A DNA stretch of 64,000 nt from Alphaproteobacteria bacterium (GTDB taxonomy: Bacteria; Pseudomonadota; Alphaproteobacteria; Sphingomonadales; Sphingomonadaceae): NCBI GenBank assembly GCA_030431875.1, contig JAUIIG010000005.1:1-64000 (forward strand), read 5' to 3'. A program made the position numbers and the translations under genes. Positions 1 to 64,000 of the stretch are shown piece after piece; the stretch's first letter is position 1, and each line of letters begins with the position of its first letter. The notes beneath the pieces were generated by a model, which was given only the letters and a program-made list of their open reading frames with translations, made no database searches and had not been told where the DNA came from.

Positions 1-346
1 CCTCTCGATTATATTCGGAATGGCGGATGCCTGTTCCCGCACTCATCACCTGCACATCGCCAGCGACTGTCCGGCCTTCATTGCCCAGGCTGTCCCTGTG
101 CGTGATCGCGCCCGCGCGCACATAGGTGATGATTTCCATGTCGGCATGGGGGTGCGGCGGGAAACCGGTGCCGGCCGCAATGGCATCGTCATTCCATACG
201 CGCAGCGTGCCCCAGTTCATGCGGCCATGATCATGATAATCGGCGAACGAGAAATGATGCCGCGCATTGAGCCAGCCATGATCGGCATGGCCGAGGCTGG
301 CAAACGGACGAATATCGAGGCGGCTTTGCGTGTGAACGTCTGTCAT
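1..346 (-). CDS. pirin family protein (partial, C-terminus off window)
   Basis: This is the N-terminal 115 residues of a cupin-fold pirin; the rest lies beyond the left edge. Visible hallmarks are HHFSFADY near residue 30, HPHADMEIITY at 65-75 (two metal-binding His and a Glu in the family) and SAGTGIRHSEYN near the cut. Bacterial pirins are iron-dependent cupins, some with quercetin dioxygenase activity; the substrate here cannot be told. The start at 346 is preceded by an AGGAG ribosome site. It is transcribed away from the glycine-zipper gene at 537, leaving a 190-bp divergent intergenic region. Confidence 0.88.
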   Translation of the reverse strand, partial: MTDVHTQSRLDIRPFASLGHADHGWLNARHHFSFADYHDHGRMNWGTLRVWNDDAIAAGTGFPPHPHADMEIITYVRAGAITHRDSLGNEGRTVAGDVQVMSAGTGIRHSEYNRE

Positions 347-468
347 GGGAAACTCCTGTCCCGTAGAGTGGTTTATACCGATATAGGAAGCTGATTGCCT
401 TTTGATAATGGACCGGTCGCGTCTGCCCCCTGCCCCGATCCCGACTCCCCGATGAACGGGATGTAGTT

Positions 469-482
469 TTGCATTCATGCAA
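469..482. promoter_or_regulatory. perfect palindrome in divergent promoter region
   Basis: TTGCATTCATGCAA has perfect 6-bp arms around a 2-bp centre. It lies between the divergent pirin and glycine-zipper genes, 55 bp before the latter's start, a typical place for a regulator site. No cognate regulator is visible in the window, so operator function is a guess. Confidence 0.3.
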
Positions 483-536
483 CATTGCCGCCGACCGGGG
501 CGTTTACTCCCCACTTCGGAATAAGGAGGTGGAACA

Positions 537-1067
537 ATGAACAAGCTTCTGACCCACAGTATCGGCGCAATTGCGCTGGGTGCGACAGCCCTGTCGATGA
601 CCGCTGCGCCGGCCTTTGCCGATCCGCCGCGCCATGCGCAGGAACGCGGAAAGGGCCATTGGAAGGGCAAGGGCAAGGGCAAGGGCAACGGCCACTGGAA
701 ACATGGCGACCGCGATCGAAACTATGGTCGCCACTATGACCGTCGCGATACCCGCGTCGTCTATCGCTACGATTATAACCGCCCCGACCCGCGCTATAGC
801 GGCTATTACGCCAACCGCTATTATCGCTCGGGCTATGATCCCATCCGCGTGACGCGCGCGACGCGCATCTATCGCGGCTCAAACGACCGTTATTATTGTC
901 GCCGTTCGGACGGCACGACCGGCCTGATCGTCGGTGCGGCGGTTGGTGGCTTGCTGGGCAACCAGATCGGTCGCGGCGATTCTAGCACGGTTGCGACGAT
1001 ACTCGGTGCGGGCGCAGGCGCGCTGCTGGGCCGTGCGATCGATCGCGGCGACGTAAGCTGCCGCTGA
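537..1067 (+). CDS. glycine zipper 2TM domain envelope protein
   Basis: This 176-residue exported protein has a Sec signal peptide at about 1-28 (ending APAFA), then a Lys/Gly/His low-complexity stretch at about 39-57, then a Tyr/Arg-rich middle. The C-terminus carries a glycine zipper (GAAVGGLLGNQIG and GAGAGALLGRAIDRG, about 132-172), as in the rickettsial 17-kDa antigen/Gly-zipper 2TM family. Such proteins are associated with the outer membrane or envelope integrity; no enzymatic role is suggested. The start is supported by a strong AAGGAGG site. A hairpin terminator follows. Confidence 0.85.
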   Translation: MNKLLTHSIGAIALGATALSMTAAPAFADPPRHAQERGKGHWKGKGKGKGNGHWKHGDRDRNYGRHYDRRDTRVVYRYDYNRPDPRYSGYYANRYYRSGYDPIRVTRATRIYRGSNDRYYCRRSDGTTGLIVGAAVGGLLGNQIGRGDSSTVATILGAGAGALLGRAIDRGDVSCR

Positions 1068-1090
1068 TCCAAATGATACCGGCATAAGAA

Positions 1091-1125
1091 AGGGCGAGCG
1101 ACATCATGTCGTTCGCCCTATTTTC
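1091..1125. terminator. rho-independent terminator, probably bidirectional
   Basis: A 14-bp arm AGGGCGAGCGACAT faces ATGTCGTTCGCCCT with one G-T pair, directly followed by a T-rich run (ATTTTC). The opposite strand also has T residues after the stem, so it could end both the gene at 537 and the convergent lipoprotein gene at 1163. Confidence 0.85.
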
Positions 1126-1162
1126 TGTCCGACACCGCGCCACACGGCGCAGGGCGTTTCAA

Positions 1163-1288
1163 TCAGTGCATGGCTTCCTCGCCGGCACGACCGACAGATT
1201 CAATATCCCGGCCCACACCTTTCACAGTATTGCAGGCAGCCAGCGTCAGCGTCGCCGCAGCCACGATAATCACAACTATTCTGCTCAT
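1163..1288 (-). CDS. entericidin A/B-like small lipoprotein
   Basis: This 41-residue lipoprotein has a hydrophobic signal and an LAAC lipobox (Cys at about 19), followed by NTVKGVGRDIES. That N-terminus is typical of the entericidin family of small, stress-linked membrane lipoproteins. A longer reading frame exists, but the internal ATG at 1288 has a GGAGGAA site and puts the signal peptide at the N-terminus. It converges on the glycine-zipper gene, with the shared terminator between them. Confidence 0.85.
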   Translation of the reverse strand: MSRIVVIIVAAATLTLAACNTVKGVGRDIESVGRAGEEAMH

Positions 1289-1336
1289 TTTTCCTCCGTC
1301 GATCGCGACCTTTGTATATCGCATATTAGATCGGGC

Positions 1337-1364
1337 TTGCGAGCGAGGCAAGCAAGCCTATTAT
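1337..1364 (+). promoter_or_regulatory. candidate promoter for flavoprotein gene
   Basis: TTGCGA and TATTAT are separated by 16 bp in an AT-rich stretch 130 bp before the start at 1495. This is a match by eye to a sigma-70-like consensus only. Confidence 0.3.
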
Positions 1365-1494
1365 TGCAACGCGTCATAGTATAACAACGGCTTTTTCGAT
1401 AAAATTTAGCATATTCCATTCATAGTCATATTAATGTTTCTTTAGCCAATATGTTGCATGCCGAATTCAAGGTACCGCCACCGGGGGAATTTAC

Positions 1495-3069
1495 ATGTCG
1501 CTGAGCGACCATAGCACTGAAATAGCCATCATCGGCGCTGGCCCGGCCGGCCTGACCTCTGCCTATCTTCTTTCGAAGAGCGGCCACAAGGTCACCGTCA
1601 TCGAAAAAGACCCGCATTATGTCGGCGGGATCAGCCGCACGGTGGAGCATGAAGGCTTCCGCTTTGACATTGGCGGACACCGCTTCTTTTCGAAATCCAA
1701 AGAAGTCGTCGACCTGTGGAATGAAATTCTCCCCGATGATTTCATTCAGCGCCCGCGCATGAGCCGCATCTATTATGAGGGCAAGTTCTACAGCTACCCG
1801 CTGCGCGCGTTTGAGGCGCTGTGGAACCTCGGCATTTTTCGCTCGACCCTGTGCATGATGAGCTATGCCAAGGCGAAGGCTTTCCCGAACCGCAACGTCC
1901 GCAGCTTTCAGGACTGGGTCGTCAACCAGTTCGGCCACAAACTGTTTTCGATCTTCTTCAAGACCTATACCGAAAAGGTATGGGGCATGCCGTGCGACGA
2001 AATGTCGGCGGACTGGGCGGCGCAACGCATCAAGGGGCTGTCGCTCTGGGGCGCGGTGACCGACGGCTTGAAGCGCAGCCTGGGCCTCAACAAGAAGCCC
2101 AATGACGGCATGGCGACCAAGACCCTGCTCGAAACCTTCCGCTATCCGCGCCTTGGCCCCGGCATGATGTGGGAAGCCGCGCGCGACAAGATCATCGCCA
2201 CCGGCAAGGGCCAGGTGGTGATGGGCCACGCACTCGAACAGCTCGCCAGCGATGGCGAGGGCGGCTGGCGCATGACGGCCAGCGCCGAAGACGGCAGCAA
2301 GGTGATGATCCGCGCAAAGGACACGATCAGCTCTGCCCCGATGCGCCAGCTGGCCGCCCGCATGCACCCGCTGCCCGAAACCACGCTGGAAGCATCGAAC
2401 CTCAAATACCGCGACTTCCTGACCGTGGCGCTGATGATCAAGTCGGAAGACCTCTTCCCCGACAACTGGATCTACATCCACGACAGCAAGGTGCAGGTTG
2501 GCCGCGTGCAGAACTTCCGTTCGTGGTCGCCCGAAATGGTGCCCGACGAGGACGTGGCCTGCGTGGGCCTCGAATACTTCTGCTTCGAAGGCGATGGCCT
2601 GTGGTCGATGGCCGACGACGACCTCGTCGAACTGGCCAAGAAGGAAATGGACATCCTCGGCCTCGTTTCGCCTGACAAGGTGATCGGCGGCGCCGTGGTG
2701 AGGCAGGAGAAGGCCTATCCCGTCTATGACGAGGACTATGCCGCCAATGTCGATGCCATGCGCGTCGAGCTGGAAGCCAAGTATCCCACGCTGCACCTGG
2801 TCGGCCGCAACGGCATGCATCGCTACAACAACCAGGACCACGCCATGATGACCGCCATGCTGACGGTGGAGAACATCATTGCCGGTGAGCGCGTCTACGA
2901 CACCTGGTGTGTCAACGAAGACGCCGAATATCACGAAGCCGGTGACGAAGGTGCGGAGAAGTCGCTGCCCGAGGGCCGCAAGCCGGTGTCGGAAGACCAG
3001 GCTGCCGCGCTCAACTCGGTCCGCAACGTGCCGGAGCGTGTCGCTGGCGACAAGAAGAAGGCTGCCTGA
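1495..3069 (+). CDS. NAD(P)/FAD-dependent oxidoreductase, UDP-galactopyranose mutase-like
   Basis: This 524-residue flavoprotein has an N-terminal dinucleotide-binding motif [15 protein letters not shown] (about 12-26), the ERGG-type continuation [13 protein letters not shown], and the GGHRFFSK segment shared by amine-oxidase/UDP-galactopyranose-mutase-like proteins. It is probably cytoplasmic. The exact substrate is unknown; the family includes sugar-nucleotide mutases and protoporphyrinogen-oxidase-like enzymes. A GtrA-type protein begins two bases after its stop and a GT-C-like membrane protein follows, suggesting a lipid-linked sugar pathway. The C-terminal tail past about residue 480 is charged and less conserved-looking. 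Confidence 0.82.
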
Positions 3070-3071
3070 GG

Positions 3072-3473
3072 GTGACCGCCATGTTCCAGCGTCTCGCTGA
3101 CCTGCGGCTGGTCCGCTACCTGCTCGCCAGCGTCGGCGCGCTGGCAGTGGATGTAGGCAGCTTCCTTGCCCTGCTGTCGCTGGGCATGTGGGCGGCCGGT
3201 GCATCTGCCATTGGTTATTGCCTCGGCATCGTGGCGCACTGGCTGATGTCGAGCCGCGCAGTCTTTATCGGCAATGTCGCCGAACGCGGCGCGGCCCGCA
3301 CGCGGCAGAAGGCGCTGTTCGTAATCTCGGCTTTGGTTGGCCTGGGGCTGACCACGGGGATTGTCTGGGCAGGTGATGCCTCGGGCTTCGATCCACGCCT
3401 TGCCAAGTTGGTGGCCATCGCCGTCAGCTTCACTGCCACATGGCTCCTACGCAGCCGCGTGGTTTTCCGTTAG
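3072..3473 (+). CDS. GtrA family membrane protein
   Basis: This 133-residue protein has four predicted membrane segments and the GtrA signature region (RYLLASVGALAVDVG, then the GIVAHWLMSSRAVF segment). GtrA proteins are thought to flip or present polyprenyl-phosphate-linked sugars across the inner membrane. The GTG at 3072 is two bases after the flavoprotein stop; ATG at 3081 is an alternative start. It is the middle gene of a tight three-gene unit. Confidence 0.85.
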   Translation: MTAMFQRLADLRLVRYLLASVGALAVDVGSFLALLSLGMWAAGASAIGYCLGIVAHWLMSSRAVFIGNVAERGAARTRQKALFVISALVGLGLTTGIVWAGDASGFDPRLAKLVAIAVSFTATWLLRSRVVFR

Positions 3474-3485
3474 AGACTGATCCCG

Positions 3486-5228
3486 ATGGATGATCGGGGG
3501 TTCAATTGGCGCGCGCATGTGCGCAGCTGGCAGGCGGTGCTGGCCGTGTGGCTGGCCTATGTGCTGGTGCGCCTGGCGATCCAGCCGCTGCTCGGCTGGG
3601 AGCCGGTAGGGCCGGACGACTGGACGCGCCTGCTGGAAGTCCGCGCCTTGCTGGACGGGCAGGGCTGGTGGGACGTCACCCAGTACCGGATGAACCCGCC
3701 GGACGGATTCTCGATGCACTGGTCGCGGCTGGTGGACCTGCCGTTGGCGCTGCTGACGCTGCTGTTCGGCGAGACCGTGGCCATGGTCATGGTGCCGCTG
3801 CTGTGGTTGCTGCCCGCGCTGTTCGCCTTGCGGGCGATCATGCTGCGGCTGGACTTCGGCGACCTCGCCTTCCTGTTCGGACTAATCCTGCTGCCGCTCT
3901 TCCCGCTGCTTCCAGGCAATTTCGCTCCCTTCCGCATCGACCACCACGCCCCGCAGGCGGTGCTGGCGCTGGTCTGCGCCGCGCTGCTGCTGCGCGACAG
4001 CAGGTGGAGTGCCATTGCTTGCGGCATCTGTGCGGCGGCCTGGGTGGTGATTTCGCTGGAGGGGCTGCCCCTGGTGGCGGTTCTCGCGGGGCTTTACGGC
4101 GTGCGATACTGGTTCGGTGAGCGCACCTTGCTGCCGTGGTTCCTTGGCGCCCTGGCGTCAGCGTCCGCTGTCCTGTCCTATGCAATACGCGGGCCACTCG
4201 ACATGGCCTACTGCGATATCCTGCTGCCCGGCCAAATCATGACCTTCGCCGTTGCTGCGGTAATTGCGGCGATGATTCCTTTCCTGCCCTGGCAAGACCG
4301 CGTGCAGGGCCGCACCGTCGCCCTCGTAGTGATGGGCATCGTCTGCCTGCAATTGGCGAGCAGCCTGCTCGGCCCCTGCGCCACCAACCCGATGGCCGAG
4401 CTCGATCCGGTGCTCCAGACCTACTGGCACGGTTACATCATGGAAGGCTTGCCGGTGTGGAAGCAGCAGGTCTCGGTCGCGCTGATGCTGGTCTGGACCG
4501 TGGGGATCATCGTCGCCGGTTGGTGGACCGCGCATTGCTGCGGAATTTTCCATCAGGGGCGAGCGCTGGCCTGTACGCTGCTGTTCCTCTTCGCGCTGGC
4601 AGCTGGCGCATACTCGCTGCTGGTAATGCGCGAAGGCGCGGTGGCGCAATTGCTCGCCATTCCCTTTGCGGCCCTGCTGATGGCGGAGTGGTTGCCCAGG
4701 GCTCGCGCCATGGCGGCACCGGTGCCGCGCATTCTGGCGACGCTGGCGGCGGTGGGCCTGACTACACCGCTGTTCGCGAGTGCCTTTGCCAAGCCGCTCG
4801 ACAAGCATTTCCCGGCAGAGACCATGCAGCCTGACGTGCTGGCCATGCTGGAGCCGGGCCAATGTGACTATTCGCGACTTGCCGGCATGGAACCCGGACT
4901 GGTCTTGGCGCCGCTCGACGCCGGACCGGCGATCCTCGGCATGACCGGCCACACGGTCGTCGCAGCCAGCTATCACCGCAACCAGGCCCCGATGGCAGAT
5001 GTGATTTCGGCGCTCACTGGCTCTACCCAACAAGCACGAAAGATAATCGACAGCTACGCACCCGACTATGTTGTGATTTGCGCAGCATCGCCCGACGTTG
5101 CGCTCTATCGTACTGCCGCGCCGGACAATTTCGCCAACGCGTTACTGTCGGAGGAAGCGCCGGACTGGCTGGAACGCGACGAAGCAGCGAGCGCAGGCCC
5201 GCTGCACGTCTACCGCGTCATCCGTTAA
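3486..5228 (+). CDS. polytopic membrane protein, GT-C glycosyltransferase-like
   Basis: This 580-residue protein has about a dozen hydrophobic segments. The first loop contains DDWTRLLEVRALLDGQGWWD and PPDGFSMHWSRL. An acidic DD motif in the first external loop is characteristic of GT-C glycosyltransferases (PMT/STT3-like), which use polyprenyl-phosphate sugars at the outer face of the inner membrane. It follows the flavoprotein and GtrA genes with 12 bp spacing. The C-terminal 150 residues (with CDYSRLAGMEPG) look like a soluble domain. Similar proteins are often mislabelled AcrB-like. Donor and acceptor are unknown. Its stop overlaps the convergent msrB stop. Confidence 0.65.
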   Translation: MDDRGFNWRAHVRSWQAVLAVWLAYVLVRLAIQPLLGWEPVGPDDWTRLLEVRALLDGQGWWDVTQYRMNPPDGFSMHWSRLVDLPLALLTLLFGETVAMVMVPLLWLLPALFALRAIMLRLDFGDLAFLFGLILLPLFPLLPGNFAPFRIDHHAPQAVLALVCAALLLRDSRWSAIACGICAAAWVVISLEGLPLVAVLAGLYGVRYWFGERTLLPWFLGALASASAVLSYAIRGPLDMAYCDILLPGQIMTFAVAAVIAAMIPFLPWQDRVQGRTVALVVMGIVCLQLASSLLGPCATNPMAELDPVLQTYWHGYIMEGLPVWKQQVSVALMLVWTVGIIVAGWWTAHCCGIFHQGRALACTLLFLFALAAGAYSLLVMREGAVAQLLAIPFAALLMAEWLPRARAMAAPVPRILATLAAVGLTTPLFASAFAKPLDKHFPAETMQPDVLAMLEPGQCDYSRLAGMEPGLVLAPLDAGPAILGMTGHTVVAASYHRNQAPMADVISALTGSTQQARKIIDSYAPDYVVICAASPDVALYRTAAPDNFANALLSEEAPDWLERDEAASAGPLHVYRVIR

Positions 5229-5725
5229 GCCGGACGGAATTCCAGCGCCACGCCGTTGATGCAGTGGCGGTGGCCGGTCGGGCGCGGGCCGTCGTTGAAG
5301 CGGTGGCCCAGGTGGCCGCCGCAATCGGCGCAATGTTCCTCGGTGCGCGGATAGCCCAGCAGGCGGTCCACCGAATACCCGACAGCGCCGTTGTCGATCG
5401 GGCGCCAGAAGCTCGGCCAGCCGGTGCCGCTATCGTACTTGTGCTCGCTGGAGAACAGCGCATTGCCGCAGCCCTGGCAGTGGAAAGTGCCGTCGCGGTG
5501 TTCGTTGTTCAGCGGCGAGGTGAAGGCGCGCTCGGTGCCGGCCTCACGCAGGATGCGGTACTGTTCGCGCGTCAGGCGCTCGCGCCATTCGGCTTCGGTG
5601 TAGCTGACACGGAAATTCCCCTGCGCGCGGGCGGGGGTGCCGCCACAGGCGGCCAGGGCAAAGGAGGACATGCCCATGCCAAGCCAGCCAAGGGCAGAGC
5701 GGCGGGTGGTCGGATTCTTTATCAT
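5225..5725 (-). CDS. msrB: peptide-methionine (R)-S-oxide reductase, Tat-exported lipoprotein
   Basis: This 166-residue MsrB reduces methionine-R-sulfoxide in oxidised proteins. The catalytic domain has zinc-type CxxC pairs (FHCQGCG and EHCADCGGHLGH), the GTGWPSFW motif and the C-terminal HRHCINGVALEF with the catalytic Cys. The N-terminus has a twin-arginine motif (TTRRSALGW) followed by a lipobox-like LAAC, so it is probably a Tat-exported periplasmic lipoprotein. The longer frame upstream is discarded because the ATG at 5725 places the signal at the terminus. It is last in an operon with the ABC-2 exporter (10-bp gap). Confidence 0.9.
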   Translation of the reverse strand: MIKNPTTRRSALGWLGMGMSSFALAACGGTPARAQGNFRVSYTEAEWRERLTREQYRILREAGTERAFTSPLNNEHRDGTFHCQGCGNALFSSEHKYDSGTGWPSFWRPIDNGAVGYSVDRLLGYPRTEEHCADCGGHLGHRFNDGPRPTGHRHCINGVALEFRPA

Positions 5726-5735
5726 GACAGGTCTT

Positions 5736-6998
5736 CTATGCAGTGGGAGCAGAACTGTTCCTGAACATTCCTGCCAGCAGTTTCGCCGGAGAGCGAGACT
5801 TGCCTGCACCTTGCGGCCCCGATTTCATCACGCGGCGGCGGAACATTGATGAACCCGCACGCACGAATATAGCCACCCACATGGCTTGCCATGCCAATGC
5901 CAGCAGGTGCGGCCACAGCGTATCTTCGATCGCTGCTCGCGCCACCATGGCGAAGGGGGACGAGAGGGGGAATGCCATGGCCGTATATTCGATCCAGCCC
6001 CCCCGATCGGTTACCGCGAGGCTCGCGAGGAAGAAGACGATGATCTGGAACATGGTCGCGGGCATCGACAGCGTCTGCACCTCGCGCACGGTGGAGGCGA
6101 GCGAGCCGACGGCAAGGAAGATCGATCCCAGCAACAGGTAACCCATGCCGAAATAGATGGCGAAGAGTACGAAGAACATCGGCCAGCCCACGCCGGGATT
6201 GGCATAGTCCGACAGCGACTGGCCGCCCGCATAGAGGACTGCCGCACCGGTGCTGCCCCAGACCGCGATGCCGACCACCGAGATGGCAAGCATGGCGAAC
6301 AGCTTGCCGACGAAGACCGCGTCCATGGGAATGGCGGCGGCGAGCACTTCGATGATCTTGTTGCCCTTCTCCTCGACCAGGTTGGACAGCACCATCGAAG
6401 CCAGCAGCATGATCAGCAGGAACAGCAGCACCTGGCCGCCCTGCGCGGTCTTGATGCGGCCCGAGGTCTCGCTCGCGCCGCTGGTCACGACGGTTTCGGT
6501 GGAGACAGGCGGATAGCTGCGCGCGCCGGGTTCAGCGGCGTTGCCCGCGATCATGCCGACGATGCCGTTCCAGCGTTGGACGCGGCCTTCGGTGGCGGTC
6601 AGCGTCGGAGCGTCGATGGTGCCGGTGACGACGGCGGCCAGGCTACCCTCGGCGTTTTCGAGGACGGCGCGGGCGTCGTAGTCTTCGCCCTCTTCGAGCC
6701 GGGCGATCTCCACCATCGGCGGCACCCCGCCGCGCAGCTGGTTCGCCAGTTCGTTGCGCGAGGCGATCATGGCATCGACCTGCTCGCCTTCCATGGCAAT
6801 GCCGATGTCGGCTACCGGCGTTTCGCTCTGCACTTGCGCGCCGACGCCGCTTGCCAGCGCCATGACGACGACCGGGAACAGCGGGCCGAGCAGGAAGAAG
6901 ATGAAAGCGCGGCTGAACAGGATGGCGGTGAAATCGCGGCGGGCGACGACGTATGCGGCGCGCCAGAGCGGCAGGCGGCCGGCGTTGGCATTACTCAT
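5736..6998 (-). CDS. ABC-2 type transporter permease (NatB-like)
   Basis: This 420-residue permease has a first membrane segment after a cytoplasmic N-terminus (RDFTAILFSRAFIFFLLGPL), a large periplasmic domain (about 50-190), then five C-terminal membrane segments including SMVLSNLVEEKGNKIIEVL. This is the NatB/ABC-2 arrangement. It works with the ATPase just upstream to export an unknown substrate. The ATG at 6998 overlaps the ATPase stop by 4 bp (ATGA), which fixes the start over a longer frame. msrB follows after 10 bp. Confidence 0.87.
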   Translation of the reverse strand: MSNANAGRLPLWRAAYVVARRDFTAILFSRAFIFFLLGPLFPVVVMALASGVGAQVQSETPVADIGIAMEGEQVDAMIASRNELANQLRGGVPPMVEIARLEEGEDYDARAVLENAEGSLAAVVTGTIDAPTLTATEGRVQRWNGIVGMIAGNAAEPGARSYPPVSTETVVTSGASETSGRIKTAQGGQVLLFLLIMLLASMVLSNLVEEKGNKIIEVLAAAIPMDAVFVGKLFAMLAISVVGIAVWGSTGAAVLYAGGQSLSDYANPGVGWPMFFVLFAIYFGMGYLLLGSIFLAVGSLASTVREVQTLSMPATMFQIIVFFLASLAVTDRGGWIEYTAMAFPLSSPFAMVARAAIEDTLWPHLLALAWQAMWVAIFVRAGSSMFRRRVMKSGPQGAGKSRSPAKLLAGMFRNSSAPTA

Positions 6999-7975
6999 TG
7001 GCCTTCTCCCGAATCCTGTTTGACCATATCGCGCGCGGCAGCCTCGCCGGCGATGGCGACGAAGGCGTCGTGCAGCCCGGCGCGTTCGATGGAGAGCGAA
7101 TGGATGCCTGCTTCGCCCTCGATCAGGGCTTTCAGCAGCGGCTCTACCCCGCTTTCTGGCAGCGGGAAGTACCAGTAGTCGCCAACGCGGCGGGTCGCCT
7201 CGGGCAGGGCCTCGCGCCACGGGCCGTCAGGATTGCGGGTTTCGAGGCGGACCTGTGCCGGGATGCGATCGCGCGCTTCCTCCACGCTGCCGGCATAAGG
7301 TACCTTGCCGCCCGCAATGATGGCGATGCCTTCGCACAGCCGTTCGGCATGGGCGATGACGTGGGTGGAGAAGATTACCGTGGTGCCCTTGTCAGCGAGG
7401 CCGCGGATCAGCTGTTCCAGCTTGCCCTGGTTGATCGCGTCGAGGCCACTGAAGGGTTCGTCGAAGACCACCAATTGCGGTTCGTGCACCAGCGTGCCGA
7501 GCAGCTGGACGGTCTGCGCCATGCCCTTGGACAGCTGGCGGATCTGCTTGTCGATGGCGTGGCCGAGCCCGTGCTGCTCCAGCAGTTCCTTGCCGCGCTG
7601 GCGCCCGACCTCCAGCGGCAGGCCGCGCAGTGCGCCCATGAAGGCGATGGCGTCGTAGCTCTTCATCGAGGGGTAGAGGCCACGTTCTTCGGGCAGGTAG
7701 CCGATGCGGCGGGCGACATCCTGCGGGTTTTCCGCGCCGAGTACGCGGCGATAGCCCTCGTCCGGATCGATGATCCCCAGCAGCATGCGCAGCGTGGTGG
7801 TCTTGCCCGCGCCATTGGGGCCGAGCACGCCATAGATTGCGCCCCTGGGTACGGAAATGTCCACACCGTCGACGGCCAGCGTGCCGTCGAAACGTTTGAC
7901 TAGTCCGCGCGCCTCGATCGCCAGTTCGTCGGCCTTGCCCATTTCGGCTGTGAATTCGCCTGTCGCCATATCCAT
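6995..7975 (-). CDS. ABC transporter ATP-binding protein (NatA-like)
   Basis: This 326-residue nucleotide-binding subunit has Walker A (GPNGAGKTTT), the signature LSKGMAQ and Walker B (LVVFDEPFSGLD), followed by the H-loop region FSTHV. The C-terminal 90 residues match the extra domain common in DUF4162-type ATPases that pair with ABC-2 permeases. The start is taken at 7975; ATG at 7969 is two codons in. It is the first gene of the ATPase-permease-msrB operon, divergent from queG with only 45 bp between the starts. Confidence 0.9.
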   Translation of the reverse strand: MDMATGEFTAEMGKADELAIEARGLVKRFDGTLAVDGVDISVPRGAIYGVLGPNGAGKTTTLRMLLGIIDPDEGYRRVLGAENPQDVARRIGYLPEERGLYPSMKSYDAIAFMGALRGLPLEVGRQRGKELLEQHGLGHAIDKQIRQLSKGMAQTVQLLGTLVHEPQLVVFDEPFSGLDAINQGKLEQLIRGLADKGTTVIFSTHVIAHAERLCEGIAIIAGGKVPYAGSVEEARDRIPAQVRLETRNPDGPWREALPEATRRVGDYWYFPLPESGVEPLLKALIEGEAGIHSLSIERAGLHDAFVAIAGEAAARDMVKQDSGEGQ

Positions 7976-8020
7976 GCTGTACCCGCTAGAGGGAAGGAAT
8001 GAACACCAAGCTGCCAGTTT

Positions 8021-9082
8021 ATGGTTAACAGGCAAGACACTGTTTCGCTTGAGGATGAACTCAAGGCGAAAGCGCGCGAGCTGGGCTTCGTGGCCGTGGG
8101 CATTGCGCCAGCCAGCGATAACCCAGTGCAGGTCGCGCGCCTGCACGAGTGGCTGGGCGAGGGCTTCCATGGCTCGATGGGCTGGATGGAGGACCGCGCC
8201 GAAGTGCGGCAGGGCCCCCAATCAATGTGGCCGGCAGCCAGGAGCGTGATCGCACTGGGCATGAGTTATGCGCCCGATGTCGACCCGCTGGCGCCCGAAG
8301 AAGCGGGACGTGAGGCGAAGATCTCCGTCTATGCGCAAGGGCGCGATTACCATGACGTACTGAAGAAGGCGGCCAAGGCGCTGGCGCGCTGGCTGGTGGA
8401 GAAACGGCCGGGAACCGAGCTCAAGGTTTTCGTCGATACGGCACCCGTGATGGAGAAGCCGCTGGGCGAGGCTGCGGGGCTGGGCTGGCAGGGTAAGCAC
8501 ACCAACGTGGTCAGCCGCGAGCACGGTAACTGGCTGTTTCTCGGGGCAATCTACACCACGCTTGAGCTTTCACCCGACGCGCCGCACGCGGACCGCTGCG
8601 GTTCCTGCCGTGCCTGCCAGGTCGCCTGTCCGACGGATGCCTTTCCTGAACCGTATCGGTTAGATGCGAGAAAATGCATATCCTATCTGACGATAGAACA
8701 TCACGGTCCGATCCCGCTCGAGTTCCGCGAGGCCATCGGCAACCGCATCTACGGCTGCGATGACTGCCTCGCCGCCTGCCCATGGAACAAGTTCGCCGAG
8801 GTTGCCGCCCGCCACGCGAAGCTCGCCCCTCGCGAAGACCTCATCGCGCCTGACCTCGCAGGCCTGCTGGCGCTGGACGACGCGGCGTTTCGCGCGAAAT
8901 TCTCCGGTTCGCCGATCAAGCGTGTCGGGCGCAACCGCTTCGTGCGCAATTGCCTGATCGCGGCAGGGAACAGCGGCAACCGCGCCCTGTTGGTGCAGGT
9001 CGACCCACTGCAGGACGATCCCGATCCGGTTGTTGCTGAAGCGGCCCAATGGGCTGCAGCGCAACTTACCTCATCTCTTTGA
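8021..9082 (+). CDS. queG: epoxyqueuosine reductase QueG
   Basis: This 353-residue cobalamin- and iron-sulfur-dependent enzyme makes the last step to queuosine in tRNA (epoxyqueuosine to queuosine). Two 4Fe-4S motifs are clear: [13 protein letters not shown] (about 192-204) and [10 protein letters not shown] (about 247-256). The DUF1730-like N-terminal region with [11 protein letters not shown] is present, and the C-terminus fits the usual HEAT-like tail. Its 3' end overlaps the convergent flavoprotein gene by 17 bp. Confidence 0.95.
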
Positions 9083-10292
9083 GCGCGATCTCGGTGTCGG
9101 CCAGCAGGTCCGGGTCGATCTCTCGCCGATCCTCGATCAGCTTGCGCGCCTGGACGTAGTCCTTGGTGCGGTTCACGGCATCGACGGCGATGACATGGCC
9201 GTCCTTCAGGTAGATCACCGAGAAGCTGCGCTCTGCGGGATCGCCCCGCACGACTGCCGCATCGTGCCCCATCGACAGCCCGGCGGTCTGTAGCTTCAGG
9301 TCGTACTGGTTGGACCAGAACCACGGCATGGCCTCGTAGGCATGCGGCTCCTCTCCGCAAATGGTCTTGGCGACGGCACTGGCCATGTCATGGGCATTCT
9401 GCACGCTTTCCAGCCGGATCACCTCGCCATCGGCATAGGGATTGGCATGGGCGGCGCAGTCGCCGATGGCGTAGACCTTCTCCAGGCTGGTGTGGCAGGT
9501 GTAGGAGACATCGACCCCGTTCGCGCCCGCTGCGCCAGCGGCAATCAGCGGGCCGACCGAGGGCACGATGCCGATCCCCACCACCACAGCGTCACAGGGG
9601 ATGGTCTCGCCGTCTTCCAGCGTCACGCCGCTCACGCGGTCTTCGCCTTCGAGCCGTTCGACGGCCGAGGACAGGCGCACGTCGACGCCTTGCCGCCGGT
9701 GTTCCTCGGCAAAGAAGGCGGACAAGTCCTCGCCCGCGACACGCGCCAGCAGGCGGTCGAGTGCTTCGACCAGCGTCACTTCGCAGCCCAGCTTGCGCAG
9801 CACGGCGGCCGCTTCTAGCCCGATATAGCCGCCACCGATAACGACGAATTTCTTGGCACCACCAGCCAGCTCGGCCTTCAGCGTGTCGACGTCGACCTTG
9901 TCGCGGACGTAATGCACGCCGTTTAGGTGAGAGCCGGGGCAGGACAGCCGCCGGGCATCGCCGCCAGCTGCCCAGATCATGCGTTCGAAGGCAATTGTTT
10001 CGCCCGATGCGAGCTGCGCCTCGCGCATTTCGGCGTCGATCTTCGTGACCGACTTGCCCAGCATCAGTTCGATGTCGCGTTCCGCCCAGAAGGCTTCCGG
10101 ACGGATCATGATCCGCTCGAACGGCTTTTCTCCGGCGAGGTATTCTTTCGACAACGGGGGGCGCTCGTAAGGCGGCGTACGCTCGCGCCCGATCATGACG
10201 ATCGAGCCCTCGAAGCCGTTCTGGCGCAGGGCGATGGCAGCCTGTGCGCCGCCATGCCCGGCACCCACGATCACGACGTCATAGCGTTTCAT
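9066..10292 (-). CDS. FAD-dependent oxidoreductase, ferredoxin-reductase-like
   Basis: This 408-residue flavoprotein has an N-terminal FAD site ([16 protein letters not shown]), an NAD site ([15 protein letters not shown], about 151-165) and the YAIGDCAAH motif that closes the FAD pocket. The [10 protein letters not shown] segment and the C-terminal reductase domain match putidaredoxin/rhodocoxin reductases that pass electrons from NADH to a 2Fe-2S ferredoxin. No ferredoxin or P450 gene lies nearby, so the partner is unknown. It lies downstream of the glutamate dehydrogenase gene with a 62-bp gap. Confidence 0.88.
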
Positions 10293-10354
10293 GGCGCGAG
10301 GGGTGCGGCAAAACGGGGACTGGCGTCAAGCTCCAAGCACGATGGGCGGTGCGC

Positions 10355-13300
10355 CTAACCCTGCAACAGGTTGCGTGCCTGGCTGGCGATCTGTGCGAGC
10401 ATGGCGGGCGCCACCGGGGTGGCAGCCTGGGCACGCGCGATCATCCGCCGGAACTGGCCAATCGGTTTTTCATTGGCCTCGGCCCAATCCGCAATCAGCG
10501 CCAAGGGATCGCCTGCCGACTTGCCGCGTCCCCGCGCCATGCCACGCAGGAAATCGAACCGCATGGCCTGGAAATCGCGCGCAAGGCCGGCGACGAGCAG
10601 GCGCTCCCACGGATCGGCAGGCGACATCACCGCAGCGCGCGACTGTGCCCAGTCGATACCCAGCAGTGCGCCCAGCTCGATAAAGGCGTTGGCCAGTTCG
10701 GTGGGGGCAATGCCGGTGTCCGCTGCCAGCCGCGACAGGCCGATGGCCCCGTCGATGGCGAACAGGCGGGCGACCGCAGCAGCAAGCTTCGCCGGTGCGC
10801 CTTGCCCCACCATGCGCTCGGCAATTGCATCGACATGCGCGCGGGCTTCGTCACCCAGCAGGGTGTCGACCTTGTCGGTGAGCTCGCCAACCATGTGGCC
10901 GATCTCGCCGTGCAGGTCGGACGGGGAGATATGCCCGCCGCCAGCGCGTAGCAGGTCGGCGATGTGTCCGCGCAAGGCGAGGGCCGCCTGGTCGAACAGC
11001 ATGAGGCGCGCGGTTTCCGGCATCTTGGTGCTGTCGATTGCATCCCAGATCGCGTCCATGCCCAGCAGCGCGCTCGCGCCGACGAAGCCGGTACCGATGG
11101 CATCGAGGCCTGCGCCTTCTTCTTCTGCCAGTTCGAAGGGATGTAGCATGCCCATGCGATTGACGATCTTGTTTGCGACCGAGGTGCCGACGATCTCCTT
11201 GCGCAGGCGGTGACCCAGCAATTGCGTGCGGAAGGTATCCTGCATCTGCGCGGGGAAATCGCCCAGCACCAAGGGATCGGCGGCATCGTCGCTGGCAAGG
11301 CTGCTGCCTTCGACCGCGTCCTGCAGCACCAGCTTGGAATAAGACAGCAACACGGCGAGTTCCGGGCGCATGAGGCCCTTGCCGTCAGCGGCGCGGCGCT
11401 TCATTTCCTCGGCATCGCCCAGGCCTTCGTTCTGCCGGTCGAGCCCGCCAAGGATCTCCAGCGAATCGATCAGCTGCGCCATGGCGCCCACGGTGCGGCT
11501 GCCGCCCTGTTCGGCGATGGACAGCGCCAGCGCTTGCAGGCGGTTGTCCTCCAGCACCAGCTCGGCAACCTCGTCGGTCATGTCCTTGAGCAGGGCATTG
11601 CGCCGTTCTTCGGACAGGCGACCGGAAGCGCGTGCTGCGGCCAGGGCGATCTTGATGTTGACCTCGTTATCCGAGCAATCGACGCCCGCCGAATTGTCGA
11701 TGAAATCGGTGTTCACCCGGCCACCGCGCAAAGCGAACTCGATGCGGCCCGCCTGGGTGATGCCAAGGTTGGCGCCTTCGCCGATTACCTTGGCGCGCAG
11801 GTTCTGCGCATTGACCCGAAGCAGGTCGTTGGCGGGATCGCCCACGTCCATGTGACTTTCGTCCGACGACTTCACATAGGTGCCGATGCCACCGAACCAG
11901 ATCAGGTCCACCGGGCTGGTGAGCACGCGCGAGATCAGGCTGTCGGGGTCGAGCCCGCCGTCCTTCAACTCGCTCTTGTCGATGCCCAGCGCGGCCAGAG
12001 CTGCTGCCGAGAGCTCGATCCGCTTCATGGTGCGCGGGTAGATGCCGCCGCCCCTGCTGATCAGCTTTTCGTTGTAGTCCGCCCAGCTGGAGCGGGGCAG
12101 GTCGAACAGCCGCTTGCGTTCCTTCCAGCTGGTGGCCGGATCGGGATCGGGATCGATGAAGACGTGGCGGTGGTCGAAGGCCGCGACCAGCTTGATCGCC
12201 TTGGACAGCAGCATGCCGTTGCCAAAAACGTCACCTGACATGTCGCCGCAACCGGCAACGCGCACGGGTTCCTTCTGCACGTCCACGCCCATTTCGAGGA
12301 AATGGCGCTGCACGGAAATCCACGCGCCCTTGGCCGTGATGCCCATGGCCTTGTGGTCGTAACCGTTGGAGCCGCCGCTGGCGAAAGCGTCGCCCAGCCA
12401 GAAGCCGCGTTCCTCGGCGATGGCATTTGCGGTGTCGGAGAAAGTCGCCGTGCCCTTGTCTGCGGCGACCACGAAGTAGGGGTCTTCCCCGTCGTGGATC
12501 ACCACGCCATCAGGGTGGACCACCTTGTCACCTTCGTAATTGTCGGTGATCGACAGCAGGGTGCGGATGAACAGCTTGTAGCTGTCCTTGCCCTCGGTGA
12601 ACCAGGCGTCGCGGTCCTCTGCCGGATTGGGCAGCTGCTTGGGATAGAAACCGCCCTTCGCGCCGGTCGGCACGATCACGGCGTTCTTCACCTTCTGCGC
12701 CTTCATCAGGCCGAGGATCTCTGTGCGGAAGTCGTCGCGCCGGTCGGACCAGCGCAGGCCGCCGCGGGCGACGGGGCCAGCCCGCAGGTGGATGCCTTCG
12801 ACGCGGCGCGAATAGACGAAGATCTCGCGCCACGGCACTGGCTTGGGCAGGCCCGGTACCAGCGCGGAATCGAGCTTGAAGGCCAGCGCGTCGCCGGCTG
12901 CCGGGGCAAAGGCATTGGTGCGCAGCACCGCGCGCATCGTGTCCCAGTATAGCCGCAGGATGCGATCATCGTTGATCGCGACAACCTCGGCGAGGCCGGC
13001 GCGGATGTCGTCGTTGATGGCCTCGACGGCCTTGGCGCGGTCACCCTTGGCCTTGGGATCGTGCAGGGCACGGAACAGGTCGATCAGCCCGCGCGTCACC
13101 TTGGGCGCGCCCGCGAGGGCATCGACCACGGTGTAAATGGTGAAGGCGATATTGGCCTGCCGCAGGTAGCGGTAGAAGGCGCGCAGCCAGTCGGTCTCCT
13201 GCGCGACGAGGCCGGATTTCACCACCAACCGGTTGAACACGTCGTCTTCGGCCTGCTCGTTGAGGACGCAGGAAATCGCGTCCTCGATTTCTGCGGCGCG

Positions 13301-15097
13301 ATCCAGCAGGGCATGATGCTCGACCCCGGCCGGCAGGCGCAGGGTGAAATCGTGGATGGTCCCGGCATCCTCGCCCTGCAGCGGCGTGGGGATTTCCGAC
13401 ATGACGCGGAAGCCGAAGTTCTCCAGCGCAGGAACGGCGTCGGACAGGGGCAGGGCCCCGTGATGCTGGTAGACCTTCAGCCGCAGGCGTTCGGGCTCGT
13501 CGGCAGCGGCGTGATAGAGCCGGGCGGAGCGGCTGTGTCCGCTTTCGTCGACCTGCACGGCAAGATGGCGCAGGCGCAGGATGTCGATGGCGGCTTCTTC
13601 CGCGCCGTAGGCAGTGCGGTAGAAGGCAGGGAAACTGGCGGCATAGCGCATGGTGAGCGCACCGGCGCGCGCGGGTTCGTCGCCCTTGGCCAGCGCATCC
13701 TCGACTGCGTCGTTCCAGCCGCGCAGCATGCCGTTGAGCTCGGCATCGATCGCTGCGGTGTCGGGCGTTCCGGCCTTGCCGCGGAAGTCCATGACATAGC
13801 GCAGCAGGGCAAGGTTGCCGCCTTCGACCATCAGGCTCCAGTCCAGCGTGCGGGCGCCGGTCTGGGCTTCGAGCATGTCCTGCACCTGTAGGCGCACGGC
13901 GGTGGAGAGCATGTCGCGCGGCAGCCAGACGAAGCCGAACACGTGACGTCCCAGCGGGGCGGTGACCAGCGTGGCGCGCGGGCGCGGACGGTCAGCAAGG
14001 CCCATCATCGCCGTGGCGACACGGGTGATGTCATCGTCGTTGAAGCTGATGATCAGGTCGTGCGGCAGTGCAGTTAGCGCGTGGACCAGCGACTTGTAGT
14101 CGTGGCTGCCGGGTTCGAAATCGAGCCGGTCCATGATCGTCTTCAGCTGCTGGCGCAGCACCGGCACGCTGTCCGGCGGCGCGACCAGGGCGGCGCTGGT
14201 CCAGATGCCGGCGTGGACGGACAAGGCTTCGACGCGGCCCTTTTCCAGCTGCGGCACGATGAACAGGTCGAGCGGCGCGCGGCGGTGGACCTTGGACAGC
14301 CGATTGGCCTTGATGATCAAGGGTGCACGGCCGGGCGCGCCATTCTGGCCTTCCAGCTCGCCATCGAACCAGGCGAAGGCCTTGTCGAAGGCGTCGTCGG
14401 CCAGCAAGTCCGGCGTCGAGCGGCGGCAGATGCCGAAGGCGTCGCTGGTCTTGCCGTCGCGGGTGCGGGTGACATGGCCCAGCTGGGTCATCATGCCGCC
14501 AGCCAGCCAGCGCAGCAGTGCCGCGCCTTCGGCATCGGGCAGCCGGTCGGCATCTTCGGTCATGGCATCGCGCATCTTGTGCCAGTCAGCCACGGTGGCG
14601 CGGACATCCAGCACGGCAGCCAGCAATTCCTGCTCCAGCGCGCGGCGATCCTTGGCATCGACCCGCTCGGTCTCGATGTAGACCCAGCTTTCCTTCTTCT
14701 CGCCCGTGCCATCGCCTTCGGGCACGTCGACCAGTGCGCCGTCCTTGCGGCGAACGGGCAGCATGGGATGGAACAGAACGTCGATTGCCAGTCCGCGCGC
14801 AGCCATGGCGGCCGCGATGGAATCGACGAGGAAGGGCATGTCCTTGTTGATCACGGCCACACGCATGAAGCGGTGATCACCGGCTTCGGAGCGGATCAGG
14901 ATCGAGGGCTGGCCGTCCTCGCGGTGGCGGGCGGCTTCGATGGTAAAGGCAGTGGCCTGGTCCAGCGGGTTGCCTTCAAGTGGCGCTTCGCCTGGCAGGA
15001 GGGACCCTTCGATCCTCGCCTTGAGCACGGCGGCAAAGGCGCGCTCCTGCTTGCTCAGGTTCTTGAAAGCTACCGACGTGTCGCCCTTCTTGGCCAT
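10355..15097 (-). CDS. NAD-specific glutamate dehydrogenase (large, about 180 kDa)
   Basis: This 1580-residue protein converts glutamate to 2-oxoglutarate and ammonia with NAD. It belongs to the large L_180/GdhB-type family, whose members run to about 1600 residues, so it looks full length. The catalytic core lies around residues 750-1200, with GGLRWSDRRDDFRTEI and GAKGGFYPKQLP; long N-terminal ACT-like regulatory and C-terminal helical regions flank it. The start at 15097 has a strong AGGAGGAG site; an upstream in-frame ATG lacks one. It is a monocistronic-looking gene, 140 bp after the monooxygenase stop. Confidence 0.93.
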   Translation of the reverse strand: MAKKGDTSVAFKNLSKQERAFAAVLKARIEGSLLPGEAPLEGNPLDQATAFTIEAARHREDGQPSILIRSEAGDHRFMRVAVINKDMPFLVDSIAAAMAARGLAIDVLFHPMLPVRRKDGALVDVPEGDGTGEKKESWVYIETERVDAKDRRALEQELLAAVLDVRATVADWHKMRDAMTEDADRLPDAEGAALLRWLAGGMMTQLGHVTRTRDGKTSDAFGICRRSTPDLLADDAFDKAFAWFDGELEGQNGAPGRAPLIIKANRLSKVHRRAPLDLFIVPQLEKGRVEALSVHAGIWTSAALVAPPDSVPVLRQQLKTIMDRLDFEPGSHDYKSLVHALTALPHDLIISFNDDDITRVATAMMGLADRPRPRATLVTAPLGRHVFGFVWLPRDMLSTAVRLQVQDMLEAQTGARTLDWSLMVEGGNLALLRYVMDFRGKAGTPDTAAIDAELNGMLRGWNDAVEDALAKGDEPARAGALTMRYAASFPAFYRTAYGAEEAAIDILRLRHLAVQVDESGHSRSARLYHAAADEPERLRLKVYQHHGALPLSDAVPALENFGFRVMSEIPTPLQGEDAGTIHDFTLRLPAGVEHHALLDRAAEIEDAISCVLNEQAEDDVFNRLVVKSGLVAQETDWLRAFYRYLRQANIAFTIYTVVDALAGAPKVTRGLIDLFRALHDPKAKGDRAKAVEAINDDIRAGLAEVVAINDDRILRLYWDTMRAVLRTNAFAPAAGDALAFKLDSALVPGLPKPVPWREIFVYSRRVEGIHLRAGPVARGGLRWSDRRDDFRTEILGLMKAQKVKNAVIVPTGAKGGFYPKQLPNPAEDRDAWFTEGKDSYKLFIRTLLSITDNYEGDKVVHPDGVVIHDGEDPYFVVAADKGTATFSDTANAIAEERGFWLGDAFASGGSNGYDHKAMGITAKGAWISVQRHFLEMGVDVQKEPVRVAGCGDMSGDVFGNGMLLSKAIKLVAAFDHRHVFIDPDPDPATSWKERKRLFDLPRSSWADYNEKLISRGGGIYPRTMKRIELSAAALAALGIDKSELKDGGLDPDSLISRVLTSPVDLIWFGGIGTYVKSSDESHMDVGDPANDLLRVNAQNLRAKVIGEGANLGITQAGRIEFALRGGRVNTDFIDNSAGVDCSDNEVNIKIALAAARASGRLSEERRNALLKDMTDEVAELVLEDNRLQALALSIAEQGGSRTVGAMAQLIDSLEILGGLDRQNEGLGDAEEMKRRAADGKGLMRPELAVLLSYSKLVLQDAVEGSSLASDDAADPLVLGDFPAQMQDTFRTQLLGHRLRKEIVGTSVANKIVNRMGMLHPFELAEEEGAGLDAIGTGFVGASALLGMDAIWDAIDSTKMPETARLMLFDQAALALRGHIADLLRAGGGHISPSDLHGEIGHMVGELTDKVDTLLGDEARAHVDAIAERMVGQGAPAKLAAAVARLFAIDGAIGLSRLAADTGIAPTELANAFIELGALLGIDWAQSRAAVMSPADPWERLLVAGLARDFQAMRFDFLRGMARGRGKSAGDPLALIADWAEANEKPIGQFRRMIARAQAATPVAPAMLAQIASQARNLLQG

Positions 15098-15236
15098 GCC
15101 TGCCTGTCTCCTCCTGGGTTGCAAGGCAGCTTCGCAGCCTTGCGACTCCCGACTCTAGCGCAGGGCCTTACCGGAAGTTCCCGCGCGCCTCTAATCCTGT
15201 CGGTGAAGAGATGCACGAAAAATGTTTCAAGAGAAA

Positions 15237-16220
15237 CTAACTTTGTAACACAGCCATGGTCAGGCGCAGGGATTCCTCGCGCGCTGCCGGATCGTAGGTT
15301 GCGCCGGAGACAATGATTTCGTCAGCCTGCGTGCGGTCGATGAAACGCCCGATCCTTTCGCGCACCGTGGCGGGGGAACCGACGGCGCGGGCAACGTCCA
15401 TCGACTCCAGCATGGCCAGCGTGGTCGCCGGCAAGCTGTCGCGATAGCCGGGCAGCGGCGGGGGAAGCTTGCCCGGATCGCCAGAGCGCAGCTTGACGAA
15501 GGCCTGGTCCTGGCTGCTGGCGAGGGTAACGGCCTCTGCGTCGGTCTCGGCCGCGATCACGCTCATGGCGGCCATCACGTGCGGCTTTTCTAGCGCGACC
15601 GAAGGACGGAACATGGAGCGGTAGGTCGAAAGGGCCTCGTCGAGGTGGCGCGGAGCGAAATGGCTGGCGAAGGCGTAGGGCATGCCCAGTTGCGCGGCGA
15701 GCTGCGCGCCGAACAGGCTGGAGCCGAGCATCCACATTTCCACCTTCGCGCCCAAGCCGGGCGTGGCCGTGATCGGCAGCTCGGGTTCGCCGGTAAACAG
15801 CGCGCGCAGCTCGACCACATCCTGCGGGAAGTATTCCGATGCGCGGTGCAGGTCCTTGCGCAGGGCCTGCCCGATGATCGGGGCCGAACCGGGCGCGCGG
15901 CCAAGCCCCAGGTCCACCCGTCCGGGGAACATGGCATCGAGGGCGCCGAACTGTTCGGCAATCACGAAGGGGTTGTGATTGGGCAGCATGATGCCGCCAG
16001 CGCCAATGCGGATCGTGCTGGTGACATGGCCGATATGGCTGATCACGACCGAGGTCGCACCGCCGGCAATGCCTTCGCTGGCGTGGTGTTCGGCGACCCA
16101 GAAGCGCTTGTACCCGGCAGCCTCGGCCACCTGTGCCAGCTCGCCCGCGCGGGCGATGGCTTCGGAAACCCCGCTGCCTTCGCGCACGGGGACAAGGTCG
16201 AGGACGTTGAAATCGGTCAT
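15237..16220 (-). CDS. LLM class flavin-dependent oxidoreductase
   Basis: This 327-residue protein has a luciferase-like monooxygenase fold (TIM barrel, FMN-dependent). Characteristic pieces are RFWVAEHHASEGIAGG at about 39-54, IRIGAGGIMLPNHNPFVIAEQFG at about 70-92 and DLGLGRAPG. These match the YhbW/MsnO8-like branch without a known physiological substrate. The start overlaps the stop of the alpha/beta hydrolase gene by 4 bp, so the two are translated together. Confidence 0.88.
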   Translation of the reverse strand: MTDFNVLDLVPVREGSGVSEAIARAGELAQVAEAAGYKRFWVAEHHASEGIAGGATSVVISHIGHVTSTIRIGAGGIMLPNHNPFVIAEQFGALDAMFPGRVDLGLGRAPGSAPIIGQALRKDLHRASEYFPQDVVELRALFTGEPELPITATPGLGAKVEMWMLGSSLFGAQLAAQLGMPYAFASHFAPRHLDEALSTYRSMFRPSVALEKPHVMAAMSVIAAETDAEAVTLASSQDQAFVKLRSGDPGKLPPPLPGYRDSLPATTLAMLESMDVARAVGSPATVRERIGRFIDRTQADEIIVSGATYDPAAREESLRLTMAVLQS

Positions 16221-16939
16221 AGGCTTTCCACCGTTCGCAGCAGCAGGGCGATATCGCCATCACGCGACAGGCGATGGTCGCCACCTTTCACCAAGGTCAC
16301 CTGCACATCCTCGCTGGCCAGCGCCCGAGCGAGACGGAGAGATGTTTCAGGCGGCACGTCGGCGTCCTCCTGCCCGTGCAGCAGCCGCACCGGGCAGGTG
16401 ATCGGCACCGTGCCGCCCAACAGCCTGTTTTCTTCGGCGTCCTTCCAGAACTTCGCGTGGGTAGGCATCGGGTCGTAGCCGTAGTCGCTTTCCTCGTAGA
16501 TCGTGACGCCACTGCGCAGCTGGCTTTTCTGCACCTCGTCAAAGCCCCAGTCGGAAAAGTCCGGCGCCGCGGCGATGCCGACGAGACCGTGCAACCTCTC
16601 GCCCAGGGCCATGCCAACCAGCAGCATAAGCCAGCCGCCCATCGAGGAGCCGACGATCACCACTTTGTCGGAACCAACCTTGGTCCCGACAAGCGACAGC
16701 ACCTCGTTGCGCCAGGTCGACAGCGAGCCATCGGCAAAGTCGCCCGAGCTTTCGCCGCAGCCGGAATAGTCGAGCAGCAGGCACTCGCGGCCTGCCACGG
16801 CGCACCAGTCGAACATGGCGGTCGCCTTGCCGCCGGCCATGTCGGACATGTAGCCGGGCAGGAAAACCACGGCAGGTCCGGATCCCGGCGTATGACGATA
16901 GGCGACCTGCTGGCCGCCGATTTCGAGCGTTTGGGTCAT
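16217..16939 (-). CDS. alpha/beta hydrolase
   Basis: This 240-residue serine hydrolase has the nucleophile elbow GSSMGG (Ser at about 99), an oxyanion region FLPGYMSD, and plausible acid and base residues in HGQEDADVP and GGDHRLS. The lid and overall size resemble ABHD10-like thioesterases/acyl esterases. Substrate unknown. It is first in a two-gene operon with the flavin monooxygenase (ATGA overlap) and divergent from the thrS leader. Confidence 0.85.
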   Translation of the reverse strand: MTQTLEIGGQQVAYRHTPGSGPAVVFLPGYMSDMAGGKATAMFDWCAVAGRECLLLDYSGCGESSGDFADGSLSTWRNEVLSLVGTKVGSDKVVIVGSSMGGWLMLLVGMALGERLHGLVGIAAAPDFSDWGFDEVQKSQLRSGVTIYEESDYGYDPMPTHAKFWKDAEENRLLGGTVPITCPVRLLHGQEDADVPPETSLRLARALASEDVQVTLVKGGDHRLSRDGDIALLLRTVESL

Positions 16940-17004
16940 CGCCCGCCAACATGGCGATGCCTTGCATTAGTGACAATGCAGCAATTGGCCCTTATGTGGG
17001 CCGC

Positions 17005-17076
17005 ATGGCCAAGCGTGTGACTACCACCACGACTACTACCACCTCGGGCAACCGGGGGCGGTCGGTCGCGGCTTAG
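17005..17076 (+). CDS. threonine-rich leader peptide of thrS
   Basis: This short frame codes for 23 residues: MAKRV, then eight Thr codons in a row (17020-17043; all ACT, ACC or ACG), then SGNRGRSVAA and TAG. It lies 130 bp before thrS. Runs of codons for the cognate amino acid are the mark of attenuation leader peptides. A weak GTGGG lies just before the ATG. The known thr operon leader of enterobacteria mixes Thr and Ile codons; this one has Thr only, fitting control of threonyl-tRNA synthetase. Translation has not been shown. Confidence 0.72.
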   Translation: MAKRVTTTTTTTTSGNRGRSVAA

Positions 17077-17183
17077 TCGCAACTGCTGCCACCCGGTTTC
17101 GGGTGGCGCGGCGTCCTCTCGAAACCGGCAAGAATTGCAACGTCGCACTTCAAGCGCGCGATGGCTTGTGCCATGGCGCGCGC
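17050..17183 (+). promoter_or_regulatory. thrS attenuator: competing RNA hairpins
   Basis: Three mutually exclusive pairings are visible: AACCGGG at 17050-17056 (inside the leader frame, just after the Thr codons) with 17092-17098; CCACCCG at 17089-17095 with CGGGTGG at 17100-17106; and CCGGTTTCG at 17093-17101 with CGAAACCGG at 17120-17128. A further hairpin, 17154-17182, ends 24 bp before the thrS start. A ribosome stalled on the Thr run would change which stems form. None is followed by a clear T run, so control could be by translation or Rho rather than a classic terminator. Confidence 0.55.
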
Positions 17184-17206
17184 AATGATGACGAGATGAT
17201 GGTGCA

Positions 17207-19222
17207 ATGACGGAACTGCTCAAGATCAGCCTGCCCGACGGTTCGGTGCGCGAGATGCCTGCCGGATCGACCCCCGGCGACGTGGCCGCGGCGATTGGTC
17301 CAGGCCTTGCCAAGGCCGCGATTGCTGCGCGCGTTGATGGCGAGGTGCGCGACATCAACCGCCCCTTCGACGGCGATGCCGAACTGGCACTGATCACCTC
17401 CCGTGACGAGGAAGAGGCGCTGGAGCTGGCGCGGCACGACTATGCCCACGTGCTGGCCGAGGCCGTACAGAAGCTGTGGCCGGGTACGCAGATCACCTTT
17501 GGTCCCGCCACCGACGATGGCTTCTACTACGACGTCAAGGCGCCCGACAGCCGCGATCCCTTCTCGATGGACGACCTGCCGCAGATCGAAGAGGCGATGC
17601 GCGAGATCATCCGGGCCGACAAGCCGCTGGTGCGCGAAGTCTGGAGCCGCGCGCAGCTGATCGCCAAGTGGGAAAAGGAAGGCGAGACCTTCAAGGCCGA
17701 ATGGGCCAAGGAACTGCCCGAGAACGAGGAGCTTACGGTCTACTGGTCCGGCGAGCCGGGCAGCGATGGCGCATGGCTCGACATGTGCCGCGGGCCGCAC
17801 CTGGCCTCCACCGGCAAGCTCGATCCCGATGCCTTCAAGCTGATGCGCGTTGCCGGTGCCTACTGGCGCGGCGACCAGCGCAACGCCCAGTTGACGCGCA
17901 TCTACGGCACCGGCTGGCTCAACAAGAAGCAGCTGAATGCCCACCTGATGCGGCTCGAGGAAGCAGCCAAGCGCGACCACCGCAAGCTCGGCCGCGAGAT
18001 GGACCTGTTCCACCTGCAGGAAGAAGCGCACGGTTCGGTTTTCTGGCATCCCAACGGCTACAAGATCTGGCGCGAGCTGGAGGCTTATATGCGCCGCCAG
18101 ATGGACGGCGCCGGCTACCAGGAAATCAAGACGCCGCAGGTGATGGACGCGCGCCAGTGGGAACAATCCGGCCACTGGGGCAAGTACCGCGAGAACATGT
18201 TCGTCATCCCCGACGAGGTTCCCAACACCGAGGATGAAGGCGAGATCGTCTCCGGCGACGCCGAGTGGATGGCTCTGAAGCCGATGAACTGCCCGGCGCA
18301 CGTGCTCGTCTTCAAGCAGGGCATCACCTCCTACCGCGACCTGCCGATCCGGCTGGGCGAGATGGGCTGCTGCCACCGCAACGAACCGCACGGCGCGCTG
18401 CACGGCCTGATGCGCGTGCGCCAGTTCACGCAGGACGACGCGCACATCTTCTGCACCGAAGACCAGGTCGTTTCCGAAGTGCGCGCCTTCATCGAGCTGG
18501 CAGACCGCGTCTACAAGCATTTCGGCTTCACCTATGCGATCAAGCTGGCCCTGCGCCCCGAACAGCGTTTCGGTAGCGATTCCGACTGGGACAAGGCCGA
18601 GCAGGAGCTGCGCGACGCCGTGGCCGAGGCCGGCATGGCGAATGACGACTTCGGCTGGGAAGAACTGCCCGGCGAAGGTGCCTTCTACGCGCCCAAGCTG
18701 GAATGGCACCTGACCGACGCCATCGGCCGCACCTGGCAGGTGGGCACGATCCAGGGCGACCGGGTCTTGCCCGAACGCCTCGATGCGACCTACATCGGCG
18801 AGGATGGCGAGAAGCACCGCCCGGTCATGCTGCACCGCGCGATCTTCGGTAGCTACGAGCGCTTCATCGGTATCCTGATCGAACACTTTGCCGGACGCCT
18901 GCCGGTGTGGCTCGCTCCGGTGCACGCCGTTGTCGCCACCATCGTTTCCGATGCGGACGACTACGCGAAGGACGTTGTCGCCAAGCTGGAGGCAGCGGGC
19001 ATCCGCGTCGAGAGCGACCTGCGCAACGAGAAAATCAACTACAAGGTGCGCGAACACAGCCTCGCCAAGGTTCCGCACATGCTGGTGGTCGGCAAGCGTG
19101 AGGCAGAGGAGGGCAAGGTTGCCCTGCGCACGCTGGGTGAACAGCAGCAGCAGTTCCTCTCGGTCGACGAGGCGATTGCCCTGCTGCGCGATGCGGCAAC
19201 GCCGCCTGACCTGAAGGCCTGA
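17207..19222 (+). CDS. thrS: threonyl-tRNA synthetase
   Basis: This 671-residue class II synthetase charges tRNA-Thr. It has an N-terminal TGS domain (1-65), the editing domain ([12 protein letters not shown] at about 77 and MCRGPH, the zinc/editing signature), then the catalytic core with motif 2 ([14 protein letters not shown]) and motif 3 ([18 protein letters not shown]), and an anticodon-binding C-terminus. Length is normal for the family. The threonine-rich leader and paired RNA elements upstream suggest control by charged tRNA-Thr. A TauE-type gene starts four bases after its stop. Confidence 0.97.
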
Positions 19223-19226
19223 TCGC

Positions 19227-19970
19227 TTGGAGCTGCTCGCCGGATTCAGCGCGCTGCAGATCGCCGTGGCGGTCGCGGCGACGCTGGGCGCGGCGTTCAT
19301 CCGCGGGCTGACCGGTTTCGGCTTCGGCATCCTGCTGGTGCCGATCCTCGCGCTGGCGCTGACGCCGGTGGAAGCCGTGCTGGCGATCAACATCATGGCC
19401 GGACTGCTGGCTTTCAGCGAAATCAGGCTGATCGTGAAGAATGCTGAAAAGAGCGCGATCACGATCTCGGTGCTGGTGCTGCTGGCGACCCTGCCGGGGC
19501 TGATGCTGCTCGACGCCACGCCGCCGGCGCTCGCGCGATTCCTGATTGCGCTGGTGGCCCTGTCCGCCTTCTTCGCCATCCTCCTGCCGCGGCGCGGGGC
19601 GGAGCAGCCGGGACACCTCACCACGGGGCTGACGGGCATCACCGCAGGCGTGCTGACCGGCTTTGCCGCCATGCCCGGGCCGCCGGTGGTGCCTTACTAC
19701 GTCGGTCGTGACATCCCGCGGCTGACGGCCAAGGCGTCGATGATCGGTGTCTTCGGCGTTGCCGCGCTTGCCGGGGTTGGGTCAGGCGCGGCGCTGGGCG
19801 TGCTCGAATGGCGGATCGTGATGCTGGGCGTGGCGCTGTTCCCGCTGGTCATGCTGGGCAACTGGGTCGGCGGCCTCGCCTTCGGCACGGTCGATGACAA
19901 GCTGTGGCGGGTGTTTGTCGGTATTGTGCTGGCGGCGGCTGCCTTGGCTGCCTTGCTGAAGCTGCTCTAG
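19227..19970 (+). CDS. TauE/SafE family transporter (first copy)
   Basis: This 247-residue membrane protein has about eight segments in two repeats, each with the family's G-rich turn: FIRGLTGFGFGILLVP near residue 28 and the repeated-half GITAGVLTGFAAMPGPPVV near 135-153. TauE/SafE members export sulfite, sulfoacetate or related organic anions. The start is TTG, four bases after the thrS stop, so it probably shares the thrS transcript. A second member follows directly, suggesting tandem duplication. Confidence 0.83.
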   Translation: MELLAGFSALQIAVAVAATLGAAFIRGLTGFGFGILLVPILALALTPVEAVLAINIMAGLLAFSEIRLIVKNAEKSAITISVLVLLATLPGLMLLDATPPALARFLIALVALSAFFAILLPRRGAEQPGHLTTGLTGITAGVLTGFAAMPGPPVVPYYVGRDIPRLTAKASMIGVFGVAALAGVGSGAALGVLEWRIVMLGVALFPLVMLGNWVGGLAFGTVDDKLWRVFVGIVLAAAALAALLKLL

Positions 19971-19979
19971 GGCCCGGCC

Positions 19980-20717
19980 ATGTTCGGGTTCGAGCCACAG
20001 GCCGTCGTCGTCGCCATGCTGGCGGCTGTGGCTGCGGGGTTCGTGCGCGGGCTGGCGGGCTTCGGTCTTTCCGTGGTGCTGGTGCCGGTCCTGCAACTGG
20101 CCATCGACCCCAGCGCTGCCGTCCTGATCGGCCTGATCTCGCTCTTCCTCATCGGCCTGACCGACATTGGCCGCATCCGCCGCCATGCTGACCGCTCGGC
20201 CATTCCGATTACCCTGCTGGCGCTGGCCTGCATGCCGCTGGGTCTCTGGGCGCTGACAGCCTTGCCGAGCGCATGGGCCCGGGTGCTGATTGCGCTGGTT
20301 TCGCTGGGGGCCTTCGTGCTGGTGGTGGTGCCACTGGGCAAGATCACCATGCCGCGCCATCCGGCCATGGCGCTGTCCGGCTTCTTCACTGGCGTGTTCG
20401 GCGGGTTCGCAGGGATGCCGGGACCGGGCATGGCGCCCTTCTACCTGCGCGGACGGCTGGAGCCGAGCGCGGCGCGCGCATCGATGATGGCGATTTTCCT
20501 CGTGGTGACGCCGCTATCGGCGGCCTTCTTTGTACTTTTGGGCGTGGGCGGGCTGAGCGAGGTGGAGCTTGCCGCAGCCCTGTTCCCCGCCGTGCTGCTG
20601 GGTGACTGGTTCGGGCACAAGGCCTTCGGGCGCGTCACCCCAAGGCAATGGCAAGTGGCCACCGCCGTGGTTCTTGGCGGTGCGGCTCTTGGCGCTTTGT
20701 GGAAACTGGTGGCTTAG
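19980..20717 (+). CDS. TauE/SafE family transporter (second copy)
   Basis: This 245-residue paralogue of the preceding gene has matching landmarks (FVRGLAGFGLSVVLVP and FTGVFGGFAGMPGPGMAP) in the same places. It begins nine bases after the first copy. The two may act as a pair or on different anions; the sequence does not decide. Role in sulfur or organic acid export is inferred from the family only. Confidence 0.83.
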   Translation: MFGFEPQAVVVAMLAAVAAGFVRGLAGFGLSVVLVPVLQLAIDPSAAVLIGLISLFLIGLTDIGRIRRHADRSAIPITLLALACMPLGLWALTALPSAWARVLIALVSLGAFVLVVVPLGKITMPRHPAMALSGFFTGVFGGFAGMPGPGMAPFYLRGRLEPSAARASMMAIFLVVTPLSAAFFVLLGVGGLSEVELAAALFPAVLLGDWFGHKAFGRVTPRQWQVATAVVLGGAALGALWKLVA

Positions 20718-20836
20718 ACCGGGAAGGCCTGGCCAGCGGCGATCAGCGCGATCGCGCAGCCCGACACCAGCGCAATGCGCAGCACTTCCAGCGGCTGGGC
20801 AACGTGCGTCCGGGTGAAGGCGATAGCTTTGGCCAT
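20714..20836 (-). CDS. small hypothetical membrane peptide
   Basis: This frame codes for 40 residues: a polar N-terminus (MAKAIAFTRTHVAQ) and one hydrophobic segment (IALVSGCAIALIAA). It lies 34 bp after the agmatine deiminase stop on the same strand and overlaps the end of the convergent TauE gene by 4 bp. There is no clear ribosome site. I do not recognise it; it could be a chance frame. Confidence 0.35.
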   Translation of the reverse strand: MAKAIAFTRTHVAQPLEVLRIALVSGCAIALIAAGQAFPV

Positions 20837-20870
20837 GCCGACATTATCGCTGCCATTTCCTAACGAGGTG

Positions 20871-21857
20871 TTAAGATTTTGCCGAGGGCACGTGCTGGCT
20901 GGCACAGTGGAAGCTGCCGCCCCCGGTGAGGACGGCGTCGGCACGCAGGCCCACGGCATGGCGACCGGGGAAGAGCGCTGCAATGGCAGACACGGCGTCG
21001 TCGTCATGCTTCGAACCGTAGATCGGCACGACGACCACGTCATTGCAGATGGCGAAGTTCATGTAGCTGGCGGGTTCGGCATCGTCGGCCTCGCCGACAA
21101 GCCCGGGTGAAGGCACGTCGCGCACCTTGAGGCCGAAGTCCTGCGCGCGGGCGCGAGCATCGGCGTATACGGCGGCATTGGGATCATCCGCCCCGCTGGC
21201 CACGGGAATGGCGATCACGCCTTCGCTCACCATGCGCGCGAGGTTGTCGACGTGGCCATCCGTGTGGTCGCCTGCCAGCCCGTCACCCAGCCACAGGATC
21301 CGCTCGAAACCGAGATCGCGCTGGAGGTTGCCCCAGATCTGCTCGCGGGTGAGCGATGGGTTGCGGTTGGGATGCAGCAGGCATTGTTCGGTAGTGACGA
21401 CAAGGCCGGTGCCATCGCTCTCGATGGCGCCGCCTTCGAGGGTCCAGTCAGCGCGCTTGTAGTCGAGCCCGCCAGCTGCTGCCAGCGACGGACCAGTCTC
21501 GAGATCGCCCGGCATGATGTACTTGCCGCCCCAGCCGTTGAAACCGAAGCCCTGCGCGCGCCGGTTGCCGTGCGTATCGCATAGGGTCAGCGGGCCGGTG
21601 TCGCGCAGCCAGATGTCGCCATAGGGATGCTGCTCGATCGCCACACTGGCGGACACGAGCGCGCGCGCCTGTGCCTCGGCCAAGTCATCGCGTACCACCA
21701 GCCGCACCTGCTGGCCCGTTTCGGCAACGGCATTGGCGAAGGCCGCCATCTGCGCCTGCGCGGGCTCGAGGTCTTCCTCCCACAGGTCCGCGTGGGCAGG
21801 AAAGCCGATCCAGATCCAGTCCTGCGGTGCCCATTCGGCGGGCATGAGCATGGTCAT
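20871..21857 (-). CDS. aguA: agmatine deiminase
   Basis: This 328-residue member of the peptidyl-arginine deiminase fold turns agmatine into N-carbamoylputrescine, a step to putrescine. Landmarks are DIWLRDTGPL, the GDHTDGHVDN motif with the catalytic His and Asp, and GGGSFHC near the end with the catalytic Cys at about 318. Length is slightly shorter than the usual 340-370. It sits four bases after the M28 peptidase gene, so the pair is probably one transcript. No carbamoylputrescine amidase is in the window. Confidence 0.9.
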   Translation of the reverse strand: MTMLMPAEWAPQDWIWIGFPAHADLWEEDLEPAQAQMAAFANAVAETGQQVRLVVRDDLAEAQARALVSASVAIEQHPYGDIWLRDTGPLTLCDTHGNRRAQGFGFNGWGGKYIMPGDLETGPSLAAAGGLDYKRADWTLEGGAIESDGTGLVVTTEQCLLHPNRNPSLTREQIWGNLQRDLGFERILWLGDGLAGDHTDGHVDNLARMVSEGVIAIPVASGADDPNAAVYADARARAQDFGLKVRDVPSPGLVGEADDAEPASYMNFAICNDVVVVPIYGSKHDDDAVSAIAALFPGRHAVGLRADAVLTGGGSFHCASQHVPSAKS

Positions 21858-21861
21858 CGCC

Positions 21862-23511
21862 TCAGCAGCCCAGTTCTGCGGCAGCGCAGCTTTCCTCGCG
21901 AGTGGCGCGGAATTCGTCGCCTTCGTTCCACTCGGGCCAGTCGTCGGCGTTCCCCAGAGCGCGGGCGAGACGGTAGTAGAGGTCGAGGTCCTGCATCAGG
22001 CCTGACCAGTCCCAGTTCTCGTCATATTCGTCGTCCGGTCCATGGTAGGCATTGGCACGGTAGGCTGCTTCGGCAGCTTCGCCGGCCTCGGTGCCGCCGT
22101 CGACGAGGTCGAGGCCCGACTTGACGTAGAACATCGGCACACCGCGCTTCACCATGGGGAAGTGGTCGGAGCGGTAGTAGTAGCCGGCCTCGGGTGCGGG
22201 ATCGGGCGAGGCCGTGCGGCCCTGCGCTTCGAGCGCCACGGCGAGGTAATCGTCGAGCTCGCTCTTGCCACCGCCGCGCACGTTGACGTCGTTGGTCTCG
22301 CCGCGGATGGCGATGCCGTCCATGTTGATGCCGGCCACGGTCTGCGCCAGCGGGAAGACCGGGTTTGCGGCATAGTATTCCGCGCCCAGCAGGCCTTGTT
22401 CCTCTGCCGTCACGGCCAGGAAAACGAGGCTGCGTTCGGTCGGTCCGGCGGCGGCATGGGCCTGGGCCAGGCCGATCAGCGCAGCCGTGCCGGTGGCATT
22501 GTCGATCGCGCCGTTACAGATGTCGTCGCCGTCCTCGTTAGGCGTGCAGCGGCCGAGGTGGTCCCAATGCGCGGTGTGGAGCACGTATTCGTCCGGACGC
22601 TCACTACCTGGCAGCACGCCGATAACATTGTGCGAGGTGTAGCGGCGGGTTTCGTTGCTGAAGCTGGTGGAGGCCGATACGCCCAGCGATACGGCTTCAA
22701 AGTCGGGCAGGGCCGCAGCCATGACCATCTCGTCAAGGTCCATCCCGGCTTCGGCAAAGATGCGGCGCGCGGCTTCCTGCTGTACCCAGCCATTCATCAG
22801 CGTCTGTTCGGACCCGTCACCGCCGGTGTCGGCATAGGCCTGCGGTCCGGTCCAGCTCGATTCGACCACGTTCCAGCCGTAGCTGGCGGCGAAGTCTTCG
22901 TGGATGATGATGGCAGCAGCGGCGCCCTGCCGCGCGGCTTCCTCGTACTTGTAGGTCCACCGGCCGTAGTAAGTCATGGCACGGCCATCGAAGGGGCCTT
23001 CAAGGTCGTCCGCCATGTAGTCCGCGTCGTTGACGAGGATCAGGGCGGTCTTGCCGGTCATGTCCACGCCTTCGTAGTCGTTCCAGCCGCGCTCCGGCGC
23101 GTTGATGCCGTAGCCGACGAAGACGATCTCGCTGTCAGCCAGCGTGGTGGAGGGCGTCTGGCGATAGCTCACGCCGACCCAGTCGCTGCCGAAGGCGAGC
23201 TGCTGGCTGCCCACGGTGAGCGGCGCGTAGTCGCTGCCGGTGATCTCGACGAGCGGCACTTCCTGCGTCCAGCTGCCATAGTTGCCGGGTTGCAGGCCAG
23301 CGGCTTCGAACTGCTCGATCAGGAAGGCGACGGTAAGCTCCTCGCCCGCGGTGCCGGGCATGCGGCCTTCGAACTCGTCAGACGAGAGCGTGCGCACGGC
23401 GTTCTGCACGGTTTCGAGCGAGATATCGGCGGGCGCCTCGGCGCTGTCGGCGCAGGCGTTGAGCGCGAGAGCGGTGAGCGGGGCAAGCAGCAGGGCAGCG
23501 TTACGGAACAT
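21862..23511 (-). CDS. M28 family zinc aminopeptidase, lipoprotein
   Basis: This 549-residue exported peptidase has a signal with lipobox LNAC (Cys at about 20), a PA-type insert domain, and the M28 metal-site motifs: HWDHLG, DNATGTAALIGLA, TAEEQGLLGAEYY, an Asp in NMDG, and SDHFPMVKRGVP. It would hydrolyse peptides in the periplasm or at the outer membrane. The ATG at 23511 has a GAGGA site and gives a proper signal; upstream in-frame starts are dismissed. It is divergent from glnE with 114 bp between. Confidence 0.92.
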   Translation of the reverse strand: MFRNAALLLAPLTALALNACADSAEAPADISLETVQNAVRTLSSDEFEGRMPGTAGEELTVAFLIEQFEAAGLQPGNYGSWTQEVPLVEITGSDYAPLTVGSQQLAFGSDWVGVSYRQTPSTTLADSEIVFVGYGINAPERGWNDYEGVDMTGKTALILVNDADYMADDLEGPFDGRAMTYYGRWTYKYEEAARQGAAAAIIIHEDFAASYGWNVVESSWTGPQAYADTGGDGSEQTLMNGWVQQEAARRIFAEAGMDLDEMVMAAALPDFEAVSLGVSASTSFSNETRRYTSHNVIGVLPGSERPDEYVLHTAHWDHLGRCTPNEDGDDICNGAIDNATGTAALIGLAQAHAAAGPTERSLVFLAVTAEEQGLLGAEYYAANPVFPLAQTVAGINMDGIAIRGETNDVNVRGGGKSELDDYLAVALEAQGRTASPDPAPEAGYYYRSDHFPMVKRGVPMFYVKSGLDLVDGGTEAGEAAEAAYRANAYHGPDDEYDENWDWSGLMQDLDLYYRLARALGNADDWPEWNEGDEFRATREESCAAAELGC

Positions 23512-23625
23512 GGAAATCCTCATTCGGCCAATCAGGCGATGGCGGGTCATGTGGCACTGCTCTGGCCCTGGGGCAAGCGCGCAGCCCCTTGCCGCCGCCA
23601 CGCACAGCGGGCAGGAGCCATTCCG

Positions 23626-26286
23626 ATGACTGCTGATTGGCAATCCGCGCTCGACCGCGCCCGAAATCACGCGCCTTTCCTCAAGCGCGCGCTCGACCGT
23701 CGCCCCGAAATCGCCGAGCTGCTGGCCAAGGGTGACGGTGAAGGTGCCATGGCTGTGGCCAAGGCGGAGGGCGAGGGTGAGGAAGACGTCGGCGTGGCCT
23801 TGCGGCGTGAACGCTTGTCGCTGGCACTGGTGCTGGCCGTGGGCGACCTGGCAGGGGCCTTCGATCTCTACCGCGTGGTCGGGGAACTGTCGGACTTTGC
23901 CGACCGCGCACTCGATGCCGCGATGAACGCAGTGGTTGCCAAGCGGGTCGATGGCGCCGACGCGACGGGCTTTTCCGCACTGGCGCTGGGCAAGCAGGGC
24001 GCACGCGAGCTCAACTACTCATCCGATATCGACCCGATCCTGCTGTTCGATCCGGAACGCCTTGCGCGCCGTGAGCGTGACGAGCCGGGAGAAGCCGCGG
24101 CGCGCTATGCCCGGCAGGTGGTCGAGATGCTGGGGCAAGCGACCGGCGAGGGCTATGTCATGCGCGTCGACCTGCGCTTGCGCCCGGCCAGCGAGGTATC
24201 GCCGCTGGCGATTAGTTTCGGCGCGGCGATTTCGCACTACGAAAGCTCGGCCCTCGCGTGGGAGCGGGCCGCCTATATCCGCGCGCGGGCTGCGGCGGGT
24301 GACATCGCAGCGGGAGAGGCTTTCCTTGACGACATCCGGCCTTTCGTCTGGCGCAAGAGCCTCGACTTTACCGCCATCGAAGAGGTTCGCCGCCTGACGA
24401 GCCGCATTCGCTCTGCCTACAAGGGGACGCGCGAAGTGGGGCCGGGGTTTGACGTGAAGAAAGGGCGTGGCGGCATTCGCGAGATCGAGTTCTACGCCCA
24501 GACCCAGCAGCTGATCTACGGCGGGCGCAATCCCTCGCTGCGCCTGCGCGGCACCCGCGCGGCGCTCGATGCGCTGGCGGCGGCGGAGATCATCGAAGCC
24601 GAAGACGCGCGCGTCCTTGGCGAGAGCTATGACCGGCTGCGCACGATCGAGCACCGTTTCCAGATGGTGGAGGATCGCCAGACCCACGCGGTGCCCGACA
24701 CCGCCGAGAAGATCGACAATGTCGCCCGGCTCGACGGCCTGGCTGACGGGGCCGCACTGGTCGAGGAGATCACGGCCATTACCGAACGCGTGGCCGCCCG
24801 CTACGACGAATTGCTGGGCGAAGATGCCGCCGAGAAGTCCACCAGCGTCAGTGTGCCTCTGGAATTCCGGGATCATTTCGACGAGCGCGTCGAGCACTGG
24901 CGCGGCTCGATCCGGGCGCTGCGTTCCACCGAGGCGCGCAAGGCCTTCGATGCCATGCGTGATGACCTGCTGGAGGCGCTGGCTGCCGCGCCCGATCCCG
25001 ACCACGCCATGGCGCGGTGGGAGACGCTGCTGTCCCGCCTGCCCACGGCGATCAACCTGTTCCGCCTGTTCGAACAGCGGCCCGGCCTGCTTGACCGCGT
25101 GCTGCGCATCCTGACGCAGGCGCGGCCCTTGGCAGATGCGCTGGCGCGGCGGCCCGAGCTGCTCGACGCGCTGATCGATCCCAATGCCATGCAGCTTCCC
25201 GGCAGCGTGGACCAGCTCGCGGCGCAGATGCAGGCGAGCGAGGAGAGCGATTACGAATCGAAGCTCGACCGGCTTCGGCAGGTGGTGGGCGACGAACGTT
25301 TCGCGCTCGGCGCGCAGATGGTGGAGTGCCGCAACGATCCGCTCAACATCGCCGAGGGCCTGTGCCGCGTGGCCGAGGCCGCCGTGCGCACCGGGGCCGA
25401 TGCGGCCATTGCCGAATTCCGCCAGCAACACGGCACGATCCCGGACAGCGAGCTGGTGGTGCTTGGGCTGGGGCGGCTGGGTGGCGGCGCGCTGACCCAT
25501 GCTTCTGATCTCGACGTGGTCTTCCTCTTCACGGGTGACCTGGGGCAGGAATCGGATGGCGAACGGCCACTGTCGATTTCGCTCTACTACAACCGCCTTG
25601 CCGCGCGGGTCGTGTCAGCCCTGTCCGTCCCTACGGCGGAGGGCGCGCTCTACGAAATCGACACCCGCCTGCGCCCGCAGGGCAAGCAGGGTCCGCTGGC
25701 GGTCAGCTTCGATGCCTTTGCCAAGTACCAGCAAGAAGCGGCCTGGACCTGGGAGCATATGGCACTCGCCCGTGCCCGCCCGCTATACGGCTCATCCGGA
25801 GCCTGTGCTGACTTGTCGGATATTATCCGCAAGGTGCTGGCTGCCCCGCGCGATCCGGCGAAGCTCAAGGAAGACGTGCTGTCGATGCGGGCGGACATGT
25901 ACGCCGCCAAGCCGCCCAAGGGTCCGCTCGACGTCAAGCTGATGCGCGGCGGCCTCGTCGACAGCGAGTTCCTAGTCCATTACCTGCAATTGCGCGAGGG
26001 CGTGGCCTTCGAACCGGGGCTCGAGAAAGCCATCGCTGCGCTGTCCGATGCCGGCCTGCTGCCGCCCGGCCACGCCGAACACCACCTCACCCTGACGCGC
26101 TTCCTCGTTGCCGAGCGCCTGTTCGCGCCTGACGGGGCCGAGCCCAACGAGGCGACGCGCGCGGTGCTGGCGCAGGCCTGCGGGGAAGATAGCTATAAGG
26201 TCCTGTTGCAAACCTTGGCCGAAGCAAGGCAATGCGTGGCCGCGCAATGGGCCGAACATTTCGGCGAGATACTGGAGATCGAATGA
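23626..26286 (+). CDS. glnE: bifunctional glutamine synthetase adenylyltransferase/deadenylase
   Basis: This 886-residue enzyme controls glutamine synthetase by adding or removing AMP. Two nucleotidyltransferase halves each carry the GxxS...DxD type motif: LGKQGARELNYSSDIDPILL in the N-terminal half and LGRLGGGALTHASDLDVVFLF in the C-terminal half. The KKGRGGIREIEF segment between them is typical. The true start is ATG 23626 with an AGGAG site; a very long upstream in-frame extension runs antisense through the M28 gene and is not coding. The peroxiredoxin gene overlaps its stop. Confidence 0.95.
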   Translation: MTADWQSALDRARNHAPFLKRALDRRPEIAELLAKGDGEGAMAVAKAEGEGEEDVGVALRRERLSLALVLAVGDLAGAFDLYRVVGELSDFADRALDAAMNAVVAKRVDGADATGFSALALGKQGARELNYSSDIDPILLFDPERLARRERDEPGEAAARYARQVVEMLGQATGEGYVMRVDLRLRPASEVSPLAISFGAAISHYESSALAWERAAYIRARAAAGDIAAGEAFLDDIRPFVWRKSLDFTAIEEVRRLTSRIRSAYKGTREVGPGFDVKKGRGGIREIEFYAQTQQLIYGGRNPSLRLRGTRAALDALAAAEIIEAEDARVLGESYDRLRTIEHRFQMVEDRQTHAVPDTAEKIDNVARLDGLADGAALVEEITAITERVAARYDELLGEDAAEKSTSVSVPLEFRDHFDERVEHWRGSIRALRSTEARKAFDAMRDDLLEALAAAPDPDHAMARWETLLSRLPTAINLFRLFEQRPGLLDRVLRILTQARPLADALARRPELLDALIDPNAMQLPGSVDQLAAQMQASEESDYESKLDRLRQVVGDERFALGAQMVECRNDPLNIAEGLCRVAEAAVRTGADAAIAEFRQQHGTIPDSELVVLGLGRLGGGALTHASDLDVVFLFTGDLGQESDGERPLSISLYYNRLAARVVSALSVPTAEGALYEIDTRLRPQGKQGPLAVSFDAFAKYQQEAAWTWEHMALARARPLYGSSGACADLSDIIRKVLAAPRDPAKLKEDVLSMRADMYAAKPPKGPLDVKLMRGGLVDSEFLVHYLQLREGVAFEPGLEKAIAALSDAGLLPPGHAEHHLTLTRFLVAERLFAPDGAEPNEATRAVLAQACGEDSYKVLLQTLAEARQCVAAQWAEHFGEILEIE

Positions 26287-26762
26287 TGAGCGAGACCCTT
26301 CCCGACGTAGGCGACACGATGCCCGACGTGGCCATGGAAGGCGCTGACGGCGCAACGATCAAGCCGTCCGACTTCAAGGGCCAGAAGCTGGTCGTGTTCT
26401 TCTACCCGAAGGACATGACGCCGGGCTGCACCACCGAGAACATCGATTTCAGCGCGGCCAAGGACGCCTTCGCGGCGGCGGGAACGGCGCTGCTGGGCGT
26501 GTCGAAAGACCCCTATGCGCGGCACGAGAAATTCATCGCCAAGCACGACCTGACGGTACCGCTGGCATCCGACCCGGAAGAGGGCGGGCTGTCCGATGCG
26601 CTGGGCATCTGGACCGAGAAAAGCATGTACGGGAAGACCTTCATGGGCATGGTGCGCACCACCTACCTCGTCGATGCCGAGGGCAAGATCGCGCAGGTCT
26701 GGCGCAAGGTGAAGGTCAAGGGCCACGTCGACGAAGTGCTGGCAGCAGCACAGGCGCTTTGA
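26283..26762 (+). CDS. bcp: thioredoxin-dependent peroxiredoxin, BCP type
   Basis: This 159-residue peroxiredoxin has the peroxidatic site YPKDMTPGCTTENIDF (Cys at about 49), reducing hydroperoxides in the cytoplasm. Only one Cys is present in the whole protein; many BCP members have a second, resolving Cys five residues later, which is replaced here. It would therefore act as a 1-Cys enzyme. ATG at 26283 overlaps the glnE stop; the next codon is also ATG. The ferritin-like gene overlaps its stop in turn. Confidence 0.92.
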   Translation: MMSETLPDVGDTMPDVAMEGADGATIKPSDFKGQKLVVFFYPKDMTPGCTTENIDFSAAKDAFAAAGTALLGVSKDPYARHEKFIAKHDLTVPLASDPEEGGLSDALGIWTEKSMYGKTFMGMVRTTYLVDAEGKIAQVWRKVKVKGHVDEVLAAAQAL

Positions 26763-27574
26763 CGCCTGAACCGGCACCCGACCTCTCGCTGGACCTTTCT
26801 CAGGCCATCCGCGCCGCCTTGCTGACCGGCGAAAAGCGCGAAAAGGTGAAGGCTACCCGCGCGCTGGTGCGCAGCTGGCGGCGCGGTGAGCTGGCGACGG
26901 GCTTTTCCGCCGAAATGCCCGACCATCCGGAGTGGCCGGAGGGGCTGGAAGTGCTCTCCCCCGGCCAGATGCCCAAGCGCGGGAAGGGCGGTTCAGCGAA
27001 GAACCGCCTGGCCCTGTGGCACAGCCTCGCGCACATCGAATTCGTCGCCATCGACCTCGCGCTCGACATCGTCGGGCGGTTCGGGGCGGAAATGGGCGAG
27101 GACTTCGTGGCCGATTTCCTTGGCGTGGCAGCCGACGAGGCCATGCATTTCGCGCTGATCGAGCGGCATCTCGCCACCATGGGCGCGGAATATGGCGACC
27201 TACCGGTGCACGCGGGGTTGTGGCAGGCTGCGCAGGAGACCGCGCACGATGTGGGTGCCCGGCTGGCGGTAGTGCCGATGGTGCTGGAAGCGCGAGGGCT
27301 GGATGTCACGCCGGCAACCCTGGAGCGGGTGAAGGCGCAAGGCGATTCGCGCGGCGCGGCGATCCTCAAACGAATCCTTGACGACGAAATCCGCCATGTC
27401 GCTGCGGGCGCAAGGCATTTTGACGCATTTTGTCGCGCAGACGGAAAAACGGCGGAATTCCACTGGAAATCGCTGGTGAAACGCCACTTCAGGGGGCTGT
27501 TGAAGCCACCGTTTAACGACTCAGCGCGTCTTGCAGCCGGTCTGCCGCGCGAATTCTACGCCGGTATTGCCTAG
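26759..27574 (+). CDS. ferritin-like domain protein (DUF455)
   Basis: This 271-residue helical protein has paired metal-ligand motifs typical of ferritin-like diiron proteins: HSLAHIEFVAIDLALD (about 84-99), DEAMHFALIERHL (about 126-138) and DDEIRHVAAG near 212. The substrate is unknown; DUF455 members are linked to oxidative or tRNA-modifying diiron chemistry. TTG at 26759 overlaps the peroxiredoxin stop, so glnE, bcp and this gene look like one operon. Confidence 0.83.
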   Translation: MTPEPAPDLSLDLSQAIRAALLTGEKREKVKATRALVRSWRRGELATGFSAEMPDHPEWPEGLEVLSPGQMPKRGKGGSAKNRLALWHSLAHIEFVAIDLALDIVGRFGAEMGEDFVADFLGVAADEAMHFALIERHLATMGAEYGDLPVHAGLWQAAQETAHDVGARLAVVPMVLEARGLDVTPATLERVKAQGDSRGAAILKRILDDEIRHVAAGARHFDAFCRADGKTAEFHWKSLVKRHFRGLLKPPFNDSARLAAGLPREFYAGIA

Positions 27575-27721
27575 TTAACGAAAGGCCTCATACCCCAGAA
27601 TACACGAGACGGCGGGTAGTTCCGGCCAGATCGAAAAAAGACAGAGCAAGGCCTGGACGGGGCTGCGCAACTGAACTGACGAAGGCGCTTTCGGGCGCTG
27701 GACGAGAAATAAAGGGATCGT

Positions 27722-28396
27722 ATGCTCGTCAAGATCGCCAGCATTATCGCCATTGGCACCGTGGCTGTCGCCACCCCTGCCGTGGCCGAAGAAGCTCCGG
27801 AAACCGGTGTGATCGACACGGCTGCAGTGGTTGCTGCACCCGGCACCGTCGATGACGAAGAATTCACCGAGCTGTTCGCCAGCTGGGAAGACCTTGAAGA
27901 CGGCGGCCACGTCACCACTACCGGCGATATCGTTCCCGCACCGCGCCTCGCCATGTCGGTGCCTTCGCGCATGCCCGTGCAGGGCGTTCGCCTGACCAGC
28001 GGCTACGGCATGCGTGACCACCCGATCCTGCGTCGCCGTGCCCGCCACAACGGTGTCGACCTGGCTGCCCCCAGCGGCACGCCGGTCTATGCGACGGCTG
28101 ACGGCATTGTCGAAATGGCGCAGTGGTATTCCACCTATGGCAACTACGTCCAGATCGGCCACGGGGCCGAGCTGGAAACGCGTTACGCCCACCTTTCCAG
28201 TTATACCGTGAGCTCGGGCGACAGCGTCCGTGCCGGCGACCTGATCGGCTACGTCGGTTCGACCGGCCGCTCGACCGGTCCGCACCTGCACTATGAAGTG
28301 CGCGTGGCGAACGAGCCGGTGAACCCCATCCCCTACATGATGGCGGAAGTCGAAGCCGACGATGACGAGCAGGCAGCTCGCGGCGGTCCCGAGTAA
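27722..28396 (+). CDS. M23 family metallopeptidase
   Basis: This 224-residue exported protein has a signal at about 1-22 (ending PAVA) and a C-terminal peptidase M23/LytM domain. Zinc-site motifs are present: RHNGVDLAAPSGTPV, RYAHL and HLHYEVRV, with the SGYGMR start of the fold. It probably cuts peptidoglycan cross-bridges or activates amidases in the periplasm. An acidic tail (EVEADDDEQ) ends it. A 147-bp upstream region holds its own promoter space, and a clear terminator follows. Confidence 0.9.
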   Translation: MLVKIASIIAIGTVAVATPAVAEEAPETGVIDTAAVVAAPGTVDDEEFTELFASWEDLEDGGHVTTTGDIVPAPRLAMSVPSRMPVQGVRLTSGYGMRDHPILRRRARHNGVDLAAPSGTPVYATADGIVEMAQWYSTYGNYVQIGHGAELETRYAHLSSYTVSSGDSVRAGDLIGYVGSTGRSTGPHLHYEVRVANEPVNPIPYMMAEVEADDDEQAARGGPE

Positions 28397-28421
28397 GCCA
28401 GCCAACATTTCGGATTGAAAG

Positions 28422-28448
28422 AGGCGGGCCGCTTGGTCCGCCTTTTTC
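28422..28448 (+). terminator. rho-independent terminator after M23 gene
   Basis: A nine-pair stem with one G-T pair (AGGCGGGCC / GGTCCGCCT) encloses a GCTT loop and is followed by TTTTC. It ends the M23 transcript. Confidence 0.88.
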
Positions 28449-28474
28449 GTATGCGCCCGCTTATCGAGACGGGG

Positions 28475-29350
28475 CTATTGGGCCAGCAGCCGTTCGGCGA
28501 TGGCGCGGACTTCGGCGCCCATGTCCTCGCGTTCCAGTGCCAGCGCAAGGGTCGCTTCGACGAAGCCGGTCTTGCTGCCACAGTCGAAACGGCGCCCCTC
28601 GAAGGTGACCGCGTGGAAGGGCTGTTGCCCGATCATCCGCGCCATGGCGTCCGTAAGCTGGATCTCGCCCCCGGCACCCTTGCCCTGGTTTTCCAGCGTG
28701 CGCATGACTTCGGGCTGCAGGATATAGCGGCCGGAAATGATCTTGTTTGACGGGGCTTCGGCAACCGGCGGCTTCTCCACCAGTCCCTTCACCTCGGTCA
28801 GCGCGCCTTGCGTCTCGCCCGGGTCGATCACGCCGTAGCTGGACACCTCTTCCTGCGGCACTTCGAGCACCGAGATCAGGTTGCCGCCGACCTCGTTGTA
28901 GGCCTCCACCATCTGCGCCATGCAGCCGGGTTCGCCGACCATCATCTCGTCGGGCAGCAGGATGGCGAAGGGTTCGTCGCCGACGATCCCGCGCGCGCAC
29001 CAGATGGCGTGGCCCAGGCCCATGGGCACCTGTTGCCGCACGGTGATGATGTCGCCGGGAGTGAAACGGCTCGAATCAAGCACGCCCATGTCCTTGCCGC
29101 GCTCTTCCATCGTGCTTTCCAGCTCGAAGGCGCGGTCGAAATGTTCGACAATGGCGGTCTTGCCGCGACCGGTTACGAAGATCATCTGCTCGATCCCCGC
29201 CTCGCGCGCCTCGTCCACCGCGTACTGGATCAGCGGCTTGTCGACGATCGGCAGCAATTCCTTGGGAATGGCCTTGGTCGCCGGAAGGAAACGGGTGCCA
29301 AGCCCCGCGACGGGGAAGACGGCCTTGCGGATGGGTTTGCGCGTGGTCAT
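28475..29350 (-). CDS. galU: UTP--glucose-1-phosphate uridylyltransferase
   Basis: This 291-residue enzyme makes UDP-glucose. It has the N-terminal nucleotidyltransferase signature AVFPVAGLGTRFLPATKAIPKE (about 9-30), GVIDPG and the conserved VEKP motif. UDP-glucose feeds cell-surface polysaccharides, in line with the EPS locus starting 8 kb away. The ATG at 29350 is chosen over an upstream in-frame start because it begins right before the catalytic domain. It converges with the M23 gene across the terminator. Confidence 0.95.
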   Translation of the reverse strand: MTTRKPIRKAVFPVAGLGTRFLPATKAIPKELLPIVDKPLIQYAVDEAREAGIEQMIFVTGRGKTAIVEHFDRAFELESTMEERGKDMGVLDSSRFTPGDIITVRQQVPMGLGHAIWCARGIVGDEPFAILLPDEMMVGEPGCMAQMVEAYNEVGGNLISVLEVPQEEVSSYGVIDPGETQGALTEVKGLVEKPPVAEAPSNKIISGRYILQPEVMRTLENQGKGAGGEIQLTDAMARMIGQQPFHAVTFEGRRFDCGSKTGFVEATLALALEREDMGAEVRAIAERLLAQ

Positions 29351-29472
29351 CCGCGCTTGGTGAACGGCGGCGCGCCCGCGGTCAACCGCCTCTGTCAGGC
29401 GGCAGTTCCCAGCCCGTTTCCGAACTTTCGGCGCGCTCATGCGTTGGTTGGTTGAAGGAAAGGAGCATTACC

Positions 29473-29709
29473 ATGCTTATCAAGCTAGCCGCCCTCGGTG
29501 CAGCCGGATTTGTCGGCTACCAGTTCTACCGGAAACGCCGCGAGACCAACGAGGCATTCGCGGCTGACCAGGCAGGCGGGCCCAACTTTGCCCAGGTCCG
29601 CAATGCCGGTGCGGCCGCTACGGCGACCGGTGACGAAGGGAAATGGGACGCCGTCGACGAGGAAATCGACGAGAGCTTCCCCGCCAGCGACCCGCCGGCA
29701 AACTACTGA
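29473..29709 (+). CDS. small hypothetical protein with DESFPASDPP motif
   Basis: This 78-residue protein has one N-terminal hydrophobic segment (IKLAALGAAGFVGYQFY), a basic stop-transfer stretch, and a C-terminal EEIDESFPASDPPANY. The ESFPASDPP ending is a recurring motif of small bacterial proteins of unknown role. A GGAG site precedes ATG 29473; a frame starting at 29452 is less likely. Confidence 0.7.
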   Translation: MLIKLAALGAAGFVGYQFYRKRRETNEAFAADQAGGPNFAQVRNAGAAATATGDEGKWDAVDEEIDESFPASDPPANY

Positions 29710-29717
29710 TCTCCCAA

Positions 29718-29963
29718 CTACTGATTGCCTCGTCCCTGCAGGTCGGCCGCAAGCCATAGCCGCACGGCGGTGGCGAGGCCCGGTGGCTGCTCCGCCTCCA
29801 GCCGCTCCGCATCGATCCGCGCGACCAGCGCGTTGAGTGGCAGGCCCTCCCGCCCGGCAACCTGCTGCAACATGTCCCAGAACAGCGGCTCGAGACTGAT
29901 CGAGGTCTTGTGACCGGCGATTTCGACCGAGCGCTTGACCGGCGGATGGTAGATCTCCTGCAT
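29718..29963 (-). CDS. ribbon-helix-helix domain protein
   Basis: This 81-residue protein resembles the RHH_4 family: basic beta-strand region KRSVEIAGHKTSISLEP, then helices LFWDMLQQVAGREGLPLNALVARID. These are small DNA-binding or regulatory proteins, common in alphaproteobacteria. It is divergent from the LuxR-type gene. No strong ribosome site is seen before the ATG. Confidence 0.75.
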   Translation of the reverse strand: MQEIYHPPVKRSVEIAGHKTSISLEPLFWDMLQQVAGREGLPLNALVARIDAERLEAEQPPGLATAVRLWLAADLQGRGNQ

Positions 29964-30075
29964 GGCGTGCAGGGTAAGCGAGCCTTCTCCTGTACCCTAC
30001 GATTTTTTTGGGGTGGCTGGCGATTCGCGCCATACCTACACCTGTCATGGGCACGAAAGCGGCAGCGGGATTGCG

Positions 30076-30822
30076 ATGAGCCAGGGCTACGGATTGCTGA
30101 CGGAGAAGGAGAAGCAGGTGCTTCGCCTGATCCTGCACGGCCACGATGCCAAGTCGATGGCGCGCGAGCTCGGCTTGTCGGTGCATACCGTCAACGAGCG
30201 CCTGCGCAATGCCCGGCGCAAGTTGGAAGTTACCAGCAGCAAGGAGGCCGCGCGGCTGCTGCTGGAGGAAGAGGGCAATACCCCCCAATTTCTTGGGCAC
30301 AAGCAATTGGGGGAAGCCTCGGCAGGGGAAGCAACGGCACATGTGGTTCCACCGAAGGCGCGGAATGGCCGTGCCCTGTTGATCGGAGGAATTGTCCTGA
30401 TGTCGCTCCTGCTTGCCGTACTGGCCCTGAACCCCTCGCTGCCCTCCGTGCAGCCCGACGAAAGCGATGGCCGAAGCTTCGACGTCGCCACCGCCGATGC
30501 CGAGATGGAAGCCGCCGCCCGCGACTGGCTGGCCCTGGTCGATGCCGGTGAATGGCGCGCCAGCTATGACGCTACCGGCGCCGTCTTCCGCGAACTCAAT
30601 ACCGCGCAGGTATGGGAAGATGTATCGCAGGATGTGCGCGTTCCGCTGGGCGAAGTGACCAGCCGCGAAGCGATCAGCTTCCAGCAGGTGCCGACCCCGC
30701 CTGCCGGTCACCTGATCGTGATCTTCCGCACCAGCTTCGCAGGCCAGCCGGACACAATGGAAACCGTCACGCTGTCGCGCGAGAACGGCGAGCTGCGGGT
30801 GGTCGCTTACCTGATCGGCTAG
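30076..30822 (+). CDS. membrane-anchored LuxR-type HTH protein with DUF4019
   Basis: This 248-residue protein joins an N-terminal LuxR-type helix-turn-helix (LLTEKEKQVLRLILHG ... AKSMARELGLSVHTVNERLRNARRKL, about 7-52) to one membrane segment (about 101-118) and a C-terminal DUF4019 domain (about 140-248, DWLALVDAGEWRASYD and the FRTSF strand). The DNA-binding part would be cytoplasmic and DUF4019 periplasmic, suggesting a one-component envelope sensor that binds DNA. The ATG at 30076 begins just before the HTH. It is followed by hairpins. Confidence 0.82.
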   Translation: MSQGYGLLTEKEKQVLRLILHGHDAKSMARELGLSVHTVNERLRNARRKLEVTSSKEAARLLLEEEGNTPQFLGHKQLGEASAGEATAHVVPPKARNGRALLIGGIVLMSLLLAVLALNPSLPSVQPDESDGRSFDVATADAEMEAAARDWLALVDAGEWRASYDATGAVFRELNTAQVWEDVSQDVRVPLGEVTSREAISFQQVPTPPAGHLIVIFRTSFAGQPDTMETVTLSRENGELRVVAYLIG

Positions 30823-30834
30823 AATAGTAGCGCT

Positions 30835-30855
30835 GGCGACGGCAAAGCCGTCGCC
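30835..30855. other. perfect 9-bp hairpin after LuxR-type gene
   Basis: GGCGACGGC and GCCGTCGCC surround AAA. A second hairpin (TTGGCGG / CCGCCAA) lies at 30872-30890. Neither has a T run, so they may be weak or Rho-assisted terminators between the convergent LuxR-type and phaB genes. Confidence 0.5.
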
Positions 30856-30962
30856 GTGACGTCGAACTGGCTTGGCGGTGAACCCGCCAACCCGTCGGCC
30901 GAGCCGGGCGGCACCTGCGCTTGTGCGCCGCGCCGGCGCGGTCGTGGCCGCGCCTCCGCCCG

Positions 30963-31685
30963 TCAATACATGTGCTGGCCGCCGTTGATCGACAGGGTCG
31001 ATCCGGTGATGAAGGCTCCGTCCTCGCTGGCGAGGAAGGCCACGCCGCGGGCGATTTCCTCGGCGTGGCCAAGGCGGCCGACGGGGATCTTGGCGACGAT
31101 CTTTTCCAGCACGTTCTCCGGCACGGCAGCGACCATGTCGGTGTCGATATAGCCCGGGGCGATCGCGTTGACGGTGATGCCGTAGCGCGCGCCTTCCTGT
31201 GCCAGCGCCTTGGTGAAGCCGTGGATGCCGCTCTTGGCGGCGGCATAGTTGACCTGGCCGTACTGGCCTGCCTGGCCGTTGATGGAGCCGATGTTGATGA
31301 TGCGGCCCCACTTGCGGTCCTTCATGCCGGCGAAGGCAGCCTTGGCCATGTTGAAGCAGCCGCCAAGGTTGGTGCGCATGACGTCGGTCCAGTCGTCGTA
31401 GCTCATCCGCATGAGCGTGCCGTCGCGGGTGATACCGGCATTGTTGACCACCACTTCGATGGGGCCGACTTCTTCTTCGATCCTGGCACAGGCGGCCAGC
31501 GTCGCTTCATGGTCGCCCACGTCGAACTTGTAGGTGGGGATGCCGGTCTCTTCGGTGAACTTGCGGGCCTTTTCCTCGTTGCCGGCGTAGTTGGCGACGA
31601 CGGTGAAACCGTCAGCCTGCAAGGCTTCGCAAATGGCGCGGCCAATGCCGCGGGTTCCGCCGGTAACGACTGCAACGCGTCCCAT
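30963..31685 (-). CDS. phaB: acetoacetyl-CoA reductase
   Basis: This 240-residue short-chain dehydrogenase reduces acetoacetyl-CoA to 3-hydroxybutyryl-CoA with NADPH for polyhydroxybutyrate. It has the cofactor motif [12 protein letters not shown] (7-18), NNAG (85-88), the catalytic Ser in NIGSINGQ, and [23 protein letters not shown] fits phaB better than fabG. A GGGAG site precedes the ATG. No phaC or phaA is in the window. Confidence 0.88.
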
Positions 31686-31748
31686 ATATGATCTCCCAAG
31701 GATGAATCGTTCTTTGGCTCCGTTCTAGGCAAGCCTTGCCTTTCGCGC

Positions 31749-31774
31749 AAAACAAAACCCCGCCGAAGCGGGGT
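31749..31774 (-). terminator. rho-independent terminator with TTCG loop
   Basis: Read on the minus strand, ACCCCGC-TTCG-GCGGGGT is followed by TTTTGTTTT. It ends the outer-membrane-type gene at 31802, upstream of phaB. Confidence 0.92.
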
Positions 31775-31801
31775 CATGCGATTGGACAAGCTGTAGCTGG
31801 T

Positions 31802-32572
31802 CTAGAAGCGGAACTGGGTGCCGACGTAGACAGCCTGACTGTCCTGCTGTTCGAGATCGGGAACCGGGATCAGGTCGCGGTCCTGCTCGTAACGGACACC
31901 GGCGGTGATATCGAGGTTGCGCGTCAGGCTGAAGCTGCCGCCAACGTCGAGCATCTGGTCGGTCAGGCGCTCAGCCGAAACGGCGGCATTGTCGGCGCGG
32001 TCGTCTTCGTCCAGCGCGATGCGGGCAGCGAAGCGGCTCGGCTCGCTACGGACGCCGGGACGCGGAGCAAATTCGGCGAGGTCAGGGATTTCCGCGCCCG
32101 AAAGCGTGCTGGAAATCGTCGGCCTGGCAGCAGGCGCAGCGGCGACCGGCGACTGGGCAAAGCTGCTGTAACCGCGGGCAAGGCCGAGGTTGTAGCGTGT
32201 GGGCGTTACCCGCAGCGGGGTGCGGTTCTCGTTGGTGCGTGCGCTGGCAATGCCCGAGGCAGCCAGGGCATCAGCCGTTTCCGGGTCGATGCGAACGGCG
32301 ACAGTGATCGTACGTGCCGTCGGCGAAGCAGCCAGGCCGGCGGGGGTGAAGCGCATCATCTGCGCATCGCCGCTACGTTCGGCAATCAGGCGCGCCATGC
32401 GCGGATCGGCATCGGCGGGCGTAAAGGCAAGGAAGCCTTCGCGCACTTCGCTGTCGTGGGCCGGGGCGGCCAGCCCGAATGCGAAACCGGCGCTGGGCAC
32501 GGCAATAGCCAGCAGCGCAGCAGACGCGACGAACGCTGCCTTCCCTGCCCGACTGTTGCGCATGTTGCTCAT
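31802..32572 (-). CDS. hypothetical exported protein, outer-membrane beta-strand C-terminus
   Basis: This 256-residue protein has a Sec signal (about 1-31, ending GFAFG) and a variable middle rich in Ala and Arg. The C-terminal part has alternating strands (GGSFSLTRNLDITAGVRYEQD) and ends QAVYVGTQFRF with a final Phe, a typical outer-membrane barrel signal. The protein seems too short for a full porin with such a long middle; only about four strands are obvious. It has its own terminator. Function unknown. Confidence 0.75.
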   Translation of the reverse strand: MSNMRNSRAGKAAFVASAALLAIAVPSAGFAFGLAAPAHDSEVREGFLAFTPADADPRMARLIAERSGDAQMMRFTPAGLAASPTARTITVAVRIDPETADALAASGIASARTNENRTPLRVTPTRYNLGLARGYSSFAQSPVAAAPAARPTISSTLSGAEIPDLAEFAPRPGVRSEPSRFAARIALDEDDRADNAAVSAERLTDQMLDVGGSFSLTRNLDITAGVRYEQDRDLIPVPDLEQQDSQAVYVGTQFRF

Positions 32573-32913
32573 GACACCTCTTTCGTACCTCTCCGATGGA
32601 CTCTCGATGAACGCAGGTGTTCCCGCTTATTCCGAGTCGCAACGATCAGTCTTCAGGACTAGTCCCTGCAGGCAACAAATTCCAGACATCTGGCGGTCTT
32701 CTATCGGCTTTTTGCAATGTGTTGCCCGCACTCCACACGCTGGACCACGGTCGCGCCGGGGCGAATCGCCTGCATTAAGCACCCGTTCAGTGCGATTCGC
32801 GGCTTTTGCACCGCTCTGCCCGCTACGCCTTGCCGCACGGGTTTGGCCCGTTATAGAGGCGGGGCCCGCTATAGAGGCTGGCTGATACCGACTTTTTCGT
32901 GTTTACAGGACCA
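32573..32913 (+). other. 341-bp gene-free divergent region
   Basis: I see no convincing gene in this divergent region. The right part holds two near-identical 16-mers (GGCCCGTTATAGAGGC at 32845 and GGCCCGCTATAGAGGC at 32863, spaced 18 bp) and a promoter-like pair just before the DUF3576 gene. The left part has the ribosome site of the minus-strand gene at 32572. Confidence 0.5.
32830..32857 (+). promoter_or_regulatory. candidate promoter of DUF3576-leuS cluster
   Basis: TTGCCG and TATAGA stand 16 bp apart, with the -10 inside the first of two 16-bp near-repeats, 57 bp before the DUF3576 start. Consensus match is moderate; by eye only. Confidence 0.35.
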
Positions 32914-33378
32914 ATGATGGCTAGATCGACCGTTACCGCCCTTACTCGCCGCCTCGCCGGCGCATCCATGCTGGGCATGGCCACCCTTGCCCTGTCGGCA
33001 TGTGGCGGCGGCAATGACGAGCGTCTGAACCTCGATCTCGCCGCAGCACGGGTGAACACGATCGGCGTCAACTCCTACCTCTGGCGCGCCAGCCTGGAGA
33101 CGCTGTCGTTCATGCCGCTGACGCAGGCAGACAGCGCGGGCGGCGTACTGGTGACGGACTGGTATGCCGATCCGAGCAATCCCAACGAGCGGATGAAGGT
33201 CTCGGTTGCCATCCTCGACCAGAACCTGCGGGCCGACGCCCTGCGTGTGGCGGCCAGCCGCCAGGTGCTGCAGAACGGCACCTGGGTCGAAGCCCCGGTG
33301 GAAGCGGCCACGGTGCAGCGCCTCGAGGACATTATCCTCACCAAGGCGCGCGATCTGCGGCGTTCCGCCGTTCTTTAA
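32914..33378 (+). CDS. DUF3576 lipoprotein
   Basis: This 154-residue lipoprotein has a signal with lipobox LSAC and a GGGND spacer, then the DUF3576 domain (NTIGVNSYLWRASLETLSFMPL at about 50-71 and VTDWYAD). The family is found in alphaproteobacteria, often before leuS and lptE as here. Function unknown; an outer-membrane role is inferred from the neighbours. Two adjacent ATG codons at 32914 and 32917 follow an AGGA site. Confidence 0.87.
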   Translation: MMARSTVTALTRRLAGASMLGMATLALSACGGGNDERLNLDLAAARVNTIGVNSYLWRASLETLSFMPLTQADSAGGVLVTDWYADPSNPNERMKVSVAILDQNLRADALRVAASRQVLQNGTWVEAPVEAATVQRLEDIILTKARDLRRSAVL

Positions 33379-33397
33379 AAACCCCTAGGGGCATCAC

Positions 33398-35932
33398 ATG
33401 ACTGCTGAACGATTCGATCCGGCTGTTGCCGATGGTCGCTGGCAAGCCGCGTGGGATGATGCGCGCTGCTTCGAGGCCGATTCCGCGAGCACCAAGCCGA
33501 AAAGCTACGTGCTGGAGATGTTCCCCTATCCCAGCGGGCGCATCCACATTGGCCACGTGCGCAATTACACCATGGGCGACGTGCTGGCGCGCTATCGCAA
33601 GCTGAAGGGCTTCGAAGTGCTGCACCCCATGGGCTGGGACGCCTTCGGCATGCCGGCGGAAAACGCGGCCATGGAAAAGGGTGTCCACCCCGGCGGCTGG
33701 ACCTACGATAACATCGCCACGATGAAGGGGCAGCTCAAGCAGCTGGGCTTCGCGCTCGACTGGAGCCGCGAATTCGCTACCTGCGACCCCGAATACTACG
33801 GCCACGAGCAGGCGCAGTTCATCGACCTCTACGAAGCGGGCCTGGTCTACCGCAAGGAAAGCGAGGTCAATTGGGACCCGGTCGACATGACCGTGCTCGC
33901 CAACGAGCAGGTGATCGACGGCAAGGGCTGGCGCTCGGGCGCGGAAGTCGAGAAGCGCAAGCTCAACCAGTGGTTCCTCAAGATCACCCAGTTTGCCGAC
34001 GACCTGCTGACGGGCCTCGACGGCCTCGAAAACTGGCCGGAGAAGGTGCGCCTGATGCAGGCCAACTGGATCGGCAAGTCCAAGGGGCTGGAGTTCGCCT
34101 TCGACCTTTCGAACGGCGACAAGCTGCCCGTCTACACCACGCGGCCCGACACCATCTTCGGCGCGAGCTTCGTGGCCGTTGCTGCCGATCACCCGGTGGC
34201 GCAGGCCGTTGCGGCTGACAGCACCGAGGCGCAGGACTTCATCGCCTTGTGCAAGAAGGGCGGCACTACGGCGGCGGCGCTGGAAACGGCGGAGAAGCTG
34301 GGCTTCGATACCGGCATTACCGCGCGGCACCCGTTCAGCGGTGAACCGCTGCCAGTCTACATCGCCAACTTCGTGCTGATGGACTACGGCACCGGCGCGA
34401 TCATGGCCGTGCCGGGGCACGACCAGCGCGACTTCGAATTTGCCACCAAGTACGGCCTGCCGATCCCGAGAGTCGTTGCAGGGTCGTTGGAAGATTCTGG
34501 CAAGCCGTTCGATGGCGAAGCCGAGGCGGGCGACGGGGTGCTGGTCAACTCCGACTTCCTCACCGGCATGGCTGTTGAAGAGGCCAAGGCCGAAGTCATT
34601 TCCCGCGCCGAAGCAGGCGGCTGGGGCAGGGGAACGGTCGTGTGGCGCCTGCGCGACTGGGGTGTCTCGCGCCAGCGGTACTGGGGCACCCCGATCCCCT
34701 TCATCCATTGCGATGCCTGCGGCGTGGTGCCGGTTCCCAAGGACCAGCTGCCGGTCAAGTTGCCCGAGGATGTCGACTTCAAGACGCCGGGCAACCCGCT
34801 CGAACGCCATCCCACCTGGAAGCATGTCGACTGTCCCAAGTGCGGCGCTGCCGCACGGCGCGAAACCGACACGCTCGACACTTTCGTCAACAGCTCGTGG
34901 TATTTCCTGCGCTTCGCCAGCCAGCCGAAGGACAAGGCCTTCGACCCCGCCGAAGTCGCGCAGTGGCTGCCGGTCGACCAGTATATCGGCGGCATCGAGC
35001 ACGCGATCCTGCACTTGCTCTACGCCCGCTTCTGGACCCGCGCGCTGGCCCATGTCGGCGCGTTGGAGGTGAAGGAACCCTTCGCTTCGCTGTTCACACA
35101 GGGCATGGTCACGCACGAGACCTATGGCCGTAAGGTCGATGGTCGCGAAGTCTGGTACACGCCCGCCGAAGTCGAGCGGACCGGCAACGGCGCCACGCTG
35201 AAGGCCGACGGCCAGCCGGTGCAGATCGGCAAGGTCATCAAGATGTCCAAGTCGAAGAAGAATGTCGTCGACCCGGAGGACATCATCCGCGACTACGGCG
35301 CTGACGCGGTGCGCTGGTTCATGCTGTCCGACAGCCCGCCCGAGCGCGACCTGCCGTGGTCCGAAGCGGGCATCGAAGGTTGCGGCCGCTTCGTCCAGCG
35401 CCTGTGGCGCCTGTTCGCGCAGGCGGGTAACGGCGGTGCCGGGGCCGATGCCGAAGTCGACATGGCGCTGGAACGCAAGATCCACCAGACTGTTGCCGCT
35501 GTCGCCGAAGACATCGAGGCATTGAGCTTCAACAAGGCCGTTGCGCGGATCTACGAACTGGTCGGCGCGGTCGAGAAGGCGCCGCTGTCCTCCAGCCGCA
35601 ACAGTGCGATCCGAACCCTGGTGGTGCTGGTCGCCCCGATGATGCCGCACCTCGCCGAAGAGGCCCGCGCGCAGTTCAATCTCGGCATCGGGCTGGTCGC
35701 CGAAGACAGCTGGCCCAAGGTCGATCCGGCCATGCTGGTGGAAGACGAAGTGACTATCGCCGTGCAGCACAAGGGCAAGCTGCGTGACACGCTGACTGCG
35801 CCCAAGGATGCGTCGAAAGAAGACCTCGAGGCGCTTGCACTGGCCAGCGAGAAGGTCCAGCGTTCGATTGATGGCGCGGAAATTCGCAAGGTGATCGTGG
35901 TGCCCGGCAGGCTGGTGAATATCGTTACATGA
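33398..35932 (+). CDS. leuS: leucyl-tRNA synthetase
   Basis: This 844-residue class I synthetase charges tRNA-Leu. It has the HIGH-type motif ([11 protein letters not shown], about 44-54), the CP1 editing domain in the middle ([12 protein letters not shown] and [11 protein letters not shown]), and KMSKS ([10 protein letters not shown]). Length is normal. It sits in the DUF3576-leuS-lptE-holA cluster with an AGGGG site; lptE overlaps its stop. Confidence 0.97.
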
Positions 35933-36435
35933 GGCGCGCTCTCGCCCTTTCAGTGACACTTGTGTGCCTTTCGGTGCCGCTTGCCGGCTGCGCCCTGCAA
36001 CCCATCTACGCTGGCGGCAGCAGCGGCTACGTGGCGAGCGAACTGGCCGCGATCGATGTCCCCGCCATTCCGGGCCGCGAAGGCTGGCTGGTGCGCAATG
36101 CCCTGAATGACCGGCTGGGGCGCGGCAACAATTCGGGCAATTCGCAGTACCGCCTCGACGTGGTGCTCGATGACCAGCTTGAAGGGCTTGGCCTGCTGAC
36201 CGACGACACCATCGGCCGCCAGCGCCGCATCCTGCGCGCACGGTACCAGCTTATCGACGTCTCCACCGATACCATCCTGATCGACGCCACGGCGGGTTCG
36301 GACGCCGGCATCGACGTGGTCGGTTCCGAATATGCCACCATCGCTGCCGAGCAGACCGCGCTGGAAAACCTGGCGCAGGAAGTGGCGGACCAGATCGTGG
36401 TGCGCATCAGCCGCACCCTGCGCGAAAGGCAATGA
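35929..36435 (+). CDS. lptE: LPS assembly lipoprotein LptE
   Basis: This 168-residue lipoprotein has a signal with lipobox LAGC (Cys at about 21) and the start [10 protein letters not shown], typical of alphaproteobacterial LptE. With LptD it inserts lipopolysaccharide into the outer leaflet. It overlaps the leuS stop by 4 bp and the holA start by 4 bp, in the usual order. Confidence 0.88.
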
Positions 36436-37466
36436 AGGCCACCCAGCGTGACTATGCGCAGGCTGCGCGCAAGGCAGGCAGCAAGTTGCGCATCTGCTTT
36501 TTCTGCGGTGCTGACGAGGCCGGAGCATCGGCGGCGGTGCAGAAGGTCGTCGCTACGCTGGATGACCCCGGCGAGCGGTTGGAGCTAACCGGCTCCGAAC
36601 TGAAATCAGACCCTGTGCGGCTGGTCGACGAAGCGCGTTCCACCTCGCTGTTTGGCGATGCGCGACACATTTTCGCGCGTGTTTCCGGCGAGGAAGCCCT
36701 GGCGGCGCTGCAGGCCTATTGCGATCTCGCCGACAACGGCGAGGCTGACGAGGCCTGGCCGATCTTCATCGTCGCAACTGCTGCAACTGACAAATCCCGC
36801 TCCGCCAAATTGCTCATAAAGCGTGCGGATTCCCTGGTGGCAGTGTTTTATCCGCCAGATCTGCGCTCCGTCACGGCGGACGTGCGCGCCATGGCTGATG
36901 CGGCTGGCCTTCGCCTTACCGGCAACCTCGCCGAACGCATTGCCCATGCCGCCGGCCTAGACGTGCGGCTGGCGCAGAGCGAGGTCGACAAGCTGGCGCT
37001 CTACCTCGACGCCTCACCGCAGGCGCCCAAGCCGGCCAGCCCGGAAGACTTCGACGTGATCGGTGCCTCCACCGAAGAAGACGGCTTCATGCCGCTGGTC
37101 AACGCTGCGCTGGGCGGCGAAGTGCGCAAGCTGCCGCACGAACTGCGGCGGCTGCGCGAGGTGTCGCTCAACCCGGTGGGCGTGGCGCTGGCGCTGGAAC
37201 GGCGGGCGGCCCAGCTCGCCAGCCTTTCGGCAAAGCTTCGGCCCGGTGACGACATGCAGGGATTTCTCAAGTCGCAGGGGGTGTTCTTCCGCGAACACCG
37301 GGAGGTTGGCGACCAGTTGCAGCGCTGGAGCGGCGGCAAGCTGGAACGGCTGGTACCGCGCCTGGCAGAACTGCACCGCTCGCTGCTGTCGAACAGCCAG
37401 ATGGCGGAGCTGATCCTGTCGCAGGAACTGGCACAGATTGCCCGCTACGCCGCCGCGCGGCGCTAG
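36432..37466 (+). CDS. holA: DNA polymerase III subunit delta
   Basis: This 344-residue clamp-loader subunit opens the beta clamp. It has an AAA+ like N-terminal part (CFFCGADEAGASAA at about 18-31) and the conserved SLFGDARHIFARV segment, with a helical C-terminal collar domain. It overlaps lptE (ATGA). Position after lptE is standard in alphaproteobacteria. Confidence 0.93.
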   Translation: MKATQRDYAQAARKAGSKLRICFFCGADEAGASAAVQKVVATLDDPGERLELTGSELKSDPVRLVDEARSTSLFGDARHIFARVSGEEALAALQAYCDLADNGEADEAWPIFIVATAATDKSRSAKLLIKRADSLVAVFYPPDLRSVTADVRAMADAAGLRLTGNLAERIAHAAGLDVRLAQSEVDKLALYLDASPQAPKPASPEDFDVIGASTEEDGFMPLVNAALGGEVRKLPHELRRLREVSLNPVGVALALERRAAQLASLSAKLRPGDDMQGFLKSQGVFFREHREVGDQLQRWSGGKLERLVPRLAELHRSLLSNSQMAELILSQELAQIARYAAARR

Positions 37467-37542
37467 CGTCAGCCAAGAGTTGCGCAATGGACTAAAACTG
37501 ATCCGGATCAAGGCTCCGCGCCTCTTTTCGCACTAGGGATAA

Positions 37543-39051
37543 ATGCCTATGGCGAAGGGCATGGATAACGCGTCGACAGTCAGGGATCTCGACCAGCCCG
37601 CTTTCGGGTTCGATCCGGTTGCGCCTGCAGAAAAGGCGGCGCTCGTCGAGCGGCAGCCGACCAACGACCAGCTTCCGCCTGTGCCAGCCAACGGTCTTGC
37701 GCCGTCGCTCGAAAAGCGCCGGTTGCAGGCCTACCTCGCCATGGTGGCTGCCGATGCGATCGGCATCATCGTGAGTTTCGCGCTTGTCTCGCTCGTCTAT
37801 CTCGGCCGGGACGGCAACCTGGCACGAATGCACGGAGGCTTGCAGGCCGCATACCTGCTGCTGCCGCTGTTCCTCACGATCGCCCTCTACAACGGAACCT
37901 ATTCGCGCAGCACGTTGACCGACTGGCGCAAGGCTGGGGGGAAGGCCTTTGTCTCCTTGCTGGTCTCGGCTGCCTTGCTCAATTTTTTCGCCTTCTTTGC
38001 GAAGATGAATGCCGATTTCTCGCGCGTGGTCTTCACTGCTGGCCTTGGCGTGACCACGATCTACATGATCGCCTATCGCGTGGTTCTTGCGCAGTGGCTG
38101 ACAGCGAGATGGGGGCCGGGAGCCGCCAACCGGCTGGTCATTCTCGCCGGCGGGCCGCGCTTCACCATGCCCCATGCCATCCATGTCGATGCGGCGGAGC
38201 ACGGCCTGAAGCCCGACATCAGCGATCCGGCTGCGCTGGATCGTCTCGCGAAGTACCTGCGCAACATGGACTTCGTACTGGTCAGCAGTTCCGACGAGGA
38301 TCGCCTGGCCTGGTCCGAAGTGCTGAAAGGCACTGGTGTGCAAGGCGAACTCATCGACGAGAATTCTCACGATATAGGTGCGCTCGGCGTGGTGCATCAC
38401 GAGGATGTGAACCAGTCGGCCTTGCTGGTTTCGACTGGCCAGCTGGGAATGCGCGCACGGGCCCTGAAACGGGTATTCGACCTCGCGCTGACCGTGCCGG
38501 CGCTGTTGCTGCTCAGCCCGCTGCTGCTGCTTGTGGCGCTGGTGATCAAGCTCCAGGACGGCGGCCCGGTATTCTTCCTGCAACGGCGCATGGGGCGCGG
38601 AAACCACTTCTTCGATATCTACAAGTTCCGCTCCATGCGGGTGGAGAAGGCCGATGCCTCGGGCGTGGTTTCGGCCAGCCGCGACGATGACCGGATCACG
38701 CCGTTCGGCCGCTTTATCCGCCGGACAAGCATCGACGAGCTACCCCAGCTGATCAACGTGTTGAAAGGGGACATGAGCCTGGTCGGTCCGCGCCCTCATG
38801 CCCTAGGTTCCAAGGCCGGCACCAAGCTGTTCTGGCAGGTGGACCGCAAGTACTGGCAACGCCATGGCCTGCGTCCGGGCATTACCGGCCTCGCCCAGGT
38901 GCGTGGCTATCGCGGCGCTACCGACGAGGAAAGCGACCTCGCCAACCGCCTGCAGGCAGACCTTGAATACATGCAGGGCTGGAACCTGTGGCGGGACATC
39001 AGCATCCTGCTGCGAACTGCCAGCGTGGTGATGCACGACCGCGCCTACTGA
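37543..39051 (+). CDS. EPS polyprenyl-phosphate sugar-1-phosphate transferase
   Basis: This 502-residue membrane enzyme starts polysaccharide repeat units by moving a sugar phosphate to undecaprenyl phosphate. It has an N-terminal set of four to five membrane segments (about 65-190), a Rossmann-like middle, then the C-terminal transferase domain starting at about 305 (KRVFDLALTVPALLLLSPLL) with YKFRSMR and DELPQLINVLKGDMSLVGPRP. This matches the WbaP/SpsB/GelB layout used for sphingans. An AGGGA site precedes the ATG. It opens the EPS locus. Confidence 0.92.
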   Translation: MPMAKGMDNASTVRDLDQPAFGFDPVAPAEKAALVERQPTNDQLPPVPANGLAPSLEKRRLQAYLAMVAADAIGIIVSFALVSLVYLGRDGNLARMHGGLQAAYLLLPLFLTIALYNGTYSRSTLTDWRKAGGKAFVSLLVSAALLNFFAFFAKMNADFSRVVFTAGLGVTTIYMIAYRVVLAQWLTARWGPGAANRLVILAGGPRFTMPHAIHVDAAEHGLKPDISDPAALDRLAKYLRNMDFVLVSSSDEDRLAWSEVLKGTGVQGELIDENSHDIGALGVVHHEDVNQSALLVSTGQLGMRARALKRVFDLALTVPALLLLSPLLLLVALVIKLQDGGPVFFLQRRMGRGNHFFDIYKFRSMRVEKADASGVVSASRDDDRITPFGRFIRRTSIDELPQLINVLKGDMSLVGPRPHALGSKAGTKLFWQVDRKYWQRHGLRPGITGLAQVRGYRGATDEESDLANRLQADLEYMQGWNLWRDISILLRTASVVMHDRAY

Positions 39052-39055
39052 GCCC

Positions 39056-39631
39056 TCAATCGGGGCTGTCGTCTCCCGGCCTTCTTCGCCGCCAAACGAC
39101 TTTGACATAATAGACCGCCGCACCCGCCACGAGGCTGCTGGCCCCGATATCCGCCAGCCAGTTCAGCTTGAGCGGGCCGTAGAGCAAGCCGTCTATCGCA
39201 TGCAGCGATATGAGGCGGAGCGCGGCGAGGAAGAGCAGGGCAAACCCGCCAGCCAGTGCGGCCAGCACGGCAAGGTTGCGACGGCCCGTGCGATATTTTG
39301 CTGTCCGGTAAAGCCCCCAGCCGACAGCCGCCAAGGCAAGCGCGACCAGGCTCGCGACGACGGGGCGCTGGATCGCCTGCCTGCGGTCATAGGCAGCATC
39401 GGCCCGCAAAAGGTCGCGCAGGGCTTCGCGCAACAGGTCTTCCAGCCCAGCCACGCGCGAAACAAGGAGCAGGGTGAACAGTCCTGCAAGGACCAGCCAG
39501 CTCGCCCGATGCCAGAGTTGCTCGTCCCGCTTTTTCGCAAGCACGGCTGCGGCCAGCGCAGCCATGACGACCAGCGCATAGAGTCCGGCCGCCGCCAGGC
39601 TGAGCGGAGAGACAGAAGCAGTGATCGACAT
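39056..39631 (-). CDS. hypothetical membrane protein
   Basis: This 191-residue protein has four to five hydrophobic segments (such as LYALVVMAALAAAVLAKKRD and ASLVALALAAVGWGLYR). I do not recognise a family. ATG at 39631 has a strong AAGGAGA site, so a longer upstream frame is discarded. Its stop lies five bases from the convergent EPS transferase stop; it may modulate the EPS system but nothing shows this. Confidence 0.75.
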   Translation of the reverse strand: MSITASVSPLSLAAAGLYALVVMAALAAAVLAKKRDEQLWHRASWLVLAGLFTLLLVSRVAGLEDLLREALRDLLRADAAYDRRQAIQRPVVASLVALALAAVGWGLYRTAKYRTGRRNLAVLAALAGGFALLFLAALRLISLHAIDGLLYGPLKLNWLADIGASSLVAGAAVYYVKVVWRRRRPGDDSPD

Positions 39632-39937
39632 TCTCCTTCCCCATGCCCGTGGCCGACTCGGCGTGATCGCCAACTTGGAGATAGCCGCAGACGCCAGTGC
39701 GGTCAGCACCAAGGTAAAGCGTTGATCCGCACCAGGCGGGCCCGGCCCACCAACATTGACGTCACGCCGCCACATTGCATTGCCCAGGGTGAGCAATTAT
39801 AGGAAATCGCCTATTCAAAGGGACCTACGGCGAGGATGGGCGGCGCTCGAAAATCTCTTGGATTTGCAGGTGGCGCAAACGGCTCGCGACATCCGCATAT
39901 TGTTCGACCGCAAGCCCAGTAGTTTGTGAGCTGACGA
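39632..39937 (+). other. 306-bp gene-free divergent region before tyrosine autokinase
   Basis: I see no gene here. It contains a short inverted match (ATAGG...CCTAT around 39800-39815) that could be a regulator site, and should hold the promoters of the autokinase and of the divergent membrane protein. Confidence 0.45.
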
Positions 39938-42145
39938 ATGAACGACCGATCAATCGTGCGGACACCGCAGGCCGGTGGACAAGGCACGTGGGTTGACGCC
40001 TATCTGCCCGAAAACCAGCTCGCAGCTTACCAGGGCAACCAGCAACGGCTGATCGATGTCCCGGCGATCCGTGGAATCCTGTTCCGCCAGCGCTGGCTGA
40101 TCGCCGTAGTCGTCGCGGCAGCGGGCATTCTCGGACTCGTGTGGACCATGATGGCCACGCCCATGTACGAAGCGCGGTCGAGTGTTCGGATCGAACCCTA
40201 TGGCGCCTTTATCGTCGAAGGGCAGGACGTCGAACAGGCCACCCCTTCCAACCAGATCTACGACATGCTGCAGACCCAGCTGGGCATCATCACCAGCCGG
40301 GCGCTCGCCACCACCGTTGCCGAAGACCTGAACCTTGGCGAGCGGTATGATCTTCTCGGTGCGGATATCGACGAATCCCGTCCGCCCAACCTCACCGACG
40401 GGGAATGGCGACAAGCGAAGCAGAACATGGCGGCCGGCATCCTGCATGGATCGGTGTCCGCGGAACTGCCCGATCGCAACTGGATCATCCAGATTGCCTA
40501 TCGCTCGCAGGACCCTGCCATCGCGGCAGAAATGGCCAACGCCTATGCCGCCGCTTTCGCCGCTTCGGATACGCGCCAGTCGCTGGCCAGTAACGAATAT
40601 GCGCAGGAGTACCTGCGCGAGCAGATCGAACGCACGCGGCAGCGGCTGCAGGAGGCCGAGCAGGCCGCCAATGCCTATGCCCGCGCCAATGGCCTGATCC
40701 TGCAAACGACCACGAGCGAGGATGGCGAGGCCGGCGCAACGCTGACTTCCACCAACCTTTCGAACATCAATGCGCGCGTGGCGGCAGCACAGGCCGCGCG
40801 GATCGAGGCGGAGCAACGCTGGCGATCTATCCAGAACCTGCCGACCTCGCAGCTGGCGGAAGTGCAAAGCAATCCCTTGCTGCAAGGTCTGGTTGCAGAG
40901 CGCACGGCCAAGCAGGCCGAACTCGTCAGCTTGCGACAGCGTTATCTCGACGGCCATCCGCAAGTGGCGACCTTGCTCGCCCAGATCGAGACGCTTGACC
41001 GGCAGATCGAGCAGAGCGGCAACGATATCAAGGCTGCTGCGCGCACCGAATATACCGTTGCCCGCAACCAGGAGCTGGCGCTGCAGGCGGAACTTGCCTC
41101 GGCGACCGGGGCGACGATGGCCGAGCAGGACCGGCAGGTCGAATACGGCGTGCTGGAGCGCGAGGCCCAGGCCTTGCGAGACCAGTTGCAGACCTTGCTC
41201 AACCGTTTCAACCAGGTCAGCTCCGCGACCAATGTCCAGAGCGGCACGGTCAACCTGCTTGATCACGCTATCGTGCCGGCTTCCCCCTATTCGCCAAACC
41301 TGATGCGCAACCTCGCTGTGGCCCTGGCGCTGGGACTGGCCTGCGCCGCCGCGCTCGCCTTGCTGCGCGAGATCCTCGACAACCGCATCCGCTCCTTCGA
41401 AGAAGTCGAGGACCGGATTGGTCTGCCTTTCCTTGGCCACACGCCCTACGTCCGCTCGGAAGATATCGAGTCCGCGGAAGCCAACACCTACAGCCCGCTG
41501 ATGGAGGCCTATGCCTCGATCCGCTCCACCATCGATTTCAACCTTCCGCGCGAGGGGGCGGTCATCCAGCTGACCAGCAGCCAGCCAGGCGAGGGCAAGT
41601 CGACCACGGCAATGATCCTGGCGGAATTGTTTGCCGGTCACGGCCGCAAGACCCTGCTGGTCGACGGCGACCTTCGTCGCCCCTCGCTCGGCAGGATGAT
41701 TGACGGAGAACGCCCCGAGAAGGGGATCATGGAGGTGCTCGACGGTCAAGCAGACCTGCCATCGGTGGTTGTCAAAGGGCACAACGAAAACCTCGACATC
41801 CTCGTTAGCGGTACGCGTGCATCCAATCCCGGCGAGGTCCTGGCCTCGCGCAGGTTCCATGAGTTTGTCGATGCCTGCCGTCAGGAATATTCGCTGGTGA
41901 TCTTCGATTCCTCGCCCATGCTGGGATTGGCCGACTCGCCGATGCTGGCCCAGGCAGTCGATGGCACGATCTTCGTCGTGGAGGCCAATCGCGCCCAGAT
42001 CAGCCAGGTCCGCAATGCGATCAAGCGGCTGCGGACGAGCGGCGGTCATCCGGTCGGAGCGATCCTGACCAAGTACCGCTCGCTGGAGGCAGGCCACACC
42101 TACGATTACCAGTATGCCTATTACCATTACGGGGAAGCGAAGTAG
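39938..42145 (+). CDS. polysaccharide co-polymerase/tyrosine autokinase (Wzc/GumC-like)
   Basis: This 735-residue inner-membrane protein controls EPS chain length and export. Wzz-type domain with a membrane segment at about 50-72 and a second near 450-475 flank a long periplasmic coiled coil. The C-terminal BY-kinase has Walker A (SSQPGEGKSTTAM, about 545), Walker A' (LLVDGDLRRPSL, about 573), Walker B (LVIFDSSPML, about 653) and a tyrosine cluster (YDYQYAYYHYG) at the end for autophosphorylation. The GT4 gene follows after 36 bp. Confidence 0.93.
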   Translation: MNDRSIVRTPQAGGQGTWVDAYLPENQLAAYQGNQQRLIDVPAIRGILFRQRWLIAVVVAAAGILGLVWTMMATPMYEARSSVRIEPYGAFIVEGQDVEQATPSNQIYDMLQTQLGIITSRALATTVAEDLNLGERYDLLGADIDESRPPNLTDGEWRQAKQNMAAGILHGSVSAELPDRNWIIQIAYRSQDPAIAAEMANAYAAAFAASDTRQSLASNEYAQEYLREQIERTRQRLQEAEQAANAYARANGLILQTTTSEDGEAGATLTSTNLSNINARVAAAQAARIEAEQRWRSIQNLPTSQLAEVQSNPLLQGLVAERTAKQAELVSLRQRYLDGHPQVATLLAQIETLDRQIEQSGNDIKAAARTEYTVARNQELALQAELASATGATMAEQDRQVEYGVLEREAQALRDQLQTLLNRFNQVSSATNVQSGTVNLLDHAIVPASPYSPNLMRNLAVALALGLACAAALALLREILDNRIRSFEEVEDRIGLPFLGHTPYVRSEDIESAEANTYSPLMEAYASIRSTIDFNLPREGAVIQLTSSQPGEGKSTTAMILAELFAGHGRKTLLVDGDLRRPSLGRMIDGERPEKGIMEVLDGQADLPSVVVKGHNENLDILVSGTRASNPGEVLASRRFHEFVDACRQEYSLVIFDSSPMLGLADSPMLAQAVDGTIFVVEANRAQISQVRNAIKRLRTSGGHPVGAILTKYRSLEAGHTYDYQYAYYHYGEAK

Positions 42146-42181
42146 CGGACGCCCGGGCAGATCGGGCCGGGAGACGTCGCA

Positions 42182-43375
42182 GTGACCAGCACTGAAGCGA
42201 GGCCGCGGGTCGTGCACGTTTCGGGTGATTTCCCCGATCCGTTCAACCCCGCGAAAACGCCCGTAGTCCGCTCGCTGCTCGAACTGACTGACGATTTGTT
42301 CGCGCACGAGGTGGTGTCCATAAACCGCGTGTCGCCATCGCTCATCGCCATGCCTGCAACGCTGCTTGGTCTGCGCGGCTTGCGCACCGAACACCAGGCT
42401 TTTCCGCGGGGCATGGCCTTTCGCTACCAAGCGCCCGCGCACGGCATCCGCCATCGCACCATGCTTGAACAACTTGGCGAACAGATTGCCGCCTCCCTCA
42501 GTAGCAAGGCGCAGCTGCCGGACTTGCTGGTAGGGCACAAGCTCACCATCGAAGGGATCGTGGTGCACGTGATCGCGCGGCGGCTAGGACTGCCCTACGC
42601 CCTCTCGATCCAGGGGAATACCGACACCAGGATCCTGCGCGCTCGACCGGACCTGCGTCGGCTTTTCGCCCGTATATTTCATGATGCCGAAGTGGTCTTC
42701 CCTTTCGCGCCCTGGGCCCTGCACGAAGTCGAGCGGCGGCTGGGGAAGCGAAGCGGACCGACGTACCTGCTGCCTTGCCCTACGGATCTTGACCAACCAA
42801 TAGAGCCGGTTGCAGGCGGTGACGGGTTGATATCGGTGTTTCACCTGAGGAATTACCGGATCAAGAACCTTGCCGGACTGGCCAAAGCCTGCCGCCTGCT
42901 TGACCGGTCGGGTGGGGCGCCACCAATCGAAATCATCGGTGGCGGCAGCGAGGCCGAGCTCGCTGCTTGCCGGCGTCGCACTGCTGACTGTCCCGGAATA
43001 TCCTATTCGGGAGCCATGGACAGGGAGCAAGTTCGCGCTCGCATGGCCAGCGCAACGGCGCTCGTCATGCCATCGCAGCGCGAAAGCTTCGGGCTGGCAT
43101 TCATCGAGGCACTGTTTGCCGGGATACCGGTGATCTATCCCAAGGGCACTGCCATCGACGGCTACTTCGACGACGCGCCCTTCGCCATCGGCGTCGATGC
43201 CGGAGATCCGCAGGCGATTGCATCGGCCATGCAGCGCGTGATGGAGGAAGAGGAAGGCCTCAAGGCATCCTTGCGTGAGTGGCAGCGGTCAGAGGCGGCT
43301 CAGGCCTTTACCCGGCAGCGGATCCGCCAGGTCTTTGCCGATGGTTTGCAACTGGCGGCGGCGGGTAGTCAGTAG
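42182..43375 (+). CDS. glycosyltransferase family 4
   Basis: This 397-residue GT-B enzyme has the N-terminal VVHVSGDFPDPFNPAKTP start and the C-terminal donor-site region QRESFGLAFIEALFAGIPVIYPKGTAIDG (about 300-328), with the EX7E-type pair. It would add one sugar to the lipid-linked repeat on the cytoplasmic face. The start is GTG with a GGGAG site. Its last 7 bp overlap the convergent GT2 remnant. Confidence 0.87.
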   Translation: MTSTEARPRVVHVSGDFPDPFNPAKTPVVRSLLELTDDLFAHEVVSINRVSPSLIAMPATLLGLRGLRTEHQAFPRGMAFRYQAPAHGIRHRTMLEQLGEQIAASLSSKAQLPDLLVGHKLTIEGIVVHVIARRLGLPYALSIQGNTDTRILRARPDLRRLFARIFHDAEVVFPFAPWALHEVERRLGKRSGPTYLLPCPTDLDQPIEPVAGGDGLISVFHLRNYRIKNLAGLAKACRLLDRSGGAPPIEIIGGGSEAELAACRRRTADCPGISYSGAMDREQVRARMASATALVMPSQRESFGLAFIEALFAGIPVIYPKGTAIDGYFDDAPFAIGVDAGDPQAIASAMQRVMEEEEGLKASLREWQRSEAAQAFTRQRIRQVFADGLQLAAAGSQ

Positions 43376-44374
43376 CCCTTGCACCATTCGCACCGCCGCC
43401 GCCAGGCGCCGCGATAGGTTTGCAGGTTGTCGTCCTTGCGTCCGAAGACCTTGCCCAGCAGGCCGCCGAGCAGCCTGACGAGCACGAAAAGTTGCAGCAT
43501 GGCGATGCCCAAGGGCACCTTCAGGCCGCTCCAGTGATCGCGCAGCAGGCTTGCCCGGCCCTGCATCATCTGCACCATCTTCTCCTCGCGACGGATCGCC
43601 GAGGCGCCGCCCAGGTGCATTATCTGTGCCTCGGGCGTAATCATCGGACGATAGCCCAGCCGCGCTGCGCGCATGCAGATATCGAGGTCTTCGGCATACA
43701 TGAAGTAGCGTGGGTTGAAGCCGCCCAGCTCGCGCCAGAGCGCGCTGCTCAAGAGCATGAACGAGCCGGAGATTATGTCGACATGACGGGCATCATCACG
43801 CTGCCAGCCGCCGATCATCTCGGGATTGAACAGACGGCTGTCGGGAAAGACCAGGTGCAAGCCGACCGCGGTACAGAACAGGCCCCAAAGCGAGATACGA
43901 TTGAAGCAGGAGGTGGGGTTGAGGCTGCCGTCGGGGAAGACGGCGCGGCAGCCGACAATGCCTGCCTCGGGGTGCTGTTCGGCAAACCGCACGGCGTTCT
44001 CGACAGCGCCGGGATGGGTTTCGGTGTCGGAATTGAGCAGCAGGAACCACTCGGCCTCGACTTGCTCCGCTGCCGGAATTGAGCAGCAGGAACCACTCGG
44101 CCTCGACTTGCTCCGCTGCCGCATTGTTGGCTTTGCCGAAGCCGAGATTGTCCTCGCTGCGGAACAGGCGGACCTGCGGGAAGTGCGTGGCAATGGCATC
44201 TGCCGAACCATCGCTCGAAGCATTGTCCCAGACGAGGACCTCGATCGCTATATCGCCGGCATTGGCCAGCAGGGTCTCGATGGCCTTCAGCGTAAGGTCG
44301 CGCGTGTTGTAGCTGACCATGATGACCGCGACTTTGGGCAGGTCAGTGTGGTCTCCGGCCTGAGTTTCGGACAT
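43369..44374 (-). pseudogene. glycosyltransferase family 2, frameshifted by 46-bp tandem duplication
   Basis: The GT2 enzyme begins at 44374 (AVIMVSYNTRDLTLKAIETLL, then VLVWDNASSDGSADA) and, after a shift, continues in another frame to 43369 (AEWFLLLNSDTETHPGAVENA, then the YAEDLDICMRAARLGY motif). The break is an exact 46-bp tandem repeat, 44029-44074 and 44075-44120. Removing one copy restores one frame of 319 residues through LLLNSDTETHP, the expected GT2 size. The residue motif itself is doubled. It is either a recent loss-of-function mutation, a reversible phase-type switch or an assembly error. Confidence 0.88.
44029..44120. repeat. 46-bp perfect tandem duplication inside GT2 gene
   Basis: Copies at 44029-44074 and 44075-44120 are identical (start GGAATTGAGC, end GCTGCC). 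46 is not a multiple of three, so the duplication shifts the frame. Confidence 0.97.
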
Positions 44375-44382
44375 TGGTGCGC

Positions 44383-45744
44383 TCAGCTCGCGGTCCGGAA
44401 GGCGATCCGGGAGGGCGCTGGCGCGGCTGCCGGGGCCTTGCTGCGTTCATTGTTCAAGATCGAAACCGCAATCCCCAGCATCACGAATATCCAGCTCGCC
44501 AGTGCGCCGAAGAACGACACGCTGAAACCGGTGATCACGATAACGGCAAGGATGACGGCAATCCCCACGCAGAGCCTGCGGTCTGCCTCTCCTGTCTGCC
44601 GGACGGCCACCAGCGACATCGCCACGATCGCGGTTATGAAGGCCGCCAGCAGCAAGAGCGGCTCGACAAAGCCGTGACGCACGCCCATCAACAGCCAGTG
44701 ATTGTCGATGCTCTCGATCATCCAGGAAGGGCGATCATAGCCAGAGAAGGCGATGCCGAACCACGGATTGTTCGAGATCGATTGCAGGCCGTACTCCCAT
44801 ATGCGCAACCTGTAGGAGCCGGTTGCCGGGTTCAGCGAGAGCCGGATCACGATCCCGGCAATTCCGCTGCTTGAGACAACCTGGCCCACCAGCATGAGGA
44901 TACCGGCGACGACCATGAACAGGCGCCAGCTGGCAAAGGTCGCGATCTGCTGGAGCCGGTCGTAGGCGTAGAGGGCCAGAACGAGCAGCAAGGCCAGGAA
45001 GGCGGCCGAGCTGACCGAGAAAATCGAGCAAAATCCGGCGGCCACTCCAGCCAGGTAAGGCCACTTTCGCAGACTGCCAAACAGGTACAGCCCAAGCATC
45101 GTGCCGAGGAACACGCCGGCTAGGATGGCATGGGCGAAAGCACCACGTGCCCGCATCAGGCCCAGCCGGACCTCCGTTCGCACGTCGACCGTGCCGATTG
45201 CCTGCCCATTCTCGTACAGGGGCAGGGGACCGAAAATCCGCGCTGCAGCCGGATGGACAAGGTTGGTATGCGTAACCGATTCAACAGCCATCGTGAGACC
45301 GGCAAGGGCGAGCCCGGGTGCGATCATCACCAGCAGTACTCGCAGGTCCCTGAGGCTGCGAATGGACAAGCGGGCGATCAGGTATGCGGCCATCACATCG
45401 ATAGCCAGCGCGGCACCTCTGACCACGCCTTGCTGGAAGCCGTAAAACACCGAAAACGACAGAACCATCCAGATTGCGGCCGCAAAGACCAAGACGTCGA
45501 TAGCGTGGAACCTGTCGAATGGCCGCGCGAGACACCAAGGTAGCAGGACAAGGAAGGCCATACGGTGAGGGTAGATCGCCAACCCCGCGATCTCGACGCG
45601 GATCTCTCCAGGCAGGAGGAAGGCGTAGAACAGCAGGACGAGCGGCAGCACGGCAGCGATTGGCCTCGCCGCGGGCCGGGGGGCGACCGTGGCTGCCCGC
45701 CTTGCAGCGCGGCCTGCGCCGTCATCAACCATCTGGCCCGTCAT
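44383..45744 (-). CDS. O-antigen ligase/polymerase family protein (Wzy-like)
   Basis: This 453-residue membrane protein has about twelve hydrophobic segments and the family's larger periplasmic loop, including RLRIWEYGLQSISNNPWFGIAFSG (about 310-333), the Wzy/WaaL-type signature. It most likely polymerises the EPS repeat. ATG at 45744 is the likely start; ATG at 45732 is an alternative. An in-frame extension to 46128 runs antisense into the spike-base gene and is dismissed. It starts eight bases after the GT2 remnant's start region on the same strand. Confidence 0.82.
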   Translation of the reverse strand: MTGQMVDDGAGRAARRAATVAPRPAARPIAAVLPLVLLFYAFLLPGEIRVEIAGLAIYPHRMAFLVLLPWCLARPFDRFHAIDVLVFAAAIWMVLSFSVFYGFQQGVVRGAALAIDVMAAYLIARLSIRSLRDLRVLLVMIAPGLALAGLTMAVESVTHTNLVHPAAARIFGPLPLYENGQAIGTVDVRTEVRLGLMRARGAFAHAILAGVFLGTMLGLYLFGSLRKWPYLAGVAAGFCSIFSVSSAAFLALLLVLALYAYDRLQQIATFASWRLFMVVAGILMLVGQVVSSSGIAGIVIRLSLNPATGSYRLRIWEYGLQSISNNPWFGIAFSGYDRPSWMIESIDNHWLLMGVRHGFVEPLLLLAAFITAIVAMSLVAVRQTGEADRRLCVGIAVILAVIVITGFSVSFFGALASWIFVMLGIAVSILNNERSKAPAAAPAPSRIAFRTAS

Positions 45745-45897
45745 TGGATAGCTCGCTCCGCCGTGCCGCTGCATTAGGCACAGTTGCAGGGGTTGTTCAA
45801 GGCTGGACGGTCGGCCCCGAGGGAACGTGGAAATGGCTTTCCTACAGGAATGTCCACGCAGCATTCCGCCTCGCGAACTGCCTTGAAAGGACAAGTC

Positions 45898-46167
45898 ATG
45901 ATTCTCGACACCTTCGCCAATGCCACCGACAGTGTGGTCGCTCCGGCGACCTATCTCTTTCCGATCGTTCCGTCCGACATTGCCGAAGTCGAACGCGTCA
46001 CCAAGGGCATTTACATCGGCTCTGCGGGCGATCTCAGCCTGTTGTCCTTGGACGGCGCCGCACCGGTTACATTCAGCAACGTGGCAGCGGGAACGGTGCT
46101 GGACGTAAGGGTGCTGAAGGTCATGCAAAGCGGCACAACGGCTGGTGCCCTGGTGGGCCTCGCCTGA
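45898..46167 (+). CDS. phage/GTA-type spike base protein
   Basis: This 89-residue protein has the pattern VPSDIAEVERVTKGIYIGSAGDL ... FSNVAAGTVLDVRVLKVMQSGTTAGALVGLA, which resembles small spike-base proteins of phages and gene transfer agents (RCAP_Rcc01079 type). In those particles it links tail and spike. Here no other phage genes are nearby. An AAAGGA site precedes ATG 45898; its stop overlaps the beta-helix gene (TGATG). Confidence 0.7.
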   Translation: MILDTFANATDSVVAPATYLFPIVPSDIAEVERVTKGIYIGSAGDLSLLSLDGAAPVTFSNVAAGTVLDVRVLKVMQSGTTAGALVGLA

Positions 46168-48221
46168 TGGGTGGATTCGGGTTTGGCTTTGGCAGCAGGA
46201 GTCGCCGCACAGGCAGCACCTTGCCTGCTGCGCTGCCCGCGGCAGGCCTCGACTGGCATGGCAGGGCGAGCCAAGTCAGTTACGGGCGGACTGCGGGCCA
46301 CGACGCAGGCACCGATGGTGACCTGTTCCTCGATCCCGTCAACGGCAGCGATGCCAACGACGGGACCAGCCCGGCCAGTGCCAAGGCGAGCTTCGCGGCG
46401 GCGATGACCGCGCTCAAGGCCCTCTCCGGCGACCGCACGTTGCGCGTCATCGGCGACGGGGTGAAGATCAGGGGGACGCAGTCGATCGATCCGCTCGCTT
46501 TTCCCTTTGCCAACGACGGTCACCTGAAGGTGGCAGGCTACGGCACAGACGTGCCCGTATTCACCGGGGCGATAGCCGTTACCGGCTGGGCTGCTTGCGA
46601 TGCCGGCGACGCCGCGCTGCTTGGTGCGGCCAAGGTGCCCTACGTCTACAAGGCGACAATCGCCAAGTCGGCCCTCGCGCATGGCGAGTGGCATGCCCTG
46701 CTGATGACCGAGGCCGACGAACCACTCGACCTGGCGCAGAAGCGCTCTGCCCCGGGCAGCGAGCGGTGGTTCTTCCTCGACGACTACGACCAGATGTTCT
46801 CAAGCGGCAAGGGCGACCCCGTCAGCTTCACGGTCGACGGTAGCGGCTATATTACCAGTGCGACGCTACTCGGCGTCGTCGAAGCCTACTCGGCTGCGCA
46901 GGTCATGCAGGCCAAGCTGGCGGTCCATACTTATCCCAACCTGTGCAACTTCCTCGTCCCGATCGGGGTGGCGGGAAGCACCATCGACGTGGCGGCCAAT
47001 ACGGCCAAGCCGGAAACCGTGGGTGGCAGCAAGTTCATGCTGGTGAACCTGCTACCCGAGATGCACCAGGGCGGGTGGGGTTATTACGACGATGGTGGGC
47101 CGGACCTCGTCCTCTATTGCTGGCCGCGAAACCCGGCGAACCTGGCTGACGGGATCGAGGTCGCTGCCGCCTCCAGGGTCCTGTCCGTGCGCGGCGATGC
47201 AACCCGCCCGGTAACGCTCGAGAACCTGAAGATTGCCATGGCGTCGGGCGCTGGCCCGGCGGACGGTGTCGGTATCTATATCAACGCCTCGCAGAACGTG
47301 ACCGTGCGTCAGTGCGTGCTCGAGAATTTCAGCCACCGCGACCGCGGCTATGGCGCCTTCCACGCCAAGTTCTCCAGCAACGTGCGCTTCGAAGACGTCA
47401 CGATCCGCAATTGCCAGATGAGCTACGGTGCCTTCTGGAACGGCGCGAGCGGGGCGAATATCGGATATGACAACCGCGGCCTGCGGCTGCGGATCGAGAA
47501 GACCAGCCTCGGCGTGATGCGGTGCTACAACCAGCAGCGGTTTGCCTTGGTCGATGTGCAGGTCGCCAACTGCTGCGCCGGGCCGCATGCCAACCCGGTC
47601 AACGTGTACTTCGACTGCGACAAGGTAGTGATGCTGGGCTTCATGCCCGAGGCTGTCGACAGCGTGATCGACGGCTATATCACCAACAGCCAGTCGTCGC
47701 GCATGCTGGTGGCGCACTCGGTCTTCCGCCTGTCGCGCGATGGCCGCGCCTTCTACGACCAGAGCAACCTGCCGCCGGTCACCCAACCCGCCGAGCACTA
47801 CATGCTCAATTGCTGGGTGCCGCACGAGGGAGACCGGGTGGCACCTTCCGGCAGCTACAACGGCATCTCGGTCGGCAATAGCGCCCAGCAGGTGAACTGG
47901 CTGGTGGCCAATTGCGTCACGCCCGGCATCACGCAGATCGGCGGTATGGTGACGCGGAAGAGCAACGTGCTCACGAAGGGAACGGCTGCGGATCCGAGCG
48001 AATTGCTGCAGACGGATCTTTCAACCCTGCACGTCGATGCCGCGAACGGTGACTGGAGCGCCGTGCCCGGCGGGCCGCTACAAACGATCCCGGCCCATGA
48101 CGTGGACAGTGTCATCACGCAATTCGAAGCGTGGATGCCTGACCTTGACCTTCGTCGTGATGGCCGCGGACGCCTATGGGGCCCTGCCGATCCGGGAATC
48201 GGTCCTTTCGGCAAGGCCTAG
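46167..48221 (+). CDS. right-handed parallel beta-helix protein
   Basis: This 684-residue protein has a Gly/Phe-rich N-terminus (GGFGFGFGSRSRR) without a signal peptide, then DLFLDPVNGSDANDGTSPASA, a start typical of beta-helix proteins, and repeated helix rungs in the middle (GVGIYINASQNVTVRQCVLENFS, NVRFEDVTIRNCQ). Such folds occur in phage tailspikes, polysaccharide lyases and surface proteins. With the spike-base gene just before it, it looks like a tailspike module captured by the EPS locus. A glycan substrate is likely but unproven. Confidence 0.78.
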   Translation: MGGFGFGFGSRSRRTGSTLPAALPAAGLDWHGRASQVSYGRTAGHDAGTDGDLFLDPVNGSDANDGTSPASAKASFAAAMTALKALSGDRTLRVIGDGVKIRGTQSIDPLAFPFANDGHLKVAGYGTDVPVFTGAIAVTGWAACDAGDAALLGAAKVPYVYKATIAKSALAHGEWHALLMTEADEPLDLAQKRSAPGSERWFFLDDYDQMFSSGKGDPVSFTVDGSGYITSATLLGVVEAYSAAQVMQAKLAVHTYPNLCNFLVPIGVAGSTIDVAANTAKPETVGGSKFMLVNLLPEMHQGGWGYYDDGGPDLVLYCWPRNPANLADGIEVAAASRVLSVRGDATRPVTLENLKIAMASGAGPADGVGIYINASQNVTVRQCVLENFSHRDRGYGAFHAKFSSNVRFEDVTIRNCQMSYGAFWNGASGANIGYDNRGLRLRIEKTSLGVMRCYNQQRFALVDVQVANCCAGPHANPVNVYFDCDKVVMLGFMPEAVDSVIDGYITNSQSSRMLVAHSVFRLSRDGRAFYDQSNLPPVTQPAEHYMLNCWVPHEGDRVAPSGSYNGISVGNSAQQVNWLVANCVTPGITQIGGMVTRKSNVLTKGTAADPSELLQTDLSTLHVDAANGDWSAVPGGPLQTIPAHDVDSVITQFEAWMPDLDLRRDGRGRLWGPADPGIGPFGKA

Positions 48222-48243
48222 GCCAACACGCTTGTCGCCAGTG

Positions 48244-48735
48244 TCAGTCCGCATCCTTGCCGCCTGGCGCTGGCGCCTCGTAGAAAAAGCGCTCGTTTCG
48301 CTGACCGGCATATTCTTCCAGCATGCCGTAGCGCTGCGTCCTGATGCCCTCCCGCACGATCTTCGCCGGATTGCCGGCAACGATCGTTGCCGGCGGCACA
48401 TCACGGGTGACGACGGCTCCGGCAGCGACAATCGAATTGTCGCCGATCGTCACGCCCGGCATGATGATGCTGTGCGCGCCGATAAAGCAGTTCCGCCCGA
48501 TGACCGTGTCGGTGCGCAGGCGGCGCACCATGTCATGCGTCAGGATCGCCGCACCGAACGTTACGACCGAATATTCGCCGATGTGCACCCCGGGTGGGTA
48601 GGTCTTGTCCAGCTTGGCCTGCAAAGAGATCTTTGCCGTAGGGTGGATGTCCATTCCCCAAAAGCGGTTGAACCACCAGTTGCGCATGCGCAGCACGGCG
48701 TCGCGCAGGGGGTAGAGTGGGTGCCAGCTTCGCAT
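48244..48735 (-). CDS. hexapeptide acetyltransferase (WcaF/colanic type)
   Basis: This 163-residue left-handed beta-helix acetyltransferase has hexapeptide repeats (IGEYSVVTFGAAIL, VIGRNCFIGAHSIIMPGVTIGDNSIVAAGAVVT) and the VPPATIVAGNPAKIV end. It would acetylate a sugar of the EPS, using acetyl-CoA. A GGGAG site precedes the ATG. It follows the asparagine-synthetase-like gene on the same strand. Confidence 0.87.
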   Translation of the reverse strand: MRSWHPLYPLRDAVLRMRNWWFNRFWGMDIHPTAKISLQAKLDKTYPPGVHIGEYSVVTFGAAILTHDMVRRLRTDTVIGRNCFIGAHSIIMPGVTIGDNSIVAAGAVVTRDVPPATIVAGNPAKIVREGIRTQRYGMLEEYAGQRNERFFYEAPAPGGKDAD

Positions 48736-48747
48736 GACCGAGACTCC

Positions 48748-50160
48748 CTAGCGCAGCAGCTTGTTGCGTGCGAACGAATAGACTTTCGCCGCCTTGTCGC
48801 GGACATCGCGCCAGTCGCCATAACGGTTGATGGGCACCTCCAGCAGTTCCGGCCACATATGCCGGATCACCTCAGTGGGCATCTCCTGTCTACGGCGCAT
48901 ATCCAGGCTGAGGTGGAGCATGTGCGTGAAGATACTGCGTGAAATGAGCGGGGCGATCATTGGCATGGCGGGATTGACATAGCTCTGGGCGAGCCAGCAG
49001 CAGGACATTTTCAGTTCGATATAGGCCAGTTCATAGACCGCGATCGGGTCGATCCCTGGCGGCAAGGTAGCCAGCCAGCGCTCCATGTTCCGTTCGATCT
49101 GCGGGGTCACCGGAAACTGCATGCGCTGCGCCAGGCCCCTGGGCGTCGGGGGCAGGTCGTTGCCGCGCTCGTTCCGCCACAGGCATGCACGGCCGATCTC
49201 GCCGCCAAGGCCGCCGATGAAGGTCTTGCTGCCCAGCGCGTCCATGGTCGGGTGCTGCACGAGGTTGGCCCCGGTCAGGCATTCGCTGACCGACATGCGC
49301 CAGCGGTGCTGCTGGTCTGCCGTCGCCGGAACAACGTCCAGCGGGGTCCACGACAAGCCGAACCGCTGTGCGAGTGAGGCCGAAACCTCCGTGTCCAGCG
49401 CGGTCGAACGGTCCCTGACAGTGAAGAGGTGCGCTTCGCCTGCGCGGTCGCCGAGGCAGGCCAACAACATGCGCGACTCGTTGCCGGCCGTCAGCGTCTG
49501 GGCTGCCGGCCCCCAGCACATGGCAGCGTGCAGTGTATGGCGACATTCGTCCCCGATCGCTGCGATATGGGCAGCGTCATCGCCGCCGACGTCCCAATCG
49601 CCGATGGTCCAGTGCCGCTCGATCCGGCCAGACAACGGGTAGAGGCAGAAATTCGCCATTACGCGCTCAACGTCCGCGTGGGCGGTCTCCCCGCCGGTGA
49701 TCCAGCCGCGCCGTTCGACGTCGTAGATTTCCAGCTGGGCCGGCAGGTAACGCGCCTCGTGTTGCTCCGGCCCGAGAGCCACCCACGAGGTGCTGGCAAC
49801 GACCCCTTGGCGGCGGTCGAAGACGAGGCACAGGGAGCCCGAAGCATCGAGGAAGACGCGCGGCTCGTCTTGCGAGAAATCGACATAGATCCAGCTGCCG
49901 CCCTTCGAGAAAATGTGGTTCTCTATCGCGTCACCGGGTGCTTCGACCGGATGGTGTGGAGCAAGGTCGATGGGCCAGCCGAGCCAGATGCCGACCAGCT
50001 TGCCGTCCTCATCGACCAGTTCGACCGGCAGGTTGTCACCGACGAAAAGCGCACCGATCGGTGTGTCGGCTACGCGCCTGAAGTCGGCGATCCATGCGGG
50101 CTGGTTGCCGTCGGGAAAGAAGCCGAACTGCTTCGCGAGATAGGGTCGCAAGGCTGTCAT
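48748..50160 (-). CDS. divergent asparagine-synthetase-like protein in EPS locus
   Basis: This 470-residue protein has an N-terminal glutaminase-like beta domain (PRVFLDASGSLCLVF) without the catalytic N-terminal Cys, and a C-terminal synthetase-like domain in which the usual SGGxDS ATP loop is replaced by LTAGNESRMLLA and the later GGGGDE-type loop by FIGGLGGEIGRA. It may bind ATP differently or not at all. Similar divergent members occur in polysaccharide clusters; its job is unknown. Start at 50160 is uncertain. Confidence 0.6.
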   Translation of the reverse strand: MTALRPYLAKQFGFFPDGNQPAWIADFRRVADTPIGALFVGDNLPVELVDEDGKLVGIWLGWPIDLAPHHPVEAPGDAIENHIFSKGGSWIYVDFSQDEPRVFLDASGSLCLVFDRRQGVVASTSWVALGPEQHEARYLPAQLEIYDVERRGWITGGETAHADVERVMANFCLYPLSGRIERHWTIGDWDVGGDDAAHIAAIGDECRHTLHAAMCWGPAAQTLTAGNESRMLLACLGDRAGEAHLFTVRDRSTALDTEVSASLAQRFGLSWTPLDVVPATADQQHRWRMSVSECLTGANLVQHPTMDALGSKTFIGGLGGEIGRACLWRNERGNDLPPTPRGLAQRMQFPVTPQIERNMERWLATLPPGIDPIAVYELAYIELKMSCCWLAQSYVNPAMPMIAPLISRSIFTHMLHLSLDMRRRQEMPTEVIRHMWPELLEVPINRYGDWRDVRDKAAKVYSFARNKLLR

Positions 50161-50179
50161 GCTGGGCAAGGCATGCGCA

Positions 50180-50779
50180 TCAGATCTCACCGCGTTCGGC
50201 GAGGTCGAGGAAGCCGGCAATGTTGTCGGACAGCAGCGCGGGACCAGCCTTGACGATCCGTTCGTGCGGCCAGTTCCACCATGCCAGCGCGAGCAGGCGG
50301 GCGATGGTCTCCTCGTCGAAACGCTTTCCTGTCTCGCGGGCAGGGACACCCCCCACGATGGCATAGGGTGCCACGTCGCGTGACACGACTGCTCCTGCCA
50401 TCACGGCAGCGCCATCGCCGATTGTCACGCCGGACAACACGGTGACACCCGAAGCCAGCCAGACGTCGTTACCGATCGTAACATCGCCCCGGCTCTGTGG
50501 ATGGCCTTCGATATGTGCCAGCGAGGGTTCGAATTCGGAAAAGGGATAGGTTGTGACCCAATCGGTCCGGTGTCCGCCTCCGAGTAGCACCTTGCAACCC
50601 CCGGCGACAGAGCAATAGGCGCCCATCGAAAACCGCGTGCCGTCGCCGAAGTCGACTACGTCGAGGTCGCCATAGCTGCCTTCGCCGATGGCGTATTGCG
50701 GATACTCCCGCGCGAGCATCAGCGGGCCGGGTTTCATGCCCAGCCGGGCGGCAAGCCGACGACGCATGGCGCGCATCAT
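50180..50779 (-). CDS. CatB-type O-acetyltransferase
   Basis: This 199-residue xenobiotic/sugar acetyltransferase is a left-handed beta-helix with [33 protein letters not shown] (about 36-68), [34 protein letters not shown] and the WWNWPHERI tail typical of the family. It probably decorates the EPS. AAGGGAGG lies before the ATG, which overlaps the region of the flippase stop. Confidence 0.88.
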
Positions 50780-50781
50780 CT

Positions 50782-52239
50782 TCACCCTCGACCTCCCTTT
50801 TCTCGCGAAAACACCAATTCGACCGGGTAACGATACAGCCGCGGCGCGGCAAAGTAAGACGCTATGACAACCGGCAGAAGGGCGGCGGCGGCAATTGCCA
50901 GTCGCAGGACAAGAGGCTCTTCCATCATCATCAAGGTGAGCTGCCAGCAAGCAATGAGCAGCGCCATAAGAGCCACATAGCGCAACAGATATGTCGTCCG
51001 GCGATATGCGAGCCAATAGAGGATCGCGGCATCGAAAGCCTGCCGCAGTGCAAAGGCCATGGCCGCGCCGATCACGCCGAACTTCATGGTCAACAGCGCC
51101 ATTAGCGGGATGAAGACGACCATCTGTCCACTGACCGACCAGAGGACCAGCTCGGGCTTGCCGCCCGCCTGCAACCGGGTGTGCCCGATCTTGCCGAAAG
51201 CCGTCGCCCAGGAACCGATCAAGCAAAGCTTTGCCACGCCTGCGGCGGGAACGCCTATCTCCTCGCCTAGCCACAATGGGAAGATGAAGTCGCTGGCGAA
51301 AATGCCGGCCACGATGATCGGGGTGGTGATCGCGAAGAGGTAGCGGATCGCCTTTTCGGTGAGTTCGAAGGCTGCCTCTCCTGCACCTGCGAAACGCGGG
51401 AACAGCGCCATCATCAGCGAATTGGAGATCAAGCTGACGCGCAGGGTGGTGTCGAATGCGATGGCATAGATCGCGACCGCGACCGGTCCAATCAACGCTC
51501 CGATCAGGACGCGGTCGGAATAGACCAGCACCATGCCTAGAATGCCCGCCGCCGCGATCCAGCCACCGTAGCGGGCCATCTCGTAGACGCCGTTGCGGTT
51601 CCAGCGGAATTCGCCGTGGCCAAACTCCTTGCGGCACGCGCGGCGCAGCAACACGATGGCGACGGCCCGCGCAACGATGGCGGCGAGCACCAGCGGCCAC
51701 AGTCGCGGCCCGTTCAGTGCCGCCACCGCCAGCGGGACAAGCTGGAACATGGCCGAATTGATGATGGTGATGCGGTTGGTGACAGCGAACTTCTCGCGCC
51801 CCTGCAGGGCGCCGTTGAAAATGCCCAATGTCGTGACCACGGGGACGCCCAGCGCCATCAGTGGAACCAGTTCGATCGCCTCGCTTCGCAGCCACGGCTC
51901 CAGCTTCATGGCCCAGCCGAAGATGGCCCAGGTGATCATGGCCATTATCCCGGCAGCGACCAGGCCCACCGGCACGTTGGCCGCCAGCGCACAATCGAGC
52001 GCCACCTTGCGCTGGCCATCCGTGCTCTCGTGCAGGGAAGCGATCTTCTGGGTGACTGCGCGCCCAAGGCCGAGGTCAAGGAAACCAGAGAAGCCGAGCA
52101 CCAGCCAGGCGATGGCGAGCACGCCGTATCGCTCCGCGCCGATCATCCAGATGTAGACGGGGATCGAAACCGCGAACAAGGCCAGCGGTACGGCGAAGCC
52201 CGCCAGGTTGTAGATTGTGTTGCGTCCGATCGTGCTCAT
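50782..52239 (-). CDS. oligosaccharide flippase (Wzx-like)
   Basis: This 485-residue membrane protein has about 14 segments and the MATE/Wzx start [22 protein letters not shown]. It would flip lipid-linked EPS repeats to the periplasm for the Wzy-like polymerase. It lies two bases before the acetyltransferase start and nine bases after the methyltransferase stop, in one minus-strand block. Confidence 0.88.
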
Positions 52240-52248
52240 GCTGCCGCC

Positions 52249-53298
52249 TCAGGGACGCTCTGCCGTTACGGTCAGGAACTCGCAATCGGTGAGGTCAGGT
52301 GCAGTCGGTGCACCGGCATCCACCTCGGGGTGCTGGCGCGCTGCGGCTGCGGATTGGGCGTCCATCCCCGTCGTGATTGTCCAGCGATCGTGGAAGGTGA
52401 TCGCGGCAAATCCCGCTTCTTCCAGCGCGGCGCGCAAGGCCTTGCGGCTGGGCACGGTGAAGTGCCGGGGCGCCTCGAAGCCGCGCCAGAAGCGGCCGAA
52501 ACGCGCGATCCCGCCCGCTCGTGCATTGGGCATCTCGAGGTAGAGCCTGCCACCCGGCACCAGCCAGTCGTGGAACTGCCCCAGCAGGCCGCGCGGACCG
52601 GGCACGTGTTCCAGCACGTGATTGGCGGTGATCATATCGAAGCCCTCGGAAAATGGCTCCCGTGGCATCTGTTCGGGGGTGCTTACGTCGAGCCCGCGCG
52701 TCGCTGCAAATGCCACGGCGCCCTCGTCAAAATCCACGCCGGTAACGCGATGCCCCAGGGCCTTTGCACGCAGCAGGAAATCGCCGTTGCCGCAGCCGTA
52801 GTCGAGCACGCGTGAGGGCGCGCCGGGCAGGAAGCGATGGTGTGCCACGACACCGAGGCGGCGTTCTGGCATCCGTTCGACGATGGCGGCGCAGAGGCGG
52901 TCTTGCACGCTATTTGATCCGCCGAAACGGTGCCGCACGAAGCCGCGCGACAAGGCTTGCCAGGTTCGGCGCGCAAGGCCTGGTCGGGCGGCTTCGGGTT
53001 CGCTCTCGTGAGTGTAATAGCCTGCATAGGCCAGCCCCAGCCGCTCGTTAACGGGCCGCCGGTCCAGCACCAAGGTGTCACAACCGCGGCAGCGGCGATA
53101 GGCAAAGGCGCCTGGCACAGATCGGAAGAACCAGTCGCGCACCTCGTCAACAAATGGGGCAAGGTCCTGCGAGCCACAGAACAGGCAGGCCTTCTGCTCT
53201 TCAAACCAGCCGGACGGCCAGTCCTCGGCCAAACCTTGTTCCGCGCGCTCCGCATCCCGCGAAGGCGGGGTCGGCGGAACGCCCGGTGTCGGCGTCAT
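52249..53298 (-). CDS. class I SAM-dependent methyltransferase
   Basis: This 349-residue protein has an N-terminal zinc-ribbon-like part (KACLFCGS ... RRCRGCDTLVL) and a methyltransferase domain with SAM motif I (VLDYGCGNGDFLLRAKALG, about 164-182) and NHVLEHVPG. Such CxxC proteins are common in cell-surface sugar pathways. It would methylate a sugar or lipid head group. The start overlaps the rfbB stop (ATGA). Confidence 0.87.
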   Translation of the reverse strand: MTPTPGVPPTPPSRDAERAEQGLAEDWPSGWFEEQKACLFCGSQDLAPFVDEVRDWFFRSVPGAFAYRRCRGCDTLVLDRRPVNERLGLAYAGYYTHESEPEAARPGLARRTWQALSRGFVRHRFGGSNSVQDRLCAAIVERMPERRLGVVAHHRFLPGAPSRVLDYGCGNGDFLLRAKALGHRVTGVDFDEGAVAFAATRGLDVSTPEQMPREPFSEGFDMITANHVLEHVPGPRGLLGQFHDWLVPGGRLYLEMPNARAGGIARFGRFWRGFEAPRHFTVPSRKALRAALEEAGFAAITFHDRWTITTGMDAQSAAAARQHPEVDAGAPTAPDLTDCEFLTVTAERP

Positions 53299-54371
53299 GC
53301 GTGAGCGCCTTGCAGGCTCCGCCACCAGTCCTCGTTTTCGAGATACCATCGCAGGGTCTGCGCCATGCCGTCCTCGAACGAGTGGTAGGGAGCATAGCCC
53401 AGCTCGGAGCGCGCCTTGGTCTCATCGATCGCATAGCGCCGATCGTGGCCAGCGCGGTCTGTGACGAAGGTCTTGAGGCTTTCGGTCGGCTGGCCCTTGG
53501 CGGCGGGCGCTTGCGGGTAGCGCTCGGCTAGCCCGTCGATCTCTGCCATCGCCTTGTCCACCGAGGCGCAGATATGGTCGATCACGGCCATGTTGGGCAG
53601 CTCTGCCCCGCCGCCGATGTTGTAACACTCACCCGGCTGACCCTTGTCGAGGCAGGCCTCGATGCCGCGGCAATGGTCTTCTACGTGCAGCCAGTCGCGC
53701 ACGTTCATGCCGTCGCCGTATATCGGCAGCGCGCGGCCGTGCAGGGCGTTGAGCAGGAACAGCGGGATCAGCTTTTCCGGGTACTGGTAAGGCCCGTAAT
53801 TGTTCGAGCAGTTGCTGGTGGTTACCTCCAGCCCGAAGGTGTGGTGATAGGCGCGCACCAGGTGGTCCGAACTCGCCTTGCTGGCCGAATAGGGCGAATT
53901 CGGCTGGTACTGGTTGTCTTCGGCAAAGGCCGGGTCTTCCGGGCCGAGCGAGCCGTAGACCTCGTCAGTCGAGATGTGATGGAAGCGGTGCGGCTTGCCG
54001 CTGCCTTCGTCCAGCCAGACCGTGCGGGCGGCTTTCAGCAGGCTGTTGGTGCCGAGGATGTTGGTTTCGATAAAGGCATCCGGCCCGCTGATCGAGCGGT
54101 CAACGTGGCTTTCTGCCGCAAAGTGGACCAGCGTGGCGATGTCGCGTTCGCGCAGCAGCTTTTCCACCAGTGCCGTGTCGCGGATATCGCCGACTACCAG
54201 TTCGGCCTGTTCGACCCCGGCAATGGTGCTCTCGTTGCCCGCATAGGTCAGGCAGTCGAGCACGATCACGGTGTCGTCGGGGTGCTGCTCCGCCCAGTAA
54301 TGGACGAAGTTGCCGCCGATAAAGCCGGCACCGCCGGTGACGAGCAGGTTAGCCAAGGGCCTTTTCCTCAC
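53295..54371 (-). CDS. rfbB: dTDP-glucose 4,6-dehydratase
   Basis: This 358-residue extended SDR forms dTDP-4-keto-6-deoxyglucose, step two to dTDP-rhamnose. It has the NAD motif VTGGAGFIG (11-19), the STDEVYGSLG catalytic segment and the YSASKASSDHLVRAYHHTF motif with catalytic Tyr and Lys. The first residues (MRKRP) may be extra; a TTG near 54356 starting LANLLVTGG would overlap the rfbD stop more typically. It is last in rfbA-C-D-B. Confidence 0.95.
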   Translation of the reverse strand: MRKRPLANLLVTGGAGFIGGNFVHYWAEQHPDDTVIVLDCLTYAGNESTIAGVEQAELVVGDIRDTALVEKLLRERDIATLVHFAAESHVDRSISGPDAFIETNILGTNSLLKAARTVWLDEGSGKPHRFHHISTDEVYGSLGPEDPAFAEDNQYQPNSPYSASKASSDHLVRAYHHTFGLEVTTSNCSNNYGPYQYPEKLIPLFLLNALHGRALPIYGDGMNVRDWLHVEDHCRGIEACLDKGQPGECYNIGGGAELPNMAVIDHICASVDKAMAEIDGLAERYPQAPAAKGQPTESLKTFVTDRAGHDRRYAIDETKARSELGYAPYHSFEDGMAQTLRWYLENEDWWRSLQGAHA

Positions 54372-55197
54372 GTAACATGTGCCAAAGGTTCAGCCGCCAA
54401 TGGGTGTATCCGTCGCCCAGCAGTTCGCGCGTCTTGCTGCTGTCGAGCAGCGAGAAAGCGGGGCGTTTGGCAGGTGTCGGATAGTCGGCGGTGGTGATCG
54501 GGTTGATCGGGATCATTTCGGTCAGCAAGCCCATGGCGCGGGCCTCTTCCTGGATGGCGACGGCGAAATCGTACCAGCTGGCGACGCCGGCATCGCTATG
54601 ATGGAAGGTGCCGCTGGCATCCTTGTCGACCAAGCCCCACACGGTCTTGGCGAGGCCCGTTGCCCAGGTCGGTGCACCGATCTGGTCGACCACGACATTG
54701 AGCGCGGGTTTTTCCCGCATCAGCCGCAACATGGTGCGCACGAAGTTCGCGCCGCCTGCGGCATAGACCCAGGCCGTGCGGACCAGCAGGTCCGTTGGGC
54801 GCAAGTGATCCTCGCCCGCCGCCTTGGTCCGGCCATAGGCCGATAGCGGTGCGCGCTCGTCGTCCGGTCGGTATGCGCGGCTGGACTGGCCGTCGAAGAC
54901 GAAATCGGTGGAGACATGGACCAGCTTGCCCGGATGGGCAGCGACCAGCGCGGCCACGGCATCGGCATTGATCGCCCGCGCAGTTTCTTCGTCGGCTTCC
55001 GCCTTGTCGACTGCCGTATAGGCCGCCGCATTGATGACGAGGTCGGGCGCGCTGTCACGGATCAGCGCTGTAATGGCGTCTGCGTCAGCCAGGTCGCAGG
55101 CAGCACGATCGACCGCGTGGACTTCGGCACCGGCAGGGGCCGTGACCACCAGCGCACCGCCCAGCTGCCCGCTGGCTCCGGTAACCAGCACCTTCAT
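54349..55197 (-). CDS. rfbD: dTDP-4-dehydrorhamnose reductase
   Basis: This 282-residue SDR makes dTDP-L-rhamnose from the 4-keto sugar. It starts MKVLVTGASGQLGGAL with the NAD(P) motif and has the TDFVFDG segment and the YGRTKAAGE catalytic motif. It overlaps the rfbC stop by 4 bp and rfbB by about 23 bp. Confidence 0.95.
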   Translation of the reverse strand: MKVLVTGASGQLGGALVVTAPAGAEVHAVDRAACDLADADAITALIRDSAPDLVINAAAYTAVDKAEADEETARAINADAVAALVAAHPGKLVHVSTDFVFDGQSSRAYRPDDERAPLSAYGRTKAAGEDHLRPTDLLVRTAWVYAAGGANFVRTMLRLMREKPALNVVVDQIGAPTWATGLAKTVWGLVDKDASGTFHHSDAGVASWYDFAVAIQEEARAMGLLTEMIPINPITTADYPTPAKRPAFSLLDSSKTRELLGDGYTHWRLNLWHMLREEKALG

Positions 55198-55739
55198 ACG
55201 AAGGCTTCCACTTCGGCGAGTGCCTTGCCTTCGCGGTCCTTGGCCGAGAGTTGCACGTCCAGCCCGTCCAGCGGCCAAGCGATGCCCACGTCGGGATCGT
55301 CCCAGGCGAGGCAATGTTCATTTTGCGGCGCATAGGGTGCGTCGCACTTGTAAAGGAAATCGGTGTCATCCTCGAGCGTGAGGAAGCCGTGGGCAAAGCC
55401 ATGCGGCACCCAGAACATGCGCTTGTTCTCTACCGAGAGTTCTACGCCCACCCACTTGCCGAATGTGGGTGACGAGCGGCGCAGGTCCACCGCCACGTCG
55501 AATACCGCGCCCGACAACACGCGCACCAGTTTGCCTTGCGGACCGGGGTTCTGGAAATGCATGCCGCGCAACACGCCCTTCTGCGAGCGCGAATGGTTGT
55601 CCTGCACGAAATCGAGGTCGAGACCGGCTTCGGCGAATTTCGCCGCGCTCCAGCTTTCCATGAAGAACCCGCGTTCGTCGCCGAAGACCTGCGGCTCGAT
55701 GATGAGCGGCCCGTCGATCTCGCAAGCGGTTACCTGCAT
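55194..55739 (-). CDS. rfbC: dTDP-4-dehydrorhamnose 3,5-epimerase
   Basis: This 181-residue cupin epimerase has GFFMESW, the DNHSRSQKGVLRGMHFQ motif with the catalytic His, and the VPHGFAHGFLTL metal/active-site strand. It overlaps rfbA (TGATG) and rfbD (ATGA). Confidence 0.96.
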   Translation of the reverse strand: MQVTACEIDGPLIIEPQVFGDERGFFMESWSAAKFAEAGLDLDFVQDNHSRSQKGVLRGMHFQNPGPQGKLVRVLSGAVFDVAVDLRRSSPTFGKWVGVELSVENKRMFWVPHGFAHGFLTLEDDTDFLYKCDAPYAPQNEHCLAWDDPDVGIAWPLDGLDVQLSAKDREGKALAEVEAFV

Positions 55740-56620
55740 CAGCGCGCGCCCTCGCGCAGCAGCGCCATCAGGTAGTCGCCATAGCCCGACTTCACCAGCG
55801 GCGCGGCAATGGCTTCCAGTGCCGCATCGTCGATCCAGCCCTGCCGCCAGGCGATTTCCTCGGGGCAGCAGATCTTCAGGCCCTGCCGTTCCTCGGTAAT
55901 GCGCACGTAAGTGGCCGCATCGAGCAGCGAGGCGTGGGTGCCGGTGTCGAGCCAGGCATAGCCGCGGCCCATGATCTCCACCGACAGCGAACCGTCGTCG
56001 AGGTAGAGGCGGTTGAGGTCGGTAATCTCCAGCTCGCCGCGCGGCGAAGGCCTCAGGCCTCGCGCCCGGTCCACCACGGTGCCGTCGTAGAAATAGAGCC
56101 CGGTCACGGCATAATTGGACTTCGGCCGGACGGGCTTTTCTTCGATCGACACCGCCGTGCCCGACTGGTCGAACTCGACCACGCCATAGGCCTCGGGATT
56201 GTTGACCCGATAGGCGAAAACGCTTGCCCCGCTCTCGCGCCCGGCGGCGCTGGACAGCAGTTCGGGCAGGCCGTGGCCGTAGAAGATGTTGTCGCCCAGC
56301 ACGAGCGCGCTCGGGTCATTCCCGACGAAGTCGGCACCGATATGGAAGGCCTGCGCCAGCCCTTCCGGCTGCGGCTGCACGGCATAGGAGATGGCCACGC
56401 CGAAGTCCGAACCGTCACCCAGCACGCGCTGGAACTGGGCCTGGTCTTCGGGCGTGGTGATGATCAGAACGTCGCGAATGCCAGCCAGCATCAGCGTGCT
56501 GAGCGGGTAGTAGATCATCGGCTTGTCGAAGACCGGCATCAGCTGCTTCGAGACGCCGCGCGTCAACGGATAAAGCCGGGTACCGGAGCCGCCGGCCAGG
56601 ATGATGCCCTTGCGCGCCAT
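55739..56620 (-). CDS. rfbA: glucose-1-phosphate thymidylyltransferase
   Basis: This 293-residue enzyme makes dTDP-glucose, the first step to dTDP-rhamnose. It has [22 protein letters not shown] (5-26), [16 protein letters not shown] and the EKP motif. ATG at 56620 gives the usual N-terminus; ATG at 56644 is possible. It heads the rfbA-C-D-B operon, whose stops and starts all overlap. Rhamnose is a normal part of sphingan EPS. Confidence 0.95.
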
Positions 56621-56807
56621 TGTGATCGTTTTCGTCCTTGCCATCCCCAGCCAAACGCGGTGTTGCCTCGCAGTATGGCTCGGCGGCGTCAAATACTTAT
56701 TGCCGCGCTTCCCCAGCCGTAAATGCAGGGGGCGTGGACGCAGCAAAGCACCCCATAAACCTTAGCTTGGCGTTGCCTTGGCGCGATTGCTTGCTCTAAC
56801 CGCTCAG

Positions 56808-56823
56808 GTCGGACTGTTCCGAC
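56808..56823 (+). other. short hairpin before WecB-type gene
   Basis: GTCGGA and TCCGAC flank CTGT, ending 19 bp before the ATG at 56843. It could influence translation start; no more can be said. Confidence 0.3.
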
Positions 56824-56842
56824 GACCTCGCGGGGATGGATA

Positions 56843-57637
56843 ATGAAGAGGATCTTCTTTTTCGACACCCCCATCGACCTGCTCGACATGGGCCAGACCG
56901 TTGCCCTTGCCGAAGCGGCCATGGCCGGGGGCAGGCCCCTCCGTCATACCGCCATCAACGTGGCCAAGCTGGTCAAGCTCATGCGCGATCCGGAACTGGC
57001 CGAAGATGTCTGCGGCAGCGATGTGGTGGGGATTGATGGCATGGGGATCGTCTACGGCCTGAAGCTGTTCGGTCTGCGCGATATCGATCGGGTTTCGGGG
57101 GTCGACCTGATGCTGGCGCTGATGGACCACTGTGCCCGGACAGGGCGTCGCCCTTATGTGCTGGGTGCTCGGCAGGAACAGCTGGACAAGGCGCTGGCCG
57201 AAGCAAGGGCGCGTTTTCCCGGTCTCGAGTTCGCCGGGTCGCGCAATGGCTATTTCACCGCTGAGGAAGAGCCGCAGGTCGTTGCCGATATCCGCGCGTC
57301 GGGTGCTGATTGCCTGTTCGTCGCCATGCCGACCCCGCGCAAGGAACGCTTCCTCAAGGCCCATGCCGATGCGCTGGGCGTGCCCTTCGTCATGGGCGTA
57401 GGCGGTTCGATCGACGTGCTTGCAGGCCATGTCAGCCGCGCGCCGCAGTGGATGCAGAAGACCGGGCTCGAATGGTTCCACCGGATGGTGAAGGAACCGC
57501 GCAAGATGGTGGGACGCTACGCCACGACCAACACGGCTTACGCCGCCATGCTGCTCTCTTCCTTCTTGCGGCGGCGCAATCCTGTCGCTGACGAACCGAC
57601 GGGCCGGTTCCACCCCTATTCTTCTGCCTTGCGGTAG
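56843..57637 (+). CDS. WecB/TagA/CpsF family glycosyltransferase
   Basis: This 264-residue enzyme (GT26) has GIDGMGIVYGLKLFGL and RVSGVDLMLALMD, PYVLGARQEQLDKAL, and CLFVAMPTPRKERFLKAHAD, all typical. It adds a sugar (often ManNAc or GlcA type) to a lipid-linked acceptor on the membrane. It is divergent from rfbA and ends 10 bp from the convergent acyltransferase. Confidence 0.9.
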   Translation: MKRIFFFDTPIDLLDMGQTVALAEAAMAGGRPLRHTAINVAKLVKLMRDPELAEDVCGSDVVGIDGMGIVYGLKLFGLRDIDRVSGVDLMLALMDHCARTGRRPYVLGARQEQLDKALAEARARFPGLEFAGSRNGYFTAEEEPQVVADIRASGADCLFVAMPTPRKERFLKAHADALGVPFVMGVGGSIDVLAGHVSRAPQWMQKTGLEWFHRMVKEPRKMVGRYATTNTAYAAMLLSSFLRRRNPVADEPTGRFHPYSSALR

Positions 57638-57647
57638 CAGGGCCCTG

Positions 57648-58721
57648 TCAGACGCCGCTTCGCTGCAATAGCCCATCGTCGCGGCTGCCGGCACCCAGCA
57701 GGGCATTAAGCTGAAGGGTCATTGGCCGTTCCACGAAACGGTAGGCCAGCAAGCTTGCAGCATAGGTCGCCAGCATGAGCGATATCACGAAGGTCCAGGC
57801 ACCAAGGCTGAACGGGAACAGCCTGATCCAGGCATGGGCCAGCGGCACGTGCAAAAGGTAGAGCGCGTAGCTGGCGTCGCCCAACCGGTCGACAAGGCCA
57901 AAGGCGGGCACGCGTAGCGGTCCACCTAGTACGGCCAATGCCAGCAGAGACGCCGGGATGCCCGCCCAGGCGAGATAGGTGAAATCGAGAGCATCGGCCT
58001 GTGCTGGTGCGGGAAGGACCATGGCGCAGAGCAGTGCCAGGGCCAAGGACAGGTAGCGGGCAGCGGCAGGCAGGGAGTGCCTCGCCTCGCGCATCCAGGC
58101 CAAGGCCATGCCGACGAGGAAAAGCAGCAGCACCGGCCGCGTAAGGCTGGTCAGGGCGGCGCTTTCGACGGGAACGAGGATGCCAGCCGCCACCAGCCCG
58201 CACAGGGCAAGGGCTGCGAATCCTACCGATCCGGCGCGCCCTTTCGCGAGACCAATGCCGAAGAGCAGGTAGAAAACCATTTCGTAGAACAGTGTCCATC
58301 CCGGCCACAGCAGGAACAACGGCCGTCCCTGGAAACCGGCTTGATCCAGCGGTAACAGCGCCAGCGAGCCCGGCAGTTGCGACAGGTCGAAGGGTTGGTC
58401 GAAGGCGAGGAAAACCCCCAGCAGTACGAAGGTCGCCAGCCAGTAGGGTGGCAAGATGCGGACAGCGCGCCTCGTCCAGAATGTGCGCGCGGCACCGGCC
58501 CTGGCGAACAGGTTCCGCGAAGAAACGACCATGACGTAGCCGGACACGACAAAGAACATCGCGACCCCTATCTGCGCCGGATAGGCACCGATGTTGGGAA
58601 TGCCGAGTCCGGAACCAACCCCGTCAGCAAAAGCGAAGGCCCCGTGCGCAATTGCTACCACACCGGCGGCAACCGCGCGCAGCAACTGGACCGATTCCAC
58701 CTTCTCGTGCGCCCTGGACAT
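57648..58721 (-). CDS. acyltransferase family 3 membrane protein
   Basis: This 357-residue membrane acyltransferase has the N-terminal signature VQLLRAVAAGVVAIAHGAFA with His and Arg, FVVSGYVM, and about ten membrane segments; the RRAVRILPPYWLAT segment is standard. It would acetylate or acylate EPS from the inner membrane. ATG at 58721 places the signature at the N-terminus; a longer frame upstream is a shadow. It is divergent from the second acyltransferase. Confidence 0.9.
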   Translation of the reverse strand: MSRAHEKVESVQLLRAVAAGVVAIAHGAFAFADGVGSGLGIPNIGAYPAQIGVAMFFVVSGYVMVVSSRNLFARAGAARTFWTRRAVRILPPYWLATFVLLGVFLAFDQPFDLSQLPGSLALLPLDQAGFQGRPLFLLWPGWTLFYEMVFYLLFGIGLAKGRAGSVGFAALALCGLVAAGILVPVESAALTSLTRPVLLLFLVGMALAWMREARHSLPAAARYLSLALALLCAMVLPAPAQADALDFTYLAWAGIPASLLALAVLGGPLRVPAFGLVDRLGDASYALYLLHVPLAHAWIRLFPFSLGAWTFVISLMLATYAASLLAYRFVERPMTLQLNALLGAGSRDDGLLQRSGV

Positions 58722-58847
58722 GGCCGTGCCTGTCCCACGAAATCTGCCGGGCGGGCAAGGCCTCGCGCAGCAAGCCTTGTTGCCACGGCCCGGCGCTTGC
58801 CATAGTCCGGACGTCCTTTCGCAGCGACAGGGCAGGGTGTGGCGTCG

Positions 58848-59657
58848 ATGTCCCGCAACCAGAATGTAGAGATCGCCCGCATTCTCGCCGCGTTCGGGAT
58901 CGTGTGGTTCCACTCTGGCGCCCCCTATGCCGCAGTGGGCTATTCGGGACTGGTCACTTTCATCGCGCTGTCCACCTTCTTCGCCAGCGCAGGCCCGGCA
59001 AAGCTTGCCCGCCGCGTGCTGGTCCCTTGGCTGTTCTGGACCGTTTTCTATCTCGGCTGGAGGTTCGCCGCTGACGGCAATCCCTTTATCGAGGGGCTCG
59101 GTCCCTTGGCGTCCATCCTTTACGGCGCGCACCTGTGGTTCCTGCCGTTCATCTTCGTGGTGAACGTTGCCGTCGGCGGACTTGCCTCGCGGCACCTGCC
59201 ACTGGCCTGCGCGTTGCTCGCCCTCGTCATGCTTGCCGCTGTGCCGTGGTGGAGGGATTGGCAGCTCACGCTTGGCCCGCCGCTTGCGCAGTTCGTCCAT
59301 GCCTTGCCCGCCGCCCTGATCGGCGTCGCCTTGCGGACGCGGGCGGGGACTGCGATTGCCGTCCTCGCGCTGGCCGTGGGCTTCTACTGGCAGGAGGGCG
59401 GCGTCAGCTATCCCTATGCGATCGGTGGCGGACTGGCTGTTGCCGCTGTCCTGCTGCCGCGCCTGCCGTGGAAGGTGGAGGCGGTGTCGAGCTGCATGTT
59501 CGGGGTCTACCTTGTGCACATTGCCGCGCTGGGCATCTTCAACCGCATTTCAGGGCCGCAGACCATGCTGACGGTCGTCCTCGCTTTCCTCGCCTCGCTG
59601 GTGGGCGTCTGGGTCTTGCGCCGCTACCTTCCGGCCAGCCGCGTTGTGCTAGGTTGA
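58848..59657 (+). CDS. acyltransferase-like membrane protein
   Basis: This 269-residue protein starts MSRNQNVEIARILAAFGIVWFHSG, the acyltransferase 3-type first segment with His, and has about eight segments, so it is shorter than the usual 350. It may be a compact family member. ATG at 58848 is preferred over GTG at 58839. The nucleotidyltransferase gene follows after 23 bp, so they may be one transcript and it could belong to either the EPS or the peptide cluster. Confidence 0.75.
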   Translation: MSRNQNVEIARILAAFGIVWFHSGAPYAAVGYSGLVTFIALSTFFASAGPAKLARRVLVPWLFWTVFYLGWRFAADGNPFIEGLGPLASILYGAHLWFLPFIFVVNVAVGGLASRHLPLACALLALVMLAAVPWWRDWQLTLGPPLAQFVHALPAALIGVALRTRAGTAIAVLALAVGFYWQEGGVSYPYAIGGGLAVAAVLLPRLPWKVEAVSSCMFGVYLVHIAALGIFNRISGPQTMLTVVLAFLASLVGVWVLRRYLPASRVVLG

Positions 59658-59680
59658 GCCGAGGCGCATAGAACCGAGGG

Positions 59681-60829
59681 ATGGCGGCTCCACAGGCAAT
59701 CGACGAGGCCCTGACGGCCCTGTTGCGCGGCGATACCGCCCGCGTGCAGCGCCTTGTGGCTGGCCATGCAGGCTCGGGCGAGGAGATCGCGCAGCGCGCG
59801 GACTATCACGGCATCAGCCACCTGTTGTTCACGCTGGCCGAAGGGCAGGCGAGCTGGCCCAGGCCCCTTGCCGACAATCTCCGGGACACCGCCATGGCGA
59901 GGGAGTTCTGGGAAGCCTCCCACATGCGCGCGGTGCAGCCTGCGCTGGACGCACTGGTGCAGGCAGGTATCACCCCGGTGGTGATGAAGGGAACGGCGCT
60001 GGCATATTCGCTCTATGCCAGCCCGGCATCGCGGACGCGGGGCGATACGGACCTGCTGGTCACTCCGGCCGACCTGTCGCGCGCCCGACAGGTGCTGCAG
60101 GATGCAGGCTTCACGCGCGGCGCGGACGCCCACGGCACGCTGTTCCAGGAAAGCTGGCTTACGCCGTCGGGACGGGACCTCGTCCACGTGATCGACCTGC
60201 ATTGGCAGGCCAACGATTCGCCTGTCCTCCAGCAAGCCTTACCGCTGGAAGGGGGACTGACGCGCACCCGGCCTTTGTCCAGGCTGGGGGACGGTGTGCA
60301 CGCGCTATCGTACGGCGACAGCCTGTTGCAGCAGGCTTTCAACGCCAAGTGGCACAGCGACTTCGGCTTCTTCCTCGGCCACGAGCGCGTAACCGGGATG
60401 CGGCGACTGATCTGGGCCTATGACATGCATTTGCTGCTCCAAGCGATGGATGCGGAAGAGCTGGAATCAATCGTGCAGCGCGCGGCAAAGGTTGGCGCAG
60501 CGCCTGCCCTGCTGGAAGCCATCGAGCATGCGCAGGCGGTGCTCGGCACTCCGGTCGACGAGCATTTGCTCACGCGTTTGCGCGAGGCGCCTGCCGATAC
60601 CCCGATCATGCGTTACCTGCGCACCGATGACATGATCGCTCGCCGGAAAGCCGATCTGCGCGCTACCCGCGGATTGCGGGCCCAGGCACGGTTCGTCGCT
60701 GGAATGCTGCTTCCACCGCCGCACCATCTGCGCAAGCGGTTTCCCCGTGCCCAAGGCTGGCCTTTGCCCTTGCTTTACCTGCGCTATGCCGGGGCCAGCG
60801 CCATGCGGGTACTATCCGCCCGCGGGTAG
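59681..60829 (+). CDS. nucleotidyltransferase family protein, lasso-cluster type
   Basis: This 382-residue protein resembles the NTP_transf_5-type nucleotidyltransferases: VVMKGTALAYSLYASPASRTRGDTDLLV (about 98-125) with the GxxxD-type DTD metal pair, then LHWQAND. Such proteins are found in some lasso-peptide clusters beside an HPr-kinase-like protein, where they modify the product. It converges with the PqqD gene, their stops being one base apart. Direct function is inferred from the neighbours. Confidence 0.78.
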   Translation: MAAPQAIDEALTALLRGDTARVQRLVAGHAGSGEEIAQRADYHGISHLLFTLAEGQASWPRPLADNLRDTAMAREFWEASHMRAVQPALDALVQAGITPVVMKGTALAYSLYASPASRTRGDTDLLVTPADLSRARQVLQDAGFTRGADAHGTLFQESWLTPSGRDLVHVIDLHWQANDSPVLQQALPLEGGLTRTRPLSRLGDGVHALSYGDSLLQQAFNAKWHSDFGFFLGHERVTGMRRLIWAYDMHLLLQAMDAEELESIVQRAAKVGAAPALLEAIEHAQAVLGTPVDEHLLTRLREAPADTPIMRYLRTDDMIARRKADLRATRGLRAQARFVAGMLLPPPHHLRKRFPRAQGWPLPLLYLRYAGASAMRVLSARG

Positions 60830-60830
60830 C

Positions 60831-61112
60831 CTAGTCGGCTGCTACTCTCGCGAGGCCGTTGGCCTGAAGATCTGCTGCCAGTGCGGCCACGTCGGCTTCG
60901 AGTGTGGCCCGCTCCACAGCGAATTCCTGCTCCAGCGCGTCGCAAAGCTCGGCCAGCGACTGCGGGCCGTCTTCGAGCAGCTCCCAGACTCTGCCGCCAA
61001 CCGCGTTGAGACCGAAATATGCCCCGGCTTCAAGGTCGAGCAGGACGGTTTCGCCGCCCACTTCGCGCGCCACGATATCATCGGCGCGCTCGATGCGTTG
61101 GTCCGGTGTCAT
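60831..61112 (-). CDS. PqqD-like RRE protein (lasso B1 type)
   Basis: This 93-residue winged-helix protein has the PqqD pattern: an N-terminal strand (RADDIVAREVGGETVLLDLEAGAYFGLN) and helices (VWELLEDGPQSLAELCDALEQEF). PqqD-like RiPP recognition elements bind leader peptides and deliver them to modifying enzymes; the YxxP leader of the precursor here is the expected target. AGGA precedes ATG 61112. It starts four bases after the HPr-kinase-like gene. Confidence 0.87.
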   Translation of the reverse strand: MTPDQRIERADDIVAREVGGETVLLDLEAGAYFGLNAVGGRVWELLEDGPQSLAELCDALEQEFAVERATLEADVAALAADLQANGLARVAAD

Positions 61113-61116
61113 CACT

Positions 61117-61965
61117 TCAGGTCCTGTAACTTGCGGCATGGTCCACCACGGCGCTTGCCACGTCCGGTAGTGCGGCGTAGTCGCGCGGGTAGTCCAGGGC
61201 AACAAATGGCACCTTCTCTGCCAGGTCGGACAGGCGTTCGAAATGGGCCTTCACCCGAGCCTTGTCTTCGATATCCAGCACAAAGGCATGCTGCATGATC
61301 TCTGCCAGCGCCTGTCGCGGCTGCATCGGGGAAAGCAGCGGACCCGTCGCTTCGCCGGGACCGAGCACGAAGATCGCGCCCAGCCGGGATGGCTCGGCGG
61401 CAAAGGGCAGGGCATCGTTGGCAGCCAGCGCTACCTTGCGAGTGGCAGCGGCGTCGCCTTGCCGGCTGCGGCGCAGGTAATCGGCGGTGTCACCGAACAC
61501 GCGCAGGACCGGTCGCTGCGGGACGACCTCGTAGCTGTCACCGCTGCGTTTTAGTTCGATCAGGTCTTCGGTCAGGAACGGGTTGCCTTCTTTCGCACAG
61601 GCTCCTGCCAACGTAGTCTTTCCCCGGCGCGAAAGGCCGACAAAGGCAACAGCGCCGTGCGGAGTGGCGCAGGCGCTGCCGTGCAAGGCAAGGCCGCCAG
61701 AGTGATTGATCAGCAGCGGCCGGATCGAATTGTGGAACAGGGTGTCGATCGCTGCCGGGTCAGCCTCCGGCGCCGGATGGCAAGCAACCTGATCGCAACC
61801 AGGCCGGATTGTGAAGTCTGCCGTGTCGGGAAAGCGTAGGAGAATGGTGTCACCACGCCGGTGGAAATGGGCAATCGGCATTCCGGCGGGGCTCGTCCAA
61901 CTGTCGAAGGGCGGATCGGCCAGCTCGTCCTGGTGGCAGGCAGGGTGCTTGACGAGACGTGCCAT
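61117..61965 (-). CDS. HPr kinase-like protein
   Basis: This 282-residue protein has a Walker A in FVGLSRRGKTTLAG (about 119-132), the HprK-type P-loop, and an ALHGSA segment before it. In some lasso-peptide clusters such kinases phosphorylate the precursor's C-terminal residue. The start is unclear because it lies 75 bp after the precursor with a terminator between. It is translated close to the PqqD gene. Confidence 0.85.
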   Translation of the reverse strand: MARLVKHPACHQDELADPPFDSWTSPAGMPIAHFHRRGDTILLRFPDTADFTIRPGCDQVACHPAPEADPAAIDTLFHNSIRPLLINHSGGLALHGSACATPHGAVAFVGLSRRGKTTLAGACAKEGNPFLTEDLIELKRSGDSYEVVPQRPVLRVFGDTADYLRRSRQGDAAATRKVALAANDALPFAAEPSRLGAIFVLGPGEATGPLLSPMQPRQALAEIMQHAFVLDIEDKARVKAHFERLSDLAEKVPFVALDYPRDYAALPDVASAVVDHAASYRT

Positions 61966-61986
61966 CGGCTGGTGTCAGCCCCCTAT

Positions 61987-62017
61987 GAAAACGACCGCCC
62001 GGATGCCCGGACGGTCG
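61987..62017 (-). terminator. terminator between precursor and kinase genes
   Basis: On the minus strand CGACCGTCCGG and CCGGGCGGTCG form 11 pairs with one G-T around a four-base loop and are followed by TTTTC. It sits in the gap after the precursor. A partial terminator here is a common way to make much precursor and little modifying enzyme. Confidence 0.88.
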
Positions 62018-62039
62018 CGAAATAGCAGCTTTCGGCAGC

Positions 62040-62414
62040 TCAGTGGAGCTTGATGCCGAGCTTGGCGTAATCGACCTGGCGATAGCCGTCGGGACCGATC
62101 GAAACGGCTTCGGGCACCACACGTTCGACTTCCTGCGCCATGACGCCGAACTGGCGGCCGTGTTTGCCAGCCGACTGGAATTCCGGCTTGTAGTCGAACA
62201 GGTAGAGGTCGAAACCGGCGGGATGTTCGCCGACGCGGGCGATGTTTTCCTTGCAGCGTAGGTCGGACTGGTTGTTCTTGCCGGTGGGGAAGGGGGAATC
62301 TTCGCCAACATCCAGGCTGCCGCCGGTCAGCGCCCGCACGGAACCGAACCGGGTCAGTTGCGGAGCGGCATATTCCTTGCGACATGCATCGCCAGATTTC
62401 TTCATCTTACCCAT
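62040..62414 (-). CDS. lasso-type precursor fused to S74 self-cleaving domain
   Basis: This 124-residue protein starts with a lasso leader: YAAPQLTRFGSVRALTG at 15-31 fits YxxPxLxxxGxxxxxTx exactly, with Thr30 at -2. Next comes GSLDVGEDSPFPTGKNNQ (32-49), with Gly at +1 and Glu7/Asp8 as possible ring acceptors. Residues 50-124 match the peptidase S74 chaperone of phage tail spikes (SDLRCKENIARVG, GVMAQEVERVVPEAV, DGYRQVDYAKLGI). The S74 Ser-Lys dyad (SDxRxK) is kept as Ser50 and Lys55. The start is ATG 62414 or 62405; the gene overlaps the cyclase stop. Product and cleavage are inferred. Confidence 0.85.
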   Translation of the reverse strand: MGKMKKSGDACRKEYAAPQLTRFGSVRALTGGSLDVGEDSPFPTGKNNQSDLRCKENIARVGEHPAGFDLYLFDYKPEFQSAGKHGRQFGVMAQEVERVVPEAVSIGPDGYRQVDYAKLGIKLH

Positions 62415-64000
62415 CCATCATTTTCGCCGGTTTCATGCGGCGATTCAAGTCAAGACCCGATAGTGCGCCCCATACAACCCAGTTGTGCACTGCGTCAATC
62501 TGCGGGTCGCGGCACTTGCCTGCAAGCAAAGCAATTTCTTCCTTAACGCACAGTTGCCGGCAAGCTTCCGAAAGCGGCCGGGAAAGGCGCTCTTCGGCCA
62601 TGTCCAGATACTGCTCAAAGGCCAGCGAGAAGCCGGCCTTGTCGGTTCGTTCGAGTACCACCTGTGGTAGCTTGCCTGTCATTGCCCGTCGGTGAACCAA
62701 CCGTGTGCTCCTGCCTTGCCGCCGGATCCTTTCGGGGGTGCGGCCAAAGAACTCAATGAAGGCCCGCGACATCATCGGGCTGCGTGCTTCCAGCCCGTTG
62801 CGCGCGTTCTGTTCGGCGAGCGTGTCGAGCAGGTGCCCGATGAGCGGGTGCGAGACCTTGATCTGCTTGTATCGGTCGACATAGCGCGCCTGCGGCTGGC
62901 TGGCGGCGATCCTGTCGCGCAGCAGGCGCTGCAGCTCGGGGCTCAGCCAGTCATATTGCGCCACCCGCTCCGCGATTGCCTTGTTCGACCAGCCAAGCCG
63001 GTCGCGGGCGCGCAGCAGCGAACCGGGGACCACGTTCGCAAGTGCGCCGCGCAGCAGCATGGCGAGCGCGGTACGCGGCCCGAATTCGCGCCAATCGGCC
63101 TTGAGGAATCCTGGGATGCGGCCTAGCTCCCCGGCGGCAAATGCCTCGTGATAATAGAGGCTATTGCCATCCAGGAATTGGTCGCCACCCTGTCCGTTCA
63201 TGATCGCCCGGCACCCCTTTGCCGCCATTGTCCGGCCCATCTCTTGCAGCATGAAGGCATTGGGGTAAGGCGCGAGGTTTCCGGAATTCGCCGCCTGTTC
63301 AAGGACCTCTGCAATATCGGGAAGGTAGAGCGGACATTCTGTCAGCTCGCGGTCGAGGTAGCTGGCGACCGCCCGCGCATAGCGCAGTTCGTCGGCGGCA
63401 CTTTGCGCCGGAGGTGCCAGGGTCACTCCGGCGATGTCCGGGGCAGGCAAGCGGCCGGCGCGCTGCAGCTCGTCCGCCACGGCGAAGACGGCCGAGGAAT
63501 CGAGCCCGCCGCTGCATTCCACGGCAAGCAGGGCGTCGGTCCGCGCGGCCCGGCGGACGCTCTCGGTTAGCACCGCGCGGTAATGCTCGACGTACTCGCC
63601 ATCGTCGCGATAGCGGATCTGCGGTTCGTCGGGGACGGACCAGTAGCGTCTTTCCGACAGCCCCTCCGGACCGATAGTGACCAGGTGCGCCGGCTTGACC
63701 CGCTCGATGCCAGACCAGACGGTTTCGCCGGGCGTCACGAATTCGAAGGTCATGACTTCGGCCAGGAAGCCGGGATTGGGCGCAGGGTGGCGGTCCAGTC
63801 CGGCGAGCACACCGCCGATGTGCGAGGCGGCGACCAGGCGCCTGCCGTCGAAGCTGTAGAACAGCGGGCGCAGGCCCATATGGTCCCGGGCCAGGTGCAG
63901 GCGGCCCGCCTGCCGATCAGCCACGGCCAGGGCGAACTCGCCGTCGAACAGGTCGAGGCATTGCTCTCCCGTGAGCGCCCATGCCTGCAGCACAAGCTCG
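62407..64000 (-). CDS. asparagine synthetase-like lasso cyclase (partial, N-terminus off window)
   Basis: About 530 residues of an asparagine-synthetase-like protein are visible; roughly 110 N-terminal residues lie past the right edge. The glutaminase half has LFDGEFALAVADRQ and the synthetase half keeps the ATP loop ECSGGLDSSAVF, the later GQGGDQFLDG loop and EARSPMMSRAFIEFFG. In lasso clusters this enzyme (C protein) activates the side-chain acid with ATP and closes the ring to Gly1. It overlaps the precursor start by 8 bp, so the two are co-translated. Confidence 0.9.
   Translation of the reverse strand, partial: ELVLQAWALTGEQCLDLFDGEFALAVADRQAGRLHLARDHMGLRPLFYSFDGRRLVAASHIGGVLAGLDRHPAPNPGFLAEVMTFEFVTPGETVWSGIERVKPAHLVTIGPEGLSERRYWSVPDEPQIRYRDDGEYVEHYRAVLTESVRRAARTDALLAVECSGGLDSSAVFAVADELQRAGRLPAPDIAGVTLAPPAQSAADELRYARAVASYLDRELTECPLYLPDIAEVLEQAANSGNLAPYPNAFMLQEMGRTMAAKGCRAIMNGQGGDQFLDGNSLYYHEAFAAGELGRIPGFLKADWREFGPRTALAMLLRGALANVVPGSLLRARDRLGWSNKAIAERVAQYDWLSPELQRLLRDRIAASQPQARYVDRYKQIKVSHPLIGHLLDTLAEQNARNGLEARSPMMSRAFIEFFGRTPERIRRQGRSTRLVHRRAMTGKLPQVVLERTDKAGFSLAFEQYLDMAEERLSRPLSEACRQLCVKEEIALLAGKCRDPQIDAVHNWVVWGALSGLDLNRRMKPAKMMDG

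Follow-up and report, generated by a model that had tools for sequence, protein, structure and literature searches.

The stretch of DNA analysed here as a whole, 64,000 nucleotides long and referred to as the window, carries a gene that is very probably a lasso peptide precursor and that, read from its sequence, has three parts: a leader, an 18-residue candidate core, and a C-terminal Peptidase_S74 domain. This is a real and recurrent type of lasso precursor, represented by 28 distinct leader-S74 proteins that profile searches and a species-level scan detected across the alpha-, beta-, and gammaproteobacteria. The best reading of the S74 part, to which we give a probability of about 0.6, is that it would cut itself off in front of serine 50 as the release step.

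The precursor gene and its cluster

The original prediction had placed the gene at the correct coordinates; translation of the plus strand over the same interval is interrupted by a stop, and the coding strand is the minus strand (Table 1). The lasso leader that had been proposed for residues 15-31 was recovered by the NCBIfam model NF033521 (lasso_leader_L3), which matches residues 15-32 with 21.2 bits against a cut-off of 19. The S74 domain proposed for residues 50-124 was likewise recognised by its own family profile, PF13884 (Peptidase_S74), which matches residues 50-104 with 40.1 bits against a gathering score of 22. The Ser50-Lys55 dyad, also part of that proposal, is intact with a spacing of five residues, serine being encoded by TCC (62265-62267) and lysine by AAG (62250-62252).

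The first 8 nucleotides of the precursor gene are shared with the end of the cyclase gene, the kinase and B1 genes lie downstream of the precursor, and the nucleotidyltransferase gene opposes them. The B2 gene begins 375 bases beyond the end of the window on the same contig. B1, B2, and the cyclase all have Pfam matches above the cut-offs, in accordance with the lasso gene cluster first proposed for this region, but the matches of the cyclase to NF033535 (lasso cyclase, E 2e-50) and of B1 to NF033536 (E 6e-15) are under the cut-offs of those models.

Table 1 Features of the S74-containing lasso precursor and of the genes around it
Feature	Coordinates	Strand	Basis
Precursor gene (A)	62040..62414	-	124 aa plus stop, ATG start
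Lasso leader motif, residues 15-31, Thr30 at -2	62322..62372	-	NF033521 match
Predicted 18-residue core, residues 32-49	62268..62321	-	compared with 27 further fused precursors and 24 without S74
Peptidase_S74 domain, residues 50-124, Ser50-Lys55 pair, without C-terminal coiled coil	62043..62267	-	PF13884, AF2 model
Lasso cyclase (C), Asn_synthase, AsnB-type	62407..64000, runs off window	-	PF00733 127.3 bits
HprK-like P-loop kinase gene (K)	61117..61965	-	weak: NCBIfam HprK_rel_B 15.3 bits, below cut-off
B1, PqqD-type recognition protein	60831..61163	-	PF05402 74.8 bits vs 23.4
Nucleotidyltransferase NTP_transf_5 (N)	59681..60829	+	PF14907 105 bits vs 31.2
B2 leader peptidase, Transglut_core3	contig C41 64375-64926, past window end		PF13471 74.7 bits vs 26

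Distribution of leader-S74 precursors

Profile searches among 396 genomes of the order found seven with a leader-S74 protein, the genome of the window included, all of them from the window's family; searches at the level of the class (385 genomes) and of the phylum (398) yielded no further ones, only G000, G103, and G041 being recovered again. A scan of one genome per species, covering 84,980 species, gave 33 loci, 23 of which (L087-L109) have a lasso leader ahead of the S74 domain, one of these (L093) being split by a stop codon, while two more (L110 and L112) are cut by contig ends and the remaining eight are other S74 proteins. One duplicate and L093 are omitted from the set of 28 distinct fused precursors. 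The hosts include Novosphingobium, Aurantiacibacter, Erythrobacter, Mesorhizobium, Ramlibacter, Polaromonas, Thiobacillaceae, Competibacter, and Contendobacter. In an alignment of 23 rows (A3, the window's protein and 22 relatives), PF13884 matches every row at E<=0.01, and at the same threshold lasso_leader_L3 matches 10 rows and lasso_cyano 15, with some of these matches below the NCBIfam cut-offs.

No earlier report of a lasso system with an S74 follower was found, as had been supposed at the outset: a lasso-S74 fusion is named in none of the entries listed by searches of open-licence PMC papers, and a lasso review (PMC13352647) makes no mention of S74.

Gene neighbourhoods were compared between 26 fused loci (L093 and L110 included; three orphans, L108, and a duplicate omitted; some flanks cut by contig ends) and 12 S74-less loci. 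Homologues of the kinase were found in 25 fused and 12 S74-less loci, of the nucleotidyltransferase in 23 and 12, of B1 in 22 and 12, of a methyltransferase in 19 and 9, and of B2 in 18 and 12. A cyclase homologue, whose presence beside proteins combining a lasso leader with PF13884 the original prediction had proposed to count, occurs in 24 of the 26 fused loci and in all 12 S74-less ones. The idea that fused clusters are devoid of an ABC transporter was abandoned, homologues being present in 16 of the 26 fused loci and in 10 of the 12 S74-less ones (counted as BLAST components, in which paralogues are possible). An all-against-all comparison of open reading frames, many of whose entries are antisense frames, revealed no gene recognisable as an S74-specific partner among the matches listed.

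In three genomes (G103, G478, and G431) the sole Transglut_core3 (B2) match is remote from the cluster, which would mean that the leader is removed in trans there. No cyclase or B1 match was found within about 9 kb of the fused genes of G041, G453, and L107; the G041 genome harbours a complete S74-less cluster elsewhere.

A tblastn search gave matches in 22 plasmid records and in 37 from phages, each spanning less than 80% of the protein, and an origin of the whole gene from a phage or plasmid was rejected. The best 20 of the 22 plasmid matches and the best 20 of the 37 phage matches all include part of the S74 stretch.

Leader, core, and ring residue

Threonine at leader position -2 is a known recognition residue (PMC10368454), and it is present in 28 of 28 fused precursors, the search pattern having allowed only T, S, I, or V at this position. 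It places the start of the core at Gly32, where it had originally been set. Core position 1 is more variable, with glycine in 18 of the fused precursors, alanine and asparagine in three each, and serine and threonine in two each. Position 8 is acidic in 26 (Asp in 23, Glu in 3) and the other two have Asp at position 9, whereas position 7 is acidic in only two, the window's precursor and L091; Asp39, at core position 8, is therefore the likely ring residue, and the ring most likely comprises the eight residues from Gly32 to Asp39. The original prediction had left the choice between Glu7 and Asp8: the acidic ring position survives as Asp8, and ring closure through Glu7 was discarded. Its expectation that homologues would share Gly1 and a ring acid was borne out in full for the acid, which all 28 carry at position 8 or 9, and gave a mixed outcome for Gly1. 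The lasso part of the window's precursor, with an Asp8 ring, is well supported.

The end of the core and the S74-less relatives

The evidence for where the core would end comes from relatives that lack the S74 domain. The distance from core residue 1 to the S74 serine has a median of 17 residues in the 28 fused precursors (range 14-30), and the distance from core residue 1 to the stop codon in 24 S74-less precursors with the same leader type, a set that counts L093 and a second leader ORF in L096, also has a median of 17 (range 14-24; Mann-Whitney p=0.67). In pairs picked by eye, some fused and S74-less tails are nearly identical as far as the boundary, and, counted from the ring aspartate, the tails of fused L097 and S74-less G370, and those of fused L091 and S74-less G494, end within one residue of each other. 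In L093, a single draft genome from a metagenome, a TAG stop (8231-8233) stands exactly at the S74 serine codon, the S74 frame beyond it is open to its end, and the core is whole.

In a tree of cyclases from 20 fused and 12 S74-less clusters, the S74-less sequences lie among the fused ones and the fused label needs four to five changes, although this is a quick tree in which the well-supported branches alone force only two. Since S74-less relatives sit among fused ones, the core seems to work without the S74 domain. The simplest account would be repeated loss of the S74 domain with core length kept, for S74-less clusters sampled from the window's family only and a tree that is unrooted. Taken together, the relatives support the proposed cut site before Ser50.

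Properties of the S74 domain

The catalytic serine is kept in 27 of the 28 fused proteins, with cysteine in one, and the lysine in all 28, while the arginine of the SDxRxK motif is kept in only 13. In 21 non-lasso S74 controls, serine and lysine are present in every case and the arginine in 17; conservation of the pair is thus not special to lasso use, and its value as proof of cleavage is weakened. In the alignment with MyRF, the cutting-hole residues Y615 and Y617 fall on Phe73 and Tyr75, neither of which varies among the 28. The S74 part is under purifying selection, with dN/dS between 0.04 and 0.15 in 10 of 12 pairs and saturated dS in the other two.

The best sequence match of the S74 part is the intramolecular chaperone autocleavage (ICA) domain of MyRF (E 2.9e-5). 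An AF2 model has high confidence over the S74 part (block-mean pLDDT 84-96, residues 51-120) and not over the core. With Foldseek, the top three hits are MyRF ICA structures (probability 0.84-0.99, E 0.03-0.05, TM 0.30-0.38), none of them at E<=0.001.

All 28 fused S74 domains end 8-14 residues past the last V-x-[YH] motif and are therefore without the C-terminal coiled coil of the MyRF type. Cleavage of MyRF requires trimers, which are held together mainly by that coiled coil (PMC8326128; see also PMC3742443 on the trimer requirement), and we count the absence of the helix against self-cleavage. Other short S74 proteins of the alphaproteobacterial class are also without the helix and keep the Ser-Lys pair. 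Should a helix-less S74 domain cut, the coiled coil would be dispensable in some cases.

Proposed maturation and alternative fates of the S74 domain

The sequence itself shows the three parts, the cluster, the conserved pair, and the matching core length; threading, cleavage, and the order of the steps are our inference. By analogy with the lasso family, B1 would bind the leader, B2 would cut after Gly31, and the cyclase would close the ring around the tail by linking Gly32 to the Asp39 side chain. Before or after ring closure, the S74 domain would use Ser50 and Lys55 to break the bond before Ser50, so that the products would be a lasso peptide ending in Gln49 and an S74 fragment of 75 residues; the S74 domain would in effect be a follower that removes itself. 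Some engineered lasso peptides tolerate C-terminal fusions (PMC13352647, PMC8498205), which speaks for such a course, and a longer lasso tail often lowers the yield (PMC13352647), which speaks against it.

It is unlikely, though not negligibly so, that the S74 domain is a follower that does not cut, serving as a folding aid or as a docking handle for the cyclase while another protease trims the tail. The missing helix would fit such a role, as would His64, which is invariant in all 28 fused S74 domains and could serve docking. Among the matches listed, however, no additional protease gene was recognised as going with fused clusters, those gene families that can be named occur in S74-less clusters as well, and trimming exactly at the start of the S74 domain in many lineages is a less simple explanation than self-cleavage.

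Slightly less probable is a natural lasso-protein conjugate, in which the S74 domain is never removed and a small folded domain carries the lasso ring and loop at its N-terminus. Such an arrangement is compatible with the formation of astexin-1 and pandonodin lassos that carry GFP or a zipper on the tail (PMC13352647, PMC8498205), with the absence of the helix required for MyRF cleavage, and with the purifying selection on the S74 part. It is at odds with the conserved serine and lysine, with core lengths equal to those of S74-less relatives, with the position of these relatives among fused ones in the cyclase tree, and with the stop in L093 that leaves the core whole.

An extension of the self-cleavage reading, which we regard as speculative and improbable in this specific form, takes up the observation that in MyRF the strand due for cutting threads through a beta 'donut' of the neighbouring subunit (PMC8326128). 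The S74 domain might then be an intein-like module whose donut would hold the tail stretched during ring closure and whose serine (cysteine in one relative) would cut by way of an acyl-ester (or thioester) after lasso formation and not before, so that release would depend on knotting.

That the precursor is processed to a non-threaded macrolactam or is otherwise modified, and so does not give a lasso product, is very improbable. Threading is unreadable from sequence and, judged by eye, many tails have few bulky residues, but the clusters hold the B1, B2, and cyclase set, and the acid stands at core position 8, or in two cases at 9. A chance fusion, a stray S74 fragment joined through an error of assembly or annotation, is rejected on the recurrence of 28 distinct copies across genera; the S74 parts of these 28, moreover, share one side of a branch with moderate support (91/93 against 21 controls, where the bootstrap had not settled, and 90 against 41 controls), dN/dS is low wherever measurable, and nothing was found in favour of such an artefact.

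If self-cleavage before Ser50 is true, this would be, as far as the literature searched shows, the first lasso family with a C-terminus set by a self-cutting folded domain, and it would show lassos forming in nature with a protein on the tail. It would also give a new job to a domain familiar from a human transcription factor as well as from phage fibres, and possibly a traceless tag for lasso peptide production.

Comparison with known systems

In RiPP precursors, a follower peptide is the stretch on the C-terminal side of the core. Unlike followers in general, the one described here is a folded domain from a family with known autoproteolytic members.

The closest gene clusters are those of paeninodin, pseudomycoidin, and the proteobacterial kinase clusters, which combine B1, B2, and C with an HprK-like kinase or a nucleotidyltransferase (PMC8498205) and share the Thr -2 leader motif, the PqqD-type B1, the Transglut_core3 B2, and the AsnB-like cyclase, whereas the present type has a 75-residue S74 domain after the core. 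The described lasso kinases act on a C-terminal serine (PMC8498205). A serine ends none of the 28 fused cores and one of the 24 S74-less cores, and the window's core would end in glutamine.

The S74/ICA domains of phage endosialidases and MyRF (PDB 7dc3; PMC8326128, PMC3742443) share PF13884 and the Ser-Lys pair five residues apart, but in the present type the C-terminal coiled coil is absent and the place of the upstream beta-helical stalk is taken by a RiPP leader and core. Engineered GFP or zipper fusions of astexin-1 and pandonodin (PMC13352647, PMC8498205) resemble it in having a folded domain on the lasso tail during maturation, whereas the present type is natural, occurs in many genera, and has a presumed self-cleavage site at the junction.

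Further observations on S74 proteins and neighbouring genes

The fused protein with cysteine in place of the S74 serine is from Polaromonas (L105, 8926-9360) and is a possible thioester variant. A histidine forms the C-terminus of 16 of the 28 fused S74 domains, residue 124 in the window's precursor. The short S74 proteins of L135-L155, from alphaproteobacterial genomes, also have no coiled coil, and several are rich in glycine just before the serine.

Three orphan fused precursors (L011 8755-9171, L068 8785-9192, and L107 8956-9378) have long Gly/Met-rich cores of 23-30 residues and lie in a syntenic sugar-use locus with a GH42 beta-galactosidase, sodium/solute symporters, and a TauD dioxygenase; none of the three has a cyclase match close by.

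A PRMT-like methyltransferase (L010 9331-10458 and relatives) follows the precursor in many clusters; it has no match in L009, the stretch from the genome of the window. Homologues of RmlA (dTDP-sugar, rmlA-type) were found in 5 of the 26 fused loci and in 8 of the 12 S74-less ones, and dTDP-sugar genes are neighbours in L010, L012, L013, L067, L069-L071, L077, L079-L081, L085, and L097. The window itself holds rml and exopolysaccharide-type genes at 53295-56746, near the nucleotidyltransferase gene, and as a guess the cluster nucleotidyltransferase may use a sugar made by neighbouring rml genes.
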